Below, one piece after another: positions 1 through 64,000 of a stretch of DNA of 64,000 nucleotides. The stretch is from Anaerobaca lacustris (GTDB taxonomy: Bacteria; Planctomycetota; Phycisphaerae; Sedimentisphaerales; Anaerobacaceae). The stretch lies in the NCBI RefSeq assembly GCF_030012215.1, contig NZ_JASCXX010000029.1:1-64000 (forward strand), written 5' to 3'. The position numbers and the translations under genes were made by a program. The notes below the pieces were generated by a model that ran no database searches, was not told where the DNA came from, and worked only from the letters and a program-made list of their open reading frames with translations. Every line of letters begins with the position of its first letter. The stretch's first letter is position 1.

Positions 1-289
1 TTTACTTATCGCCCCCATCGTCGATGCCGATAAGATAGTAGAGGTGGGTGAGACGTGGTTACCGTGATGCGGCATGGACGTCGGCCGGGAAAGTCTCTCG
101 TCCAGCCAGTGAGGCGAACTGCATTGGGGACGCCAGTTGCGAGTACTTTCCCGCTTTGCAGTGTGGCGGCATAGATATGCGCGATCTTTCCCGGCTGCTA
201 TGCTGACAGACGAAATGCTCTACTGCCATAGTGTCAGAGCATTTCGAGGGATAGCGAGAAGTTGCTGGGGCTCATGGGAGGTAAGTGGA
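1..289. other. Non-coding left edge
   Basis: No convincing gene is visible here. An open frame runs in from base 137, but its first 51 codons look non-coding and the following gene has a good ribosome binding site only at 276-285. A 7-bp inverted repeat (CTTATCG / CGATAAG, about 8-37) could be the end of a gene to the left, but it has no T-run. Confidence 0.5.
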
Positions 290-502
290 ATGCCGGACGA
301 TATTCAATGGATGGCGAACTGCGTTGCCAAGGCCTGGAAAGGCAATGCGTTGGTCACGCAAGCCGCCATTGAGCGCATAGGCAAGGCACTTGCTGGTGAA
401 CTGAGCGAAGGGTCTCTCTCTTCCGGCAAACTCAAAGGTTTGGCAGCCGCGCTGATCGCGGACATGGTCCCAGCAGCGCCCGGAACGGAGGCGGATAAAT
501 GA
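290..502 (+). CDS. Small protein, first gene of candidate defence cassette
   Basis: A 70-residue soluble protein of no recognised family. The ATG at 290 follows a strong Shine-Dalgarno (GGGAGGTAAG, 276-285), which is why this start is preferred to the longer frame opening at 137. The sequence is mostly helical in appearance (AIERIGKAL, LKGLAAALIADM) with no Cys or transmembrane segment. Its TGA overlaps the ATG of the SMC-like ATPase gene (ATGA at 499-502), so the two are probably translationally coupled. A small helical partner of an SMC-like ATPase is plausible, but that is inference from position only. Confidence 0.6.
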   Translation: MPDDIQWMANCVAKAWKGNALVTQAAIERIGKALAGELSEGSLSSGKLKGLAAALIADMVPAAPGTEADK

Positions 503-2850
503 GAATCAAGGACATCACGCTGGCATGGTTTCGCGGGGCAGCTGATCCCGTCTCGCTCAATACGAAGTGCGCGTCAATGCTTGTCTACGGTGAGAATGGT
601 TCGGGGAAATCATCATTTGTAGATGCTGTAGAGTATGTGCTTAAAGGTGGCAAGATTGGCCATCTCTCTCATGAGTACAGTGGCAAACGCCAGGAGAGGG
701 CAATCCTCAACACGCACAGACCGGAGACCGAGAAGACAAGGTTCGCCATAAGATTCCAGGACGACTCGGAACTCAAGATTGAAGTCAAACCGGATGGGTC
801 ATCAGCTTGCTCTGGAGCGGAGGCGGGTGAGACGGGTGACTGGGAGTACAGGCGCACCGTGCTCCGCCAAGATGAAGTCACGGAATTCATCCACGATACG
901 AAGGGAAATAAGTACTCTGCTCTCCTGCCGCTTCTGGGCTTGGGTCAGATGGAGCTGGCAGCCGAAAACCTACGGCAACTGGCCAAGTTCATCACGCAAG
1001 AATCGAAGCTTAGAGAGGTCAAGTCTGGCCTCGAGCAACTGGAACAGCGCCGCAAGAGTGTCTTTGGCTGCAAGACAGATGAAGAGATCGCGCAGACGAT
1101 TCAATATCTTCATGGAACCTACTGTAGCAAGGAGCCTGCGACGCAAGATCCGTTGGCACGCTGCGAGGAAGTGGCGACGGCTATCGATCTACAGATGTCG
1201 CAATTCACCGCTGACCAACAACGATACTTGGCACTCCATGAAATGGGGCAGATCGCTCTCGTAAGCCAAGTTGTTGCCGTGCGCACTGCGACGAACAAGC
1301 TGGTGGCGATCGCTGAACCACTGTTAGCAGAGAAGTTAGCTGTGCTGGAATCCACAGTCACTTTTGCACAGAAGTTGGAGGCTGAGAAGGAGGTCATTTG
1401 CCCCGCCTGTGGGAAGTCAATTCCAGCCGAGGAACTCCAAGCGCACGTTATGGCGGAGACAAAGCGCCTTGAAAATGTCATGGCCACATATAATTCTCGC
1501 AAGACGGCTGCAGGGATTCTGTGTGGTAATCTCAAGTTGCTTCAGACCCATCTGGCTAAATCAAGTATCGAGCAATGGCGGGATAGTCTTTCGAAGGCGG
1601 GATTCGCGAAAAACCTCGAATATGGGAAGAAGGTTGACACGGAGGCGCTCCGCTCCTCTCTCAACGAGGAAGGCCTCCAGGCAGTCGAGAAGATGCTCCT
1701 TCCACTGGTTACTACTGCCGCGACCGACTCAAAGGACGCTCCCCCCGATGTCAAACAGCTTTCGGCGGACAAGAAGACCGTCGAGATGGCAGCTTCAGTG
1801 ATCGAGGCCACAGAGCAAGCCGCTGCCTTGCGGCGTGCGCAAGCGCTTTTGGATTTCATCATGTGCCTTGAGAACAGCATCCGAGAGGAAATCAGAGTGC
1901 GATCTGAGGCGGTCATAAAGGAAATCTCGGCAGACATCTGCCGCATGTGGTCAACCTTGCATCCCGGTGAGCGCATCGAGGGCGTAAGGCTGTATCTCCC
2001 TGAGGCCAGCGACAAGGCAATCGAGATTGGCCTCAAGTTTCATGGAGTCAATCAGGATTCGCCAAGGCTGACGCTCTCGGAAGGCTATCGAAATAGCCTT
2101 GGGCTATGCATTTTCCTGGCTATGGCTAAGCGCGAGGCGGTAAGGGATCATCCCTTGCTATTAGACGACGTTGTCGTTAGCCTGGACCGGGGCCATCGAG
2201 GCATGATTGTCGAAGTACTCGAACAGGAGTTCAGCGCGCGACAAGTTCTTCTGTTCACTCATGACCGTGACTGGTATGCGGAACTGCGGCAGCAACTCGA
2301 CAGCAAGAAATGGGTATTCAGAGCGCTATTGCCCTATGAAACACCAGATATCGGTATCCGCTTTTCAGACAAAACCACGACTTTTGCCGACGCGCGTGCC
2401 CATCTGAAGGAGCGTCCGGATTCTGCGGGCAACGACGCGCGGAAGATAATGGACATCGAGCTTGCGCTTATTGCTGAACGGCTACGAATGAGGATGCTGT
2501 ATCTTCGTGGCGCCAAGAACGACAAGAGAATGGCCCATGACTTTCTCGAACGTCTCATCGCAGATGGCAAGAAGTGCTTCCAGAAGAAGGAGAAAGATGG
2601 ATACACCCCTTACTCCGAGGCACTTGAGGCGTGCGACAAAACAGACCGACTCCTCATCTCATGGGCCAACCGTGGATCCCACACGTTCGACCTTGTCCGG
2701 CCAGAGGCAGAGAAGCTGATAGATGCGTGCGAGAACGCGCTTCAGTTCTTCACATGCTCCTCGTGTGGTAAGGCACTCTGGTTTGCCGATGCCGACGGAC
2801 CAGGGTATTGCCAATGTCAATGCGGTGAGATTCGGTGGCGCTATACCTAA
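499..2850 (+). CDS. SMC/Rad50-like AAA ATPase with zinc hook and C-terminal zinc ribbon
   Basis: 783 residues. Walker A GENGSGKS lies at 31-38; a long helical middle carries a zinc-hook-like CPACG (C301, C304); an ABC-type signature (LSEGYRNSLG) and Walker B (LLLDDVVVSLD, D556-D557) follow. This is the split-ATPase layout of Rad50/SbcC/RecF-type proteins. After the ATPase a helical region of about 120 residues leads to a zinc ribbon (C753, C756, C771-C775 cluster), which is not part of standard Rad50. In this family ATP binding clamps or loads on DNA, and many accessory members belong to anti-phage systems. Its start overlaps the preceding small gene; the next gene begins 42 bases downstream. 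The region is more A/T-rich than the core genes to the right, suggesting transfer. The specific system is not recognised. Confidence 0.85.
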   Translation: MRIKDITLAWFRGAADPVSLNTKCASMLVYGENGSGKSSFVDAVEYVLKGGKIGHLSHEYSGKRQERAILNTHRPETEKTRFAIRFQDDSELKIEVKPDGSSACSGAEAGETGDWEYRRTVLRQDEVTEFIHDTKGNKYSALLPLLGLGQMELAAENLRQLAKFITQESKLREVKSGLEQLEQRRKSVFGCKTDEEIAQTIQYLHGTYCSKEPATQDPLARCEEVATAIDLQMSQFTADQQRYLALHEMGQIALVSQVVAVRTATNKLVAIAEPLLAEKLAVLESTVTFAQKLEAEKEVICPACGKSIPAEELQAHVMAETKRLENVMATYNSRKTAAGILCGNLKLLQTHLAKSSIEQWRDSLSKAGFAKNLEYGKKVDTEALRSSLNEEGLQAVEKMLLPLVTTAATDSKDAPPDVKQLSADKKTVEMAASVIEATEQAAALRRAQALLDFIMCLENSIREEIRVRSEAVIKEISADICRMWSTLHPGERIEGVRLYLPEASDKAIEIGLKFHGVNQDSPRLTLSEGYRNSLGLCIFLAMAKREAVRDHPLLLDDVVVSLDRGHRGMIVEVLEQEFSARQVLLFTHDRDWYAELRQQLDSKKWVFRALLPYETPDIGIRFSDKTTTFADARAHLKERPDSAGNDARKIMDIELALIAERLRMRMLYLRGAKNDKRMAHDFLERLIADGKKCFQKKEKDGYTPYSEALEACDKTDRLLISWANRGSHTFDLVRPEAEKLIDACENALQFFTCSSCGKALWFADADGPGYCQCQCGEIRWRYT

Positions 2851-2892
2851 GCCCGGCATCTCTGCCAGTCCCCAAGAAAGGAGACAATCGCA

Positions 2893-3774
2893 GTGGAAGA
2901 CGTGGATTTCCGGGCCAACGAAGGACCAAACGAGCCAGAGGAAACCGCGATTGAGGCCGTTGGCAATCGACTGAGCAGCCACCTCAAAGGCGAGAAGAAG
3001 CGCCGATACGGCCGTTTCACGGTAGCCGCACTGGGGAGCATCCCGTGGCTGGGCGGCTTCTTGAGCGCCTCTGCGGCGATGCATGCAGAGAAGGACCAGA
3101 GTCGCGTCAATGAGTTCCAACGCCAATGGGTTGAAGAGCTTCAGGGCAAGATCGTTAAACTCGGAGACACGCTGATCCAGATCATAGAGCGGCTCGACGG
3201 CTTCGGCGATGAAATCCGAGATCGCCTTGAGTCGCCCGACTATCTGGCGCTTGTAGGGAAGGGGTTCAGACTCTGGGATCAGGCGGATACCGATGAGAAG
3301 CGAGACCTGGTGCGAAAGCTCTTATCTAACGCGTGTGCGACAGAGTTGTGCCCGGATGATCTCGTCCGCCTGTTCCTCGATTGGATTGACACGTATCACG
3401 AGGCTCACTTTCGTGTCATCAGGGAGGTGTATCAGCAGCCGGGAATCACGCGGGGCCAGATATGGGACAAGATCGGCAAGACTCGGCCGCGCGAAGACTC
3501 CGCCGAGGCCGATGTCTACAAGCTCCTGATTCGCGATCTCAGCACCGGTGGCGTGATCCGCCAGTATCGCCAGACGGATGGCCGGGGGAACTTCTTGAAG
3601 AAGACCAGTCAGATGAGCCGGGCCTCATCCGCCCAGACGATGAAATCAGCCTTCGACGACCACGAGCCCTATGAGCTGACCGAACTCGGCCGCCAGTTCG
3701 TGCATTACACCATGAACGAAGTCGTCCCGCGCATCGGAGCCAGCGACGCACCAAGCGACCATTCGACAGGGTAG
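2893..3774 (+). CDS. Unassigned protein with hydrophobic patch and winged-helix-like C-terminus
   Basis: 293 residues, GTG start supported by AAAGGAGA at 2877-2884. After a charged N-terminus there is one Gly/Ala/Trp-rich hydrophobic stretch (VAALGSIPWLGGFLSAS, about 45-62) that could insert in a membrane, then a long amphipathic helix region, then a part resembling a winged helix (PGITRGQIWDKI ... LIRDLSTGGVIRQY) followed by a short helical tail. No enzyme motif is seen. It sits between the SMC-like ATPase and a HEPN-motif protein in the same orientation. A membrane-acting effector or a DNA-binding partner are both possible; neither is shown by the sequence. Confidence 0.65.
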   Translation: MEDVDFRANEGPNEPEETAIEAVGNRLSSHLKGEKKRRYGRFTVAALGSIPWLGGFLSASAAMHAEKDQSRVNEFQRQWVEELQGKIVKLGDTLIQIIERLDGFGDEIRDRLESPDYLALVGKGFRLWDQADTDEKRDLVRKLLSNACATELCPDDLVRLFLDWIDTYHEAHFRVIREVYQQPGITRGQIWDKIGKTRPREDSAEADVYKLLIRDLSTGGVIRQYRQTDGRGNFLKKTSQMSRASSAQTMKSAFDDHEPYELTELGRQFVHYTMNEVVPRIGASDAPSDHSTG

Positions 3775-3783
3775 AGATCGGAC

Positions 3784-3993
3784 GTGGCATCTTACACGCG
3801 CTCTGAACCAACTGAATTGCGGCGTGGCAAGGCATTTCACAAGCTCATTCAGGCGAAATGGCAGGGGGAGGACGAAAACAGTAGCTTCTTTGGGCGATAT
3901 ATCATAAGACTTGGCGGCCACAGAAGACCCATAGAGATCTACGTTGATGATAACGCTGTGGAGACTCTACCCGGATTCTCGCCCGAACTCTAA
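3784..3993 (+). CDS. Small unassigned protein in defence-like cassette
   Basis: 69 residues, GTG start nine bases after the preceding stop; upstream AGGGTAGAGA could serve as a weak ribosome binding site. The protein is basic in its first half and ends in a beta-rich segment (YIIRLGGHRRPIEIYVDD). It has no recognised domain, signal peptide or metal motif. The tight spacing in a same-strand run supports it as a real gene of the cassette. Confidence 0.45.
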   Translation: MASYTRSEPTELRRGKAFHKLIQAKWQGEDENSSFFGRYIIRLGGHRRPIEIYVDDNAVETLPGFSPEL

Positions 3994-4038
3994 TGCGGCT
4001 CAGGTCAGCAAGATTGATGTTGCCCGTGAGATGATACC

Positions 4039-5643
4039 ATGAACGAAGACAAAGAGAACACGACGGTCCGGATCACGCATGTCACCTTGAACCTCACGCC
4101 AAACGTGGGTGATGACGACTGTCTCTTGTATATCCGGGTTGTTCCGGATGGACAAGACGGCGCAGTCGTGTATGCAAGAAGCTTATTGCCCGACGAACAG
4201 GATGACGGACAGCCCATTCTCCTGAGGTGCACTTTGGGTGAACGTCTGACATTTCGCCCCGGAGCGATACGATTATCGATTGAGGATGCAGATCGACTGA
4301 GCAAGCCTGAAGCTGATGGCTATCGGCCCATCACAAACACTGTATGGACGTGGCTCAGACTATGGCCAGTATCCAATGAGGGTCTCTTCCACTACCTTCT
4401 TGCCAGCGCACGACGTCTGGATGGAACGCATATGCTGTTCGCTGACATGAAGCGCGTCATGAACGACGCCTCAGGTGGTTTTGTCGCTCTTCGTGGGCAG
4501 TTTTTCCACGCTCTGTCTGCCGCAGAGATTCTTATTGTTGCGCTCGGCAGGAGCATACACCTGTTGGATGGGCTTGCAAAGAAATTCTCAGCTCCCGTTC
4601 CACTTCCAACAAGCATTGATTCGAAGAGGCAGACCATTCGCGAACTCCGAAACGCGTTTGAACACATAGACGATCGCGCACTCGGGCAGGTGCGCGGCCG
4701 TCCTGATCCTAACGCCCTTACCGTCTTTGACCAACGATCCTTCGTACAAAAAGGAAAGCTGACGTACGCAGAACACAACCTGAGCATCGACGATGATGTG
4801 ATCCAAATGCTCATAGATGGCCGCCAGTACATCAAGGACGTCACCGCATATTTCGTGGGGGATGCCAAACAGTTGAACGCACCGATCCATTTCTTTGGAT
4901 CGTCCCCAGATGCAGTGGCCTCTGATGGCCAGCAGGTGAAAGGTCCATTGTGTACTGGCGACAGGTTGGGCAAGACACATGTTAAGGCATCTGAGTTTCG
5001 GTTTGCTGTGGGGGCGCCGAACACACGCCGATCATCGGTATGGAAGGTGTGGACCAGGAAGAGCGACATATACATACAATCCAGAATGATGGGATACAGC
5101 ACCAAAGTTTCCCTGCACGAATCGGGCCAATGCCAATGGTCCATGACGTCCGAATGGGTGCGCAAGGCACAGCCGCGAACCGCGGATAGACACATGGTCC
5201 ACTGGCGTCTCCAGAAGCCGGCGGGTAGACAGGCCATTCATGTCTTTCGTATCGCCATACCGGAGAGTGAACTTCGCCAAGTCGAGACCAACGAGAGACT
5301 CACGAGAGTAAGGTGGATCACCGCTCCCGCTGAGCAAGCTGCGATTTTCGTCGAATGCTATCTTACTCCGCCCACAGGCGAAGCTCCGCACGCAGACCTT
5401 CCATATGACCATCTGGCGTCGTTGAGACTTGCGGATTCACGTTGGTTCGTCCTCCTAGCCCATGAAGTGCCCGTGCCCTCTGATGTTGCAGTTCGCCTTG
5501 GCGCAGCGCGAAGTGAAATAATCGCGATGGCTCAAAACGCCGGCATCCAACCAAAGCCGCAATACCGTGCGGTTGGCTTTGTGAACTTTGATGACCCAAA
5601 TCTCAAGGGAATGATAGAATTGGTCCCCTGCCAAGGCCACTGA
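4039..5643 (+). CDS. HEPN-motif protein, last gene of candidate defence cassette
   Basis: 534 residues. The N-terminal ~110 residues look beta-rich. A helical region (about 140-270) contains LRNAFEHID, matching the HEPN ribonuclease motif R-N-x3-H with R204, N205 and H209. HEPN proteins are commonly RNA-cutting toxins or effectors in abortive-infection and toxin-antitoxin systems. The C-terminal half is unassigned and mixed alpha/beta. The gene starts 45 bases after the preceding small gene and ends the same-strand run; repeats follow it. HEPN assignment rests on the motif plus its helical context, so it is likely but not certain. Some HEPN-like domains with this motif are non-catalytic. Confidence 0.65.
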   Translation: MNEDKENTTVRITHVTLNLTPNVGDDDCLLYIRVVPDGQDGAVVYARSLLPDEQDDGQPILLRCTLGERLTFRPGAIRLSIEDADRLSKPEADGYRPITNTVWTWLRLWPVSNEGLFHYLLASARRLDGTHMLFADMKRVMNDASGGFVALRGQFFHALSAAEILIVALGRSIHLLDGLAKKFSAPVPLPTSIDSKRQTIRELRNAFEHIDDRALGQVRGRPDPNALTVFDQRSFVQKGKLTYAEHNLSIDDDVIQMLIDGRQYIKDVTAYFVGDAKQLNAPIHFFGSSPDAVASDGQQVKGPLCTGDRLGKTHVKASEFRFAVGAPNTRRSSVWKVWTRKSDIYIQSRMMGYSTKVSLHESGQCQWSMTSEWVRKAQPRTADRHMVHWRLQKPAGRQAIHVFRIAIPESELRQVETNERLTRVRWITAPAEQAAIFVECYLTPPTGEAPHADLPYDHLASLRLADSRWFVLLAHEVPVPSDVAVRLGAARSEIIAMAQNAGIQPKPQYRAVGFVNFDDPNLKGMIELVPCQGH

Positions 5644-5835
5644 GTGACTGCCTCCTGTGACTCACACGGGCCTGCCATCTGCTCCGATGGCCCACGTCAC
5701 TTCTACGATTCCCACAAAGACTGTATTATACCGCTTCCCCGCATGTCTGCCCGAGACTTGATGGCGGTAGCATTTCATGGGCCACACCGCCAACTGCGTC
5801 ACACTTGTTTGCCACTTGCCATGTCGCCAGTATGG

Positions 5836-5873
5836 CGAGATACGAGCGACGAGCGACGAATCACGAGATACGA
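5836..5873. repeat. Degenerate GAGATACGAGCGACGA repeat, copy 1
   Basis: Internal units ACGAGCGACGA and TCACGAGATACGAG repeat within the element, and closely related strings recur at 6101-6135 and 62355-62380. All three lie outside genes. Confidence 0.6.
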
Positions 5874-6100
5874 GCCGCCTGAACGAAGCAGGCGACTAAG
5901 CGATGCCGCCGTTCGCGACTCCAAACGTAATCGGACAGCATCCGGTTCTCAAGCATACATCTCAATACTGAGGTATTTCCGGCCTTCCCTTATCGCTTCA
6001 TGCTGTGCACTTCCTCTTTCACTGTCACCCTTGAACCCATCCTCCCACCCCGCCGCCTGACACCCGATCCCCGACCCGTCTTATCGCTACCCGGGGTCAG

Positions 6101-6135
6101 CGAGATACGAACGACGAGCGACGAGTCACGCGCGA
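6101..6135. repeat. Degenerate GAGATACGAGCGACGA repeat, copy 2
   Basis: Shares GAGATACGA-CGACGAGCGACGAGTCACG with the copy at 5836-5873, with a few substitutions, in the same orientation and about 265 bases away. Confidence 0.6.
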
Positions 6136-6290
6136 CGCCGGGCGACCGGGTGACATCGAGTCCGGACAGCCGGGACGTGCTCGGTTGCCGCAGCGACCCT
6201 CGAAGCCGCGCCTGGATCGAAAGCGTGCGCATCGATTTCCGAAAGCAAAGCACACAACTGAACGTCGTGCGACAACGCACCTGAGCAGGA

Positions 6291-6368
6291 GTGGCAGCCT
6301 CAAACGAAGTTTGGGGATGGCACGCTCGTGGAAACCATCCCCAAGTCCTTCGGACTTAAGGCTGCCAC
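6291..6368. ncRNA. Cloverleaf-forming element (candidate structured RNA or mobile repeat)
   Basis: A 10-bp outer stem (GTGGCAGCCT 6291-6300 with AGGCTGCCAC 6359-6368) encloses three perfect hairpins: CAAAC/GTTTG (6301-6313), GGGATGG/CCATCCC (6314-6341, with an inner CAC/GTG), and AAGTCC/GGACTT (6343-6357). Nearly every base is used. It is not a tRNA: arm lengths and the T-loop do not fit. It ends about 30 bases before the next start codon, so it may act in cis on that gene, or it may be a palindromic mobile repeat. No second copy was found in the window. Confidence 0.55.
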
Positions 6369-6397
6369 ACACTCACCACACAAATTGGGAGTTTGTC

Positions 6398-6730
6398 ATG
6401 GACAACCGACACATCACCGACGAGCGACAGGTGCTGACGTCTCTATCGCGAGAGGCGACGGCCAACCGCAAAGAAGCTTCGCTCGTTGTCAGCGGCGGGG
6501 CGGGATCGCCCGCCTGGCCGGTGAAGGTCAAGAGCCACGTCGCGTGGAACGTCTACTGCGTCCGCGCCGTGGCCCTGGGCGAAGCCGGCTCGGTTCCCGT
6601 CGAGATCGGCCAGGAGATCGAGGCGACGAACCTGGCCGAATCGTTTACCGGCGAAGGCACGCTGCCGGCCGGAACCTTCGCTTTGCTGTTCCGCGCCGGC
6701 GAACGGAACGTCTTCTGCACCAAACCATGA
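6398..6730 (+). CDS. Unassigned 110-residue protein
   Basis: ATG at 6398 follows GGGAG (6387-6391). The C-terminal two thirds look like a small beta-barrel or beta-sandwich (KVKSHVAWNVYCVRAV, GTFALLFRAGERNVFCTKP). No signal peptide, metal site or catalytic motif. It is the first of three closely spaced genes; a small beta protein followed by a one-helix membrane protein and a lipoprotein resembles envelope or phage lysis/tail modules, but this is only suggestive. The cloverleaf element lies directly upstream. Confidence 0.55.
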   Translation: MDNRHITDERQVLTSLSREATANRKEASLVVSGGAGSPAWPVKVKSHVAWNVYCVRAVALGEAGSVPVEIGQEIEATNLAESFTGEGTLPAGTFALLFRAGERNVFCTKP

Positions 6731-6761
6731 TGCAATCCGCAATTGGCTATTGGGGGTTGAT

Positions 6762-7025
6762 ATGACCAGACCGAATCCATCGTCCTGGCGGCTTGACCGC
6801 CGGATCAATCTGTCGGTCCTCGTGCAACTGGTGGCGCTGGCGTCGCTGATCCTCGGCAGTTGGCTCAACCTCCAGCGCCAGCTCGACGGGCTCCAGCGCG
6901 ATGTCACCATGCTGCTCAAGACCCAGGAGACATCTACGCAGAAGCTCGAAGTCCTCTCGACGCGAAGCCTCTCACACGAGTACCGCGTTCAAGCCATCGA
7001 AAAGCAGTTAGGAGAGAAGCCATGA
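6762..7025 (+). CDS. Small membrane protein with coiled coil
   Basis: 87 residues from ATG 6762 (an in-frame TTG lies four codons upstream; GGGGG precedes the ATG). One transmembrane helix (about 19-37, LSVLVQLVALASLILGSW) is followed by a heptad-like helix (LQRQLDGLQRDVTMLLKTQ). This holin- or spanin-like layout also fits many small envelope proteins. Its stop overlaps the start of the next lipoprotein gene (ATGA at 7022-7025), indicating coupling. Confidence 0.6.
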   Translation: MTRPNPSSWRLDRRINLSVLVQLVALASLILGSWLNLQRQLDGLQRDVTMLLKTQETSTQKLEVLSTRSLSHEYRVQAIEKQLGEKP

Positions 7026-7675
7026 AGAGCCGCGTTCTACCTTCGTATCTGTTTGTGCTTATCCCGATCGTTGCCTCGATCCTTCTGTTTGCGTGCGGCT
7101 GTGACAGCCTCCGGCTGGCGCCGAGCGAGTCGCTCAAGCAGAACGCCTGGCTGCACCATCGCACCACGGCCGTCGCCGCCGAGACGGCGCGGGCCGAAGA
7201 GACTTCGCAGGAGCTTCAGGCGCTGACGAAGCTCTCGGAAGTGCAGAGCCGGGCGTTCACGTCGTACTATGGCCTGCCGCGCGAGTACCCGCCGGCCGAG
7301 ACGAGCGAAGAGATCCTCGCCCAGTCGAACTGGGACCTGGCCGCCTCCGCCGCCGCCGAGTCCGTCGAGCGGCCCGATCCCTGGCAGGTCGCGGATTCCC
7401 TGCTGGAGGTGGGCATCGGTATCAGCGCCCTGCTGGGCGGCGTCTATGGCACGCGGGCGGTGCGCTTCCTCAAAGACGCCCAGGCCAAATCGACCGCGCT
7501 GAAGGAGATCATCCAGGGCAACGAGTCCTTCAAAAAGGCCAACGAAGCCCAGGCCCAACCCTTCAAAGCCGCCCACGCCAACCAATCGGCCCAAACCCGC
7601 CAACTCGTCGCCGCGATGAAGGGGCAATTCAGCCGAGGAACGTCTGGCGGGAATCCGCCAAGGATGCCGATATGA
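7022..7675 (+). CDS. Lipoprotein of unknown function
   Basis: 217 residues. The N-terminus is a signal peptide with a lipobox (LLFAC, acylated Cys probably C25), so the protein should be membrane-anchored outside the cytoplasm. A helical, Ala/Glu-rich body follows, with a short hydrophobic Gly-rich segment in the middle (VGIGISALLGGVYGTRAV, about 138-155) and a Gln/Ala-rich tail. It is coupled to the upstream one-helix membrane protein. No family recognised; a partner pair spanning the envelope is a reasonable guess. Confidence 0.6.
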   Translation: MKSRVLPSYLFVLIPIVASILLFACGCDSLRLAPSESLKQNAWLHHRTTAVAAETARAEETSQELQALTKLSEVQSRAFTSYYGLPREYPPAETSEEILAQSNWDLAASAAAESVERPDPWQVADSLLEVGIGISALLGGVYGTRAVRFLKDAQAKSTALKEIIQGNESFKKANEAQAQPFKAAHANQSAQTRQLVAAMKGQFSRGTSGGNPPRMPI

Positions 7676-7751
7676 ACTTGAGGAATGTGCCCGCGTAGCT
7701 TATTCTTGGCATGCGCTGATTGAGGACAGTTCTTCGCATAGATGAGCCTTT

Positions 7752-8441
7752 ATGACGTTCGAGTACGAAAACCAGATGGCCAAGCCGGCTGAGCGATGGT
7801 TGCGCGAGCAGGGGCTCATGGTCAAGCGGGAGTTTCCCACGCCGTGGGGGATCTGCGATCTGGTCGGCTGCTCTCTGAACAAGAACAAGGTGCGCCAGCG
7901 TCTCAGACTCAGACAGACCCAGCCGATCCGCTCGCAACTCCGCGTCCACCTGCTGTCGCTGATCCCTGAGGAAGGGCAGGGTTGTGTTGATGCTGATGAT
8001 CTACATCGGGTCTTTGAGCCCTATCTGGACAAGGAACGAATCGAGTGCGAACTCCGGCGGCTTGTGAAAGATCGCTTCGTAAGGCCGGCGGATGACCGGA
8101 TGTTCTGTAAGGTCAATGGCTGGATGCCCCTGCAGAAGAGACTGGTTGCTGTGGAGCTCAAACTGGCACGCATTGACGATGCCTTTCATCAAGCCATCAA
8201 CAACCTGGGATTCGCGGACGAATCCTACGTGGGCCTGCCGAGCGACGTGGCCATGCGACTCATCAACAGCAGCCGAAAAGGCGCGTACGCCCAAAGAGGC
8301 ATCGGTGTCCTGGCGGTAAGCACCGACCGTTGCCGTGTCGTCCTGCGCGCAACGAAGCGACCATCCAGCCCTGACAAGACCACCCAATCCTACGCCGTCG
8401 AACGCTTCTGGCTGCCCCACCTCAAAGACAATAGGGCATGA
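7752..8441 (+). CDS. PD-(D/E)xK nuclease-like protein
   Basis: 229 residues, ATG at 7752 without a clear ribosome binding site. The N-terminal part has a conserved Glu/Lys-rich strand-helix and GICDLVG (D near 37). Later VAVELKLARID (E and K near 137-139) followed by a Gln-containing helix (FHQAINN) matches the D...(D/E)-x-K plus Q order of PD-(D/E)xK nucleases. A winged-helix-like region lies between the two motifs (DDLHRVFEPYLDKERIECELRRL), an unusual insertion. The gene is convergent with, and overlaps by 20 bases, an unassigned gene next to an FRG-domain gene. Restriction or DNA-repair role is inferred, not shown. Confidence 0.55.
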   Translation: MTFEYENQMAKPAERWLREQGLMVKREFPTPWGICDLVGCSLNKNKVRQRLRLRQTQPIRSQLRVHLLSLIPEEGQGCVDADDLHRVFEPYLDKERIECELRRLVKDRFVRPADDRMFCKVNGWMPLQKRLVAVELKLARIDDAFHQAINNLGFADESYVGLPSDVAMRLINSSRKGAYAQRGIGVLAVSTDRCRVVLRATKRPSSPDKTTQSYAVERFWLPHLKDNRA

Positions 8442-9648
8442 AGAGCTCGGCTATTTTGCCTGGTTCGCGCGCGGGCGCTTCGGACTTCGGAAGCGCTCCT
8501 GACCTGCAATCCAGTTCGTTATGGAGTTGCTTCCCAAGGACATAGGCAGACGTCATGTCTTGAAATAGGGCCAGACTCCGGCCACTGGGCGGAATCATGC
8601 TCAATTTCTTCAGCCAGTCCCCGTAGAACTCCGCCACTTGGTTTCTTGCGACTTCGTATCTTGCGAGTTCATTGAACCGGTTCTGCAGCCGGGAAAACTG
8701 CTTTGCAGCCTCATCTGAACCCTGGAGTTTCTTCACGGCATTGTTGATCCAATCCCGCAATTGCTCTGTGTGTCTGGCTTGTCTTCGGAGGGGTCCCAAT
8801 GCCACCATTGCTGTCGGTGGTTCTGGGGGTATGTATCCGCCTGACACGCGGTAAGAGAACCCATGTCCTAAACTAATCGCAGGGTAATCGCATAGACCTC
8901 GCGACCAAAGAACCAAGTTCATGGCCCAGTATGGTCCTGCTATGATCTTCGCATTGGGAAAAGCGTTACGTAGATCCGTGTGAAAACTAACAAGGGACGC
9001 AAATCGCTCCTTGAGTTTGTCACTGCCCTTCCAGTCTGGCAAATCGCAGTTCACAGCCCAAATGATGTCCGGTCTTACGACGTTCAAACACTTTTTGGCC
9101 AGTCTCAGCTTGGGTCCCCATTGTGTCTTTCCCCTAAGCTGACTCTGATGGGTGAAGACCAATGGCAGCACGAAACTGCCCTCGAATCCACTCTCCATCC
9201 TCCACTGAGCTGATGCCTTGGCCAGTTCAGTATTGATCCTGTTCCGCGTGTTGTCTACTTTCGTGCTATCTCCCACGATCGGCAATTGCGGTACAGTTAT
9301 CCAGGCAGGTTCGAATTGATGGCATTTATCGAGGACATCAAATATGAACACTTTCACCTTATTCGTGGCCGGCTTCTTGAGATAGGCTTCATTGGCTAGT
9401 ATCTCGTTCTCTTTGAACTGTGAGATTTGGTTCTTCCAGTCCGCCCGAGCATCACTACCTTTGAGCAGTCGATCATAGCCATCGATTTCAGGATCTATCC
9501 AGAGATCGCATAGATGATGAATCTGCCGTTTGCGTAAAGAGGCCGCATTGCTCAACTGAACGTGCGCCACACCGGGCTTGTCATAATACTCGCGCAGTCT
9601 CTTGAGATCATTGCCGCTGTTGACAAATGGAATGTGCTCAGGCACCAC
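8422..9648 (-). CDS. Unassigned 408-residue protein next to FRG gene
   Basis: GTG start at 9648 is supported by AGGAG at about 9652-9656. The middle has alternating strands and helices ending in IIAGPYWAMNLVLWSRGL and PAISLGHGFSYRVSGGY, which look like the core of a TIM-barrel-like enzyme, but no family is recognised. The gene begins inside the 3' part of the FRG-domain gene (97-base overlap), which suggests the two are expressed together. Base composition is A/T-richer than the flanking core genes. Likely accessory and possibly conflict-related. Confidence 0.6.
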   Translation of the reverse strand: MVPEHIPFVNSGNDLKRLREYYDKPGVAHVQLSNAASLRKRQIHHLCDLWIDPEIDGYDRLLKGSDARADWKNQISQFKENEILANEAYLKKPATNKVKVFIFDVLDKCHQFEPAWITVPQLPIVGDSTKVDNTRNRINTELAKASAQWRMESGFEGSFVLPLVFTHQSQLRGKTQWGPKLRLAKKCLNVVRPDIIWAVNCDLPDWKGSDKLKERFASLVSFHTDLRNAFPNAKIIAGPYWAMNLVLWSRGLCDYPAISLGHGFSYRVSGGYIPPEPPTAMVALGPLRRQARHTEQLRDWINNAVKKLQGSDEAAKQFSRLQNRFNELARYEVARNQVAEFYGDWLKKLSMIPPSGRSLALFQDMTSAYVLGKQLHNELDCRSGALPKSEAPAREPGKIAELFMPYCL

Positions 9649-10490
9649 TGGGCTCCTGACCTATCAAGTCTTTCCCGCCAGATCAGATAGCGACACATGT
9701 GCTCGGGTTCGGGAAAGATGCTCATCTCATTTATGCCAGCTCGCTCCAACTCATCGAGGAGGTGCGTCTTGTTGGCGGCCGGAACCTGCAGGCAGACGAG
9801 AGAAGGAACTTGGTCCGAAGTCAGCGTGAAATCCCTCGAGCCGTGCAAAGTGAAAGCACCCTGCTGGAGCAGAATTCGCTCTGAATTCCAGACGGGATTG
9901 ACAGCGATTGTCCTCGGGCCTCGGAGGTTCTTGTTGCCGGACAGCGTCAGATACCTCTGGATTCTGTCGGCATCGGCATGTGCATCGAAGACACGTGAGA
10001 CTGTGAGGCGCTCGTCAGCCGCACGATTCAGGTCTCTGGGATTGATGATCAATACGCTGCCATCCTGGTCCCTTGAAGCGGGCGCTTCCAGACAGGCGAA
10101 ATAGAGCGCGATGGCGGCATTCCGCGTCCAATCCAGGAGACGGGTGGGAAGGCCATAGTGACGCGCGAGTTGAACCCACTGTAATTCGTCGTCGGGTTTG
10201 TGAAGATGTGGCAACTTGATATTGACATAGCGCTTGAAGTCGGCGAGGAGATTCAAGGCCTTGTTTCTCGCTTCCACCGTATCGTATCTGAGAGCCGATG
10301 GCGTCAGGGTCCATGTCAGATCGGCGTGCCCCCGGAACCAGAACTCGGTATCCTTTCTCAGCACGCCGCTGCACATACTGAAGAACTCACCCAGGGTGGC
10401 GATAGGTGCAGGATGCACATTACACCCGGGGCCAATACCTCGTCGATGGCTGGCTTTCAAAGGAGCCTTCTTTGTCTTTCGGGTAGCCAT
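9552..10490 (-). CDS. FRG domain protein
   Basis: 312 residues; ATG at 10490 preceded by GAGGGAG. The FRG domain is clear: EFWFRGHADLTWTLTPSALR (about 49-68), then HYGLPTRLLDWTRNAAIALYFA (about 110-131). FRG domains are named for the F-R-G motif and are frequent in toxin-like and phage-defence proteins; their biochemical role is not settled. The last ~36 residues lie in the 97-base overlap with the next gene and do not look like a normal FRG tail. A +1 shift near 9660 would meet TGA at once, so the original stop may have been lost to a small indel. Confidence 0.8.
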   Translation of the reverse strand: MATRKTKKAPLKASHRRGIGPGCNVHPAPIATLGEFFSMCSGVLRKDTEFWFRGHADLTWTLTPSALRYDTVEARNKALNLLADFKRYVNIKLPHLHKPDDELQWVQLARHYGLPTRLLDWTRNAAIALYFACLEAPASRDQDGSVLIINPRDLNRAADERLTVSRVFDAHADADRIQRYLTLSGNKNLRGPRTIAVNPVWNSERILLQQGAFTLHGSRDFTLTSDQVPSLVCLQVPAANKTHLLDELERAGINEMSIFPEPEHMCRYLIWRERLDRSGAQWCLSTFHLSTAAMISRDCASIMTSPVWRTFS

Positions 10491-10734
10491 GCTGCTCCCT
10501 CATTTCATCCGAATCCGCATTTGTTGATATTGTATCTTCTGTGTTGGTTTCCTGCAAGCTTTCGTGTCATCGACTATTGGGGCCACTGGGTATGTGTTGC
10601 CGTGCAGGATCTTGGACGGTGAGGTTAAGTCGGGGGGGGAATGAGTCGATGGGTAGGGATAGGTCGCGGCGTCGGCGCGGGTGTGGCCGGCGGCGCGAGG
10701 AATGTTGCGAGAGCCTTATTATGGGGCGAACTTC

Positions 10735-11244
10735 ATGGAACTGATCGATTTGATCGCCGGATCGCTCAAGACCGTCAAAGAAAGTCTGGACCTGGACCCC
10801 AAGTGCGATTTCTCACTGGCCGCCCAGGTGGTCGAGCTCAAGTCGCGGATCGCCGAATTGCAGCGTCTGCTGGACGAGGCGGAGCGGAACCTCAAAGAGC
10901 GGGACGAGCTGATCGTGCAATTGCGTGCGGCCATTCCATCCACGGACGAGATGCTGGTGGAAGGCGCCGCTTGGTTCGTACGCAAGAGCGGCGAGATCGT
11001 CGACGGCCCGTTCTGCACGCGCTGCTTCACTCGCCAACGGCGGACCGTTCGGCTGATCGACGCACCGCAGCCGGATGATGCATCGGGCAAGGCGTCGGAG
11101 TGGGTACAGTGCCCGACGTGCGGCGTGCCGGTCCGGTCGCGTCTGGCCGCCCAGCAGACCGATGGCCGTGGCGCCAATGCCGGCAGCAAGCGCGATCCGG
11201 CCCCCAGCGAGCAGAAACCCGCTCTGGTCGGCCACAGAGCGTGA
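10735..11244 (+). CDS. Coiled-coil protein with C-terminal zinc-binding motif
   Basis: 169 residues from ATG 10735 (longer in-frame start at 10681 lacks coding character). The N-terminal half is a coiled coil (VVELKSRIAELQRLLDEAER). Two Cys pairs follow, CTRC (about 98-101) and CPTC (about 127-130), which can bind one zinc in a ribbon-like fold. Similar coiled-coil plus zinc-ribbon proteins are common near phage and conflict genes, but the function of this one is unknown. It stands alone, convergent with the next gene. Confidence 0.6.
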   Translation: MELIDLIAGSLKTVKESLDLDPKCDFSLAAQVVELKSRIAELQRLLDEAERNLKERDELIVQLRAAIPSTDEMLVEGAAWFVRKSGEIVDGPFCTRCFTRQRRTVRLIDAPQPDDASGKASEWVQCPTCGVPVRSRLAAQQTDGRGANAGSKRDPAPSEQKPALVGHRA

Positions 11245-11272
11245 TGGATGCTGCCGCCGGCCCCGGCGGCGG

Positions 11273-11662
11273 TCAGTCGGTCCGCTCGACGGGACGTTCG
11301 TAGTCGCACTCCGTGCACTTGATACGGCTCACGGTTCGCAGCGACTGGATCCTGCAATTGGGGCAGACCGTCTCGTCGATGTGTCGGCAGTAGGCCTCCC
11401 ACATCCGGGGCGCCTCGGGACCGACGTGAAAGCACCTCATGCCCCCTTCGTTGTGGATATCCGTAATGACGTGCGGACCCAAGCCGGGGCAGTCTCGCAG
11501 CCTCATCAGAGCCGCCAGAAGCTCCTGGTCGCCCGCGATGCCGCACGCGACCATCGCCTCGTCGAAGCGAATCGCCTGTCGCTCGCCCCGATCCCTGCAA
11601 CATCGGGCGATCCATTCGAAGAGTTTGTGTGCTGTCTGGGGCAGCGGGAATCCGTCTTGCAT
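11273..11662 (-). CDS. Small zinc-ribbon protein
   Basis: 129 residues. The N-terminal two thirds are helical and resemble a small winged-helix or death-like bundle (HKLFEWIARCCRD, MVACGIAGDQELLAALMRL). A classic zinc ribbon closes the protein: CPNC ... CTEC (about 99-118). The gene is convergent with the coiled-coil zinc protein, 28 bases apart. Nucleic-acid binding is plausible; the specific role is unknown. Confidence 0.55.
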   Translation of the reverse strand: MQDGFPLPQTAHKLFEWIARCCRDRGERQAIRFDEAMVACGIAGDQELLAALMRLRDCPGLGPHVITDIHNEGGMRCFHVGPEAPRMWEAYCRHIDETVCPNCRIQSLRTVSRIKCTECDYERPVERTD

Positions 11663-12249
11663 ACGTTACATTTCTCCGGCCAAGCCATTCCATCCGCATA
11701 GTGCGAATACGCAATACCATCGTTAGAAGGTGTTGCCGCCGGCCTGATCGTCCACCCTCCCGTCCCGTCCGGGCGATGTGCGGAGACAACCATACGCTGT
11801 ATAGGCGTCTGTGCAGGGCGTCATGTGGATGGAAAAATCAGAAAAAATAACCAGAAAGGTACTTTTTTCTGGGGCCGGTCGTTTGCGAAGGGAATCGCTC
11901 GGCACGGAACTGGATTCTGGCCCGGCGGGCAAGGGGCAGGGCACCCCGGCTTGCCCGAAAGCCTCGGCGTCGGCCCGCCGAGAGTGCCCCCCCTGTAAAC
12001 CATACCAAACGAAACCCCGCCCGCCACACGACGTGCCATCCAGTATTCACAGATTGGTCCTGCCGGCAGGCCGTTCCCAGCACAAGAAGAGGTGGGCTTT
12101 GTGTGGACCCCAGCCGCGATCGGTATACCAATTTGCCGGATCTTGACACAGTAGGATGGGCTTCAGCCCATGCTGTATCGGCTTGGTCCAGTCAGGGCCA
12201 GGTCTGACAAAAAAGGGCTCCTGTGGCATTGCTTCGATCGTCAATCGCC
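11663..12249. other. Intergenic region with inverted repeat
   Basis: About 590 bases without a convincing gene. It contains CCAGAAA...TTTCTGG around 11852-11873, enclosing AAAGGTACTTTTTT, which recalls the GTCAGGTACTTTTT-type repeats at 35141-35217. It also has one copy of the ATGGGCTTTAGCCCAT repeat at 12151-12175. Confidence 0.4.
12151..12175. repeat. REP-like palindrome GTAGGATGGGCTT-AGCCCATGC, copy 1
   Basis: Imperfect palindrome (ATGGGCTTCAGCCCAT) with the conserved flank GTAGG on one side and GCTGT on the other. It lies between the dipeptidase stop and the upstream intergenic region. The family recurs at six further places to base 27253. Confidence 0.8.
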
Positions 12250-13605
12250 TCAGATGGTGCGCAGGAGGTGGGCGGCGGCTTTGGTGCCCCGGCGGAAGCT
12301 GTCGAGGCTGAAATGTTCGTTGGGGCCGTGGGGGCGGTCGCTGTCGAGCCCAAACCCCATGAGGACGACGGGGCACTGCAACTGCTCGACGAAGGTGCTG
12401 ACGACCGGAATGGACCCGCCGCAGCGGATGAAGGCGGGCTCGCGGCCGAAGCCTTGGCGCAATGCCTCCTCGGCGGCGCGGATCACCGGGGTGTTCACGT
12501 CGAACAGCACCGGCGGGCTCATCGCCGAGTACGGAATCTCCAGGCGGACGGTGTCGGGGCAGACGGCGCGGAGGTGCGCGAAGACCGCGTCGCGGACCTT
12601 AGCCGGGTCCTGGTGCGGCACGAGACGGATGCTGATCTTGGCTGTGGCGCCGGCGGGGATGATCGTCTTGGACCGCTGGCCCTGATAGCCGCCGAAGATG
12701 CCGTTGATCTCGAACGTCGGACGGGCCCAGAGCCGCTCCAGCGTACTGTAGCCGGGCTCGCCGTGCAGGCGCGGCACCTCCAGCTCGCGGGCCAGGGCCC
12801 CGTCGTCGAACGCCAGTTTGCCGAAGCCTTCGCGCTCCCAGTCTTCCAGCGGTGCGACGTCGTCGTAGAAATGCGGGACCAGGACCTTGCCCTCGGGCGA
12901 GACGCAGGCCGCCAGCATCTGGACCACGACCATCGCCGGGTTGGCCACGGCGCCGCCGTAAGCGCCGGAGTGGACGTCGCTGTTGGGTCCCTTGACGGTG
13001 AACTCGAACGCCAGGATGCCGCGCAGGCCGTTTGTGATGGCCGGGGTGTTCGCGTCGTACATCGTGCTGTCCGAGACGATCACGGCGTCGCAGGCCAGCT
13101 CGGCTTGCGCCTGCTCGATGTAGCGGGGCAGGGCGTCCCCGCCCGACTCTTCCTCGCCTTCGATCAGGAAGACCACCTCACAGGGAAGCTGGCCCTCGGT
13201 CGCCAGCAGGCTCTCGACGGCTTTGACATGTGCGAAGAGCTGGCCTTTGTCGTCCGTCGCGCCGCGGCCGTACAGAATGCCGTCGCGGATCGTCGGCTCG
13301 AACGGCGGGGTCTTCCACTCGTCCAGCGGGTCTTCCGGCTGCACGTCGTAGTGCCCATAGATGACCGCACGCCGGCTCGCCTTGCCTTTGGCGGCGGCGC
13401 GGACGATCGGCTGGCCGCCGACGTCGACGAGCTGTGCATCGAAGCCCAGCCTGGCAAGATGCGCCACCAGCCACTCGGCGCAGGCCCGCGTGTCGCCGTC
13501 ATGGGCCCGCTGGGCGCTGACGGAGGGGAATCGCATGAACTCCTTGAGCTCTTCGATGAATCGCGGCTGATTCTCTTCGATGTACGACTCGACGCGGTCT
13601 GTCAT
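12250..13605 (-). CDS. M20 family dipeptidase
   Basis: 451 residues. Metal-site motifs of M20/M28-type peptidases are present in order: GHYDVQP (H85, D87), GRGATDDKG (about 113-121), EGEEESG (about 148-154), and a C-terminal GGSIPVV and HGPNEHFSL. Length and motifs fit the carnosinase/PepV-like dipeptidases that hydrolyse dipeptides with two metal ions in the cytoplasm. The ATG (13605) overlaps the stop of the upstream OPT transporter gene (ATGA), so uptake and hydrolysis are coupled. An open frame continues upstream of this start but is antisense-like shadow of the transporter gene. Confidence 0.9.
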   Translation of the reverse strand: MTDRVESYIEENQPRFIEELKEFMRFPSVSAQRAHDGDTRACAEWLVAHLARLGFDAQLVDVGGQPIVRAAAKGKASRRAVIYGHYDVQPEDPLDEWKTPPFEPTIRDGILYGRGATDDKGQLFAHVKAVESLLATEGQLPCEVVFLIEGEEESGGDALPRYIEQAQAELACDAVIVSDSTMYDANTPAITNGLRGILAFEFTVKGPNSDVHSGAYGGAVANPAMVVVQMLAACVSPEGKVLVPHFYDDVAPLEDWEREGFGKLAFDDGALARELEVPRLHGEPGYSTLERLWARPTFEINGIFGGYQGQRSKTIIPAGATAKISIRLVPHQDPAKVRDAVFAHLRAVCPDTVRLEIPYSAMSPPVLFDVNTPVIRAAEEALRQGFGREPAFIRCGGSIPVVSTFVEQLQCPVVLMGFGLDSDRPHGPNEHFSLDSFRRGTKAAAHLLRTI

Positions 13606-15605
13606 CGGGTGTGGTCCTTTCGTTCTCGTGTAGGATGGGCTTTGGCCCATGCTGTTTTGACCGTGGTCCGATAGAGCCAGCCTGTGACGACGGCCAGCAG
13701 CATGACGCCGACGATGCCGCCGAACGGCATTGTGCGGCCGGTGAAGTGCTCGATGATCGGCAGATCGATCTCGAACTGTTTGAGCGCGACGATGGGAATG
13801 GCGACGAGGATGCCCATCAGCGCCTCGCCGGTGATCAGGCCGGAAGCCATGAGCAGCCCGCGACGGTCCGATGCCTCCAGCTCCGCCGTCTCCGTGCGGC
13901 GCGATGCGTGGTAGCGCTTGACCGCCAGACTCACGAGCCCGCCGATGAAGATGGGCACCGACAGTTGGAACGGCAGGTAGAACCCGATCGCGACCGCCAG
14001 CACCGGCGTGCGGAACGGGTACTTCCTGGCCTGGAGGTACTGATCCAGCGCGATGATCAACACGGCCACACCCATGCCGATGCCGAAATAGCCCCACGGC
14101 AAACCGCCTTTGAAGACGCCCTCGGCGACCGAAGCCATCAAGCTGGCCTGGGGCGCCGAGAGGGCCTTCTCGCCGGCGCCTTCCATCCCTCGAAAGCCAT
14201 AGGCGTTGTGCAGGAGCATGAGCACCGGGCCGATGATCAGGGCCGCCGAGGCGGTGCCGAGCATCTCCATGACCTGCTGCTTCCAGGGCGTGGTTCCGAC
14301 GAGCCGGCCGCACTTGAGGTCCTGCATCACGTCGCCGGCGATGGCGGCGGCGCAGCAGACCACGGCCCCGATGACCACGGCGGCCACCGGCCCGCCTTCG
14401 GCTGCCCGCCCCATCATCAGCACGAGCATCAGCGAGGAGACCAGCACGGTCGAGATGGTGACGCCGGAGATCGGGTTGTTCGACGAGCCCACCAGACCGG
14501 CCATATAGCCGGCCACCGCCGCAAACAGAAAGCCCGTGACCAGCATGACGCAGGCCATCACCAACGAAATGTAGATCTGCTGCACGAAGTACTGATAGAC
14601 GAAGCACAGTGGGATCACGGAGCCGATGATCATGAAGATGATCCACTGCATCGGCAGATCCTTTTCCGTCCGGTCGATGTCGCCCGTGCCTTCCTTGATC
14701 TGGCGATAGGCCTTCAGGCCGCTGGTGACGCCGCTGACGAGGTTCTTGCGCATGTGGAAGATGGTCCACAGGCCCCCGACGAGCATGCCCCCGACGCCGA
14801 TATAGCGGGTCTTGGTCGACCAGAGCTGCGAGGCGTATTCGAGGGCAGAGACGGCCTGTCCGGCCAGATCGTGGTCGGCGCCGTAGACGGGCCACTCGCT
14901 CATGCCGGCGACGATGGGGATCGTCAGCAGCCAGTTGGCGGCGCCGCCGATGAAGATCAGCACCGCGATATTGAGGCCGACGATGTAGCCGACGGACAGC
15001 AGAGCCGGACTGAGGTTGGAGCCGAAATAGGCGATCGAGCCGCCCAGGCGCGTGGCACCCTGCATGACCTCGGGCCACAGGCCGACGGCGTTGGCGCCGA
15101 TCTTGAACAGCCCGCCGGCCAGGGCGGCCCTGACGATGTAGCCGATCCCCGATGCATCCGTGCGGCCGGCTTCCAGCACCTTGGCCGTCGCGACACCTTC
15201 CGGGAACTTGAGATCCCCTTCGACGATCAGCGAGCGACGCAGAGGAATCGTGAACAGCACGCCGAGCATGCCCCCGAAGCCGGCGATGATCGCAACCCAG
15301 ACGTACTCGAATTTCTCCCAGCGTCCCATGAACAGCAGGGCCGGCAGGGTGAAGATCACCCCGGCGGCCAGCGATTCGCCCGCCGACGCGCACGTACCGA
15401 TCAGGTTGCACTCCTGGATCGTGCTGCGCCGGAAGAAGCTCATGATCCCCAGTGCGATGACCGCGGCCGGGATGGCGGCCGAGACGGTCATGCCGGCGAA
15501 CAGGCCCAGGTAGGCGTTGGCCGCCGAAAGGACTACGCTCAGCAGCACGCCGAAGAAAAGGACCCTGATTGTCAATTCCTGCGGTGCCTTGTTGGCGTCG
15601 TTCAT
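13602..15605 (-). CDS. OPT family oligopeptide transporter
   Basis: 667 residues, almost entirely hydrophobic with a dozen or more membrane helices. It starts with the typical OPT N-terminus (ELTIRVLFFGVLLSVVLSAA), and carries the conserved cytoplasmic segments GDLKFPEGVATAKVLEAG and the late NAYGFRGMEG loop seen in bacterial OPT/YSL-type proteins. These use the proton gradient to import small peptides. ATG at 15605 follows AGGAGA. It lies 30 bases after an M2-like peptidase gene and overlaps the dipeptidase gene by four bases, forming a peptide-use operon. Confidence 0.92.
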   Translation of the reverse strand: MNDANKAPQELTIRVLFFGVLLSVVLSAANAYLGLFAGMTVSAAIPAAVIALGIMSFFRRSTIQECNLIGTCASAGESLAAGVIFTLPALLFMGRWEKFEYVWVAIIAGFGGMLGVLFTIPLRRSLIVEGDLKFPEGVATAKVLEAGRTDASGIGYIVRAALAGGLFKIGANAVGLWPEVMQGATRLGGSIAYFGSNLSPALLSVGYIVGLNIAVLIFIGGAANWLLTIPIVAGMSEWPVYGADHDLAGQAVSALEYASQLWSTKTRYIGVGGMLVGGLWTIFHMRKNLVSGVTSGLKAYRQIKEGTGDIDRTEKDLPMQWIIFMIIGSVIPLCFVYQYFVQQIYISLVMACVMLVTGFLFAAVAGYMAGLVGSSNNPISGVTISTVLVSSLMLVLMMGRAAEGGPVAAVVIGAVVCCAAAIAGDVMQDLKCGRLVGTTPWKQQVMEMLGTASAALIIGPVLMLLHNAYGFRGMEGAGEKALSAPQASLMASVAEGVFKGGLPWGYFGIGMGVAVLIIALDQYLQARKYPFRTPVLAVAIGFYLPFQLSVPIFIGGLVSLAVKRYHASRRTETAELEASDRRGLLMASGLITGEALMGILVAIPIVALKQFEIDLPIIEHFTGRTMPFGGIVGVMLLAVVTGWLYRTTVKTAWAKAHPTRERKDHTR
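13629..13654. repeat. REP-like palindrome, copy 2 (inside OPT 3' end)
   Basis: GTAGGATGGGCTTTGGCCCATGC overlaps the last codons of the OPT gene, so part of this repeat is translated into the transporter's C-terminus. It is the only copy in a coding sequence. Confidence 0.75.
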
Positions 15606-15635
15606 CCGTGTCTCCTGAGAATCAAGTTGCGGACG

Positions 15636-17315
15636 CTATTTGACGAACTGTTCGACGAAGTACCTGGCGCTGAGCGGCTCGCCCGTGGCACGTTCGATCA
15701 TGGTGTTCCAGTGATAGACGTTGCCCGCCTCGAAGACGTTTTTCTTGAGGAACCGGCCGGCCTTCTCCGTGCCGACGTAACTGATGTCACGATTGTCCCT
15801 GATCCTGAGCACCTTCGTGGTGAGGTGATGGTGCAGTTGCGAGGCCAGCAGCTCGCCCAGCATGTAGTTGTGGTAGTAGCAAGGGGCGATGGCGAAGTGA
15901 ATCTTGGCGGCCCAGTCGGGCTCGCTGCGTCGCGGCGGGCGCTGGACGAGCTGGTACTTCTCGACGAGGTCCCACCACAAAGCGTTGAGGTCCTGGTCCG
16001 GATCGGCATAGAGCTGCTTCTCGAAGGCGTACATCACCATCGCCCACCGCGCGAAGATCAACTGCTTGAGCTGGGCATATTTGTCGCTGACGGCGGCGAT
16101 CTCGGCCGTCTGCGCGTCGGAAAGGTTCAGCATGGCCTGCATCCAGGCGGGATTGCGGCTGAGCCGGCCGAAGAACATGGCGATCGCCTCGGTCGTGAAT
16201 GCGTGCGCCGGCTCACGCAGCAGGTAGGGCACCTCCGGGTCCAGGTACAGATCGTAGACCCCGTGGCCCAGCTCGTGCAGCAGTGTCTCCATCCACGTCT
16301 CATTGTTGGCGAGGTTGCACAGGATGCGAACGTCGCCTTCGCGGTCGATGTTGATGCAGAAGGCGTGCGGGTTCTTGCCTTCCTTCTCGTACAGGTCGCT
16401 CCGGGCCAGGATCGAATCGACGGGCAGCCCGATGCCGGAGAAGAACCTCTCAGCCAATTCCTTGATGTTCCTGTCGGCGTAGAAGACGTCGAGGTCCAGG
16501 CTGTAGACCATCGGCGTTTCCTGGAAGAACGGGTCGTGATAGTCCCAGGGCATCATCTCGTCGAGGTTGATGTAGTACCGGCTCGCCAGGTTGCGGTCGA
16601 GTTCGCCCTTGAGTCGGGCGAACGGCTCGTTGGTCAGCTCGTACAGCTCGTCGAAGAGCCGGTCCAGATCGTTGACGTCCTGCTCGCCCGTGGCCAGCGC
16701 CAGGGTATGGTAGTTGTCGAAGCCCAGCGCCCGGGCCGCCTCGTTTCGCAGCTTGACCAGCCGGATCAGATCGTCAGCGACCGCCTTGCCAACCTGTTTG
16801 CTCGCCTCCCACGCCTGGCGGCGCACGACGCGGTTGGTCTGCTCCTTGAGAATGCCCTTGATCTCGTTGTCGGTGACCGTCTCGCCGTCGAGAGTGCCGC
16901 GGAACGTACTGAAGTTCTTCTCGATTTCGGTGCTGAGCCTGACGATTCGCCCGAGCAGGTCCGGCTCGATCTGGTTGGCCAGATACGCGTGGTAGAGCAC
17001 GTCGAGTTGCCGTGCCAGCAGCCGGTCGCGGACGTCGCCCGATTCCCGCAGCGCCTTGAGGAAGGCAAAGCTGTCGGGGTTGCTGTAAATCCTGCGGATT
17101 TGCAGCGTCAGCTCGCCGGCCAGCTCGTAGGCGGCCGCATCGCCCGTGACGGCGGCGTTCCACGAGGCCAGCGCCGCCTCTTTCTGCATCGGCTGGACCT
17201 TCGCGACGTGATTGGTGACGAACAGTTGCAAGTCTTTCTCCTTCTTGTTCAGTCCGCAGCCGCACAGGGCCACAGCGACCAGCAGCAGCATCAACGTTCT
17301 ACACGATCGTTTCAT
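15636..17315 (-). CDS. M2-like zinc metallopeptidase lipoprotein
   Basis: 559 residues. The start at 17315 gives a short signal peptide with a lipobox (LCGC, Cys about 20), so the enzyme is anchored in the periplasm or outer membrane. The zinc motif HELGH is at 347-351, and the downstream helix TTEAIAMFFGRL supplies the third ligand Glu, an arrangement typical of M2 (angiotensin-converting-enzyme-like) peptidyl dipeptidases. Length fits that family. It would release dipeptides from peptides outside the inner membrane, and the next genes encode a peptide importer and a dipeptidase. Copy 3 of the repeat lies just upstream. Confidence 0.85.
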   Translation of the reverse strand: MKRSCRTLMLLLVAVALCGCGLNKKEKDLQLFVTNHVAKVQPMQKEAALASWNAAVTGDAAAYELAGELTLQIRRIYSNPDSFAFLKALRESGDVRDRLLARQLDVLYHAYLANQIEPDLLGRIVRLSTEIEKNFSTFRGTLDGETVTDNEIKGILKEQTNRVVRRQAWEASKQVGKAVADDLIRLVKLRNEAARALGFDNYHTLALATGEQDVNDLDRLFDELYELTNEPFARLKGELDRNLASRYYINLDEMMPWDYHDPFFQETPMVYSLDLDVFYADRNIKELAERFFSGIGLPVDSILARSDLYEKEGKNPHAFCINIDREGDVRILCNLANNETWMETLLHELGHGVYDLYLDPEVPYLLREPAHAFTTEAIAMFFGRLSRNPAWMQAMLNLSDAQTAEIAAVSDKYAQLKQLIFARWAMVMYAFEKQLYADPDQDLNALWWDLVEKYQLVQRPPRRSEPDWAAKIHFAIAPCYYHNYMLGELLASQLHHHLTTKVLRIRDNRDISYVGTEKAGRFLKKNVFEAGNVYHWNTMIERATGEPLSARYFVEQFVK

Positions 17316-17327
17316 CGTTGCATCTCC

Positions 17328-17350
17328 GCATGGGCTGAAGCCCATCCTAC
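17328..17350. repeat. REP-like palindrome, copy 3 (inverse orientation)
   Basis: GCATGGGCTGAAGCCCATCCTAC, the reverse orientation of the family, between the M2-like peptidase start and the tricorn stop. Confidence 0.8.
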
Positions 17351-17366
17351 ACGCTCTCGAATCTGC

Positions 17367-17414
17367 AATCCGAAATCACCAATCCACAATTATCATCGGC
17401 CCGAGCGGTCGGGA
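17367..17414 (+). repeat. 48-base direct repeat, copy at tricorn 3' end
   Basis: AATCCGAAATC..CC..AT motif matching 20855-20902 at 41 of 48 positions without gaps. This copy covers the stop and last codons of the tricorn gene, so its C-terminal residues are encoded by repeat sequence. Confidence 0.75.
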
Positions 17415-20400
17415 TACGTCGGCCTCTGCGGCCGCTTGGGCGGTTGCTTCTCCAGCAGTCGCAGCGCGACCGCAATGGCCGTTTCCAGTTGAGGATCGCC
17501 GCCGGCCGCCATCGCATCCGGGACATTCTCGACTTCATAGTCCGGGTCCACGCCGTAACCTTCGATGTTCCACTGGCCGTCCGTGTCGTAGATGCCGAAG
17601 GTCGGCACGGTGACCGAGCCGCCGTCGATCGGCCGCGGGTTGCCGCTCATGCCGATCAGCCCGCCCCAGGTCCGCGTGCCGACGAGCGGCCCCAGGCCCG
17701 CCCTGCGGAAGTAGTGGGGGAAGGCGTCGCCGCCGGAGCCCGACCAGCCGTTGATGAGCATGACCTTCGGCCCGGCGTGGCTCAGGAAGGGCGTCTGCCA
17801 GTCGCGGTTGTCCCGGCGGGCCCAGTAGTTGTAGATCGGGCGGTTCAGCAGCTCGATGAAACGGTCGGGGATCTGGCCGCCGCCGTTGAAACGCTCATCG
17901 ATAATCAGTGCATCCTTGGTCCATTGCCCTGTGAACTGGCGGACCAGTTCGTTCTGGCCGTTCTGGCCGGTGTCGGGAACGTAGATGTAGCCGACGCGGC
18001 CCTGCGTGGCCGCCTCGACCTTCTCGCGATTGTCCTGAATCCAGGCGAGATTGCGCAGGCGAAACTCGCTGCCCATCGGCTCGACGAGAATATCGTTGGC
18101 GTCGTTCACATCGGGCGTGCGGCCGACGCTCAATGTCACGGTCTGCCCGGCCAGGCCCTGGAAGGCGGCCCACGGGTCCTTCGACACATCCACCGGCCGG
18201 CCGTTGACCGCCAGCAGATAGTCGCCTTCGTTGACATCGACGCCCGGCGCCCGCAGCGGCGAGCGCGGCTGGGCGTTCCACCTGGCGCCCTCGTAGATCT
18301 TCGCGATGCGGTACGCGTTGTGCTCGGTGTCGATCTCGAAGTCGCAGCCCAGCAGGCCGACGTTCAGCCGGGGCGGCGACTCGATGTCACCCCCGGAGAC
18401 GTAGGTGTGCGAGGCGTTCAGCTCGGCGATCATCTCGCCGATGATGTAGTTGAGGTCTTCGCGACTGGCCAGGTAGGGCAGCAGGGCCCCGTAGCGCTGC
18501 TTCATCGCCTCCCAGTCCACGCCGTGCATGCCGGGATCGTAGAAGTAGTCCCGCTGCACGCGCCAGGCCTCGTGGAAAATCTGTTGCCATTCCTCGCGCG
18601 GGTCGATCCAGGCCTTCAGGTTGCCCGAGTCGATCTTGCCGTCGCCGACCTTCTTGCCGGCGGCTACGTCGATGATGCCGTAGGTCGAGCCGCTCCTGTA
18701 GAGAATCTTCTTGCCGTCGGCCGAGAGATCATAGCTGTTGATGTTGTCGATAACGGTCTTCTCCTCGCGCTCCTTCAGGTCGTAGTAGAGCAGCGTCCCG
18801 CCCGGCGCGCCGGCCCGGCGGGCCCCGGTCGGCATGTACCGCGCGAACAGCAGCTTGCCCTTGACCGACGCCAGAGCGCCGAAGTTGCCCGCCTGGATCG
18901 GCAGCCCGACCACGCGCCGCTCGAAGCCGTCGAAGTCGATCTTTACCGGCTCGGGAGCGTCCTTCTTCTTGGCGTCTTTGTCCTTCTTGTCTTCCTTGGC
19001 CGGCTCTTTCGGCTCGTCGTTGCCTTCACCCGGTTCGTTGGGGTCCTTCGGCTCGTTCGGATCGGCCGCTTCGTCTGTCTTCTTCTCGCCGTCGTCGTCT
19101 TTCGGTTTGTCTTCGGCCTCTTCGTCCTTCTTGATCTCCTCCTCGTCGCTGCGCGGCGCCAGCGGGCTGGGGGTGTCCTTGGCCAGCGTCATGGCGAACA
19201 ACTGCGTCGAGTTCGGATAGATCCAGGTCCAGTCCATGTCGCTGTAGACCGGCTCGAAGTGGCGGTTCGAGCGGAAGAACAGGTACTTGCCTTCGACGTC
19301 GAAGACGGGCGAGCCGTCGTCGTAGAAATCGCTGGTGACCTGGCGGACGGTCTGGTCGTTGACGTCGTAGATCATGATGTTGCCGTGGCGGTTGGCGCTC
19401 TTCTTGGCATAAGCGAGCCAGCGGCTGTCGGACGACCACGTGTAGGACGCCATGGTGCCCCACTCGTCTTTGTCCACGAAGGTCACGGCGCCGTCGTTGA
19501 CGTCGGCAATGAACAAGCTGCCCGTCTTGTCGCTGAAGGCGACCCGTTCGCTGTCGGGCGACCAGAGCGGGCGGTACCGGAAGGCGGCGCCGCCCTCGGT
19601 GACCTGCCTGGGCCGGCCCTTGCCGTCGCTGGGGTGCAGGTACAATTCGTATTCGCCCGTTGCGTCGGCGAAATAGGCGATCCACTTGCCGTCGGGCGAC
19701 CAGGCGGGATAGCGCTCGGCGACGCCCGAGGTGTTGCTCAGGTTGCGTGCGCTGCCGTGCTTGGCGGGCACGGTGAACACTTCGCCCCGCGCTTCGAACA
19801 GGGCCCGCTGGCCTGTGGGCGACAGCGAGGCGTTCTGGATCAGGTTCGAGACGGTCTTCAGTTCGGTTCGCACGTGCGGCAGGTCGTCGGGCACGATCAC
19901 CTCGATCGTTTGCGACTGCTCCGTCGCCAGATCGAGCAGATGGAGCCGGCCGGCGTTCTCGAAGACGATGGCGTCGGGCCCGACGCTGGGCCACTTGACA
20001 TCGTATTCGTCGAAGTCGGTCACCTGCCGGAACCGCTTGCTCCGCAGCGAGTAGGCCCAGAGGTTGAGTTTCTGATTGGCGGCGCGGTCGGAGAGGAAGT
20101 AGATCGTGTCCCCATGCCACATCGGCACCGCGTCCGTGCCGGCGAAGTCGGTGAGCTTCTCGGCGCTGTTGTTGAGGAAATCGTACAGCCACAGGTCGCT
20201 GGCCATGCCGCCGCGATAGCGCTTCCACGTGCGGAACTCGCGCGAGACGAACTGGTAGACGATCTGGCTGCCGTCCGGGCTGAACGAGCCCAGCTCGGCA
20301 TACGGCATGGGCAGCGTCTGGGGCAGGCCGCCGTCGATCGACTGTTTGAAGAAGCGATTGAAGCGGCCCGATGGACTGACCATCCCCGAGCGATAGAGCA

Positions 20401-20782
20401 CGTGCCGCCCGTCGGGGTACCACTCGACGACGAGGTCGGCGGCCGAATGGTGCGTTAGCCGGCGGGGCTGGCCGCCCTGGGCGCCGACCACATAGACGTC
20501 GGTGTTGCCGTCGTAGTTGCCGCTGAAGGCGATCAGCCGGCCGTCGGGCGAGAACTTGGGGAACATCTCGTTGCCCTTGGGCGAGCTGAGCCGCCGGGCC
20601 GTGCCGCCTTCTCTAGCCACCGTCCACAAATCGCCCGCGTACGAAAAGACGATCAGCTCGGCGCTGACGTCGGGAAAACGCAGCATGCGGGCGTCGGGCA
20701 TGTGGGTCAGCTCGTCCAGGCCGGCGGCGACGCTGCCGAGCGACAACAACAGAATCAAAGCCAATGCGGTCATGGTTCTCAT
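17393..20782 (-). CDS. Tricorn-type protease (S41), secreted
   Basis: 1129 residues from ATG 20782 (AAAGGTAG upstream). Signal peptide (ALALILLLSLGSVAAG), then WD40/TolB-like beta-propeller repeats (FSPDGRLIAFSG, WSPDGKWIAYF, WSPDSERVAF and others), a strongly acidic and lysine-rich linker (about 545-615), a PDZ-like region, and an S41 protease core. A Ser-His pair like that of tricorn is at S791-H792 (ASHTYVSGG), and the nucleophile region is GWSGSGGD with Ser about 1016. Tricorn proteases cut oligopeptides; a signal peptide puts this one outside the inner membrane. It is probably the first gene of the leftward peptide-use run. A 48-base direct repeat brackets the gene. Confidence 0.9.
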   Translation of the reverse strand: MRTMTALALILLLSLGSVAAGLDELTHMPDARMLRFPDVSAELIVFSYAGDLWTVAREGGTARRLSSPKGNEMFPKFSPDGRLIAFSGNYDGNTDVYVVGAQGGQPRRLTHHSAADLVVEWYPDGRHVLYRSGMVSPSGRFNRFFKQSIDGGLPQTLPMPYAELGSFSPDGSQIVYQFVSREFRTWKRYRGGMASDLWLYDFLNNSAEKLTDFAGTDAVPMWHGDTIYFLSDRAANQKLNLWAYSLRSKRFRQVTDFDEYDVKWPSVGPDAIVFENAGRLHLLDLATEQSQTIEVIVPDDLPHVRTELKTVSNLIQNASLSPTGQRALFEARGEVFTVPAKHGSARNLSNTSGVAERYPAWSPDGKWIAYFADATGEYELYLHPSDGKGRPRQVTEGGAAFRYRPLWSPDSERVAFSDKTGSLFIADVNDGAVTFVDKDEWGTMASYTWSSDSRWLAYAKKSANRHGNIMIYDVNDQTVRQVTSDFYDDGSPVFDVEGKYLFFRSNRHFEPVYSDMDWTWIYPNSTQLFAMTLAKDTPSPLAPRSDEEEIKKDEEAEDKPKDDDGEKKTDEAADPNEPKDPNEPGEGNDEPKEPAKEDKKDKDAKKKDAPEPVKIDFDGFERRVVGLPIQAGNFGALASVKGKLLFARYMPTGARRAGAPGGTLLYYDLKEREEKTVIDNINSYDLSADGKKILYRSGSTYGIIDVAAGKKVGDGKIDSGNLKAWIDPREEWQQIFHEAWRVQRDYFYDPGMHGVDWEAMKQRYGALLPYLASREDLNYIIGEMIAELNASHTYVSGGDIESPPRLNVGLLGCDFEIDTEHNAYRIAKIYEGARWNAQPRSPLRAPGVDVNEGDYLLAVNGRPVDVSKDPWAAFQGLAGQTVTLSVGRTPDVNDANDILVEPMGSEFRLRNLAWIQDNREKVEAATQGRVGYIYVPDTGQNGQNELVRQFTGQWTKDALIIDERFNGGGQIPDRFIELLNRPIYNYWARRDNRDWQTPFLSHAGPKVMLINGWSGSGGDAFPHYFRRAGLGPLVGTRTWGGLIGMSGNPRPIDGGSVTVPTFGIYDTDGQWNIEGYGVDPDYEVENVPDAMAAGGDPQLETAIAVALRLLEKQPPKRPQRPTYPDRSGR

Positions 20783-20854
20783 CAGTTCTACCTTTCCCCT
20801 CGACAGTCTATTTCGGGTTGTCGATTTCGGATTGCGGATTAGCGGCCGAAAGCG

Positions 20855-20902
20855 AATCCGAAATCCCCGATCCGCAATCATCCTCGGTCCGACCGGTCGG
20901 GA
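20855..20902 (+). repeat. 48-base direct repeat, copy upstream of tricorn
   Basis: Ungapped match to 17367-17414 (41 of 48 bases), same orientation, 3.49 kb away, on the other side of the tricorn gene. Confidence 0.75.
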
Positions 20903-21038
20903 CGACCATCGTACCCGCCGGCCCGGCCCGAATCAAGGCCGCCGCCAAATCATCTGTCCGGCTCGCCCGCATCGGCGCGGCGATTTCTTCTTTGATGCAG
21001 GGGCCGCCGGCCTGTACGATGACCGCCGGATCGTGCCC

Positions 21039-21096
21039 GGTAGGATGGGCTTTAGCCCATGCTGTAACAACCGCATGGGCTCTGAGCCCATCCTAC
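21039..21096. repeat. Inverted pair of REP-like palindromes, copies 4 and 5
   Basis: GTAGGATGGGCTTTAGCCCATGC and, after a short spacer, GCATGGGCTCTGAGCCCATCCTAC. The two units face each other, so the whole element can fold into one long hairpin, like mosaic REP elements. Confidence 0.85.
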
Positions 21097-21153
21097 GCCG
21101 GCGAGCGGGGACGCTCGCCCTACGTGAAAAAAGGCGATGAACCGAGGAGCCTT

Positions 21154-22497
21154 ATGGCCAAACGTGAGTATCTGACCGCCCCGTTGCCGTCGGCGAAGAT
21201 GCCCGCCGGCATCCCCTACATCCTGACCAACGAGGCGGCCGAACGCTTTGCCTTCTACGGCATGAGTTCCATCCTGGTCGTGTTCATGACGAAGTACCTG
21301 ATGGGAAGCGACGGCGTCCTGTCCGTGATGGGCGACGAGCAGGCGAAGAAGTGGTTCCACCTGTTCACCGCCGCCGTCTACTTCACGCCGCTGCTCGGCG
21401 CATTGCTCAGCGATGTCTGGCTGGGCAAGTATCGCACGATCGTGGTCTTCAGCGTCGTGTACTGCGTGGGCTTTGCGGCGATGGCGTGGGACCACACGCG
21501 GGTCGGTCTGGGCCTGGGCCTGATCCTGATCGCGCTGGGCTCCGGCGTCATCAAGCCGTGCGTCTCGGCCAATGTGGGCGACCAGTTCGGCCAGAGCAAC
21601 AAGCACCTGATCTCGAAGATGTATAGCTGGTTCTACTTCTCCATCAATCTGGGCGCCTGCATCTCGATGCTGGCCTGTCCCTGGCTGCTGGACAAGTACG
21701 GCCCGGGCGTCGGGTTCGGCGTGCCGGCGGCGCTGATGGTGTTCGCGACCGTGGCGTTCGTGGCCGGAAAATGGAAATACGTCCACATCCCCCCGGCCGG
21801 CGAAAGAATCGTCCGCGAAGTGTTCGAGAAGGAGACGCTGAAGATCCTGGCCCGTCTGTGTGTGATCTTCGTGTTCGTCTCGATGTTCTTCGCGTTGTTC
21901 TATCAGTCGCAGTCGGCCTGGGTCTTGCAGGCCGAGAAGATGAACCTCCGCTGGCTGGGCGTCAACTGGCTGCCCGCGCAGGTTCAGTTCGTCAACTCGT
22001 TTTACATTATCCTCATGATCCCGCTGTTCGCCTATGTGATCTATCCGGCCTTGCACCGGGTGTTCCCGTTGACGCCGCTGCGCAAGATCGGGATCGGTAT
22101 GTTCGTCACCGCGCTGTGCTTCGTCGTGCCGGCGTGGGTCGAGATCGAGATTGCCAAAGGCGCCAGTCCGAGCATCGGCTGGCAGTTCTTCGCCTACGTG
22201 CTGCTGACGGCCGGCGAGATCCTCGCCTCCATCCCCGTCCTGGAGTTCGCCTACACCCAGGCGCCGAAGAAGCTCAAGACCTTCGTGATGAGCCTGTATC
22301 TGCTGGCGATCTCGCTGGGCAACGTCTTCTCGGCCCTGGTGAACCATTTCATTCAGAATGAGGATGGTTCGAGCAAGCTGCCCGGCGCCAGCTACTACTG
22401 GTTCTTCGCCGGCGCGATGCTGGTGACTCTGGTGTTGTACATCCCCGTCGCCATGCTCTATCCGGTCAAGGAGTACATCCAGGACGAGAAGGCGTAA
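21154..22497 (+). CDS. POT/PTR family proton-dependent peptide transporter
   Basis: 447 residues from ATG 21154 with GAGGAG at 21144-21149. The N-terminus has the POT signature (NEAAERFAFYGMSSIL), a Glu-rich first helix used in proton coupling, followed by about 12 membrane helices with the PTR-type segment GSGVIKPCVSANVGDQFG. It imports di- and tripeptides with protons. It is divergent from the tricorn/OPT run, giving the locus two unrelated peptide uptake systems. The upstream region carries an inverted repeat pair. Confidence 0.93.
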   Translation: MAKREYLTAPLPSAKMPAGIPYILTNEAAERFAFYGMSSILVVFMTKYLMGSDGVLSVMGDEQAKKWFHLFTAAVYFTPLLGALLSDVWLGKYRTIVVFSVVYCVGFAAMAWDHTRVGLGLGLILIALGSGVIKPCVSANVGDQFGQSNKHLISKMYSWFYFSINLGACISMLACPWLLDKYGPGVGFGVPAALMVFATVAFVAGKWKYVHIPPAGERIVREVFEKETLKILARLCVIFVFVSMFFALFYQSQSAWVLQAEKMNLRWLGVNWLPAQVQFVNSFYIILMIPLFAYVIYPALHRVFPLTPLRKIGIGMFVTALCFVVPAWVEIEIAKGASPSIGWQFFAYVLLTAGEILASIPVLEFAYTQAPKKLKTFVMSLYLLAISLGNVFSALVNHFIQNEDGSSKLPGASYYWFFAGAMLVTLVLYIPVAMLYPVKEYIQDEKA

Positions 22498-22521
22498 TTC
22501 CCTGCTGTGCCGCGTCGTTGG

Positions 22522-22580
22522 TGGTAGGATGGGCTTTAGCCCATGCGGCTGATACGGCATGGGCTAAAGCCCATCCTACG
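22522..22580. repeat. Inverted pair of REP-like palindromes, copies 6 and 7
   Basis: GTAGGATGGGCTTTAGCCCATGC then GCATGGGCTAAAGCCCATCCTAC about 10 bases later, between two convergent genes. The second unit overlaps the last codons of the leftward gene. It could fold as a terminator-like structure in RNA from either side, though no T-run follows. Confidence 0.85.
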
Positions 22581-24735
22581 GGCGGATGATGCCGAGGTAC
22601 CGGCCCATCCAGTAGGGCAGAAGGTAAACGTCCCCGCTGAATTCGTACCGGCCGCCCGCGCCGCCGTCCAGGCGAAACGCGTTGCCGTTGTGCTTGCTCA
22701 TCGGCCGTTCGTCGGGCGGCAGGACCTCGGCGGTGGACTGTTGCCGGAAGTTCGGCTCCAGGAACGCAAGGTCGCTGCGGCTGCTGTTGCGAATGTCCCA
22801 GCCGATCAGATCGAGCGGGAACTGTTTCAGGGTCCAGATCGATTCGACCAGGTCGAACTGCTCGGCCCCCGTGTCGGCGTAGATGAAGTTCCACAAGGGG
22901 TTCCTCTCGGGCCGCTCGATCTGCCAGTGTCCCTCGATGGCCTGGCGATACCGCTCGCGAAGCTCCTCGTTGAAGGCGTATCGGTACAGGTTCCAGTAGC
23001 TCAGGAACGCCAGCTCGTCGTCGGAGTGGTTCCATTCCGTCGCCAGATCGACGCCGGGCACGTGGCCGATCTCCCAGATCGGGATCATGATGTTGTCGAG
23101 GTAGCCGTGCTTCTCGAAAAGCTCGAAGGCCTTTTCTCGGTAGAGGTCCTTGCCCGTGAAATGCCAGGCCGTCTGGAGGAAGGCAATGATCTCGACCGAG
23201 TTGAGCCGGCGGTCGCCCACCTGGCGCGGAAACTGGTTGACGTATTCCGGATGCCATCGACCCCACAGCGTCGGCTTGCCGTCGTAGTCCACCAGGTACC
23301 AGTCGTTTCGCACGATGTGGTCCATGATGGCGTCGATCAGTGTCACCGCCCGGTCGCGCCAGGCCCTGTCCGGCACGATCTCGGCGAAGATCGCATACGC
23401 GAAGAAATGCCCGACGATCTCATCGCTGCTGGTGGTGGCTTTCCAGACCCAGTGAGCGTCGCTTGCCGGTTGCCATCGGCTCTTGTCGGCCACCTGATAG
23501 CCGGCGCGGTCGAACGAGCGGGCGGGGAAGCCCGCCATCGGCGTGATCTCGGTGAGCCGCTCCATCGCCTCGAACGACTCGTAGCAGTTGCGAAGCGCCT
23601 CGTCCGACCGGGTCGCCGCGTAGCGAAACAGCTCGCCCGCCAGGTACATCGACGTCCAGAGCCCGTCGTTGTCCTCGTCGATCAGCGTCCCGGTGGACTT
23701 CTCGCCCGGCTCGCTCATGACGAACGCGCTGTTGAAGCCGTAGCGGATGTGCCGCTGCCGCGTGAGCCGGTCGAAGTGCTCGGCCTTCTGCGCCAGCGTC
23801 ATCGGCTCGAAGTGAATGATGCTCAGGCCCGTCTGCGAGAGCACCAGCACCGAACCGCCGGGGCCGGCGGCGATATCGACGACGCCGTCATCCACCAGCC
23901 ACCGCTTCGATGCATAGTAGTCGATCGCGCCGTCAGCATTCACGGCGAACGCCCCTCGCGGCGTGCCGAACCACGTCTTGTCGCCGATGGGCGTGATGGA
24001 GCGAATCTCGGTGCAGGGCAGCTTCGTCTCGATTCCGGACCGCTGCTCGAACGACACCGGATCAAGACGTAGACAGCCATCTGATGTGCCAATGAGAAGG
24101 GCATCGTCCATCAGCCCAAGGCAGTTCATCTTCTCGTGCCGAAAGACAGCAGCTTTGTCTCCATCCGATGTCACGCGCCATAGCGTCGAGCCCGCGAGCA
24201 TGAGGAAGTGCCGCCGCGATGGGTCGAATGTAAGCTGATTGATGCTGTCGCCGATGGGCAACTCAAGAGTCGTATTCTGTCCGTGAACGAGCGTGACACG
24301 TTCGCCGGCGGCGACGAGGAAGTCGAACTCCGCTCCCATCGCCAGTTGTGCGGCGTCGGGCCTCTTGTGGCGCACGAGGAATCGGCCCGCCCAGGCGTTG
24401 CTCAGGGCCGCCTCGTCCGTCAGGTAGACGAACTGGCCCTGGTGCACGTCAAAGTCTCTGATTTGCATATCGGCCAGCGGCCGATGGAGCCTGTCCGGCT
24501 TGAGCCAGCCTTCGTGTACCTGCAGAAGCCCCTTGTCCGAGAGCACCAGGATTCGCCCGTTGCGGTCGGCCCGGACCTTCATCATTCTGGCCCCATCCAG
24601 CTCGCGCGCGAGGGGGACCTTCTCGCTGTAGTCCTGGATGAAGGGCTGGTCGTGGTACACGATCCCGGCTTCCTTGGCGATGAGGAAGCCACCTGCCACC
24701 AGGACGATGCACTGAATCGCGATCGACTTCTTCAT
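22576..24735 (-). CDS. Exported protein with propeller-like and (alpha/alpha)6-like regions
   Basis: 719 residues; ATG at 24735 with GGAGG six bases upstream. A membrane anchor or signal peptide (AIQCIVLVAGGFLIAK) is followed by about 300 residues of beta-propeller-like repeats (LVLSDKGLLQVHEGWL, KTWFGTPRGAFAVNADG). The rest is helical with DNDGLWTSMYLAGELFRYA and many Trp/Tyr, typical of six-hairpin glycosidase-like (alpha/alpha)6 barrels. It may act on cell-surface or extracellular sugars, but no catalytic acids can be assigned with confidence. It stands alone, with a repeat pair at its 3' end. Confidence 0.65.
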   Translation of the reverse strand: MKKSIAIQCIVLVAGGFLIAKEAGIVYHDQPFIQDYSEKVPLARELDGARMMKVRADRNGRILVLSDKGLLQVHEGWLKPDRLHRPLADMQIRDFDVHQGQFVYLTDEAALSNAWAGRFLVRHKRPDAAQLAMGAEFDFLVAAGERVTLVHGQNTTLELPIGDSINQLTFDPSRRHFLMLAGSTLWRVTSDGDKAAVFRHEKMNCLGLMDDALLIGTSDGCLRLDPVSFEQRSGIETKLPCTEIRSITPIGDKTWFGTPRGAFAVNADGAIDYYASKRWLVDDGVVDIAAGPGGSVLVLSQTGLSIIHFEPMTLAQKAEHFDRLTRQRHIRYGFNSAFVMSEPGEKSTGTLIDEDNDGLWTSMYLAGELFRYAATRSDEALRNCYESFEAMERLTEITPMAGFPARSFDRAGYQVADKSRWQPASDAHWVWKATTSSDEIVGHFFAYAIFAEIVPDRAWRDRAVTLIDAIMDHIVRNDWYLVDYDGKPTLWGRWHPEYVNQFPRQVGDRRLNSVEIIAFLQTAWHFTGKDLYREKAFELFEKHGYLDNIMIPIWEIGHVPGVDLATEWNHSDDELAFLSYWNLYRYAFNEELRERYRQAIEGHWQIERPERNPLWNFIYADTGAEQFDLVESIWTLKQFPLDLIGWDIRNSSRSDLAFLEPNFRQQSTAEVLPPDERPMSKHNGNAFRLDGGAGGRYEFSGDVYLLPYWMGRYLGIIRP

Positions 24736-24932
24736 GCCGAGCCTCCGTTTCTGTCATCCGTTGCGCCTGCCTGGCCGCGTTATAGTGGCCCGCCCGGCAA
24801 ATGGCAAGGCCCGGCTGCCAATGGGACGCAGGAATCACTGGCCAGGGGCGGGGCGATCCGGCATAATCGGTGCATGCCGTTCGATGTCCATCTGTCCAGG
24901 GCCGTATGGGCCCGTCTTCATGGGAGGCAATC

Positions 24933-26318
24933 GTGACCGGACGAACGATGGGGTCTGTTGTTGCGTTGTTGTTCGTTGCTTCGTTCTGTCGTGACGCAGC
25001 CGGGGCCGTTCGGGCCGGCGCCGCTCGCGTCGATATTACGCCGCCGACAGGTGTGTGGCTGTCGGGCTATGCGGCTCGCGACAAGCCGAGCGACGGCGTG
25101 CTCGACGAGCTATACGCCCGGGCGCTGGTCGTCGGCGACGGCAGCGATACGGTCGCCCTCGTGGCGGTCGATCTGCTGTGGGTTCCGCTGTACATGACGA
25201 GCCAGATTCGCGACAGGGTGACAAGCCGGACGGGCATCGCCGGCTCGAACGTGATGATCTGCGCCAGCCATACGCACTTCGGCCCGAGGATCTATCGCCA
25301 GACGAGGCTCGGACCCGACGCCGAGGACAACCGCGTCGACGACGCCTACGCACAGGTGCTCGCCAGGAAGATCGCCGACGCCGTCTTCCTCGCCCACAAG
25401 GACCTGCGCGAGGCTCGGCTGGGTTCCGGCCGGACCGAACTGGCCGAGGTCACCTACCACCGCCGCCCGAAGAACGCCGATGGGTCCGTCACGATGGCGT
25501 TCAGTCTGCCCGATGAGGTCCTCGCGACGCGACAGATCGTCCGCGAGCCGGACGGCGCGACGCGCGTGACGTTCCGCTATCCCGAAGGCCAGCCCCAACG
25601 GACATTCGGGCCCATCGATCCGGAGGTCTGGACGCTCCGCGTCGAAGACGCCGAGGGCAAGCTGCTCGCCTCGATGGTCAACTTCGCCTGCCACGCGGTC
25701 AGCGGCAGCGCCGATCCTAACGGCTTCTACTCGATCTCGGGCGACTATCCGGGCGAGACGGCCCGAGTGGTCGAGCGTATCGAGGGCGGCGTGTGTCTGT
25801 TCACGTCGGGCGCCGCCGGGGACATCGTCCCGCTGCGGCGGGGCCTTGCGGCGCGCCGTCAGATCGGTCGCGCCGTGGCCGGTGCGGCGGTGCGCGGGCT
25901 TCAGCTCGTGCCGATGTCGGATACGATCACCGTCGAGGCCCGGACGATGGCTGTCGAGCTACCCCTCAAGGAAGAACCAGCCGGCAATCGCATCGTCGAA
26001 ACCGACGCAGACCAAGGGCTGCTCAAGACGGAAATCCAACTCCTGCGATTTGGTGACGTCTACCTGCTCGGCCTGCCGGGCGAGATCCTGGTTGAGATCG
26101 GTTTGGAGATCAAGAGGCGGTCGCCCGTCGAGCGGCTGATCGTCGCGTCGTTGAGCAATGACGTCATCGGCTACGTCTGCCACGCCGACGCCTACGACGA
26201 GGGCGGCTATGAACCCGTCGCCGGGAGCAACCTCGCCAAAGGCGCCGGCGAGCTTCTCATCGAGCGCGCCCTCGAACTGATCGACGCAATGCAGTCGCAG
26301 GCCAAAGCCGGCCGATAG
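24933..26318 (+). CDS. Neutral ceramidase-like exported protein
   Basis: 461 residues from GTG 24933, preceded by GGGAGG. A signal peptide (VVALLFVASFCRDAAGA) leads to VRAGAARVDITPP, the usual start of the neutral/alkaline ceramidase N-terminal domain. Conserved CASHTHFGPR (about 89-98) and NFACHAVSGSADPN ... GDYPG (about 250-275) supply histidines of the zinc site. In the family this domain hydrolyses ceramide, but many planctomycete homologues lack the C-terminal domain, as here, and have unknown substrates. It is followed two bases later by the convergent superoxide reductase gene. Confidence 0.8.
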   Translation: MTGRTMGSVVALLFVASFCRDAAGAVRAGAARVDITPPTGVWLSGYAARDKPSDGVLDELYARALVVGDGSDTVALVAVDLLWVPLYMTSQIRDRVTSRTGIAGSNVMICASHTHFGPRIYRQTRLGPDAEDNRVDDAYAQVLARKIADAVFLAHKDLREARLGSGRTELAEVTYHRRPKNADGSVTMAFSLPDEVLATRQIVREPDGATRVTFRYPEGQPQRTFGPIDPEVWTLRVEDAEGKLLASMVNFACHAVSGSADPNGFYSISGDYPGETARVVERIEGGVCLFTSGAAGDIVPLRRGLAARRQIGRAVAGAAVRGLQLVPMSDTITVEARTMAVELPLKEEPAGNRIVETDADQGLLKTEIQLLRFGDVYLLGLPGEILVEIGLEIKRRSPVERLIVASLSNDVIGYVCHADAYDEGGYEPVAGSNLAKGAGELLIERALELIDAMQSQAKAGR

Positions 26319-26319
26319 C

Positions 26320-26715
26320 TCAGCTCACCGCGATCGGCTTGCTCGATTCCCACAGGCCGTGGATGTTGCAGTAGGCCAGCGCGTGCAGGACGCCCGGCTT
26401 GGCGATCTTCAGCGTCGCGGTCGCTTCGTGATGCGCGTAGACCGGGCCCTGGTTCGGCCCTTCGGCCGATTCGCCGTGTGCGTTGAACTCGATGTGGGCG
26501 ACCTCGTGGGCGAACTTGCCGCCCTCGTCGTGGTAGTACAGGGTAATCCAGCGAATGTGATGCTCGGTCGTGTTCGGGTGGGCCACTTCCTTGCCCAGCG
26601 TGACCTTCACCTGGAAGATGTCATTGGCTTTGACCGATTCCGGGCACTCGATCACGGGCACGTGCTTTTCCTTTTTCCAGTCCGCTTTCTGGATGTGTTC
26701 GCCAAGATTCCCCAT
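26320..26715 (-). CDS. Superoxide reductase (neelaredoxin type)
   Basis: 131 residues from ATG 26715 (AAGGAG upstream). Ligands of the Fe(His4Cys) centre are visible: H in GEHI, H in KEKHVPVIE, H-H in TEHHIRW, and CNIHGLW at the C-terminus supplying Cys and His. The N-terminal rubredoxin-like domain of desulfoferrodoxin is absent, so this is the short, one-iron type. It reduces superoxide to peroxide without making oxygen, typical of anaerobes and microaerophiles. A longer in-frame start overlaps a REP-like repeat and is rejected. Confidence 0.9.
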   Translation of the reverse strand: MGNLGEHIQKADWKKEKHVPVIECPESVKANDIFQVKVTLGKEVAHPNTTEHHIRWITLYYHDEGGKFAHEVAHIEFNAHGESAEGPNQGPVYAHHEATATLKIAKPGVLHALAYCNIHGLWESSKPIAVS

Positions 26716-26768
26716 CGATTGATACTCCTTGCTTGTGGTTTCCGTTTCTATGGGCCGGGGCACAGCGT

Positions 26769-26793
26769 TCGGATGGGCTTTGAGCCCATGCTG
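26769..26793. repeat. REP-like palindrome, copy 8
   Basis: GGATGGGCTTTGAGCCCATGC, a slightly longer loop than other copies, between the superoxide reductase start and the CMD gene end. Confidence 0.75.
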
Positions 26794-26844
26794 TGGCTGC
26801 ACCTCGCGCCAAGCCATATCGCACGCTGTACGCTCGTGCGTCGC

Positions 26845-27162
26845 TCAGGGTTTGCCGTTTCCCAGATACTTGGACACGATCTGGCTGTTCCATGCCAGTT
26901 GGGCCCCGGCGTCCTCACCGGCGGCGATCATCAGGGCCTCGGTGATCTCTTCCTTCGTGGCCCCGGCTTCGAGCGCGCCACGCACATGCTCCTCGGCATT
27001 GTACGCCGAGCGGGATGCGCACGCCATCACCAGCATCAGCAGCTCCTTCGTCTTTCTGTCGAGGACCCCGCCTTTCTGGCAGACCTGTCGAAACTCCACG
27101 AACGCCTGTCCGATCTCTGGGGCGTTCAACACGAACCACGGCGTTGTCCTGTTTGTGCTCAT
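26845..27162 (-). CDS. Carboxymuconolactone decarboxylase family protein
   Basis: 105 residues from ATG 27162 with AGGAG upstream. The core matches the AhpD-like CMD fold: ELLMLVMACASRSAYNAEEHVRGALEAGATKEEI. In AhpD the motif is CxxC plus His; here the second Cys is replaced (CASRS), leaving one Cys (about 50) and H61, so a disulfide-based peroxidase role is doubtful. The gene lies near the superoxide reductase, with a repeat between them, and a redox or detoxification role is suggested only by context. Confidence 0.85.
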   Translation of the reverse strand: MSTNRTTPWFVLNAPEIGQAFVEFRQVCQKGGVLDRKTKELLMLVMACASRSAYNAEEHVRGALEAGATKEEITEALMIAAGEDAGAQLAWNSQIVSKYLGNGKP

Positions 27163-27195
27163 TCTCTGACTCCTCGCGATCCCGCTTGCCGAAGC

Positions 27196-27254
27196 GGTAG
27201 GATGGGCTTTGGCCCATGCGGCGGATATGGTATGGGCTAAAGCCCATCCTGCAT
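27196..27254. repeat. Inverted pair of REP-like palindromes, copies 9 and 10
   Basis: GTAGGATGGGCTTTGGCCCATGC and, nine bases on, TATGGGCTAAAGCCCATCCTGC. The right unit has lost part of its conserved flank. Confidence 0.8.
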
Positions 27255-27427
27255 GGCCATGGTAGCTCGGCGTGCGGTCGGTTGGAACCGGGGGATTTGC
27301 TCGATTTCGGTCAGTGAAACCCGCGAGGCAGGGCCGGATCGAGCAAGAACCTCTACGACGCGTTGTTCCGGCGGTAGCATAAAGGGATACAGAGCCGCAG
27401 GCCGGGCCGGGTAAGGAGGCATGAGCC

Positions 27428-27609
27428 ATGCTGCGGAACATCAAGGGCTTGCGAGGTTTCACGATCGAGGCCAGCGACGGCCATATGGGCAAGGTCCACG
27501 ACCTGCTGTTCGACGGGTGGACCTGGGCCGTCCGATACCTGGTCGTCGATACCGGATCGTGGTTGCCCGGATGCACGACCACTACGACCGCCCCCCATAC
27601 TGGCCCTGA
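27428..27609 (+). pseudogene. PRC-barrel protein, internally deleted
   Basis: A good ribosome binding site (AAGGAGG) and ATG open a clear PRC-barrel start (IKGLRGFTIEASDGHMGKV, then VRYLVVDTGSWLPG). At about codon 48 the family sequence stops. The +1 frame then carries HDHYDRPPYWP and a stop at 27607-27609, which resembles the later HY-x-x-P-x-YW segment of PRC-barrel proteins. The simplest reading is an internal deletion that also shifted the frame, leaving about 60 of some 150-250 residues. It abuts the 3' end of the ABC-F gene. Confidence 0.7.
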
Positions 27610-27668
27610 CCTTCGGCGGGGATTCGTGCAATACGAGACGGTTCGCATCGGCGGGGTGCGGCAGGCGG

Positions 27669-29564
27669 TCAGGAGGCCGAGGCGATGGATTCGAGGTTTT
27701 CCCAGCGTTCGAAGGCTTGGGCGTGCTGGGTCTCGAGGTCGGCGAGGCGTTTCTTGGCGGCGACGACGCTGTCGGGATTGCGGTAGAACGCCGCGTCGGC
27801 CAGTTGGCTGTGCAATGCGTCCAACTCGCCTTCCAGCGACTCGATCAGCGCCGGCAGCGACTCCAATTCCCTGGATTCCTTGAACGAGAGCTTTCGCGGC
27901 TGGCCGGCCTTGCGGGCCTCCTTGTAGAGCTTCTTCTTGTCGACCTTCGGCTTCTCCAGTTCGGGCGGCTCCTGGCTCTCCTGCCGGCGCCAGTCGTTGT
28001 AGCCGCCGACGTATTCCTCGACCGCGCCGTTGCCCGTGAAGACCAGCGTATTGGTGACGACGTTGTCGAGAAACGCCCGGTCGTGACAGATCAGCAGCAC
28101 CGTCCCCTGGAAATTGACCAGCAGCTCTTCGAGCAGTTCGAGCGTCTCGCTGTCCAGGTCGTTCGTCGGCTCGTCGAGGACCAGCAGATTGGCGGGCTTT
28201 GTGAAGAGTCGGGCCAGCAGCAGCCGGTTGCGTTCGCCGCCGGAGAGGTACCGGACGCGCGTCTTGGCCCGCTCCGGCGTAAACAGAAAGTCCTGGAGGT
28301 AGCCGATGATGTGCTTGCTCTTGCCGTCGATGGTCACGGTGCTCCCGTTGGGCAGCACGTTCTCCCAGACGGTCTTGTCCTCGTCGAGCTGCTGCCGCAG
28401 TTGATCGAAATACGTGACCGCCAGTTGCGTTCCCTGGCGGACCGCGCCCGTTTGCGGCGTCAGCTCGCCCAGCAGCAGCCGAACCAGTGTGGTCTTGCCG
28501 CACCCGTTGGGACCGATGATGCCGACCTTGTCGCCCCGCGCGATCAGAACGTCGAAATCCTCGATCAGCGGCTTGTCGTCGTAGCGGTAGCCGACGCCTT
28601 TGGCCTCCAGCACCATCGTGCCCGAGCCCTGGGCCTCGGTCAGCTTGAGCGTGGCGGTGCCGAGCTTCTCACGTCGCGCCCGACGCTCGGCACGCATCTT
28701 CAGTAGCGCTCGCACGCGACCTTCGTTACGCCGGCGTCGCGCCTTGATCCCCTGGCGAATCCAGACCTCCTCCTGCGCGAGCTTCTTGTCGAATCGCTCC
28801 CACTCCTTCTCCTGCGCCTCGAGCGCCGCCTGCTTGCGCTGCTGGAACGTGTCGTAGTCGCACGACCAGTCGAAGACCTGGCCCCGGTCGATCTCGACGA
28901 TCCGCGTGGCGAGCCGGCGCAGCAGCATCCGGTCGTGCGTGACGAACAGCAGCGTCTTGCCCATCCCGAGCAGATACGCCTCCAGCCAGGCGATCGAGTC
29001 GATGTCCAGGTGGTTCGTCGGCTCGTCCAGCAGCAGCAGGTCCGGCTCGCAGACCAGAGCCGCCGCCAGCAGCACGCGCCGCTTCTGGCCGCCCGAAAGG
29101 GCGCTGTAATCCCAGTCAGGATCGAGCGACATGCGCGTCGTGATCGCCGCGATCTCTTCGAGGACCGACCACGCGCGGTGGGCGTCCAGTTGCTCGTGCA
29201 ACTGATGAAGCCGGCTATGGTCGGGGTCGGGGTGTGCTGCCAGACGCGATTCCTCGCGGTGATAGCGCACCATCAGCTCGCCGCGTTGGCCCAGGCCCCG
29301 TGCGATGATCTCGAACACCGAGCCGGACAGGTCGCGCGGGATCGTCTGCGAGAAGTACGCGATCTTGAGTCCCGATTCGGCCTGCACGGCCCCCGCGTCC
29401 GGGGCCACCTGCCCGGCGAGGATCTTCATCAGCGTCGATTTGCCGGCCCCGTTGCGGCCCAGCAGACCGATCCGCTGCTGCTTGTCGATTTGCAGACTGA
29501 CCCCGTCCAGCAGCGGGGGCCCGCCAAAGGCGATACTGATCTCGTGCAGCGATACCAATGCCAT
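27669..29564 (-). CDS. ABC-F family ATP-binding protein (Uup-like)
   Basis: 631 residues with two ATPase modules: GLLGRNGAGKST ... LSGGQKRRV ... LLLLDEPTNHLD, and GIIGPNGCGKTT ... LSGGERNRL ... LLVLDEPTNDLD. The basic linker between them (RQGIKARRRRNEGRVRALLK) is the ABC-F interdomain arm that reaches the ribosome, and the C-terminal coiled coil (LPALIESLEGELDAL) is like Uup. There are no membrane segments, so it is not a transporter. ABC-F proteins act on ribosomes or, for Uup, also on branched DNA. No clear ribosome binding site is seen. Confidence 0.92.
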   Translation of the reverse strand: MALVSLHEISIAFGGPPLLDGVSLQIDKQQRIGLLGRNGAGKSTLMKILAGQVAPDAGAVQAESGLKIAYFSQTIPRDLSGSVFEIIARGLGQRGELMVRYHREESRLAAHPDPDHSRLHQLHEQLDAHRAWSVLEEIAAITTRMSLDPDWDYSALSGGQKRRVLLAAALVCEPDLLLLDEPTNHLDIDSIAWLEAYLLGMGKTLLFVTHDRMLLRRLATRIVEIDRGQVFDWSCDYDTFQQRKQAALEAQEKEWERFDKKLAQEEVWIRQGIKARRRRNEGRVRALLKMRAERRARREKLGTATLKLTEAQGSGTMVLEAKGVGYRYDDKPLIEDFDVLIARGDKVGIIGPNGCGKTTLVRLLLGELTPQTGAVRQGTQLAVTYFDQLRQQLDEDKTVWENVLPNGSTVTIDGKSKHIIGYLQDFLFTPERAKTRVRYLSGGERNRLLLARLFTKPANLLVLDEPTNDLDSETLELLEELLVNFQGTVLLICHDRAFLDNVVTNTLVFTGNGAVEEYVGGYNDWRRQESQEPPELEKPKVDKKKLYKEARKAGQPRKLSFKESRELESLPALIESLEGELDALHSQLADAAFYRNPDSVVAAKKRLADLETQHAQAFERWENLESIASAS

Positions 29565-29873
29565 CGGTCAGAACGATCCCGCATCACATCCATTCCAGGG
29601 TTCCATCAGCGACCATACCCCCGCCATCCTACCACCGGCGCCCCCCAAACGCAATTCCACCGCCGCCCCGGCCGGAACAAGTCTTCAAACCCCCACGCCC
29701 CGTCCACACCAATCCTATCGCGAAGGATCAGCGGCTGCCGGCGAGATCAAATGCCGCACGCCCGCCCTCCATCACCCATCCGTCCGCCACGGTCGTCATC
29801 CATCAATCACATAGCATCGCCCGTTTGTCAATAATACCTGGCATCATTCCGTAGTTTCCAATCGCCGGTTTTG

Positions 29874-29894
29874 GTCAAAAACGTGCAACACCTT
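29874..29894 (+). repeat. 21-base direct repeat, first copy
   Basis: Contains TCAAAAACGTGCAACACCTT, repeated exactly at 29988-30008, 114 bases away. May be an operator pair, a terminal repeat of a small mobile element, or a duplication scar. Confidence 0.7.
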
Positions 29895-29987
29895 TTTGCG
29901 CAACAGGTCGTGACATGAAAAAAATCTTTATTCATTCTTCCATAACGACTTAGGCGCGTCAGTGCGACGGCTCGGAGCGTTTTTTTC

Positions 29988-30008
29988 GTCAAAAACGTGC
30001 AACACCTT
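29988..30008 (+). repeat. 21-base direct repeat, second copy
   Basis: Exact second copy of 29874-29894, ending about 90 bases before the HNH/AP2 start. Confidence 0.7.
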
Positions 30009-30098
30009 CCCTCTGTGGAGGCGCGTGTTGCTCGCGCCCTGTGACGAACGCGCCGCTCCGGGCAGGCCGGCGGAGCGGGCAATGAAAGGAACCAAACG

Positions 30099-30836
30099 AT
30101 GAGCGAGCGAACGTGTGCGGCGTGCGCGTATGCAATCCAACCGACCCCCCAGCAGCAATTCAACGCCTTCATGGCCCGCTGGACCTGCCCGCTGACCTGC
30201 ATGAATCACCCCGATTCGCCCGGCGTCCTGCACGACACCTGGCCGGGCAACACCTGCCGGAACTTCCGCGCCAAGGCCGAGCCCAAGCCGCAAACGGTGC
30301 TGCCCGAGCCGCCCAACGACACAATCCGCTACATCGCCCTGACGCAGGGTAAGTACGCCATCGTCGACGCCGCCGACTATGCGTGGCTCAACCAATGGAA
30401 ATGGTGTGCCGCCCGCACCGGCAACCAGTGGTACGCCTACCGCAAGCACCACGGCAAGACGCTGTGCATGCACCGGCTCATCATGAACCCGCCGACGGGA
30501 ATGGTCGTCGATCACATCAACGGCAACGGACTGGACAACCGTCGCGTCAACCTGCGCATCTGCACGCAACGCCAGAACACCTGGAACCACGGACGCCGCA
30601 AGCAGGACAATGCCACTTCCCGGTTCATCGGCGTCCACCGCGACAAGAGACACCCCGGGAAATGCTACGTGCGCGTCACCCGCGACGGCCAGGCAACGAA
30701 TCTCGGCCCCTTCGACGACGAAGTCGAAGCCGCCAGGGCCCGCGACCGCATCGCCCTCGAACTCCACGGCCCCTTCGCCTACCTCAACTTCCCGGACGAA
30801 GCCCCCGCTGAAAACAAGGCATCCAACCAGGGATAG
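30099..30836 (+). CDS. HNH endonuclease with AP2-like DNA-binding domain
   Basis: 245 residues, ATG preceded by AAAGGA. The N-terminus has several Cys (CAACAY, CPLTC, C about 48) that may bind a metal. The HNH core is HRLIMNPPTGMVVDHINGNGLDNRRVNLRICT (about 128-160; shown here by its key residues H128, D142-H143 and N151-N156). An AP2-like domain follows (SRFIGVHRDKRH ... YVRVTRDGQATNLG ... DEVEAARARDRIALELHG). HNH plus AP2 is the layout of free-standing homing endonucleases, which spread by cutting DNA lacking them. Nothing shows an intron here. It lies at the edge of an accessory island. Confidence 0.85.
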   Translation: MSERTCAACAYAIQPTPQQQFNAFMARWTCPLTCMNHPDSPGVLHDTWPGNTCRNFRAKAEPKPQTVLPEPPNDTIRYIALTQGKYAIVDAADYAWLNQWKWCAARTGNQWYAYRKHHGKTLCMHRLIMNPPTGMVVDHINGNGLDNRRVNLRICTQRQNTWNHGRRKQDNATSRFIGVHRDKRHPGKCYVRVTRDGQATNLGPFDDEVEAARARDRIALELHGPFAYLNFPDEAPAENKASNQG

Positions 30837-30841
30837 GGGGC

Positions 30842-31108
30842 CTACAGACGGCGATACACATCGCGCCGGTGACGCACATGGTACACGACCACTTGCCTGG
30901 CGTCGGGATCAACGCCGCACACGATCCTGTAGTCGCCCACTCTGATCCGGTACAGTTCGTCGGTTGCGCTCAGCCTGCGCACGCCGCGTGGAAAGGGCTC
31001 GTCCTGCAGAGCCTCAATATGCCCAAAGACGCGCACAACGAGCGATTGCGGCAGCGCACGCAGGTCTTTCTCCACCGATGGCTTGAGGATGACCCTATAG
31101 GATGCCAT
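30842..31108 (-). CDS. RelE/ParE family toxin
   Basis: 88 residues with the RelE fold signature: SYRVILKPSVEKDLRALP, a helical middle, then LYRIRVGDYRIVCGVD and VVVYHVRHRRDVYRRL. The C-terminal basic strand (HVRHRRDVY) matches mRNA-cutting RelE-type toxins, though ParE gyrase poisons look similar. It overlaps the antitoxin gene by 14 bases and is downstream of it, the usual order for this type of pair. Confidence 0.92.
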   Translation of the reverse strand: MASYRVILKPSVEKDLRALPQSLVVRVFGHIEALQDEPFPRGVRRLSATDELYRIRVGDYRIVCGVDPDARQVVVYHVRHRRDVYRRL

Positions 31109-31283
31109 CTTTCTCCAGCCGGCGCTTCATCGCTTCCAGGCTGATCCCCCGTTCATTCCGGCGTTCGGCGATCGTCGCCAGATCGTGCAGGTCTTCCATC
31201 AGTTCCTGGTAACGCTTCAGGGACAGAATCACAGCGGTCTTGTTTCCCTCCGCGTCAACGACGTATTGTTCTTGAGCGGCCAT
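31095..31283 (-). CDS. Antitoxin, Phd/YefM-like
   Basis: 62 residues from ATG 31283, preceded by GAAGGAG. The sequence EQYVVDAEGNKTAVILSLKRYQELMEDLHDL is typical of Phd/YefM-type N-terminal domains, and an acidic, helical tail (RRNERGISLEAMKRRLEKDG) would bind the toxin. Antitoxins of this class neutralise the toxin by direct binding and repress their own operon. A longer in-frame start at 31364 is not supported. Confidence 0.88.
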   Translation of the reverse strand: MAAQEQYVVDAEGNKTAVILSLKRYQELMEDLHDLATIAERRNERGISLEAMKRRLEKDGIL

Positions 31284-31868
31284 AGCCCGTTCACTCCTTC
31301 TTCGCGATTGCATCGACCCCGCCAGTATACCCACCCCCTCCTGCGAAGTCCACCATCGATCCAACCCGCTCGCTTACGACGTCGCTTCCTCGACGATGCG
31401 GATCTTGTCGTCGATCAGGCCGCACAGCGCGTACACCAGCCGGCGATCCCCTTGTCCGCCGGGCCCAACGCCGCTGGAAGACAGACACCCAATCCCGACG
31501 CACGCTCCAAGCGATGACAGGATCATCGGCAATTGGAGACGCAACCCCGGCCCCCCTGTATTTCCCCAAGCGCAGAAGAAAAGGCCCTTGCGGGCCCCGA
31601 TAGCACAACGCCATCCACCTCCAGAAACCTGGATTACCCATAGCATATCAAGCGCCAGGCAACCCGTCAACTGCCGCATCTCCGTGATTGCAGGCAACGA
31701 GCACGAACCCCCTCTCGACTTCGACAAGCCCCGTGGTCTGTCCCTGATGCTCTCGCTACCGTAGCGCCCGGAACGCTCCCTCTCGTCTCGCGAGCCCAAA
31801 GGTCACATCTTCTGCTTGGTGGTTCGCTGGGCCGACTTCCCCAAGAAAGCAGCAATTCTCTTGGCAAG
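31284..31868. other. Intergenic region with a methylase remnant
   Basis: About 585 bases without an intact gene. The left part includes a 25-codon fragment (31374-31451). The rest seems degraded, with one G/C hairpin (AAGGCCC / GGGCC near 31580-31597). Confidence 0.5.
31374..31451 (-). pseudogene. C-terminal remnant of a TaqI/Eco57I-type methylase-nuclease
   Basis: Encodes GDRRLVYALCGLIDDKIRIVEE and a stop. This is the common C-terminal ending of TaqI-like/Eco57I-type restriction-modification proteins (LVYxLYGLTxEEIxIVE). No methylase motif I or NPPY is found upstream, so only the tail remains. It lies next to a Vsr nuclease operon, suggesting a decayed restriction-modification locus. Confidence 0.55.
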
Positions 31869-32252
31869 CTACTCTTTATGGGAAAGGCGGATCTGGCACT
31901 CCCAGATCACCATCACGCCCCAACCATCCCGCTGCAATTGCCGTCGCGTTCGCTTGTCCCTCGCCGCGTTGCGCTGCATCTTGCCGATCCAATAGTCGCG
32001 CCGGGACGAAGGCACTCGACAGCGAGGGCAGCCATGCATATGCCAGAAGCAGCCATTGACGTTGATGACCTTCCGCAGACGAGGAAACACGAGGTCCGGG
32101 GTGCCTGGAAGTGAACGGACATGCAGGCGATAGCGGTATCCCAGCGAATGGACCAGCCGACGTACGAACAGTTCCGACGTCGTATCCTCCGACCTGATCG
32201 GCCCACGCCTGGGCGAGTAGTCCTGTCCCTCAGACAATACGTGTTCGATCAA
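31869..32252 (-). CDS. vsr: Very short patch repair (Vsr) endonuclease
   Basis: 127 residues, normal length. Family residues are visible: RSEDTTSELFVRRLVHSLGYR, LPGTPDLVFPRLRKVINVNGCFWHMHGC, then YWIGKMQRNAARDKRTR and GWGVMVIWECQ. Vsr nicks T:G mismatches made by deamination of 5-methylcytosine and usually sits beside a cytosine methyltransferase; none is visible in this window. ATG overlaps the stop of the upstream 180-residue gene (ATGA), so it is coupled to it. A/T-richer than the core. Confidence 0.93.
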   Translation of the reverse strand: MIEHVLSEGQDYSPRRGPIRSEDTTSELFVRRLVHSLGYRYRLHVRSLPGTPDLVFPRLRKVINVNGCFWHMHGCPRCRVPSSRRDYWIGKMQRNAARDKRTRRQLQRDGWGVMVIWECQIRLSHKE

Positions 32253-32791
32253 CAGTCGGAAGCCACGCCATCAACCATCAAGTCACGTCGCCCGGCAGCA
32301 GCAACACGGCGATTGTACCTGGTTATCAGTTCGAGGAGGGCGCGCTCATATTCCCATCTCTGGTCGATGGCAGCGGAGGTTATTCGCCAGCTAATGAAGG
32401 CATCAAAGGACCATATGTTCGGTGCGCGATCGCCAAGGACCCCCTCAAGAATCCGGCGTTTAAGGCTCTCTTCGCGACGAGGGACAATCGCCGTCACCGT
32501 AGCGCATTGAGCAAGATCCAAACATTCACCAAGTGCCTTGTCGTCGTTTGGGCGAAGGTAGACATAATATAGGCCGGATATGCGAAACGTTACATCTGAG
32601 ACGGTCTCTATCTCAAGCATCCGTCCATCCCCTCGTGGCCATGTGTCTATGAGCAGGTCGAGCGAAGCTCCGATTAAACCTATGGCACCCTCATCCTCAT
32701 CTCGCGAGTTAGCGTCGTCAATCTGAGCCAACAGATTACTGGCGACCGCTCCTGCGGTCAGAATTCCCCAGTCTTCGCACAGTGTGAGCAT
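32249..32791 (-). CDS. Unassigned protein in Vsr operon
   Basis: 180 residues from the ATG at 32791, which has GGAG at suitable spacing; an ATG two codons earlier is too close to it. No family recognised. The middle is beta-rich (LEIETVSDVTFRISGLYYVYL) and contains two conserved-looking acidic residues, followed by helices rich in Trp and Arg. It lies 21 bases after a DUF3883-like gene and overlaps vsr by four bases, so a role tied to restriction or methylation is likely but unproven. Confidence 0.65.
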   Translation of the reverse strand: MLTLCEDWGILTAGAVASNLLAQIDDANSRDEDEGAIGLIGASLDLLIDTWPRGDGRMLEIETVSDVTFRISGLYYVYLRPNDDKALGECLDLAQCATVTAIVPRREESLKRRILEGVLGDRAPNIWSFDAFISWRITSAAIDQRWEYERALLELITRYNRRVAAAGRRDLMVDGVASDC

Positions 32792-32812
32792 TGCCATACT
32801 CCATCTGGGAGA

Positions 32813-33580
32813 CTATCTCGTCTCCAACGCAACCCGTGAAGTCCAGACTGCGGCCACGCTTCGCTGGTACCGGCACTGAGCAGGCAGTACACGTTGCGGA
32901 TCCTTCCACAGCTTGAAGACTGGCGTGGCAGCAACATTCCCGACCACAACAAGCCAATACTCATTTCCACGCACCTTCGCCTCGGACCATTCGCGATCCG
33001 TGAATTGAATCGCACCAGACAGCCCCTTCAGACCCTTGATCTCGATCGCCCTTTGTGGCATTCCGGCTATGCCAAAATCAAACCCGAGGGCAGAATCGCG
33101 CCGGTCAACCACGTTGGGGCGCAAGACACCAATCCACGATTCGCAATTCTCCAGGAAGAGATTCTCGGCTCGCCGTCCGGTGAACAAACGCTCCGCCACG
33201 TTGTGTGCAGGCGCACGAACTCCGACAAGCGAATCGAACAACTCATCTGTTGCCTTTTCATCTCTTCCAAGAATGCGGTTCACGCACTCCACCAATGCAT
33301 CGTCACTCAGTTCGGAAAGATCCCCCATGACCCGTTGCCTGTTTGGGCGGATGGGTCGATGTCGCCATCCTCTTCGCGAGTTGTCATGAAAGGGATCGAA
33401 TTCATCACGCAAGTTCTTCAGGCTTGCCGGGGGTACTCCTAGGATTTCTGCCGCACGGGAAAATGCCGTCCTCCACGTCTTTACTCCTTGCGCTACAAGA
33501 TACCGTTCATCGAGGCGACTCATTGCGTATCCGACGATGATGGCTACAGTACCAAGGCGGTCCTTCTTTGAATCTCCCAT
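32813..33580 (-). CDS. DUF3883-like (PD-(D/E)xK) putative restriction nuclease
   Basis: 255 residues from ATG 33580 (GGAGGTGAG upstream; a longer start at 33643 is not used). The C-terminal part GFDFGIAGMPQRAIEIKGL ... GAIQFTDREWSEAKVRGNEYWLVVVG (about 165-215) is the DUF3883 / NO VEIN-type nuclease-like domain, with D ... E-x-K (EIKG). The N-terminal half has helix-turn-helix-like segments (AAEILGVPPASLKNLRDEF) and an Arg-rich patch (RRGWRHRPIRPNRQ) that could recognise DNA. First gene of the Vsr operon; probably the restriction component. Confidence 0.7.
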   Translation of the reverse strand: MGDSKKDRLGTVAIIVGYAMSRLDERYLVAQGVKTWRTAFSRAAEILGVPPASLKNLRDEFDPFHDNSRRGWRHRPIRPNRQRVMGDLSELSDDALVECVNRILGRDEKATDELFDSLVGVRAPAHNVAERLFTGRRAENLFLENCESWIGVLRPNVVDRRDSALGFDFGIAGMPQRAIEIKGLKGLSGAIQFTDREWSEAKVRGNEYWLVVVGNVAATPVFKLWKDPQRVLPAQCRYQRSVAAVWTSRVALETR

Positions 33581-33871
33581 CTCACCTCCGTTTCCAAACG
33601 CCTTGTAGTCTCGATCTTCTGCGAATTCGCTCGGATACCACACGTCATTTCGCGGCCACTCCTTTCACCATCCATCGCGTCTGCCATTCTACCAGGGAAA
33701 CTGCGATCTGTCAGATACAATCTCGGGCCGAATGCAGGGCGAATCATGATTGGCCCCTACGATGGGCGGCCAGGGCAAGCCGGGCGGGGTTGCTTCGGAG
33801 AGACGAGCGGGGCGAGGCTCATCTGTGTGGCGATTGACAATCGCGTTCTGGGTGCTATACTGGGCCCCAGG

Positions 33872-34702
33872 ATGGCGATGGAACTGATCATATACGCGGA
33901 TGAATCGGAGAGCCGAGGCCGATACTACTCGAATTTCTTCGGTGGGGCGCTTGTCTCGTCGACGGACCTGGCCCACGTGACGGAACGCCTGGCTTTCGCC
34001 AAGAGGGAACAGAACCTTCACGGCGAGATCAAGTGGATCAAGGTTACTCAGAACTATCTTGAGAAATACAAGGCGGTAATGGATGCGTTCTTCGATCTGG
34101 TGCAGGAGTCACGGATCAAGGTGCGCATCATGTTCACAGCCAATCGACACGTGCCACAGGATTTGACGGCCGAACAACGTCAGAACAAGTACTTCCTGCT
34201 CTACTACCAGTTCCTCAAGCACGCTTTCGGGCTCCAATACGCAACCGCCAAGGGCAAGCCGATTCGCTGCCGTTTCTACCTGGATGCCCTGCCGGACACG
34301 CGGGAACGGGTCGCGCAATTCAAAGGCTTTCTGAAGGGTCTCGAACGGACCTCAACACTTCGTGGCCACATCGAGGTCGACCCCGAACAGATTGCGGATG
34401 TCAGATCCCATGATCACGTCGTGATGCAGTGCCTCGACGTGGTGTTGGGGGCAATGCACTTTCGTCTGAATAACAAACACGAGGACAAGCCGGCGGGGCA
34501 ACGGACACGAGGCAAGCGCACGATCGCCAAGGATAAGCTCTATAGGCACATCAACAAACGGATTCGAGCGATGTATCCCAACTTCAACGTTGGCATCACA
34601 ACCGGAGGTGGGGCCAGCAGCGGCAGGTGGCTCCATCCGTATCGCCACTGGCAATTCGTACCCAGGAATTTCGAGTACGACGGCCGATACGAGAAACCAT
34701 GA
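33872..34702 (+). CDS. DUF3800 domain protein
   Basis: 276 residues. The start at 33872 or the in-frame ATG two codons later (better spaced from AGGATGG) is followed by the DUF3800 signature IIYADESESRGRYYSNFFGGALV. Other conserved parts are EIKWIKVT and FYLDALPD, and DHVVMQCLDVVLGAMHF. DUF3800 has an RNase H-like fold with acidic residues (D8, E9, E45, D-containing loops) and often occurs in defence islands and mobile elements. It is divergent from the Vsr operon. Confidence 0.82.
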   Translation: MAMELIIYADESESRGRYYSNFFGGALVSSTDLAHVTERLAFAKREQNLHGEIKWIKVTQNYLEKYKAVMDAFFDLVQESRIKVRIMFTANRHVPQDLTAEQRQNKYFLLYYQFLKHAFGLQYATAKGKPIRCRFYLDALPDTRERVAQFKGFLKGLERTSTLRGHIEVDPEQIADVRSHDHVVMQCLDVVLGAMHFRLNNKHEDKPAGQRTRGKRTIAKDKLYRHINKRIRAMYPNFNVGITTGGGASSGRWLHPYRHWQFVPRNFEYDGRYEKP

Positions 34703-35140
34703 AAAAACCCCGTCGCCACTACTACAGTACCCAGCGTGGTACGTTGGGCTTCATGGCGGACAGGGCTTAGCCTCTATTATACAGAATATCCACCCCCGTC
34801 AACATTTTGTTCGTCCCCCATCTGGGATTCCCGTACAAAACATGCCTCAGACGCAAGAAAACGGCTTATCGGGCGTCGTCAATGGCGCATACGGAGCCGG
34901 GAAATTGCCGGTTTCACCTACACCTTTCGGGCGAACGCGGGCGGAATCGTGATTCGCCCGTCCGATGGGCGGGGCGATGGCGGGCGGGAGGAAACAGGGC
35001 GGAGGAATCGCGATTGCCGCAATACGCAGCCCGCACGACGCAAGATAACATACCAGATACGAGCTGCGGCGGCCGCCGTGGGGCGGCGGGCGGGTTCAGC
35101 GCATCATCAGGAGGGAGGCGAGGGGGATTTCGATGATTCG

Positions 35141-35164
35141 AGGTGTCAGGTACTCTTTCGCGGT
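35141..35164 (+). repeat. AGGTGTCAGGTACTCTTTCG-type repeat, copy 1
   Basis: Shares GGxGTCxGGTACTxTTTCGxGGTC with 35193-35217. Motifs of this type recall the ends left by REP-associated transposases, but no transposase gene is present in the window. Confidence 0.6.
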
Positions 35165-35190
35165 CTGCCTCGCGAGCGGATGGGGGCAAT

Positions 35191-35217
35191 TAAAGGGGTC
35201 CGGTACTTTTTCGGGGT
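35191..35217 (+). repeat. TAAAGGGGTCCGGTACTTTTTCG-type repeat, copy 2
   Basis: Second copy, 50 bases from the first, same orientation, with a longer T-run and A/T-rich left flank (AATTAAAGG). Confidence 0.6.
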
Positions 35218-35411
35218 CTTCCTCGGGGACGGATGGTGGATTGGAGACCGAGACGCCGGTCCGCTGACTCTACCAGTCGCCGGTCCGACGATGCCGCATG
35301 CGAGCGACGACGGCTTTTTCGCTTTCGGCGGGGAATGTCGGCGATATGTGTGAAACGGGCGGGTCGGAAGCGCATCTGGACTGTTGGCGGCGGCGTTGAT
35401 GGGCCGGGGGG

Positions 35412-36797
35412 CTACGCCGGGACGCCGAGGAGGGCGTCGGCGGTGTCTTCGAGGAGCCGGACGGTGATGAGGTCGTTCGGCCGGATCTGTTCGGCTGCCC
35501 GAGACCCGTCGCCGGACAGGTGGACGGTGAAGTAGCGTTCGGCCCGGCCGCTGGGGAGGGCGTTGGTGGTTTCGATGAGGACTTGGGCTGTTTCGCCGAG
35601 GAACTGGCGGCGGAATTGGCTCTGGAGGGTGTGGTCGAGGTCGCGAAGGGCTTGCGATCGCTCTTTCTTAACTTCAGAGGGGACCTTTTCGGGCATCCCG
35701 GCGGCGGCGGTGCCCTTTCGAGGGGAGAAGGCGAAGACGTGCATCTTGGCAAAGCCCGCCCATTCGGCCAACTCCAGCGTCCGGCGGAAGTCGTCATCCG
35801 TTTCACCGGGGAAACCAACAATAATATCGGTCGTAACGGCCGGCCGGTCGAGGAACTCGTTGGCCAACTCGACTTTGGCGGCGAACTCGTCAGCCGTGTA
35901 GGGCCGGGCCATACGGCGCAACACCTGATTGGAGCCTGACTGGAGCGATAAGTGCAGGTGGGGCATGATGTTATCGTGCTCTGCGAAGACTGCGAGCAGC
36001 CGGGCCGTTACGTCGGCCGGATCGAGGGAGCTCAGACGGATCCGTGCCAGGCCGGGGATGCGGGCCAGCCGTTCCAATAGCAGCGCCAAGTGCTCGTTCT
36101 CCGGGGCCGGCCAGTGCCGCCGGCGCACTGTAGATTGGCCATAAGTGCCGACTTGTACGCCTGTTACGACGATCTCCCTGTGCCCTGCCGCCACGAGGGC
36201 CGCCGCCTCGGCCAGCACGTTATCGGGCGGGTTGCTGTGAACTTTCGGCCGTGTTCGGGGTATAATACAGTAGGAACAGAAAGCGTCGCAACCGTCCTGG
36301 ATCTTGAGGAACGCGCGGGTCTGGCCACGGAATCGACCGATGGGAAGCAGTTCGGGAGGGGCACATAAGTCGTTTTTGTACTTGACTTTGGGGTTTTTTT
36401 CTGTTCTACTGGGGGTGTCTTTGGATGGCCCGAGGTTTTCTGCATCTGGGGTGGTTCGAGAGGTTCCGATCAGGCGACCCAGCATGGGACCAAGGCTGGA
36501 TCGGTCGCTCACAACATGGACGTTTATCTCGTTCGGTGCCAGTTCGTCGCCAGGGACAATGGGCAGGCACCCGCAGACAACGACCGCGGCGGGCCGATGC
36601 CTCAGCGCGTGGTGCAGCACGCGACGGCTCTTGGCCGAGGCGGTGTGTGTCACGCAGCAGGTGTTGACGACGACGAGGTCCGGTAACTCGGTGACATCGA
36701 CGTGTGTGAGGTTCCACCGTTCGAGAAGCTCGCGAATCTGCTGGCTTTCGTACCGGTTGACTTTACATCCAAGTGTGAAGATAGCAAAAGTTCGCAT
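35412..36797 (-). CDS. mtaB: tRNA-t6A37 methylthiotransferase MtaB-like
   Basis: 461 residues. The N-terminal UPF0004 domain has three Cys (C11 in TLGCKVN, C47 in NTCCVT, one in VVCGC near 75). The radical-SAM cluster CDAFCSYC is at C170, C174 and C177, followed by MiaB-like motifs (VVTGVQVGTYG, LHLSLQSGSNQVLRRMARPYT, TDIIVGFPGETDDDF). A TRAM-like tail closes it. MtaB adds a methylthio group to t6A at position 37 of tRNAs using two Fe-S clusters. An unusual spacer (about 115-155) separates the first two domains. Divergent from the pilus operon. Confidence 0.9.
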   Translation of the reverse strand: MRTFAIFTLGCKVNRYESQQIRELLERWNLTHVDVTELPDLVVVNTCCVTHTASAKSRRVLHHALRHRPAAVVVCGCLPIVPGDELAPNEINVHVVSDRSSLGPMLGRLIGTSRTTPDAENLGPSKDTPSRTEKNPKVKYKNDLCAPPELLPIGRFRGQTRAFLKIQDGCDAFCSYCIIPRTRPKVHSNPPDNVLAEAAALVAAGHREIVVTGVQVGTYGQSTVRRRHWPAPENEHLALLLERLARIPGLARIRLSSLDPADVTARLLAVFAEHDNIMPHLHLSLQSGSNQVLRRMARPYTADEFAAKVELANEFLDRPAVTTDIIVGFPGETDDDFRRTLELAEWAGFAKMHVFAFSPRKGTAAAGMPEKVPSEVKKERSQALRDLDHTLQSQFRRQFLGETAQVLIETTNALPSGRAERYFTVHLSGDGSRAAEQIRPNDLITVRLLEDTADALLGVPA

Positions 36798-36801
36798 GAT
36801 G

Positions 36802-36810
36802 TGGTATAAT
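36802..36810 (+). promoter_or_regulatory. Extended -10 promoter upstream of pilM-like gene
   Basis: TGGTATAAT at 36802-36810 is a perfect extended -10 (TGnTATAAT), 70 bases before the pilM-like ATG and just upstream of the divergent mtaB start. No good -35 is visible, as expected for an extended -10. Confidence 0.6.
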
Positions 36811-36879
36811 GGTAAAGTTGTTGTGAGTGGTTTGCAAGACTAACCGGCAGTACGCAGCCCGATCATCGGGAGGTTCGTT

Positions 36880-39138
36880 ATGGCAGCAGCATCGGATGCG
36901 ATTTGGGCGGTTGATTTGGGCAATACGTCTCTGAAGGCGTTGCACCTTGTGGCGGTCGGGGACGTGGTTCAGGTCATCGGCTTCGATCATATTCCCCACG
37001 GCAAGATTCTGTCCGGCAGCAAGGTCAGCGCCGCCGAGAGGGACGAGCTGATCGCGATCACACTGAGACAGTTCGTACAGCGCAACGACGTCAGCTACGA
37101 TCCGCTGATCGTCTCGGTGCCGAGCCAGAACAGCTTCGCTCGGTTCGTGACGTTGCCGCCGGTCGAGCAGAAGCGTCTGCCGGAGATCGTCAAATTCGAG
37201 GCCGCCCAGCAAATCCCGTTCGACATGAGCGAAGTCCAATGGGACTTTCAGATGATGACCGAGCCGGACAGTCCCGAGCAAAAGGTCGGCATCTTCGCGA
37301 TCAAGAACGAGGTGGTCGAAGCGGAGATGGAGCACTTCGAGCGGGAGGACCTTCAGGTCAGCTACGTGCAGATCGCGCCGATGGCGCTGTACAACTACCT
37401 GCTGTTCGACCGGCCCGAACTGGTCAACTCGGACACCCGCGCGACGGTCATCGTCAACGTCGGGGCCGAGAGCACCGATCTGGTCGTCTGCACCAAGTCG
37501 GGCGTCTGGCAGCGGTGCATTCTGATGGGGGGCAACGCCTTCACGCAGGCCATCGCCGAGACGTTCCGGCTCAGTCCGGAGAAGGCGGAGAAGCTCAAAC
37601 GCACTGCACCCGTCAGCAAGTACGCCCGCCAGATCTTCCAGGCCATGCGTCCGGTCTTCACGGACTGGGCCTCCGAGGTCCAGAGGTCGCTCGGCTTCTA
37701 CACGAGTTCCAATCCGGATGTGAAGCTGACCCGCGTGATCGCGATGGGCGGCGGCACGAAACTGCGCGGCCTGCTCAAGTACCTCGGCCAGACCCTGCAG
37801 ATCCCCGTCGAGAAGCCCGAAGCGTTCAAGAAAGCGATGATCGCCCAGGGCCTTTCCAGCGCCAAGTTCCACGAGAACGTAGCCGACTTCGGCGTCGTCT
37901 ACGGCCTCGGCCTCCAGGGCCTGGGCATGGCCCGAATCGAGAGCAACCTGCTGCCGACGAGCGTGGCCCGCTCGATGGCCTGGGCCAACAAGACCAAGTA
38001 CTTCATCGGCGCCGCCGTGATGCTCCTGATCGTCTGTCTGATGGTCCTCGGGCGCGTCGGCCTCGATCGCGTCAGCTTTGCGCGTAACGAATCGACCCGC
38101 GCAATGAACAATCGCGTGGCCGCCCAGGCCGAAGACGCCCGGAAGGTCAAGGACGACTACGAGATGCAGAAATCCGAGTTCCAAGCCAAACTTGTGGCCC
38201 AGTTCGCCCAGTTCCAGCACCGCGAGGTCGTCCCCAGTCTGTACGACATGCTCCTGTCGGCGCTGCCCAACGCCGAGAACACGCCGGACCAGCGCGATCT
38301 GTTCCTGGCCTACGATCGAGGCGATGCGGCAACGGTTAGGAGCATCCCGAGACCCAAGCGCAAGCAACTGATCGTCACCCACATCTCCACGTACTTCTCC
38401 GACGATCTGGCCACGGCCCAGTTCGGTCAGACGGCCACCATGCGCAAAGACGCGATGATGCGTGACACCCAGTTGGCGGCCGAAGGGGACGAGAGCGGCG
38501 CCTACGGTGATTCGGCGCTGATGGCTGAGATGATGGCGATCTACGGCGATCGGTTCATGGGGCAGTTCGGCACGACGTCTACGGAGGAAGAGAAATCCCC
38601 TGGGTTCATCGTCAGCATCCTCGGCTACAGTCCGTATGAGAACGTCGGGGCCCTGGTGGACCCGCCCGGCGTCAGGGACAACCCGGCCCGGTGGGGCTTC
38701 GTCACGCGGATCGCCAACCTCGACAAGATCGTCGGTCCCGACTGTCCGTTCGAACTGTTCAGCAAGGAGGCGGGGCATTTCCGGTTCGAGCACGCGACGG
38801 TCGAATGGGAGACCGTCCCCCTGGGGATCGGAGAAGTGGAGATCATCCCGGAGTCGACCGATGCAACGAGCCGCACGACGGCCGGCCGGGCCCCCGCCAT
38901 GATGGGGATGACCGGAACGCAGGGGATCGAAATCCTGGTCGATCCGGTCACGCGGGAGAGGATCGACGCCGAGCCCATCCTGGACGCCGAGGGCAAGCCC
39001 AGAGTGGATCTGCTGGGCAAGCCACAGTTGATCAAGCACGATTCCTGGTTCCAGCTCGATTTCAAGCTCAAGTGGAAGAACGCTCCGAAGACGACGACCG
39101 ACACGGGCAGCGCCGGCGCGATGGGCATGCCCTATTAG
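36880..39138 (+). CDS. PilM-like pilus assembly ATPase fused to PilN-like region
   Basis: 752 residues; ATG preceded by GGGAGG. The first ~350 residues are PilM/FtsA-like: AIWAVDLGNTSLKAL, SVPSQNSFARFVTLPP, ATVIVNVGAESTDLVV and VIAMGGGTKLRGL. A membrane helix (YFIGAAVMLLIVCLMVLG, about 370-388) then starts a PilN-like part with a coiled coil and periplasmic domain. In most bacteria PilM and PilN are separate proteins that form the type IV pilus or type II secretion inner-membrane platform; here they are one chain. The tail has an unusual ~100-residue extension. First gene of a three-gene operon. Confidence 0.82.
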   Translation: MAAASDAIWAVDLGNTSLKALHLVAVGDVVQVIGFDHIPHGKILSGSKVSAAERDELIAITLRQFVQRNDVSYDPLIVSVPSQNSFARFVTLPPVEQKRLPEIVKFEAAQQIPFDMSEVQWDFQMMTEPDSPEQKVGIFAIKNEVVEAEMEHFEREDLQVSYVQIAPMALYNYLLFDRPELVNSDTRATVIVNVGAESTDLVVCTKSGVWQRCILMGGNAFTQAIAETFRLSPEKAEKLKRTAPVSKYARQIFQAMRPVFTDWASEVQRSLGFYTSSNPDVKLTRVIAMGGGTKLRGLLKYLGQTLQIPVEKPEAFKKAMIAQGLSSAKFHENVADFGVVYGLGLQGLGMARIESNLLPTSVARSMAWANKTKYFIGAAVMLLIVCLMVLGRVGLDRVSFARNESTRAMNNRVAAQAEDARKVKDDYEMQKSEFQAKLVAQFAQFQHREVVPSLYDMLLSALPNAENTPDQRDLFLAYDRGDAATVRSIPRPKRKQLIVTHISTYFSDDLATAQFGQTATMRKDAMMRDTQLAAEGDESGAYGDSALMAEMMAIYGDRFMGQFGTTSTEEEKSPGFIVSILGYSPYENVGALVDPPGVRDNPARWGFVTRIANLDKIVGPDCPFELFSKEAGHFRFEHATVEWETVPLGIGEVEIIPESTDATSRTTAGRAPAMMGMTGTQGIEILVDPVTRERIDAEPILDAEGKPRVDLLGKPQLIKHDSWFQLDFKLKWKNAPKTTTDTGSAGAMGMPY

Positions 39139-39158
39139 CATAGACAGGTGAGGTCAGA

Positions 39159-40532
39159 ATGAAAGCACCGAACGTCAACATCAAGGATATCCTGAAGAAG
39201 CTCAGCTTTCTCAAGAACAACCTGGCGCTGCTCGTGCCGATCATCATCGCCGTCGTGGCCCTGTTGATGCTGATTCCCGGGCGGATCCTGGCCGGCAGGC
39301 TGCGAGCGACCGTGGAAGAGCAGAGCGTTCGAACGGGCAAGAGGGTGGACAGTCTGATCCGCGACGTCAACTCAGCGGCCGAGGCCGAGAGTATGCGGGC
39401 CCATATCGACGCGTACGCCGAGGACGTCAATGCAATCAACGCGCTGGTCGCACGCACGGTCGAACGGGAATTGCTTCGCTACGACCTTTTCGGGCCCGAC
39501 ACCAATGAAACGTCGCGCGTCCTTTTCGAACGGTTCGGCGACGCCTATGGAACCGCCATCGATCAACTGCTCGCGAGTGTCAATGCCGGGACCAGTCCGG
39601 ACCCGGCCGAGATTCAGGCGGCCCTGAAAAGCGCTCCGCGCAGCCCTCTGCAGGGTGTCGGAGGGGGCCCCTATGACGCCTATCGAGGGATGGGTGGTGC
39701 TCCCGGCATGATGGACCCCTATGGGGGGGGCGGCATGATGGGACGGGGCCAGTCGCTGGGCATCGTCACCGAGATGGACAAGAAGATCGTCGAGCAGATC
39801 TGCCTGGATCGCGCCCGAGCGCACAAGGTTTATGCGAGCCCGGTCGAGGTCGCTGGCTACGCCTACTGGAGCGACTGGACGTTCGAGGACCGGGACAAGG
39901 CCTACAAGGACTGCTGGTACTGGCAGGTGGGATACTGGATCATCGAGGACGTCTTCACGACGATCCGGCAGATGAATGAGGGGGCCGAGAGCGTTATCGA
40001 CGCGCCCGTCAAGCGGCTGCTGAATGCGGACTTCACGCTCAGCAGGAGTCGAGCCGCGCGCGGCCGGCCGCGCGCCGGGGGACGTGCCCGTCGGGCCGCT
40101 GCCGACACCGAGGGCCCGACGTACGCCGCCAGCGCAACAACCGCCCTGACCGTTCCATGCACGGGTCGGTTCACCAGCCCCGTCGACGACGTGCCGGGAA
40201 TCGACGTCGTGCAGTTCAACGTTCGCGTCATTGTCGATGCGACACGGGTTATGCCCTTCATGGTGGAGTTGTGCAGCGCTAAGCCGCACACGTTCCGCGG
40301 GTTCTACGGCGACCAGCCGGAGCAGACCTACGAGCACAACCAGATCACCATCCTGGAAACCAGCATCAGCCCCGTCGAGACGGACAGCTTCGCCCACATG
40401 TTGTACCACTATGGCGACAGGCCGGTCGTGGAACTGGACCTGATCTGCGAGTACGTCTTCAACAGAACGCCGGCGTTCGAAGAGATCAAGCCGCACCAGG
40501 TCAAGGACGATCTGCGCGAAGAGAAGGAATAG
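39159..40532 (+). CDS. PilO-like membrane protein with Gly/Met-rich insert
   Basis: 457 residues; GGTGAGG precedes the ATG, 20 bases after the pilM-like stop. A single N-terminal transmembrane helix (ALLVPIIIAVVALLMLIPG, about 23-41) is followed by a coiled coil and a periplasmic domain, as in PilO. A low-complexity insert rich in Gly, Met, Pro and Tyr (GGAPGMMDPYGGGGMMGRG, about 175-200) and an Arg/Ala-rich basic stretch interrupt it. PilO partners PilN in the inner-membrane platform. Assignment rests on gene order and topology. Confidence 0.65.
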   Translation: MKAPNVNIKDILKKLSFLKNNLALLVPIIIAVVALLMLIPGRILAGRLRATVEEQSVRTGKRVDSLIRDVNSAAEAESMRAHIDAYAEDVNAINALVARTVERELLRYDLFGPDTNETSRVLFERFGDAYGTAIDQLLASVNAGTSPDPAEIQAALKSAPRSPLQGVGGGPYDAYRGMGGAPGMMDPYGGGGMMGRGQSLGIVTEMDKKIVEQICLDRARAHKVYASPVEVAGYAYWSDWTFEDRDKAYKDCWYWQVGYWIIEDVFTTIRQMNEGAESVIDAPVKRLLNADFTLSRSRAARGRPRAGGRARRAAADTEGPTYAASATTALTVPCTGRFTSPVDDVPGIDVVQFNVRVIVDATRVMPFMVELCSAKPHTFRGFYGDQPEQTYEHNQITILETSISPVETDSFAHMLYHYGDRPVVELDLICEYVFNRTPAFEEIKPHQVKDDLREEKE

Positions 40533-40592
40533 GATGCGTCAGGCTGTAATCGAATGACCAAGACATGGACACCTCTGGTAGCAGGATAGGCT

Positions 40593-42839
40593 ATGCGAGA
40601 AATATTGGGGAAAATCGGACGGTTCTGTGAGAATCATGTGGAGAAGATCGTGCTCGTGATCGTCGGGGCTTTCTGTGCCTGGCTGTTCTTCACGCGGGTG
40701 ATCTTCAGTCCCAACGGCGTGCCCTTCGACGGCAAGGTCTACCCTCCGGGCCAGATCGACGCGGCGATTCAGCAGAAAGCGCAGGAGCTGGCGGTACAAC
40801 TCCAGGGCGGCGCCGGGACGGGCACGGGCAAGATCGCCTACGTTCCCCGCATCAGCGGTCCAATCGATTCGAATGACCCGGTGGTCGCGGAGGTCTTCGC
40901 CGGCCGGCCGGCGCCGAAGAGCTTCGTGGACCTGCTCCAAAGCCCTCTGGCGTTCTTGACCACCGACCTGCCGACCATTGAGACGGTCGCACGACCGGAC
41001 GATGACCGTCCCCGGTACGTGCTGCCGCGAATCGGCCCGGTGCGCGACGTGGCCGTTCATCATCTCCGCGCGGCGGCCTATGTCCCGGTGCGCCCGATCA
41101 GCATGCAGACCGCCTACGACAACGTGGACACCGAGCCCGGCGACATCGATCTGGTCACGGTGGAAGCGCGATTCGACGTCGCGGAACTGTATCGGCAATT
41201 CCACGCGCACTTTGCCGGCACGCAAGTGGAGAGACAGTCGTGGCGCGATCCCTGCCTGGCCGATCCGACGTTTGCGGCGGTGCAACTCCAGCGGCAGAGG
41301 CTGCTCGACGACGGCTCGTGGAGCGACTGGGTCGAGGTGCCCCGCAGCCGGATCGAGTCGAACCGGACGCTGTTCGAGATCATCGAGAACGTGCGAGACC
41401 TGCCTCCGGGCGGGCTGGGCGTTCGGAAGATGCAGTACAACCACAAGCTCATCACCATGGCGCTGCTCCAGCCGGACGCGTACCGGATCGCATCCGCCGA
41501 GGAAGAATGGTTCCCACCGAGCTACTATACCAAGTACAAGGACGTGCAGCGGAAGATCGAAGCCGAGGAGAAACGCAAGGAACGTGAGGACCAGCGCGAT
41601 CGGCAGGAGCCCCAGACCGGCGGACGACGCGACACGGTCCGCCCCGGAGGCGCGGGGATGGGCATGGGCCCGACCACAACGACCACGCCCGGTACCCGGC
41701 GACGCGACACGACCACCGGCGGCGGCGGGACGGTCGATCCGTATGGCGGCGGCGCTGGCGGGACGCGTACCCGCGGCACGCGAACGAGGGGAGCGGCGCC
41801 GGGCATGGACCCGATGGCCCCCACGGCGCGCGGCGGCGCGCGGCCGGGCCGGCCGGGCGATCCGGCGTATGATATGGGCGCGTACGGCGCGTACGGGATG
41901 GACGGCGGCCTGAGGATGGGACCGTCCACGGATGATGTCTACTATGAATTCGCCGAGGAGACGATCAACTTCACGACGGACCTCTCCAAGAAGAGGGACC
42001 CACTGCTGTTCTGGGCCCTTGACGACACGATGGAGCCGGGCCAGACCTACCAGTATCGCGTCCGTCTGGGCGTGTTCAATCCGGTGGCCGGGACTGACAT
42101 GCTCGCCCCGCGCGACGCCGACAAGAGAGACCAGGCGATCCTTTGGAGCGAATTCTCCCAGGTCACCCGCCCCGTCGCCATTCCGAAGCGGCTCTACTTC
42201 TTCGCCAAGGACGTCCAAGACCGGCAAATGACGGCCACGGTGGAGGTGGCCCGCTACCTGCTGGGCTACTGGCGAACGGAGGACTTCCAGGTCCGGCCGG
42301 GCGAGGCGATCGGCAAGGAGGTCGAGCCCAAAAAAGATGACCGGTCCAGGAGGCCGGACCGAATGGCCGGGCCCGGAGGCCGGATCACCGGCGCTCCAAT
42401 GGGTCGAGACATGGGCGCCGCCGGACCGTACGGAGGACCGATGGGCATGGGCATGGGCATGTACCAGGCGCCCCCGAACCCCGCCGATGCCGCGATCAAC
42501 CCTGAGGTGATCGACTTCAGCACCGATGCAATCCTCGTCGACCTCGTCCAGGTCAGCGACTGGGACACCCAGCCCAACTTGCGACCTCGGACGTATTACG
42601 ACCTGCTCTACACGCGCGACGGGAGCGACCTCCAGCGAATGCCCGTCAGCACGCGCAATTGGCCCAGGGACCTGCAGGCCACCTACTCATTCATCTCGAC
42701 CGAGAAACGCAAGGAACCCCAGTCGTTCAAGCCCTTCCAGAAGGGCGGGTTCCGCGCCCGCGTCGGGATCGGCGGCCCGGGGGGAAGTTCCCCGTATGAC
42801 ATGATGGGAGGCGCCGGCCCCTACGGCCCGATGCGCTGA
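40593..42839 (+). CDS. Third pilus-operon protein with low-complexity repeats
   Basis: 748 residues from ATG 40593 (AGGATAGG upstream). An N-terminal membrane helix (KIVLVIVGAFCAWLFF) is followed by ordered periplasmic domains separated by low-complexity stretches: a Thr/Arg/Gly-rich one (about 345-430), a Gly/Met/Pro one (about 585-635), and a Gly/Pro/Met/Tyr tail (GGPGGSSPYDMMGGAGPYGP). Order after PilM-N and PilO-like genes suggests PilP or another platform part, but the sequence does not settle this. The composition is shared with its upstream neighbour's insert. Confidence 0.6.
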   Translation: MREILGKIGRFCENHVEKIVLVIVGAFCAWLFFTRVIFSPNGVPFDGKVYPPGQIDAAIQQKAQELAVQLQGGAGTGTGKIAYVPRISGPIDSNDPVVAEVFAGRPAPKSFVDLLQSPLAFLTTDLPTIETVARPDDDRPRYVLPRIGPVRDVAVHHLRAAAYVPVRPISMQTAYDNVDTEPGDIDLVTVEARFDVAELYRQFHAHFAGTQVERQSWRDPCLADPTFAAVQLQRQRLLDDGSWSDWVEVPRSRIESNRTLFEIIENVRDLPPGGLGVRKMQYNHKLITMALLQPDAYRIASAEEEWFPPSYYTKYKDVQRKIEAEEKRKEREDQRDRQEPQTGGRRDTVRPGGAGMGMGPTTTTTPGTRRRDTTTGGGGTVDPYGGGAGGTRTRGTRTRGAAPGMDPMAPTARGGARPGRPGDPAYDMGAYGAYGMDGGLRMGPSTDDVYYEFAEETINFTTDLSKKRDPLLFWALDDTMEPGQTYQYRVRLGVFNPVAGTDMLAPRDADKRDQAILWSEFSQVTRPVAIPKRLYFFAKDVQDRQMTATVEVARYLLGYWRTEDFQVRPGEAIGKEVEPKKDDRSRRPDRMAGPGGRITGAPMGRDMGAAGPYGGPMGMGMGMYQAPPNPADAAINPEVIDFSTDAILVDLVQVSDWDTQPNLRPRTYYDLLYTRDGSDLQRMPVSTRNWPRDLQATYSFISTEKRKEPQSFKPFQKGGFRARVGIGGPGGSSPYDMMGGAGPYGPMR

Positions 42840-42889
42840 CGATCCCGCTACACTTGGCGGCGCTTGTTGCACCTTTTCAAGGATTCGGA

Positions 42890-43525
42890 TTGAGCGCAAA
42901 CGAACGGGCTGAATTGCTGCTGAGGGTGTTGTGCGACGTCGTGCCTCCGGAAGCGGATGCGGCGTACCTCTTCGCGCAAACCGAGCCAAATCAGCAAAGC
43001 GTCTTCCAGGCCGCACGCAGCCTGCTGCACCGCAAGGCCGTCGGCCGGATATGGATCTCCGACTGCACCACCAAGAGCGGCTACATCGGCGCGACTGCCT
43101 GTCGAGAGGCGATGGTCCGAGCGGGCGTCCCGGACGAGGTCATCGAAGAGGTCCCGACCGAGCCGACGGACATTCTCCACACGAAGATCGAAGCGCAGGC
43201 GATCGTCCGATTCGCCACGATCAGAGGATGTCGCCGATTGATCGTCACATCGGCGCCGTTCCACCAGGAGCGGGCCTTTATGGCCGCCGTCACCGCCGCG
43301 ATGCATGACGACCCCGATCTGATGATCTACAGCGTCCCGGGCAGGGCCCAGCCCTGGGACGAGGTCGTGACGCATTCCCAGGGGACCCTTCGCGGAACGC
43401 GAGCCGAACTGATCGAATCGGAGCGACAACGCATCGAAACGTATGCCGCCCAGGGCGATCTCGCCTGCCGTGCCGATGTCCTGGCGTATCTTCGCCGGCG
43501 CGACGACCGCAAGCGGCGCCGGTAA
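42890..43525 (+). CDS. YdcF/ElyC-like DUF218 domain protein
   Basis: 211 residues. A TTG at 42890 is chosen because AAGGA lies at good spacing; the frame also opens at a TTG 12 codons upstream. The DUF218 pattern is visible: ADAAYLFAQT, then GRIWISDC, TKSGYIGATACREAM, PTEPTDILHTKIEA and RRLIVTSAPFHQERAFMAA. Members are small cytoplasmic or membrane proteins linked to envelope or vancomycin traits. This one has no transmembrane helix. It ends five bases before the convergent argF stop. Confidence 0.7.
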   Translation: MSANERAELLLRVLCDVVPPEADAAYLFAQTEPNQQSVFQAARSLLHRKAVGRIWISDCTTKSGYIGATACREAMVRAGVPDEVIEEVPTEPTDILHTKIEAQAIVRFATIRGCRRLIVTSAPFHQERAFMAAVTAAMHDDPDLMIYSVPGRAQPWDEVVTHSQGTLRGTRAELIESERQRIETYAAQGDLACRADVLAYLRRRDDRKRRR

Positions 43526-43530
43526 TCCGG

Positions 43531-44442
43531 TCAGCTCATCAGCTTCCTCAGCAATGCGCGCTGGAAATGCAGGCGGTTCTCCGCCTGGTCGAACACGATC
43601 GAGTTGGGCGACTCCGTGACCTCGTCGCTGATCTCGAAGCCCCGATAGGCCGGCAGGCAGTGCATGATCTTGACGTGCTTCGGCGCTGCGGCGACCAGAT
43701 CGGCGTTGACCTCGAAACCGGCGAACTCCTTGCGGCGCTTCTCCTTCTCGTCCTCCTGGCCCATGCTGACCCAGGTGTCCGTATAGATCACGTCGGCGTC
43801 CGCTACGGCGGCGCGCGGGTCGTCGAGTTGCGTGACACAGCCGGGTGCGAAGTGATTGGCCGTCTCCATCGACGCGCTGTCCAGCTCGTAGCCGGGCGGC
43901 GAGGCGACGACCAGCTTCATCCCCAGCTTTCCGGCGGCGAACGCCAGCGAGCGCGCGACGTTGTTGCCGTCGCCGATGTACGCGATGGTGATGCCCTCGA
44001 TCCGGTCGAAGTGCTCGACGATCGTCAGGACGTCCGCCATCGCCTGGCACGGGTGCGACCAGTCGGTCAGCGCGTTGATCACCGGGACGTCGGCGTACTT
44101 CGCCAGGTCAATCACCGTACGGTGCTCGAACGTCCGCGCCATGATCCCGTGGACGTACCGGCTCAGCACGCGAGCGATATCCTTGACCGGCTCGCGTTTG
44201 CCGATCCCGCCGATGTCTTCGGGCTTGACGTAGATCGGGCTGCCGCCCAGATCGGTCATCGCCACCTGGAAACTGATGCGGGTCCGCAGGCTGGGCTTCT
44301 CGAACAGCATCGCCAGGGTCTTGCCCGCCAGGCACAGGTCACGCTGCCCCGCTTTGTACAGGGCCTTCAACGAGCGGCTCTCTTCGAGCAGGCCGGTCAG
44401 CTCGTCGGTGGAACATTCACTGATCGCCAGGAAGTCTTCCAT
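43531..44442 (-). CDS. argF: Ornithine carbamoyltransferase
   Basis: 303 residues, standard length. Carbamoyl phosphate loop FEKPSLRTR (about 50-58), ornithine-side motif HPCQAMADVL, DGNNVARSL and the C-terminal HCLPAYRGFEISDEV are all present. It condenses ornithine and carbamoyl phosphate to citrulline in arginine synthesis. It starts two bases after the argD stop, completing a leftward argB-argD-argF run. Confidence 0.96.
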   Translation of the reverse strand: MEDFLAISECSTDELTGLLEESRSLKALYKAGQRDLCLAGKTLAMLFEKPSLRTRISFQVAMTDLGGSPIYVKPEDIGGIGKREPVKDIARVLSRYVHGIMARTFEHRTVIDLAKYADVPVINALTDWSHPCQAMADVLTIVEHFDRIEGITIAYIGDGNNVARSLAFAAGKLGMKLVVASPPGYELDSASMETANHFAPGCVTQLDDPRAAVADADVIYTDTWVSMGQEDEKEKRRKEFAGFEVNADLVAAAPKHVKIMHCLPAYRGFEISDEVTESPNSIVFDQAENRLHFQRALLRKLMS

Positions 44443-44444
44443 GG

Positions 44445-45623
44445 TCAACTCTCGGATAGAACGCTGTCGAAGATGTCGACCGCCGCGTCGATCTGCTCGC
44501 GCGTCACGGTCATCGGCGGCATGAAACGGATCACGGTGTCGTGCGTGCAGTTGATCCTCAGGCCCTTCTCCAGGCACGCCGCAACGATACCCGCACCGGG
44601 CCGCGTCAGTTGGATGCCGATCATCATGCCAATGCCCCGCACGTGGTCGATGATCGAGTGCTTGTCCTTGAGCGAGCGGAGCTTGTCCTGGGTGTATTGC
44701 CCGATCTCGGCGGCCGCCTGAAGGAGGTTGTCCTCCTCGATGGCCTCGATGGTCGCAACCGCGGCGGCACAGGCCAGGCAGTTGCCGCCGAACGTCGAGG
44801 CGTGCTTGCCCGGCACCAGCGTCGCGGCGATCTCGGGCTTGGCCATCATCGCGCCGATCGCCACGCCGCCGCCGAGGGCCTTGGCCATCGTGATGATGTC
44901 GGGCTCGACGTCGAAATGCTGATAGCCGAACCACTTGCCCGTCCGCCCGACGCCCGTCTGCACCTCGTCGAGGATCATCACGGCGCCTTTGGCGTCGCAC
45001 AATTCGCGAATGGCTGAGAGGAACTCCTGCGTCGCGACGTTGATGCCGCCTTCGCCCTGGATCGGCTCGACCATAACCGCCGCGACCTCATCGGTAAACG
45101 CCGCCTCCAACGCCTTGACGTCGTTGAACGGAATGTACGCAAAGCCGGGCAGCAGCGGCAGGAAGCCCTCGTGGTACTTCGGCTGGGCGGTGGCCGTCAC
45201 GGTGGCGAAGGTGCGGCCGTGGAAGCTGCCCTCGGCGGTGATGAATTTGTACTTCTCCTTGGCGGTGCAGAGCCGCGCCAGCTTCAGGGCCGCCTCGTTG
45301 GCCTCGGCGCCGCTGTTGCAGAAGAAGCACTTGCCGCCGAAAGCCCGCTCGCTGAGCAACTGCGCCAGCTTGCCCTGCGGCTCGGAGTAGAACGTGTTGT
45401 CGATGTGGATCAGCTCGCCGACCTGCTTGCGCACGGCCTCGACCACCTTGGGATGGCAATGGCCGATGCCACTGACCGCCCAGCCGGGGAACATGTCGAG
45501 GATCTTGTGGCCGTCGGCGTCGTAGAGATACGCGCCTTCGCCCTTGACCATGACGCGGGGCAGCCGGCCGTAGTTGCCGATCACATATTTGTCAAACAGT
45601 CCAATCGTCTCTTGCGTCGTCAT
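44445..45623 (-). CDS. argD: Acetylornithine aminotransferase
   Basis: 392 residues from ATG 45623. PLP-enzyme features of class III aminotransferases: GHCHPKVVEAV, FFCNSGAEANEAALKLAR, SFHGRTFATV, MVEPIQGEGG and the lysine region LDEVQTGVGRTG ... ITMAKALGGGVAIGAM (PLP lysine about 240). It converts N-acetylglutamate semialdehyde to N-acetylornithine. A longer open frame upstream is the argB gene's shadow. A perfect hairpin lies just before it. Confidence 0.95.
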   Translation of the reverse strand: MTTQETIGLFDKYVIGNYGRLPRVMVKGEGAYLYDADGHKILDMFPGWAVSGIGHCHPKVVEAVRKQVGELIHIDNTFYSEPQGKLAQLLSERAFGGKCFFCNSGAEANEAALKLARLCTAKEKYKFITAEGSFHGRTFATVTATAQPKYHEGFLPLLPGFAYIPFNDVKALEAAFTDEVAAVMVEPIQGEGGINVATQEFLSAIRELCDAKGAVMILDEVQTGVGRTGKWFGYQHFDVEPDIITMAKALGGGVAIGAMMAKPEIAATLVPGKHASTFGGNCLACAAAVATIEAIEEDNLLQAAAEIGQYTQDKLRSLKDKHSIIDHVRGIGMMIGIQLTRPGAGIVAACLEKGLRINCTHDTVIRFMPPMTVTREQIDAAVDIFDSVLSES

Positions 45624-45675
45624 AGATCCCTCTGAAGTCTGGGGATTGATATCTCTTGTGGCTTCGAACGAAATC

Positions 45676-45698
45676 GGTCCTGTGGGTCGCACAGGACC
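45676..45698 (-). promoter_or_regulatory. Hairpin between argB and argD
   Basis: GGTCCTGTG / CACAGGACC, a perfect 9-bp stem with a 5-base loop, begins at the argB stop codon and is 52 bases before the argD ATG. No T-run follows, so it may stabilise or process the mRNA rather than end it; an intergenic palindromic repeat is equally possible. Confidence 0.6.
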
Positions 45699-46579
45699 TA
45701 CGGCCTTTGCACGATCTCGGTGCCGATGCCCTTCTCCGTATAGATTTCCAGCAGCAGCGAGTGCGCGATCCGCCCGTCGATGATGTGGGCCTTGCGCACC
45801 CCGGCGTCGAGCGCCGCCAGGCACGCCTCGACCTTGGGGAACATCGCGTCGGTAATCACGCCGGCGTCGATCATCTCCTTGATCTGCTCCTCGTTGAGAC
45901 TGCTGATCCAGCTCTCCGGGTCGTTGATGTCCCGCCGGATGCCGTGCGTGTCGCTGACCATCACGAGCTTTTCGGCCGCCACCGCCGCCGCGACCTTGCC
46001 CGCCGCGCTGTCGGCGTTGACGTTCAGCTTGCCGCCGGCCTTGTCGATCGCCACCGAGGCGATCACCGGAATGGTCCCGTCGGCGCACAGCGTCCTGAGC
46101 AGCTTGCCGTTGACGTCGATCACCTTGCCGACCAGGCCCAGGTCGAGCTTGCGTCCTTCCGGCCCGGGCAGCCGCAGCGTCTCGGCCAGCAGCACGCAAC
46201 TGCTCAGCGAGTGCAGCCCCATCGCGTTGCACCCCAGCTCCTCCAACGTCTGGCAGATCGGCACATTCGTCTTATAGACCAGCGTGTGCTCGGCGATGTT
46301 CAGCGTCCGCTGGTCCGTATACCGCCGGCCCTGCACCCAGACCGGCTCCAGACCCGCCTCGTTCATCGCCCGGGTGATGGCCTTGCCGCCCCCGTGCACG
46401 ATGATCGGCCGCATCCCCACCGTCGCCATGAACGCCACGTCGGTCAGCAAACTCCGCTGCGCCGCCGGGTCGTCCAGCACGCTGCCGCCCAGCTTGACCA
46501 CGACCATCCGCCCGCGAAAGGCCCGGATATACTCCATCGCCTCGACCAGAGCGGCCGCTTTGGCAATAGCTTCTTGCAC
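45698..46579 (-). CDS. argB: Acetylglutamate kinase
   Basis: 293 residues from GTG 46579, chosen because AAGGAG sits at good spacing and an ATG further upstream does not. Family motifs: VVKLGGSVLDD (about 27-37), RPIIVHGGGKAITRAM, LVYKTNVPI and ASVAIDKAGGKLNVNADSAAG. It phosphorylates N-acetylglutamate, the second arginine-synthesis step. First gene of the argBDF run, with 74 bases to argD. Confidence 0.95.
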   Translation of the reverse strand: MQEAIAKAAALVEAMEYIRAFRGRMVVVKLGGSVLDDPAAQRSLLTDVAFMATVGMRPIIVHGGGKAITRAMNEAGLEPVWVQGRRYTDQRTLNIAEHTLVYKTNVPICQTLEELGCNAMGLHSLSSCVLLAETLRLPGPEGRKLDLGLVGKVIDVNGKLLRTLCADGTIPVIASVAIDKAGGKLNVNADSAAGKVAAAVAAEKLVMVSDTHGIRRDINDPESWISSLNEEQIKEMIDAGVITDAMFPKVEACLAALDAGVRKAHIIDGRIAHSLLLEIYTEKGIGTEIVQRP

Positions 46580-46723
46580 GCAAGAACTCCTTCGATTCCC
46601 ATAAAAAGAATCCTTCACTGTATACCCCCCGCCCCCGCAAGTCAACCCCAATCGCCGCCGAATTCAGGGCAATCGACCTGACGGATTTCATGCGATTGCC
46701 CTGCCATTGTGGGCAGGTGGCGC

Positions 46724-46751
46724 TTGGTTCGGGGGCGCGGGCTGGTATAAT
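46724..46751 (+). promoter_or_regulatory. Promoter for a leaderless mRNA
   Basis: TTGGTT (46724-46729), 16 bases, then TATAAT (46746-46751) as part of TGGTATAAT, also an extended -10. The ATG of the following gene begins at 46758, about where transcription should start, so the mRNA is probably leaderless. Confidence 0.7.
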
Positions 46752-46757
46752 GCGCCG

Positions 46758-47645
46758 ATGTTGATCGGATTGAAACTTGAAATCGGCTTTTCACAGGACG
46801 AAAACTACCGTCGGCTGTACGGCCAGCGGGATATCCTGCCGTTCTTGCGGGAACTGGGCGTCGAGGTGGCCGAGACGCCCGTTGGGCCCGAGACCCGGCC
46901 CGACGCCCTGCGCGAGCACGTCGCCCGCTGCGTCGGCGTGGGGATGCAGGTGACGATGCACCCGTATTCCGAGGGCAGCGTCTTCAATCCGGCGTACTTC
47001 TCCGACAGCTCCGACAACCCCTGCCGACTCCTTCACGAGCGGTTCCTCTCGCAGGCTGCCGAGGCGGCGCAGCGCCAGCAAGCCCCTACGCTCGTGAACA
47101 TTCACGGCGCGGCCGGCCCATCGGCCGTCTCCCGCCGCCACCTCGTCGAGCGGTCGGTCGCCTTCTTCGCGTGGGCCCGTGACTGGTGCCGCCGCCACGC
47201 GCCCGAGGTCGCTGTGGCGGTTGAGCTTCAGCTCCGCCCCGAGACCCACGAAGCGAGGCATCGCATCGGCGACCGATACGACGAACTGCTGGAGGTCGCC
47301 ACCCAGTGCGACGTTCCCGCCTGCTGGGATTTCGGCCATGCCTACTGGAACACGCACAATCACGGCTGCCCGATTCATCCGCCGGAGATCCTGCTGCGCC
47401 GGATCGGCCACGTCCACTGCCACGACGTTCACGGCGGCTGCGACCACCAGCCGCTCATCCACGACGTCGTGACCTGGCGGGACTTCCTCAAGCGGCTGAT
47501 CGACCGCGGCTACGACGAGCGGATCATCCTCGAAGTGCCCACCTTCGCCTTTCTCGACGCCGGGGGCATCGAAACCGTCTCTGCCTCTCTGCAAGCCCTC
47601 CGCGCCTGGCTCCAGCACTGCAAGCCCGCTCCCTCTCCGTCGTGA
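46758..47645 (+). CDS. Sugar phosphate isomerase/epimerase-like TIM barrel
   Basis: 295 residues. Xylose-isomerase-like/AP endonuclease 2 family features: VTMHPYSEG, LVNIHGAAGPS, VAVELQLRPE, VPACWDFGHAYW, IGHVHCHDVHGG and ILEVPTF, with His, Glu and Asp in the usual metal-site order. The substrate is unknown. No Shine-Dalgarno precedes the ATG, which lies six bases after a consensus -10, so a leaderless mRNA is likely. A frame upstream of this ATG contains the promoter and is not coding. Confidence 0.82.
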   Translation: MLIGLKLEIGFSQDENYRRLYGQRDILPFLRELGVEVAETPVGPETRPDALREHVARCVGVGMQVTMHPYSEGSVFNPAYFSDSSDNPCRLLHERFLSQAAEAAQRQQAPTLVNIHGAAGPSAVSRRHLVERSVAFFAWARDWCRRHAPEVAVAVELQLRPETHEARHRIGDRYDELLEVATQCDVPACWDFGHAYWNTHNHGCPIHPPEILLRRIGHVHCHDVHGGCDHQPLIHDVVTWRDFLKRLIDRGYDERIILEVPTFAFLDAGGIETVSASLQALRAWLQHCKPAPSPS

Positions 47646-47791
47646 GACCCATCCTCTCGCCGAGGCGGCCATTCATCGAAACACAGGAGATTTTCGTGAA
47701 CCGCGCGGGATGGCGGGGTATAATCTTGCGCGCAGTTTCCCATGTTGACGTGCGGCGACAAGACGGAAAGACAGGCGAGGAGATGCGGATC

Positions 47792-49435
47792 ATGGCCATG
47801 CGATATCAAACGGATCTTCGAGACGACGGGACACCACGGCTGATCGTGCGAGCGCTTTGTGCGGGCCTCATGTGGGTGTGTCTGACACTGCCCGTGGACG
47901 CGGCGACGCGCCTGGAGGCGCGCATCGTGGACGACGCGAGTGGACAACCGCTGGCGGCCCGTGTCGCGGTCACGAACGCCGACGGCAAGTTCGTCGAGAT
48001 CGCCGGCCGGCACGAGCACGTCGAGTATCTGGGCAAACGCTGGTGCTACGTCGATGGCTCGTTCGCCCTGACGGTTCCCAGCGGCGGCGTCTGGCTCGAA
48101 ATCCGCCGGGGGTTCGAGACCCTGCCTCTGACGGCAAAGATCGCCGGCCAGGCATCGAGTAAGAAGGCCGAGAAGACCTTCCGCCTTCGCCGCTGGATCG
48201 ACATGGGAGCCAAAGGGTACGTCAACGGTGACATCCATGCGCATTTGCCCGTCCCGAAGGTCGCCCATCCGCAGATGCGGGCCGAAGACCTCAACACGCT
48301 GACGCTGCTGTACCTGCCGGACACCGAATCGCCCATTGCGACGAACCGCTGCTTCACGGGCAAGCTCGATGCCTGCTCGACGCCGGGCTGCGAGATCTAC
48401 GTCAGCCAGGAGATCCAGGAATGGCAGATGGGCCATCTGACGCTGCTGGGTCTGACGTCTCTTGTCCCCGGCTACCCGCACGCCGGCGGCTCGCTCGAAC
48501 ACTGGAAGGGTTTTCCGCAGTGGGACTTGATGCGGGCTCTGCGCGCGACGCGCGAGCAGAACGGCACGATCTTCTGGTCGCACATCTCGTCACTGCCCGG
48601 CGCCGAATTGCCCGTGGCGCTCGCGTTGGGCCTCGTCGACGGGGTCGAGCTGATCACCTGGAGCGACCCGACGCACTTGCCCAACCACTGGGGCCCGTGG
48701 GAGGATTCGGGCTTTTCGCAGGCCGAGTTTCCGGTCATGCGGAGCATGGACCTGTACTACCAATTCCTCAACGCCGGGTTCCGCCTGCCGATCGCCGCCG
48801 GCACCGACAAATTCGAGGAGGAGATTCCCCTGGGCAGCAACCGGACGTACGCCCGCGTGACGGGGACGCCGAACTATGACTCCTGGCTGGCAGCGGTCAA
48901 GGCCGGTCGCGGCTTCGTCACCAACGGCCCCATCGTCGAGTTCGACGTCGCCGGCAGCGAGCCGGGCGACGTGATCGAGTTCCAGGGCCGCAAGCAGGTC
49001 AAGGCCCGCGCGCGAGTCCGCTCGATCCTGCCGATCAACACAATCGACATCGTTATGAACGGCCGCAAGGTCGGCCACAAGACGGTCCCGCTGCTGCGGC
49101 AGGACCCGCCCGCCGACGGCATCTATTCACTCGAGGTCGAGGCGACCGTCGAGCTGACCGACAGCGCCTGGCTGGCCGCCCGCGTGAGCGATCATCCGGA
49201 CCTGCTCCATCGCATCCTGCCGAGGGGACTGTCCGTGTTCTCCCACACCAGCCCGGTCTACTTCCTCAAGGACGGCCGCAAAGTCCGCGAGCCCGCATCG
49301 ATCGCCTACCTGCAGAAGTACGTCGAGGGAACCCTGCACTGGCTCGGCACCAACCCGAACTTCGCCCTCGAAGAAGACCGCCAAGCCGCCCACCAGGCCG
49401 CCGAACAAGCCCTCCAGGTATACAGAGATCTGTAG
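47792..49435 (+). CDS. CehA/McbA-like PHP-family metallohydrolase, exported
   Basis: 547 residues from ATG 47792 with GAGGAG at 47778-47783. A membrane anchor or signal peptide (ALCAGLMWVCLTLPVDAAT) is followed by a beta-sandwich domain (LEARIVDDASGQPLAARVAV) and a PHP-type hydrolase region. Metal-binding His occur in GDIHAHLPV, GYPHAGG, WSHISS and AAGTDKF. The C-terminal domain is beta-rich (VKAGRGFVTNGPIVEFDV). CehA/McbA proteins hydrolyse phosphate or carbamate esters, with substrates that vary widely. A TATAAT lies about 70 bases upstream. Confidence 0.75.
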   Translation: MAMRYQTDLRDDGTPRLIVRALCAGLMWVCLTLPVDAATRLEARIVDDASGQPLAARVAVTNADGKFVEIAGRHEHVEYLGKRWCYVDGSFALTVPSGGVWLEIRRGFETLPLTAKIAGQASSKKAEKTFRLRRWIDMGAKGYVNGDIHAHLPVPKVAHPQMRAEDLNTLTLLYLPDTESPIATNRCFTGKLDACSTPGCEIYVSQEIQEWQMGHLTLLGLTSLVPGYPHAGGSLEHWKGFPQWDLMRALRATREQNGTIFWSHISSLPGAELPVALALGLVDGVELITWSDPTHLPNHWGPWEDSGFSQAEFPVMRSMDLYYQFLNAGFRLPIAAGTDKFEEEIPLGSNRTYARVTGTPNYDSWLAAVKAGRGFVTNGPIVEFDVAGSEPGDVIEFQGRKQVKARARVRSILPINTIDIVMNGRKVGHKTVPLLRQDPPADGIYSLEVEATVELTDSAWLAARVSDHPDLLHRILPRGLSVFSHTSPVYFLKDGRKVREPASIAYLQKYVEGTLHWLGTNPNFALEEDRQAAHQAAEQALQVYRDL

Positions 49436-49471
49436 CTCAATCAGCCCCAGGCAGACACTTACCCGGGGTCT

Positions 49472-50356
49472 TCATAGGAAGCGACCCTCGGCGACGGGGA
49501 CGACGCGGCCGCCGACGTTGACGTCGATGGCGTCCTGCTGGCGCTCGGCTTTCAGGCGGATCAGGGAAGGGCGGCCGATTTCGCAGCCCTGCTCGACACG
49601 CGCGTCGATTCTGGTTTCGCCGAAGTAGCGGTGCCGGACGAGATAGCCGGCCAGGCAGCCGTTGCCGCTGCCGGTGGCCGGGTCCTCTTCGATGCCGTAG
49701 GAGGGCACGAACACGCGGACGTTCAGATCGTTCCGCTCGTCGTATGTCTCGGGACAGAAGACGAGGATTCCGTCTTCGTGCTCCTGTCGCGACGCCGCGA
49801 AGTACTTGTCCCGGTTGACGCGTGCTCGTCTCACCGCATCGAGATCCTTCAGCGGGACGATGGCGAACCAAAGTCCCGTCGAGACCGCCTGGATGGGGAA
49901 ACGCGTTTCGATCTGGTCCGGATCGAGCCCGAGCAAATCTGCCATCGACGCCGGATCGGTCGTATCTCCGAAGTCGGGCGATTTCTGCTTCATCCACAGG
50001 ATGTCGCGGCCCGCCTCCTGCCCGAACGTGACCGGGATCGGCTTGAGCTTCAGGTTCAGATTCACCTGCTCGACGTCTTTGCCGATGATCTCACGGCGGA
50101 TGACGAAAGCGGTCCCCAGGGTCGGGTGCCCCGCAAAAGGCACCTCGGCAACGGGCGTGAAGATCCGCACGTCGTACCCGCCGTCACGCGGCTGATCCGA
50201 CAGGATGAACGTCGTCTCCGAGAAGTTCATCTCCCGCGCGATCTGCTGCATCTCGTCGTCGGTCAAGTCGCCGGCATTCCGGAACACCGCCAGTTGGTTC
50301 CCCGCGTACTTCCGCTCTGCGAACACGTCCACGATGTAGAAAGGGCATTCGATCAT
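49472..50356 (-). CDS. PhzF family isomerase
   Basis: 294 residues with AGGAGA upstream. Signature elements: FYIVDVFAERKYAGNQLAVF, REMNFSETTFIL (catalytic Glu near 47), FTPVAEVPFAGHPTLGTAF and IEEDPATGSGNGCLAGYL. PhzF-type proteins are diaminopimelate-epimerase-fold isomerases; only some act in phenazine synthesis and most have unknown substrates. It is the last gene of a leftward run of seven small-molecule enzymes. Confidence 0.9.
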   Translation of the reverse strand: MIECPFYIVDVFAERKYAGNQLAVFRNAGDLTDDEMQQIAREMNFSETTFILSDQPRDGGYDVRIFTPVAEVPFAGHPTLGTAFVIRREIIGKDVEQVNLNLKLKPIPVTFGQEAGRDILWMKQKSPDFGDTTDPASMADLLGLDPDQIETRFPIQAVSTGLWFAIVPLKDLDAVRRARVNRDKYFAASRQEHEDGILVFCPETYDERNDLNVRVFVPSYGIEEDPATGSGNGCLAGYLVRHRYFGETRIDARVEQGCEIGRPSLIRLKAERQQDAIDVNVGGRVVPVAEGRFL

Positions 50357-50374
50357 GGTTCATCTCCTGTCGAT

Positions 50375-51214
50375 TCACCGTGCCAGTATGGCCATGAGAT
50401 GATGCTGTCCGGCGTCCTCGGTGGTTCCGAGAGAGGCGAGCAATTCAATCGACTTGAAACCGCAGTCGGTCAGCAAGCTGCGGTATTCCTCGTCCGTATA
50501 GGCCTGCATCGTTTGTCCGTGCCGTGTCACGTTCCCCGTGGAGGCATCGATGACGAAGAACCATTGTACTGCCGTACGGCTCGCTGAGTTCCATAAGCTC
50601 TCTTCAAGCCAGATGTGCGGTGCATCGGAGAACAGCCCCGATTCTGCGGTGTGCCATGAGGGGCCTTGCCTGCCCAATTGTTCGATCGCGCTGAACCGGT
50701 GCGGCTCCAGAAGCAAGACGCCGTTGCGAGCCAGTCCTCGCCTGGCCTTGGCCAGGATCGTCCTGGCGTCGGACGGATGGAAGACATTTAGTTCCCCGAA
50801 CACCATCATCACCAAGTCGAATCCGGTTCCGAAGTCCGCCGTCCGCATGTCGCCGTGCACGTAGGTGCAGTCCGGTTGCGGCCTAGCCGCCTGTTCTCTT
50901 GCGTATTCAATCGACGCGGGAGAGTAGTCGATGCCCACACAAGAATGCCCGAGCTTCGCCAACCGGCTCGTGTATAAGCCCGGCCCGCATCCCAGGTCGA
51001 GGATCCGCGCAGGTCTGTTCCGCAGCACGTGATGGTGAATCCATCGCACGTGCTCCTCCACGATGACGAACCGGCGGCTGGCCAGGTCGTGCTCTTGCGA
51101 CAGGTGCTCGCGCAGCATCCGCCGGCTGAATCCCGGCTCGTACCAGGGAATCTTGTCGGCATCCACCCATGGTCTGGGCTGGCGCGAGCGTGTCACGATA
51201 TCGGCGATCCGCAT
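50375..51214 (-). CDS. Class I SAM-dependent methyltransferase
   Basis: 279 residues, AGAGGAGAG upstream. Motif I is ARILDLGCGPGLYTSRLA (about 74-91), followed by GIDYSPASIEYA, and FDLVMMVFGELNVF for motif IV. The substrate is unknown; the C-terminal part is beta-rich (FVIDASTGNVTRHGQTMQAYT) and may cover the active site. Fourth from the end of the seven-gene run, with 29 bases to the aminotransferase stop. Confidence 0.85.
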   Translation of the reverse strand: MRIADIVTRSRQPRPWVDADKIPWYEPGFSRRMLREHLSQEHDLASRRFVIVEEHVRWIHHHVLRNRPARILDLGCGPGLYTSRLAKLGHSCVGIDYSPASIEYAREQAARPQPDCTYVHGDMRTADFGTGFDLVMMVFGELNVFHPSDARTILAKARRGLARNGVLLLEPHRFSAIEQLGRQGPSWHTAESGLFSDAPHIWLEESLWNSASRTAVQWFFVIDASTGNVTRHGQTMQAYTDEEYRSLLTDCGFKSIELLASLGTTEDAGQHHLMAILAR

Positions 51215-51243
51215 GTTGCTCTCCTCTTGCGACGGCAGCCTGC

Positions 51244-52428
51244 TCAGGCCAGCATCTCCTTGATGATTCGGCCGAGTCGGGCGATTCCTTCTTCGATGCG
51301 GCCTTCGTCGGCGTTGGAGAAGTTCAGGCGCATGTTGTGGGTCCCGCCGCCGTCGACGAAGAAGGGCGTTCCGGGAACGAAGACGACCTTCTCCTGGGCG
51401 GCGCGTTCGAGCAACTCTATCGCGGTGAGTCGCTGCGGCAGCGTTGCCCAGATGAACATTCCGCCCTCCGGCCGGGTGAAGGTGACCTCGGGCGGGAAGT
51501 GCGCTTCCAGCGCTGCCAGCATGATGTCCTTCTGTCGCTTGTATGCCGCCCGGATCAGCGCGATGTGCTCGTCGATGTCGTGGGTCAGAAGGAACTGGTG
51601 CAGCATCCTCTGGCAGAACGAGTTCGAGTGCAGGTCGCTGGCCTGCTTGGCGACCACGAGGGCGGCCATCGTCTCACGCGAGGCGCAGACCCATCCGAGT
51701 CGCAACCCCGGTGCGACGATTTTCGAGAACGATCCGAGCAGCACGGCCTTGTCGCCCAGCTCATGGCGCATCGAAGGCCTGGCCGTCCCCTCGAAACGCA
51801 ATTCCCGATACGGGTCATCCTCGATCAGGAACGTGCCATGCTGCTTGACGATCTCGGCCAGCGCGCGTCGCTTCTCGACCGAGTAGCTGATGCCCGAGGG
51901 GTTCTGAAAGTTGATCACGGTGTGGAAGAACCGCACGCGCTGCGTCTTCAGCACGTCCGCCAGCCGGTCGATGTCCACGCCGTCGTCCAGTAGCGGCACG
52001 GGGTGAAACTGCGGCTGGTATACCGAGAACGCCTGGATCGCGCCGAGATAGCCGGGCCGCTCGATCGCGACAGCGTCCTGGCGGTCGATGAAGACCTTCC
52101 CGACCAGGTCCAGCGCCTGCTGCGAGCCGTTCGTGATCAGGATCTCGTCGGGCGAGACGTCCAGACCGTCGGTCTTGCGGTACCGCTGGGCGACGTACTC
52201 CCGCAAGGGTGCGTACCCCTCCGTCGTACCATACTGAAGGGCCGACCCATCCGCTCGCGTCAGGACGTCCGCGGCGGCCTCGGCGATGCCCTGGACGGGG
52301 AAGAAACGCGGGTTCGGCAGGCCCCCCGCAAACGAGATTACATTGGGGTCCTGCGTGACCTTCAGGATTTCGCGGACGAACGACTTGGGGATCGTACCCA
52401 TCCTCGGTGCATACGGCGACGTCATCAT
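51244..52428 (-). CDS. PLP-dependent aminotransferase, LysN/MocR-like
   Basis: 394 residues, with AGAGGAACC before the ATG. Family features: ISFAGGLPNPRFFP, LQYGTTEGYAPLREYVA, ITNGSQQALDLVGKV, ERPGYLGAIQAF, NPSGISYS, and the PLP lysine in GSFSKIVAPGLRLGW (about K238). This is fold-type I, class 1/2 aminotransferase like 2-aminoadipate aminotransferase. There is no MocR N-terminal helix-turn-helix domain. It overlaps the upstream acetyltransferase gene by four bases. Confidence 0.9.
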   Translation of the reverse strand: MMTSPYAPRMGTIPKSFVREILKVTQDPNVISFAGGLPNPRFFPVQGIAEAAADVLTRADGSALQYGTTEGYAPLREYVAQRYRKTDGLDVSPDEILITNGSQQALDLVGKVFIDRQDAVAIERPGYLGAIQAFSVYQPQFHPVPLLDDGVDIDRLADVLKTQRVRFFHTVINFQNPSGISYSVEKRRALAEIVKQHGTFLIEDDPYRELRFEGTARPSMRHELGDKAVLLGSFSKIVAPGLRLGWVCASRETMAALVVAKQASDLHSNSFCQRMLHQFLLTHDIDEHIALIRAAYKRQKDIMLAALEAHFPPEVTFTRPEGGMFIWATLPQRLTAIELLERAAQEKVVFVPGTPFFVDGGGTHNMRLNFSNADEGRIEEGIARLGRIIKEMLA

Positions 52429-52961
52429 GGTTCCTCTCGATCTGAGACAACAGGATTTAGCGTTTCCTTCTCTGATGGTTCTCGCAGTTCCTTTCCCATG
52501 AACGCGACGACGAACGGCAGGTGATCGAACTGCCTGGTCCCCGTCAGCACGAAGCCGAACCGGCGGTACCATTCCTTGAGCGGCTCATCCTCGGCGATGA
52601 TGCCGATTCCGACACGCTCCAGTCCCATCGATTCGGCCCGGGCCAGTACGTGGCGCACCAGCGCGCTGCCAAACCCTTTCGACCGATGCTCCGGCAGCAC
52701 CGCCAGGCGCTCCAGATAGCCGATCTCCGGCCGGGCCTTCTCCAGGGCCACGCACCCGCAGACCTCGGCGCCCTCTTCGAGGAAGTAGTACTGCACGCCT
52801 CGTTCGAGGTCGGCCTTGACACGGTCCTCGGTGTAGAAGGCCGGGCTCTTGGGACAGTTCTCTTCCGTCAGGCCAAATCGCTGGGCGACGGTGACACAGG
52901 CGCGCCGCAGGAGGCTCGTTACCATCGGGATGTCTTCCACGCAGGCGGGTCGGATCGTCAT
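52425..52961 (-). CDS. GNAT family N-acetyltransferase
   Basis: 178 residues from ATG 52961. The acetyl-CoA motif is LERLAVLPEHRSKGFGSALVRHVL, and the C-terminal EPLKEWYRRFGFVLTGTRQF is typical of GNAT motif B. Substrate is unknown. Its stop overlaps the aminotransferase start, and the other GNAT gene ends 11 bases upstream, so the three are co-transcribed. Confidence 0.88.
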   Translation of the reverse strand: MTIRPACVEDIPMVTSLLRRACVTVAQRFGLTEENCPKSPAFYTEDRVKADLERGVQYYFLEEGAEVCGCVALEKARPEIGYLERLAVLPEHRSKGFGSALVRHVLARAESMGLERVGIGIIAEDEPLKEWYRRFGFVLTGTRQFDHLPFVVAFMGKELREPSEKETLNPVVSDREEP

Positions 52962-52972
52962 GGTTCGTCTCC

Positions 52973-53467
52973 TCAGACTCCTGTCACTCGGCTTCTTCGC
53001 TCCAGCAGGACGACGTCGCGCCAGAGGCCGTTCATCCGGCCGATCCGCTCCCGGATACCGACGGTTCGAAAGCCGCACTGTCGGTGCAGCGCCAGGCTCG
53101 CGGTGTTCTCCGGAAAGATGCCCGCCTGGAGCATCCAGATGCCGGCCCGCTCCGAGTCTCCAATCGCCGCGTCGAGAAGGGTTCTTCCGACCCCCCGGCC
53201 GCGTGCGGATGCCTTGACGTAGACGCTGACCTCCGCCACTCCCTCGTAGACGCGGCGCCGCGAGACGGTTCCGAGCGCGATCCATCCAACCACCACGTCA
53301 CCGGACCTGGCCACAAGGCGGCAGTTCGGCAGGTGCGTCTGGTCGAACTGTTCCCACGTCGGGACGGTGTCCTCGAATGTGGCGTTGCCGGTGGCGATGC
53401 CCTCTCGCAGGATCAGGACCACTTCCGGCCAACTGGAATCGTTCATCGTTTCCACCGCGATTTCCAT
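52973..53467 (-). CDS. GNAT family N-acetyltransferase, PAT-like
   Basis: 164 residues from ATG 53467, preceded by AAAGGTGAG. Like phosphinothricin acetyltransferases it has NATFEDTVPTWEQFD, VEVSVYVKASARGRGVGRTLL (here AEVSVYV), SLALHRQCGFRTVGI and GLWRDVVLLERR. Natural substrates of this group are often methionine derivatives or related toxins. A second, unrelated GNAT gene follows directly. Confidence 0.88.
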   Translation of the reverse strand: MEIAVETMNDSSWPEVVLILREGIATGNATFEDTVPTWEQFDQTHLPNCRLVARSGDVVVGWIALGTVSRRRVYEGVAEVSVYVKASARGRGVGRTLLDAAIGDSERAGIWMLQAGIFPENTASLALHRQCGFRTVGIRERIGRMNGLWRDVVLLERRSRVTGV

Positions 53468-53565
53468 CTTCTCACCTTTCAGCAACATTCCGGTCGGGCC
53501 GGGGACCGATTCTTCGGTCGATACGATAGGCCCTGAAGGTGCCGTTCGCCAATGCACATGGCTCA

Positions 53566-54243
53566 TTACACCATGGGTTCCCTGTAGGCAACGAGAACCT
53601 CTCGGGGTTGCTCGCCGATCGGACAGGTCCGCAGGCATCGCTCGCATTCGAATACATACGGCACGTTCCCCAGCGAAGCCCGGGCCGTTCGCATTCCGTC
53701 TCTGCATCGCAGGCCGTCAAAATCATCCTTCATGATCGCGCCGGACGGACAGGCGCGCACGCACCGACCGCAGTGGTTGCAGACCTCCCGGACCACAGGC
53801 GGCTCGAACTCGACGTGGGCGTCGGTTAACACGACTCGCAGGTGAATCCAGGGGCCCCAGTCCGCATTGATGAAGAGAAAGCTGTCGCCCAGTTGCCCCA
53901 GTCCCGTTCGAGTCGCCAGCGTCTTGAACATGACGCCGCATGCTCCCGGATAGGGAAGCAGCACGCCAGCGTGTCCCTCGATGTCCAGTCTATGGCATAT
54001 CCTTTCGGCCGTCAGCCGGGCGTGCAGATCGGCCGAACAGGTCTCGCCAAGGGGCTCGGCCGGTGAGGCGAACCAGACCCACTCCAACGAATGCGTCACG
54101 TGATGCGCCACCACGATCACCGTCTGCACGTCGGGGAGAAAGGCTCTGAGGGCTTCTCTCTCCTCGGTGCCATATCGGTCGATCGATGCGAAGCCGAGCC
54201 GACAGCACTCGGCCGCCAGCACCGCCAGATCACCATGTCTCAT
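53566..54243 (-). CDS. QueG-like 4Fe-4S protein
   Basis: 225 residues, with GGAGA before the ATG. Two 4Fe-4S motifs: CNHCGRCVRACPSGAI (about 155-170) and CERCLRTCPIG (about 206-216), plus VIVVAHHVTHS and KTLATRTGLGQLGDSFLFI as in epoxyqueuosine reductase. It is shorter than QueG (usually over 350) and lacks the clear cobalamin-binding C-terminus, so it is more likely a distinct reductase of the same superfamily. Confidence 0.8.
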   Translation of the reverse strand: MRHGDLAVLAAECCRLGFASIDRYGTEEREALRAFLPDVQTVIVVAHHVTHSLEWVWFASPAEPLGETCSADLHARLTAERICHRLDIEGHAGVLLPYPGACGVMFKTLATRTGLGQLGDSFLFINADWGPWIHLRVVLTDAHVEFEPPVVREVCNHCGRCVRACPSGAIMKDDFDGLRCRDGMRTARASLGNVPYVFECERCLRTCPIGEQPREVLVAYREPMV

Positions 54244-54295
54244 TGCAGTCTCCGGGCATTGTCCATGCTGCCATTTCCATTTTCTTCACGCACGA

Positions 54296-55069
54296 CTACC
54301 GGCCTTTGCTGGTGCACAGGTAAGCCGCCAGGAATCCGTTCCGGTAGTCCGCCGTTTCCACGCGGAACCCGGCCCTTTCGAGAAGGCCCTCTATGATCCA
54401 GTCCCACGTGCTGTACTCTTCGCGGATGTGTGTCTCGGACTCGTTCCGTCCGCCGGGGCCCATCTGCTCACGGGTTTCGCCGATGAATCGGTCGATGTGG
54501 CGCTCGTATTCGGCGACGCCAAACGAGAAGACCACGTCGAACAGAAAGAGCCGGCCGCCGGGCTTGAGTATCGACGCCAGACGCCGCAGTCCGACCTGTT
54601 TCCAGAAATCGGGCAGGTGGTGCAGCACGGCTACCGAACTGATCGCATCGACCGGCTCGGCCCCGTGGTCGTAGGTCAGAAAGCCGCCGTGGTGGAACTC
54701 GATGTTGTCGATGCCCGCCTTGCGTGCCTTCCTGCGGGCGCGGCGGAGCATGGCCTTCGAGGCGTCCACTGCGTACACTCTGGCGCAATGTGACGCCGCG
54801 TGCAGGGCGAAGGCCCCGGTGCCGCAGCCCATGTCGATCACCGTGGCCGAGTCGTCCAGTTGCAGGCGGGCGACGATCTCCTCGGCTTCCTGCCGATAGT
54901 CTCTGAACCGCCCGTGGGTCGCGTCGTACGACCGCGCAAGGGTTGGGCTGTTGTAGTTGACGCCGCAGGGCTTCATCTCATTGTACAGCCACGCGGGCCG
55001 GCGGCCGGCCTCGCGATCTTCGGCATCGCGTCGGCAGAACTCGATATCCATTTCTCTGACCCCGATCAT
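54296..55069 (-). CDS. Class I SAM-dependent methyltransferase
   Basis: 257 residues; GAGAGG precedes the ATG, and another in-frame ATG follows six codons later. Motif I is ATVIDMGCGTGAFALHAA (about 75-92), then VYAVDASKAMLRRAR and a DAISSVAVLHHLPDF segment typical of small-molecule methyltransferases. The N-terminus is rich in Cys, Arg and Asn and unassigned. First gene of the seven-gene run, 58 bases after an intrinsic terminator. Confidence 0.85.
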   Translation of the reverse strand: MIGVREMDIEFCRRDAEDREAGRRPAWLYNEMKPCGVNYNSPTLARSYDATHGRFRDYRQEAEEIVARLQLDDSATVIDMGCGTGAFALHAASHCARVYAVDASKAMLRRARRKARKAGIDNIEFHHGGFLTYDHGAEPVDAISSVAVLHHLPDFWKQVGLRRLASILKPGGRLFLFDVVFSFGVAEYERHIDRFIGETREQMGPGGRNESETHIREEYSTWDWIIEGLLERAGFRVETADYRNGFLAAYLCTSKGR

Positions 55070-55126
55070 CGGACAAACCTCTCACGTCCTCGCAGAACCT
55101 CTCATTCTGCTGGCTTGCGTATAACG

Positions 55127-55165
55127 AAAAAAGCCTTTCAGGGGCCGGTGCTCCCTGAAAGGCTT
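55127..55165 (-). terminator. Intrinsic terminator upstream of methyltransferase gene
   Basis: A 13-bp perfect stem (55131-55143 with 55153-55165, AAGCCTTTCAGGG / CCCTGAAAGGCTT) with a 9-base loop, followed on the minus strand by TTTTTT. It ends leftward transcripts before the enzyme run, or lets them through if the leader controls it. Confidence 0.9.
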
Positions 55166-55198
55166 CGCTGGTTGATTCACAATCCAAAGGAATCCTTC

Positions 55199-55351
55199 TC
55201 AGGCAGCGCCCTCCAGAAAGCACATGGGCTTGGCTACAATGACGGGCGTCGTCATCGTCGCAGCGACGGGGCGCGCGGGGAGACACAGCCGGGCCACTGG
55301 GTGGCTGCTGAACTGCCTGGCGGTGTCTTTCCTGAGATGGATCATGCTCAT
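55199..55351 (-). CDS. Possible 50-residue leader peptide or small protein
   Basis: ATG at 55351 to TGA at 55199, wholly inside the candidate RNA, ending 34 bases before the terminator stem. Begins MSMIHLRKDTARQF and ends PVIVAKPMCFLEGAA. There is only a weak GAG upstream. A second in-frame ATG is at 55345. The Ala/Pro/Val-rich middle and single C-terminal Cys suggest no family. It may be unexpressed chance. Confidence 0.3.
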   Translation of the reverse strand: MSMIHLRKDTARQFSSHPVARLCLPARPVAATMTTPVIVAKPMCFLEGAA

Positions 55352-55382
55352 AATCTCGTCAAGAACAGGAACAACCGTCGAA

Positions 55383-55409
55383 TTTATAGATATGGTCCAT
55401 CCGAGTCAA
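55383..55409 (-). promoter_or_regulatory. Promoter with AT-rich upstream element
   Basis: Minus-strand TTGACT (55404-55409) and TATAAA (55383-55388) are 15 bases apart; TAAATT two bases on would give 17. Directly upstream is a T-rich stretch (about 55415-55445) like an UP element. The region lies just after the M20 deacylase stop. Confidence 0.6.
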
Positions 55410-55471
55410 GGGTAATTTACAGAAAAGAAGGAGAAAAAACACAGAATTCTCAGGCCGGTGAGGTCCATCCG

Positions 55472-56584
55472 CTATGTGAGGAAGCGCAGAAGGACGTCCT
55501 GGAAGTACGCCCGACCGCGTTCGAGGTCGACCACCGCGATGTGCTCGTCGACCTGGTGGCACTGGTTGGGCTTTCCCGGGCCGTAGATGACGATCGGGAC
55601 GCCCAGCGACGTCAGATGGGGGGCGTCGGTGGTGAAACCCACCGCGTTGGTCTGGTCCACATCGACCACCGAGCAGAAGGCCTTGACGAATTCACAGTTC
55701 GGGTCGGTTTCCATGGCCCCGACGGAGCGCTGGACGGAGATCGCCGCCTGGAAGTGGGGGACCTCGGCCGTGAGCCTGGCGAGCAGGCGTTCGAGATCGT
55801 ACCGAATTGCGTCGCAGTTCTGGCCGGGCAGGGTGCGGATATCGACGCCGATCGCGCAGCGGTCGGGGACGATGTTCATCGCCTCTCCGCCCCGGATGGT
55901 GTTGACGCTCACGGAGCACTTGCCCAAGTCCGGATGCGGCTCGAAGTCCACCTCGTAGCGTTCGAGTTCCTCCAGGACCCGCCGCATCGACTGGATCGCG
56001 TTGACCCCGCGCTGGGGCACGGAACTGTGAACGGCTCTGCCCTTGGTGGTAATCTCCAGCCAGAACAGGCCTCGATGGGCGGTGATGACCGCGAAATCCG
56101 TCGGCTCAGGTACGATCACACCGGCCGGTTTGCCCAACCAGGACAGGTCGGCCGCAAATCGCTCGATCCCCGCGCTGTCCGTCTCTTCCCCGGCGGTGGC
56201 CGCAAAGACGATGTCGCCCTGGAGTTCGACGCCGGAGGCGACGGTCTCACAGATCGCGGCGATGGCCGCAGCGGTGGGGCCCTTCATATCCACAGCGCCG
56301 CGTCCATAGATCTTTCCATCCGCCTCCCGGCCCTCGAAGGCAGGGTGGGTCCACGGGTCCTCGCCCGGTCCGACCACGTCGAGGTGGCAGACGAAGAGCA
56401 ACCCCGGTCGCGTCCCCGCCGATTTGACGTGGGCGATGACGTTGGCCCGGTTTGCGTCCCACGAATCGGTCCGGCAATCCACCCCATGCCGCTTGAAGTA
56501 GTTGGCGATGACCTCCGCCGCCGCCCGTTCCCCGGCATCGAGAGTGGACCGGGCTCGAATCAGTTGTCTGAGCAAGTCGTTCAT
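55472..56584 (-). CDS. M20 ArgE/DapE-like deacylase or peptidase
   Basis: 370 residues. Two-metal site motifs: FVCHLDVVGPG (about 64-74), YGRGAVDMKGPT (about 93-104) and TAGEETDSAG (about 128-137), then SVNTIRGGEAMNIVPD, and C-terminal VDEHIAV. Length and motifs fit ArgE/DapE. In an organism with argB, argD and argF a deacetylase may close arginine synthesis, but M20 substrates cannot be read from sequence. A consensus promoter lies so close to the ATG that the mRNA is nearly leaderless. Confidence 0.85.
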   Translation of the reverse strand: MNDLLRQLIRARSTLDAGERAAAEVIANYFKRHGVDCRTDSWDANRANVIAHVKSAGTRPGLLFVCHLDVVGPGEDPWTHPAFEGREADGKIYGRGAVDMKGPTAAAIAAICETVASGVELQGDIVFAATAGEETDSAGIERFAADLSWLGKPAGVIVPEPTDFAVITAHRGLFWLEITTKGRAVHSSVPQRGVNAIQSMRRVLEELERYEVDFEPHPDLGKCSVSVNTIRGGEAMNIVPDRCAIGVDIRTLPGQNCDAIRYDLERLLARLTAEVPHFQAAISVQRSVGAMETDPNCEFVKAFCSVVDVDQTNAVGFTTDAPHLTSLGVPIVIYGPGKPNQCHQVDEHIAVVDLERGRAYFQDVLLRFLT

Positions 56585-56592
56585 GGTAGCCG

Positions 56593-56620
56593 ATTATACA
56601 GGTGGTGGGGGCCAAAGCAA
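56593..56620 (-). promoter_or_regulatory. Promoter for M20 deacylase (near-leaderless)
   Basis: Minus-strand TTGCTT (56615-56620), 16 bases, TATAAT (56593-56598). The ATG is eight bases downstream at 56584, so the transcript would begin at or within a base or two of the start codon; there is no Shine-Dalgarno. Confidence 0.7.
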
Positions 56621-56794
56621 CCGGCCGTGTCGCGGCCCCCGGCGAAGGGGTGCAGACCGGCTCAACGCGTTGTCAGCGACGCCCCCGGAAAAATATCTCG
56701 GAAACGTACCATGTTTCTGTTGCCGCAAGCGGCTCTTCCACCCATAATACAGGATTAAAAGTTGTTGCGTCGGCTGCCGACTAGAGGAGCATCG

Positions 56795-57529
56795 ATGGGA
56801 CCTGTACTGAACGGGTTGGTAAAACTTCAGAGTGTAGAAAACCGCTTGCGTGCCGCCAAGGCGACGCTGACGCGATGTCGAAGAAGCGTCATCGTTCAGG
56901 AGAATCAGGTCCGCAGTCTCCAGAGCGCCCTGGAGGCCAAGAAGGAGGAGGCCCAGCTCACGAAGGTGCAGTGCGACCGCCTGGAGCTGGAGCTCAAATC
57001 GCGAGACGCCGAAATCAACAAGCTTCGCGCTTCCCTGAACAACGCCAAGACGAACAAGGAATACGCCGCCGTTCTGACCATGCTGAACACGACCAAGGCG
57101 GACAACTCGAAGATCGAAACGCAGATCCTGGAGCTGATGAAAGCCCTCGATGCCGACGAGGAGGAATCCGCCGGCATTCGCCAGCAGATCGAAGAGCAGA
57201 AACAGGTGCTGGAGGAGATTCGCAAAAGGGCCGACGGCTCGGCGGCCGAGTACGAGGCCGAGATTACCAGGATCCAGGCGGAGTGGGACGCTGTCGCCAA
57301 GGCCATTCCCGCGGCGGCGTTGACTGTCTTCAACCGGGTGGCCGACACCTATGACGGTGAGGCGGTCGTGAAGATCGAAGAGCAGGAAGGTCGCTCGGGC
57401 GCCTACAGTTGCGGCGGCTGCTTCATGGGGATCACCGCTGAGTCGGTCAATCTGCTGATGACGCGGGACGAACTGATTCGCTGCCCCAACTGCACGAGGA
57501 TTCTGGTGCTCAGCGAGTCCGCCGACTGA
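56795..57529 (+). CDS. Coiled-coil protein with C4 zinc ribbon (CT398-like)
   Basis: 244 residues from ATG 56795 (GAGGAG upstream; a TTG 11 codons earlier is rejected). A long antiparallel coiled coil (about 5-165) is followed by a C4 zinc ribbon with SCGGC ... CPNC (about 207-232). This is the zf-RING_7/C4-type zinc ribbon family, in which the conserved NNAKTNKEYAAVLTML loop is present. Members may link RNA polymerase or secretion parts in some bacteria, but no firm function is known. It precedes the RNase H-PurN gene by 43 bases. Confidence 0.85.
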   Translation: MGPVLNGLVKLQSVENRLRAAKATLTRCRRSVIVQENQVRSLQSALEAKKEEAQLTKVQCDRLELELKSRDAEINKLRASLNNAKTNKEYAAVLTMLNTTKADNSKIETQILELMKALDADEEESAGIRQQIEEQKQVLEEIRKRADGSAAEYEAEITRIQAEWDAVAKAIPAAALTVFNRVADTYDGEAVVKIEEQEGRSGAYSCGGCFMGITAESVNLLMTRDELIRCPNCTRILVLSESAD

Positions 57530-57572
57530 TCGGACGCCGCATCTGGATCGCTTCTCTTGGGGAGGAACGCCG

Positions 57573-58652
57573 TTGTCTGCCAAGCTGATTGTCCACACCG
57601 ACGGCGGCAGCCGGGGCAATCCGGGCCCTGCCGCAGCCGGTTTCGTTCTCGACGACCCCGACGGACGCCGACTTGCCGGCCGGTCCTTCTTCCTCGGCAA
57701 GACGACGAACAACGTCGCCGAATACACCGCCTTGGTCAAGGCGCTGGAGGCCGCCATACAGCTTGGAGCCCGGCAGGTCACGGTTTTCAGCGACAGCGAG
57801 CTGCTCGTCAGGCAGATCGGCGGCCGGTACAAGGTCAAGAGCGACCTGATCCGGCCCCTCTTCGACGAGGTCCGGACCCTGATGGGCCGGTTCGAAGCCT
57901 GCAACGTCCTGCACGTCCGACGCGAGCGGAATCAGGACGCCGACCGGCTGGTGAACCTGGCGCTGGACGCCGAGCACGACATTGACGAGATGCCGGCCGG
58001 CCGGGCCGATGCGAAGATGCCCGACCCTTCGGCCAGGCCCCTGCGTCTGGGTTTTCTCATCAGCGGTGGCGGCCGCACCATGATCAACATCCTCGACGAG
58101 ATCGGCCAGGGCCGAATCAACGCGGAAATCTCCGTCGCAATCAGTTCCCGCTCGACCGTGGCCGGGGTCGCCAGGGCGCGCGATGCCGGACTGCCGGTCG
58201 AGATCGTCCGCAAGAAGGACTACCCGGACATCGACACCTTCAGCCGCAGGATTGAAGAGGTGCTCGTCGCCGCCGAGGTGGACCTCGTCGTGCAGGGCGG
58301 CTGGCTCTGCCTCTGGAAGATACCCCAACGATATGAAAACCGCGTCCTGAACATCCATCCGGCCCTGCTGCCCAGCTTCGGCGGCCAGGGCATGTGGGGC
58401 CACCACGTCCACGAGGCGGTGATCGCGGCCGGCTGCAAGGTCAGCGGCTGCACCGTCCATTTCTGCACCAACGAATATGACAGCGGGCCCATCGTCGTGC
58501 AGCGGACCTGCCCGGTCGAGGACGACGACACGCCCGATACGCTGGCCGAGCGGGTCTTCGAGCAGGAGTGCATCGCTTATCCACAGGCCATCGCGCTGTT
58601 TGCCGAGGGCCGTTTGCAGATCGAAGGCCATCGCGTGAGAGTCAGAGCATAG
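57573..58652 (+). CDS. RNase HI-like domain fused to PurN-like formyltransferase
   Basis: 359 residues; TTG start with GGAGG at 57560-57564. Residues 1-135 are RNase HI-like: HTDGGSRGNPGPA (D10), NNVAEY (E50), VFSDSELL (D74) and NQDADRLVN (D124), all four catalytic acids present. Residues 157-359 are a PurN-like glycinamide ribonucleotide transformylase: LGFLISGGGRTM, NIHPALLPSFGG (N260, H262), and EYDSGPIVVQ (D303), the PurN Asn-His-Asp triad. RNase HI removes RNA from hybrids and PurN adds a formyl group in purine synthesis, so the two activities are unrelated. There is no stop or frameshift between them. Confidence 0.9.
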   Translation: MSAKLIVHTDGGSRGNPGPAAAGFVLDDPDGRRLAGRSFFLGKTTNNVAEYTALVKALEAAIQLGARQVTVFSDSELLVRQIGGRYKVKSDLIRPLFDEVRTLMGRFEACNVLHVRRERNQDADRLVNLALDAEHDIDEMPAGRADAKMPDPSARPLRLGFLISGGGRTMINILDEIGQGRINAEISVAISSRSTVAGVARARDAGLPVEIVRKKDYPDIDTFSRRIEEVLVAAEVDLVVQGGWLCLWKIPQRYENRVLNIHPALLPSFGGQGMWGHHVHEAVIAAGCKVSGCTVHFCTNEYDSGPIVVQRTCPVEDDDTPDTLAERVFEQECIAYPQAIALFAEGRLQIEGHRVRVRA

Positions 58653-58676
58653 CGACCGCCGGTGCGGGGACATGCC

Positions 58677-59126
58677 GTGACACAGTACAAACGATCGCTG
58701 CTGATCCAGTTTGTTGTCGTCCTGCTGGCGACGACAGCCGCCGTGGTCGGTTTGATGCACCTGAAGGACTACGTCAATCGCTCCGAGGCAATGCGGGCCA
58801 TGACGCAACTCGGCGGCCGTATCCTGGACTATCGCTCCACACGCGGGGCGCTGCCCCCGCAATCGTTCATCGACGACGTCAAGGACCAGGTGGACGGCGC
58901 CGTGCGGATCGGCAACGTGCGCTACCGCGCGCTCTGGATCGGCCCGGGCGCCCCGGACGAGACAATCCTGGCCTACTCCGAGAAGCGACATCCCTCGTCG
59001 TTCCTCGACGACGGCTTCGTCGTCCTGCGTCTCGACGGCAGCGTCGAATGGCTGCCTTCCGCCCAGTTCCGCGCCCTGCTCGCCACCCAGCGCGCCGATT
59101 CCGAAGACCCGCTCGACAAGCCGTAA
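58677..59126 (+). CDS. Small one-helix membrane protein
   Basis: 149 residues from GTG 58677 (a GTG five codons upstream is also possible). One N-terminal membrane helix (SLLIQFVVVLLATTAAVVGL) is followed by an extracytoplasmic domain with STRGALPPQSFIDD and LDGSVEWLPSAQF. These pieces recall prepilin-like or type II secretion pseudopilin proteins (short hydrophobic N-terminus, Gly/Leu-rich middle), but no prepilin cleavage site is visible. It starts 24 bases after the RNase H-PurN stop and is probably in the same transcript. Confidence 0.6.
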   Translation: MTQYKRSLLIQFVVVLLATTAAVVGLMHLKDYVNRSEAMRAMTQLGGRILDYRSTRGALPPQSFIDDVKDQVDGAVRIGNVRYRALWIGPGAPDETILAYSEKRHPSSFLDDGFVVLRLDGSVEWLPSAQFRALLATQRADSEDPLDKP

Positions 59127-59142
59127 GGCGCGTCCCAGGCGG

Positions 59143-59319
59143 CTATCGTTTCACACGGGCGTTGCCTTCCCAGATGCTCCAGATCTGGTCCTCGTCGGCC
59201 GGCTGGGCGTAGTCGGTCAGCAGGGTGACGACCAGAGCGCCGGTGGCCCATCCGAACTGGGCCCACTTCTCGGGCTCCCAGCCGCGAAGGATCGCGTAGA
59301 GCATGCCGCCGACGAAGGC
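59143..59319 (-). pseudogene. C-terminal fragment of PfkB kinase gene
   Basis: Encodes DPAFVGGMLYAILRGWEPEKW ... to the kinase stop, about 58 codons. Ungapped to bases 61229-61405 of the kinase gene over about 177 bases, with about ten substitutions, several of them changing amino acids. The first ~300 codons of the copy are missing; the reading frame upstream enters the ATPase/TOPRIM-like cassette. It may be an attachment-site duplicate or the rest of a second kinase gene. Confidence 0.75.
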
Positions 59320-59339
59320 AGGGTCCCCCCCCACCGGAC

Positions 59340-59885
59340 TTACGATTGCAGCCTTGATCGATACTCCGCACACGCCGCCTCAAGCGATGGGGGTGAAGGC
59401 TGCCTCAACCGCCCATGCTGGCACATGTCGTGAAGGCAGTCCACGTGTCGCTGACAATCGCGTTCTCGACTGAGGCGGGGATATGTGGTGTTCTCGTCGA
59501 CGGTCTGTCCATCCAGATACCTGAACCACGTCTCAATGTTTCGCGCGGGCACAAAGATCCCCACCCGTTCGTCTTGTTGGCGTTGTCTATGCCCGGCGCC
59601 AATACCGCTGCTTTCTACCTGTCTTATTCGCTCGGCAAGCTCTCTGCCATCGGCATCAATGAGCACAACCAACGCCAACTCGACCCGGTGCCTCTGCCGT
59701 CGGTACTCGACCAGCTCTTTGGCGAAACGTTCGCGTACGAACTGCTCGCCGGACCCGCGTCCCTTTGGGCTGATCTCAATCCGTTGCACCCTAAAGCGTT
59801 TGCCCGCACATTTCAGAAATCTGCGGGCGAACACCTCGTGCTGGCGGTCCTCGCACAAGACAACCACTTGAACGTTCCGGCTCAT
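59340..59885 (-). CDS. TOPRIM/DUF4276-like protein, partner of AAA ATPase
   Basis: 181 residues; ATG overlaps the stop of the AAA ATPase gene (ATGA). N-terminal strand VVVLCEDRQHEVFARRFL matches the Glu of TOPRIM-like domains, followed by VVLIDADGRE (DxD about 90-92) and a conserved-looking FVPARNIETWF. TOPRIM domains in this setting act as nucleases next to AAA_21-type ATPases (as in OLD- or PARIS-like systems). The protein is short and compact, and the exact family is uncertain. Its stop lies 20 bases beyond the duplicated kinase end. Confidence 0.6.
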   Translation of the reverse strand: MSRNVQVVVLCEDRQHEVFARRFLKCAGKRFRVQRIEISPKGRGSGEQFVRERFAKELVEYRRQRHRVELALVVLIDADGRELAERIRQVESSGIGAGHRQRQQDERVGIFVPARNIETWFRYLDGQTVDENTTYPRLSRERDCQRHVDCLHDMCQHGRLRQPSPPSLEAACAEYRSRLQS

Positions 59886-60991
59886 GGCTCCCAACCCCTT
59901 GCAATGACCTCGGACAGTTTCAGTCCGCCCTCCACCGTTGTCTGGCCGGACAGACGCACGGTTGTTGCACCTGAGCCCTCCTGTTTCAAAACAAGTCCGT
60001 GGTCGGCACCGAGGTAGTCAATCAGCTCAGGATGATGAGAACACAGTATAGCCTGAGGCACCTGCTCGCCACACGCATCCGCCAATTCAACCAGCCAGGG
60101 CTGGATTTCCGCCAGCGCAATGTAGTTGTCCGGCTCATCCAGGAGCAACGTGTACCCCTGCCCTGGCGCAAGTCGAACCAGTGAATACAGGGCGATCAGG
60201 GCCCGTTGACCATCGGAAACCTCATCCAGTCGCAACTCGTACTTTTCACCAAACTGATCGAACATGACCATCAGGGCCCTTGTGTCCAATCCGACGCGTT
60301 CCATGCGAATGCCACGAAAACCGGGCAGCACCTCCTGAAGTGCCCTGGTGAACTCCGGCACGAGTTCCTGTCGTTCCAGCAGTACGTGCCGGTACCACGC
60401 CGCAAAGTTGCCCGCGTCCCGTTCCAGAACAGCATCCTCGGTTGACGACTCTGCTTTGAAATTAGCCGGGTACAGCCCGCACACAATCACCTTTCGCATG
60501 AAATCAAGGAACCTCGTGAGCTTCATGTTGTCGGCTCGCGGAGGAACGCGCGCCATGGCTGACTCCGACCAGTCCGCGCCGAATACCGGTCCCTGTGAGT
60601 GATTGTCGCGGTACAGATGCACTTCGCCGCGCTCAAATCGAAATAGCGGGTTGTCTTTCAACTCCAGCGATTCGACTGCGATGCGTGCCTTCCGGCTTGC
60701 CCGCTCATGTTCGATTTCCAGTCGATAACGGAACTCATCTTCAGCGAGGATCACATCAAGTTCAAATGTCTGCTTGTCGCGCTTCTGCCATCGAGTCAGG
60801 GTCGGCGTGGCAAAGACATCGTTGTCCAAGACTCTTCCCGTGCCTGCGAGCAACTCACGTATGGCGAACACGACGTTCAGCACCGAGGTCTTGCCAACGC
60901 CGTTGGGGCCAAGAAGCAAAGTCAACTCTTGAAGCGGAAGCTCGAAGTTGACCATGCTCTTGTAGTTATCGACATAGAGACGCTTGATCAT
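59882..60991 (-). CDS. AAA_21-type ATPase of a two-gene cassette
   Basis: 369 residues; ATG at 60991 with AAAGGA upstream. Walker A GPNGVGKTS (about 31-39), SDGQRALIAL signature, Walker B TLLLDEPDNYIAL and a switch-like SHHPELIDYLG. The coiled-coil middle is short, so it is RecF/AAA_21-like rather than a full SMC. The ATPase is translationally coupled to the TOPRIM-like gene. ATPase/TOPRIM pairs of this type are typical of anti-phage systems. The pair is A/T-richer than the kinase genes on either side. Confidence 0.8.
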   Translation of the reverse strand: MIKRLYVDNYKSMVNFELPLQELTLLLGPNGVGKTSVLNVVFAIRELLAGTGRVLDNDVFATPTLTRWQKRDKQTFELDVILAEDEFRYRLEIEHERASRKARIAVESLELKDNPLFRFERGEVHLYRDNHSQGPVFGADWSESAMARVPPRADNMKLTRFLDFMRKVIVCGLYPANFKAESSTEDAVLERDAGNFAAWYRHVLLERQELVPEFTRALQEVLPGFRGIRMERVGLDTRALMVMFDQFGEKYELRLDEVSDGQRALIALYSLVRLAPGQGYTLLLDEPDNYIALAEIQPWLVELADACGEQVPQAILCSHHPELIDYLGADHGLVLKQEGSGATTVRLSGQTTVEGGLKLSEVIARGWEP

Positions 60992-61228
60992 CGAGGTATC
61001 CTTTCTGAAGGCGGATTTGCATTCCGCGTGCCACGGTCGCACACTTGCCATTGTAGCGGGACGGGTCCAGAAGGCCAAAGCGAAATCGGACGACAGGCGG
61101 CAGGCGGGTCGATTCCGTCGCTCACGGGACTGTTGGCGCGGAGATGGTCAATGCGCACACCTACACCCTCCGGCCTATAGTCTCCAGATCGTCGTATCTC
61201 GAATTTCGCCGCTCTTGGCTCGGGCCGG

Positions 61229-62308
61229 CTATCGTTTGACGCGGGCGTTGCCTTCCCAGATGCTCCAGATCTGTTCTTCGTCGGCCGGCTGGGCGTAGTC
61301 GGTCAGCAGGGTGACCACCAGAGCGCCGGTGGCCCATCCGAACGAGGCCCACTTCTCGGGCTCCCAGCCGCGAAGAACGGCGTAGAGCATGCCGCCGACG
61401 AAGGCGTCCCCGCCGCCGATCCTGTCGACGACGCCGATCTGTCGCGGCTCGATCGCGTGCCAGCGGCTACCCTCGGCCAGCAGAGCGCCCCAGAGGTGGG
61501 TGTTGGCGTTGACGACCTCGCGCAGCGTGGTCGCGAAGACCTTCGCGTTCGGGTAGGCCTTGCCGGCCCGCTCGATCATGCCCTTGAAGCTGTCGATCTT
61601 GCTGCCGAGGCCCTTGCCGCCGGCTTCGGGACCCTCGATGCCCAGGGCGAGTTGGAAATCCTCTTCGTTGCCGACGAGAATGTCGGCGACGCCGGCGATC
61701 TCGTGGAAGATCGCCCGCAGCTCCTTTTCGCGGCCCTTCCAGAATGAAGCACGGTGGTTCAGATCGAACGAGATCCGCGTGCCGTACTTCTTGGCCGCCC
61801 GCGCGATCTCCAGGCAGAACGTTCCTGTCTCGGGCGACAGCGCCGCAATCAGGCCGGACAGGTGTACGATCTGGACGCCTTCGCGCCCGAAGATGCGTTC
61901 GAGGTCGAAATCCTTGACGTTCAGCGTTCGGCCGACCTCGCCGGCCCGGTCGTTGCAGACGCGCGGGCCGCGCGAGCCGGTCCCGCAGTCGGCCAGATTG
62001 AGCTGGTGCCGGTAGCCCCACGGGCCGCCCTGATCGACCTCGGGACCTTCGACGTCCATATGCCGGCCGGCCAGGTCGTCCTTCAGGAAGCGGGCGATTG
62101 GGCTGCCCTTGACGAACGTTGTCAGAACCTTGACCGGAAGGCCCAGATACGACGAGACGCTGGCGACGTTGGTCTCGGCGCTGGTGGCTTGCAGGGTGAA
62201 CCGCCGGCCGCAATGGAACGGCTGGCCGTTGTCGGGCGTCAGGCGGGCCCCCATGCTGGTGGGCACGAGCAGGGCGTAGCGACAGTCCTTCTTGAGTTCA
62301 ACGCTCAC
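61229..62308 (-). CDS. PfkB family sugar kinase (KDG kinase-like)
   Basis: 359 residues; GTG start with AAAGGAGG at good spacing. PfkB-family features: GSRGPRVCNDRAG, VHLSGLIAAL, RISFDLNHRASFW, ILVGNEEDFQLALG, and GVVDRIGGGDAFVGGML (anion-hole Asp about D304 in GGGDAFVGG). The N-terminal FHCGRRFTLQATSAETNVASV is typical of 2-keto-3-deoxygluconate kinases, which phosphorylate KDG in pectin or alginate breakdown. The last ~180 bases recur beyond the ATPase cassette. Substrate is inferred from family likeness only. Confidence 0.85.
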   Translation of the reverse strand: MSVELKKDCRYALLVPTSMGARLTPDNGQPFHCGRRFTLQATSAETNVASVSSYLGLPVKVLTTFVKGSPIARFLKDDLAGRHMDVEGPEVDQGGPWGYRHQLNLADCGTGSRGPRVCNDRAGEVGRTLNVKDFDLERIFGREGVQIVHLSGLIAALSPETGTFCLEIARAAKKYGTRISFDLNHRASFWKGREKELRAIFHEIAGVADILVGNEEDFQLALGIEGPEAGGKGLGSKIDSFKGMIERAGKAYPNAKVFATTLREVVNANTHLWGALLAEGSRWHAIEPRQIGVVDRIGGGDAFVGGMLYAVLRGWEPEKWASFGWATGALVVTLLTDYAQPADEEQIWSIWEGNARVKR

Positions 62309-62510
62309 GAGCGCCTCCTTTATGTCGTTCGTACTCCGTGCTCGGTGACCCGGGCCACGAGCGACGGGTCACGAGCGACGGCTCGGGACGCACTGGGGAT
62401 CATCCCTACCAAATCCGGAGAGAAACCGCAACCCCTCCGTCTCGCAGTCCGCCATCCTCCCGCAGCCTTCTCTCGCCCTGTGTCGCTGTAATTGCCCGCT
62501 TGCAAAGCGT
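62309..62510. other. Intergenic region
   Basis: No gene seen. Carries a third, diverged copy of the GAGCGACGGGTCACGAGCGACG repeat at 62355-62380. Confidence 0.4.
62355..62380. repeat. Degenerate CGAGCGACGGGTCACGAGCGACG repeat, copy 3
   Basis: Shares ACGAGCGACG and GTCACGAGCGACG with copies at 5836-5873 and 6101-6135 but lacks the GAGATACGA part, and is some 56 kb away. Confidence 0.5.
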
Positions 62511-62786
62511 TTACGCGCAGCGGCGCGGCTGAAGCTCCAGCAGGTCCTCCTCGTTGAACGGCTCGGGCGGATGGGTCGCCAGGATGTGGTTCGCCATCGC
62601 CACGAGGTCGCGGCGCTCGCATCGGCAACTGGGGCAGCGCCAACTGTCGCCGAGAAAGATCGGCAGACAGCGACGACGATGAATCAGCGCGGAAAAGGCG
62701 TTCAGCTCCTGCTCGCTGAAGTACCCCAGTTCCAGGGTCCTCTCGGCGACGCCTTCGCCGTCATATGTCTGGGCATAGACAACCAT
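62511..62786 (-). CDS. Small C2H2-like zinc-finger protein
   Basis: 91 residues from ATG 62786 (AAGGAGG upstream); a GTG two codons earlier is less well placed. The C-terminal half has CPSC ... NHILATH (about 50-70), a C-x2-C-x12-H-x4-H arrangement like a C2H2 zinc finger. The N-terminal part looks alpha-beta (YDGEGVAERTLELGYFSEQEL). Function is unknown; DNA or protein binding is plausible. Confidence 0.6.
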   Translation of the reverse strand: MVVYAQTYDGEGVAERTLELGYFSEQELNAFSALIHRRRCLPIFLGDSWRCPSCRCERRDLVAMANHILATHPPEPFNEEDLLELQPRRCA

Positions 62787-62966
62787 GTGCACACCTCCTT
62801 ATGCCGTTCGGCTACGTTTCTCACAGATTCACACCACCCCATTCTCGCGACGGATTGTTGCCGCTCCGTCAGCATTCGATGTGTTTTCGGTGAAAAGGCA
62901 GAACGGATCGCCGATGCTTCGCGGACGGTGCGAAACCTGAGCGTGGCCCGTCGGCGCTGGGGACGG

Positions 62967-64000
62967 TTACTGTGGCCGGCGCCGCGAGGATCGCAGGTCC
63001 TCGACGGCTATGGGGCAGCCCTCGTACGTGTTGCCTTGCAGGAGGACTCGTTCTGTCTTCTCGCCAATGCGGATGCCAATTCGCTGGTCGCCGGCTGTCG
63101 TGCTCTCCAGTCGCGTGTCCCGGACCGTGATATCGTGGGTCGCTCCTTGAATATCGATGCCGATCCCCGGCTTTTGCGTGCCGTTGTCGCGGATCGTGCA
63201 GCCCTCGATCCGGTTGCGGTGGCCGCAGCGGAACTGCCCGACCTCCGCCCGGAAAAGGATACCCACCTCGCCGTTACGCTCGATGGTGCAATTCCGCACG
63301 AGATTGTCCGTGTCGCGGTGGCCGATACTGATCCCGTAGCGGCTGTTCTCCGCGAGACTGCAGTCCCCAACCAGCCCGTCGGAGACGCCCCAGCAGAAGA
63401 AGATGCCCTGGCTGTTTCCCCTGGCGGTGCAACGACGAAAGACCGGCCGCTGCGAGCCGCTGCCCGGATGGAACCCGAGATCGGCGTTGTTCAGCGACTG
63501 GCAGCCGTCAAAGTGAACGTCGTCGCAGACCTGGAAGCTGAAGCCGTCGCCGTTGTAGTTGCGGGCCACCACGTTTGTGAACCGCCAGCGGTGGCAGCTC
63601 TGGATGAACACCGCGCCGGCGAAGTTGCCGTTGATGTTCTCGTTGTGGTCCCGGTCGCCGTCAAGCACGAGGTTTTCGATTCGCACGTCGTCGACGCCTT
63701 CGGCGGTGAGGATCGGAAAGAGCGTGGCCGCGGTGGCATCGTTCTGGGTCCAGAAGTTCTTCTGGGTCATGCGGTCCAGGAACAGGACCTTGCCCTCGAT
63801 CGCCGTGATCGTCGCTTGCAGGACATCGTATTGCCACTGGCCGGGGCCCGTGCTCGACCGCAGCATGATGCCGGTGCCGGGCGCAAAGCCCGCCGGATCG
63901 TCCACCTCGACCCCGTACTCGTACCAGTCCGAGTCGCGGACCAGCTTCGTCACCATGCCGGCGCTCTTCCGCAGGATCGTCTGCTCGCCCGAACCGCTCA
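62967..64000 (-). CDS. Right-handed parallel beta-helix protein, 5' end cut by window
   Basis: About 344 residues visible, running off the right edge (no start codon certain; an ATG at 63956 is probably internal). Repeated rungs such as RIENLVLDGDRDHN, VHFDGCQSLNNADLGFH, GLVGDCSLAENSRYGISIGH, NRIEGCTIRDNG with conserved Asn ladders show a parallel beta-helix. In this fold many act on polysaccharides (pectate lyase, epimerase, NosD-like), but no catalytic site is clear. Missing N-terminal part would show a signal peptide. Confidence 0.8.
   Translation of the reverse strand, partial: SGSGEQTILRKSAGMVTKLVRDSDWYEYGVEVDDPAGFAPGTGIMLRSSTGPGQWQYDVLQATITAIEGKVLFLDRMTQKNFWTQNDATAATLFPILTAEGVDDVRIENLVLDGDRDHNENINGNFAGAVFIQSCHRWRFTNVVARNYNGDGFSFQVCDDVHFDGCQSLNNADLGFHPGSGSQRPVFRRCTARGNSQGIFFCWGVSDGLVGDCSLAENSRYGISIGHRDTDNLVRNCTIERNGEVGILFRAEVGQFRCGHRNRIEGCTIRDNGTQKPGIGIDIQGATHDITVRDTRLESTTAGDQRIGIRIGEKTERVLLQGNTYEGCPIAVEDLRSSRRRPQ

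Follow-up and report, generated by a model that had tools for sequence, protein, structure and literature searches.

Organization of the leader locus

The window analysed here is a 64,000-nucleotide stretch of Anaerobaca lacustris DNA. On its minus strand, a gene for an M20 peptidase (ArgE/DapE-like) ends at position 55472 and is followed by a promoter, a leader of ~250 nt ending in an intrinsic terminator and, 57 nt beyond the terminator, the start of MT1, the first gene of a seven-gene run. The features are as follows.

55411–55451, minus strand: A+T-rich (T-rich) stretch, a possible UP-like element, upstream of the −35 element
55381–55409, minus strand: sigma-70-type promoter, TTGACT-N17-TAAATT, with spacing and distance to the ATG conserved in relatives
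55199–55345, minus strand: leader reading frame of 48 codons plus TGA (MIHLRKDTARQFSSHPVARLCLPARPVAATMTTPVIVAKPMCFLEGAA, then stop), open in 35/35 compared leaders, with conserved start and stop positions
55293–55305, minus strand: hairpin within the frame, GCCAC-CCA-GTGGC, a candidate pause hairpin (covariation)
55232–55243, minus strand: candidate control codons GTC ATT GTA GCC (Val-Ile-Val-Ala), chosen by position relative to homologous leaders and by codon rarity
55194–55210, minus strand: segment 2 (GGCGCTGCCTGAGAAGG), comprising the last codons, the stop codon and the bases after it; 5′ strand of the antiterminator
55147–55163, minus strand: segment 3 (GCCTTTCAGGGAGCACC), the antiterminator's 3′ strand, which in the terminator forms the 5′ arm and the loop
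55127–55165, minus strand: intrinsic terminator, 13 bp plus T tract (covariation)
54296–55069, minus strand: MT1, a class I SAM methyltransferase (Pfam Methyltransf_25, 2.3e-23), first gene of the run; the leader also precedes its orthologues elsewhere
49472–54243, minus strand: remainder of the run, encoding a QueG-like Fe-S protein, two GNAT acetyltransferases, a PLP aminotransferase, a second methyltransferase and a PhzF-family isomerase

A preliminary description of this DNA had claimed a minus-strand promoter with a T-rich upstream element, and both are borne out. The −35 hexamer TTGACT occupies 55409–55404 and, after a 17-nt spacer, the −10 hexamer TAAATT ends at 55381; a promoter scan returned two promoter-like sites in 3 kb, with 0.4 expected. 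The 40 nt upstream of the −35 element have a mean A+T content of 67% across 25 leaders, compared with 46% for the loci, and reach 70% in the window. From the position of the promoter, transcription would start near 55374.

The RNA is structured, as had been proposed: the predicted fold of 55377–55121 has an energy of −103.7 kcal/mol, more stable than that of shuffled sequences (z = −3.9). The 13-bp terminator described ahead of the methyltransferase gene is confirmed at 55165–55127, where the tail of the window's leader scores 75.8 bits with a covariance model. A simple terminator scan had missed it, because the loop exceeds the size limit of that scan.

Two further observations concern the window at large. 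The product of one GNAT gene of the run (52973–53707, minus strand) lies near ArsN1 family A, an arsinothricin-resistance acetyltransferase, at a score below the cut-off (123 of 170 bits). At 34704–34769 (minus strand) there is an Rfam match to the DUF3800-VIII RNA (59.3 bits).

Homologous leaders in the Planctomycetota

A nucleotide search of related genomes recovered the leader within the same genus at 75–79% identity. Searching with the MT1 protein revealed Phycisphaerae loci at which the leader unit precedes the orthologous gene although the intervening DNA has diverged; taken together with covariance-model matches, the MT1 orthologue is the first gene after a leader in 17 other Phycisphaerae genomes. 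In many relatives the M20 gene also lies ahead of the leader and some genes of the run follow it; the content of the window's seven-gene run is conserved in part. Both the stems and the position of the leader are retained in relatives, contrary to the lack of conservation that the preliminary description had named as grounds for refuting its proposal.

The covariance model, R1, reaches from the frame's end as far as the T tract. It has matches in 60/89 genomes of the family and 56/397 of the class and, at a stricter cut-off, in 84/161 genomes of the order and 18/392 of the phylum. The wider leader family comprises ~104 distinct tails with a frame, of which a few are probably chance matches; nine matches at phylum level (L186, L188, L190 and L192–L197) have the appearance of chance terminators and were left out. 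Leaders associated with the isoleucyl-tRNA synthetase gene ileS match more weakly (per-genome E values of about 1e-7 to 1e-3), and the case for an origin shared with the window's leader therefore draws on common anatomy in addition to score.

A conserved promoter and an open frame

A promoter of the form TTGAx/N16–18/TAxxxT precedes the ATG in 26/35 leaders. In 22/35 the spacer is exactly 17 nt and the distance from the −10 element to the ATG is 30–37 nt, an arrangement for which shuffles give ~0.04, almost none, in a test restricted to leaders with a known promoter. In 35 leaders without an isoleucine run, the frame leading to the conserved stop is uninterrupted in every case (35/35), compared with 1/35 and 6/35 for the other two frames. 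The frame had been given as 50 codons, a length that does follow from an ATG at 55351; the conserved start, however, is the second ATG, at 55345, which leaves 48 codons.

Among homologues the frame varies in length by whole codons, and none of the three codon positions is substituted more often than the others. An open frame in every leader combined with equal substitution across codon positions indicates selection for travel of a ribosome to the stop codon rather than for a peptide, and the conservation of the frame argues that it is translated. Peptides ending in Ala-Pro before the stop had suggested a nascent arrest peptide of the TnaC type; this candidate was rejected, since the peptide drifts and RNA pairing explains the ends.

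Mutually exclusive antiterminator and terminator

The last codons, the stop codon and the bases after it read GCTCCCTAAAAGG in most leaders and GCTGCCTGAGAAGG in that of the window; this stretch is complementary to the terminator's 5′ arm plus loop (GCCTTTCAGGGAGC). Segment pairs taken from the same leader fit better than swapped pairs, the observed fit being reached in 0/20,000 permutations. In an alignment of 66 sequences fitted to the terminator only, 78% of antiterminator cells are paired, with 35 double changes, no equal in 500 shuffles (0/500) and a clear drop on sliding. In the terminator itself, 98% of cells are paired and both sides have changed in 64 cells (0/500 shuffles); for the 5-bp hairpin within the frame the values are 95% and 13 cells (0/500 shuffles). 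All three elements therefore covary across the aligned homologous leaders, with the proviso that the shuffle controls ignore relatedness and that sequences of the same family are not independent. By analogy with trp, the hairpin in the frame may pause RNA polymerase.

When leaders were folded from the last codons to the terminator loop, mimicking nascent RNA behind a ribosome stalled upstream, the antiterminator was the predicted fold in 30/30. In most full-length folds the terminator prevails over the antiterminator, and the switch must therefore be kinetic. The antiterminator of the window contains one mismatch (GCTGCC versus GGGAGC). A third pairing, between codons 4–6 (TTTAGGGA) and the stop region (TCCCTAAA), was seen in one subset (permutation p ~0.0003) and is absent in others; its approximate counterpart in the window, 55339–55333 (TCTCAGG) with 55204–55198 (CCTGAGA), is a possible pairing only.

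Control codons match the downstream gene in homologous leaders

In homologous leaders, the codons ~8–13 before the stop match the gene downstream. The 29 leaders that stand directly before ileS, or with a gene in between, contain a mean of 4.8 Ile per 10 codons, compared with 1.5 in the others. Two leaders with the aromatic runs FYFWFYF and FYFGYWFWFYY precede an aldolase-type synthase, which from its motifs we take to be the ADH synthase of the aromatic pathway. This correspondence between codons and genes was not used in building the model and so lends independent support to the mechanism in the leader family; very probably, judging from these sequences, the homologous leaders sense the amino acid that matches their gene.

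Leaders with isoleucine runs before ileS of Phycisphaerae include L128, L129, L138, L143–L146, L148–L150, L152–L154, L158, L159, L161 and L163, among others, and such attenuators of ileS in this class have apparently been undescribed until now. A GNAT or methyltransferase gene lies between leader and ileS in L153, L158, L214, L216 and L218, and L180 consists of two leaders in tandem. Runs of aromatic residues occur in L018 and L142, before aromatic-pathway genes, and likewise in L162, whose gene was not identified. Threonine-rich leaders precede asd (L171, L173, L179 and L213, of which L213 lacks a clear asd and L171 has a PhzF-family gene first). No leader was detected before the ileS of the window's own genome (G000:C11:27100-29667, L220), which has a promoter-like sequence directly upstream.

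Probable ribosome-mediated attenuation and its alternatives

Before MT1 there thus lie, in order, a promoter, a short and apparently translated frame and an intrinsic terminator, together with an antiterminator that excludes the terminator and includes the region that a ribosome would cover on finishing the frame. On this comparative footing the window's leader is most likely a ribosome-mediated transcription attenuator. Polymerase would start near 55374, with a ribosome translating the 48-codon frame behind it, presumably in a coupled manner. On reaching the stop codon the ribosome would cover segment 2, leaving segment 3 to pair with the 3′ arm of the terminator, and transcription would stop near 55127. 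Should the ribosome lag or stall over the distal control codons, segment 2 would instead be exposed for pairing with segment 3; the antiterminator so formed would block the terminator, and polymerase would continue into the operon. The direction of the response, the signal and the transcript ends are predictions for this leader.

The preliminary description had proposed a regulated leader, under attenuation controlled by a peptide or a ligand, or else an abundant small RNA. The comparison supports the first of these well, with the qualification that the signal is likely to be the position of the ribosome and not a specific peptide, whose sequence drifts. The other two are not favoured, given a conserved open frame and a stop codon inside the antiterminator. 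An independent small RNA, with read-through into the operon incidental, would agree with the strong promoter, the terminator and the stable fold; however, neither a frame open in every leader nor antiterminator covariation, a fixed place before the operon or a match between codons and genes in homologues would be expected of it, and we regard it as highly improbable. A metabolite riboswitch or T-box governing the terminator would account for a long structured leader, yet the sole other conserved structure found is the 5-bp hairpin, which lies within the translated frame. As had been claimed, the leader matches no RNA family: the Rfam search gave nothing at the gathering threshold and only chance-level scores below it, with no match to a T-box or known riboswitch. 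We consider control of this kind extremely unlikely, and grade in the same way the proposal of a conserved microprotein as the product of the 48-codon frame. The latter would explain why the frame is kept open and its ends are conserved, but substitution rates do not differ between codon positions, the C-terminal residues follow from RNA pairing and the middle of the peptide is wholly different between homologues.

The signal sensed by the window's leader

No amino-acid run was found in the leader frame of the window, whereas the runs characteristic of classic control codons are present before ileS, the aromatic synthase and asd; in the absence of such a run, the leader is not classed as an amino-acid attenuator. 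Its Val-Ile-Val-Ala codons sit at, or just upstream of, the control-codon position of homologues and include rare ones (ATT, 11% of Ile codons; GTA, 5% of Val codons). After 41 leaders, nearly all of them run-less, the first genes comprise 25 methyltransferases, ~12 GNATs, one ABC exporter and one aminotransferase; downstream of a further leader, L009, lies a gene that reads as ABC-F-like.

Because the genes behind its run-less relatives are those of methyltransferases, acetyltransferases and ABC transporters, the window's leader may sense slowed translation generally; if it is an attenuator, we give this signal about an even chance. Somewhat less weight falls on a specific response to shortage of charged tRNA for Val or Ile, read through codons such as VIVA or IIVC in a leader diverged from the isoleucine leaders of ileS. 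This reading, which we hold to be possible though rather doubtful, draws on an ~3-fold enrichment of Ile and Val at positions −14 to −7 relative to the rest of the frame in run-less leaders, on the rarity of GTA and ATT in the window and on the backbone shared with the ileS leaders. Against it, a run of identical codons is absent, none of the operon's enzymes was recognized as belonging to branched-chain amino acid metabolism, and the conserved letters GTAGCC/GTATGC could instead serve RNA structure.

Relation to known attenuators

The classic amino-acid attenuators (trp, his, leu and ilv of enterobacteria, and the leaders of Actinobacteria; PMC1262725) share with the present leader a promoter, a short frame, a hairpin in the frame, control codons before the stop and a mutually exclusive antiterminator and terminator; their control codons match the gene, as in the homologues of the window's leader. 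By contrast, the latter is run-less, stands before methyltransferase and acetyltransferase genes in a planctomycete host and has its stop codon within the antiterminator itself. A closer likeness than the trp type is PA5471.1-armZ of Pseudomonas aeruginosa (PMC13041342), in which, as in bmrB-bmrCD of Bacillus subtilis (PMC4191407), the frame is run-less and completed translation favours the terminator, as proposed here. The genes controlled in the run-less family, among them an ABC transporter and modifying enzymes, resemble the repertoire of such translation-inhibitor-sensing attenuators, although the frames of the window's group are longer (44–48 codons) and no sequence relation is apparent. 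T-boxes of ileS and other synthetase genes likewise place ileS under control of tRNA charging, as the homologous leaders appear to do; the leaders have no T-box match, however, and would sense through the codons of a translated frame.

A 2010 survey knew amino-acid leader-peptide systems only from Proteobacteria and Actinobacteria and added a case from Firmicutes (PMC2965389). In the open literature we found neither this leader family nor leader-peptide attenuation in Planctomycetes. The mechanism is known, and the leader family is apparently undescribed in Planctomycetota, a provisional statement that covers the open literature.

Leaders with the same tail and the same layout of start codon, frame and terminator also occur just upstream of tRNA arrays in other classes of the phylum (L182, L183, L184, L185 and L189). 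These arrays hold 2–13 tRNAs within the DNA examined; in the window's own genus, a leader (L151) is followed by one tRNA-Glu. From this arrangement, it is possible that tRNA operons are attenuated by such leaders.

All of this can be read together, tentatively and with less than even confidence, as one ancestral attenuator backbone through which the Planctomycetota sense translation in general, with control codons that can be exchanged. Versions with runs would act on ileS, aromatic and aspartate-family genes, while run-less versions would report translation speed to operons of modification enzymes and, in other classes, to whole tRNA arrays, thereby feeding back on tRNA supply. The leaders provide comparative evidence for ribosome-mediated attenuation, and hence for transcription–translation coupling, in a phylum from which we found no account of it. 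They also form a natural series with differing control codons on the same RNA backbone, such that specificity and switching are testable by swaps of a few codons, and they offer a functional handle on an uncharacterized methyltransferase/acetyltransferase operon.
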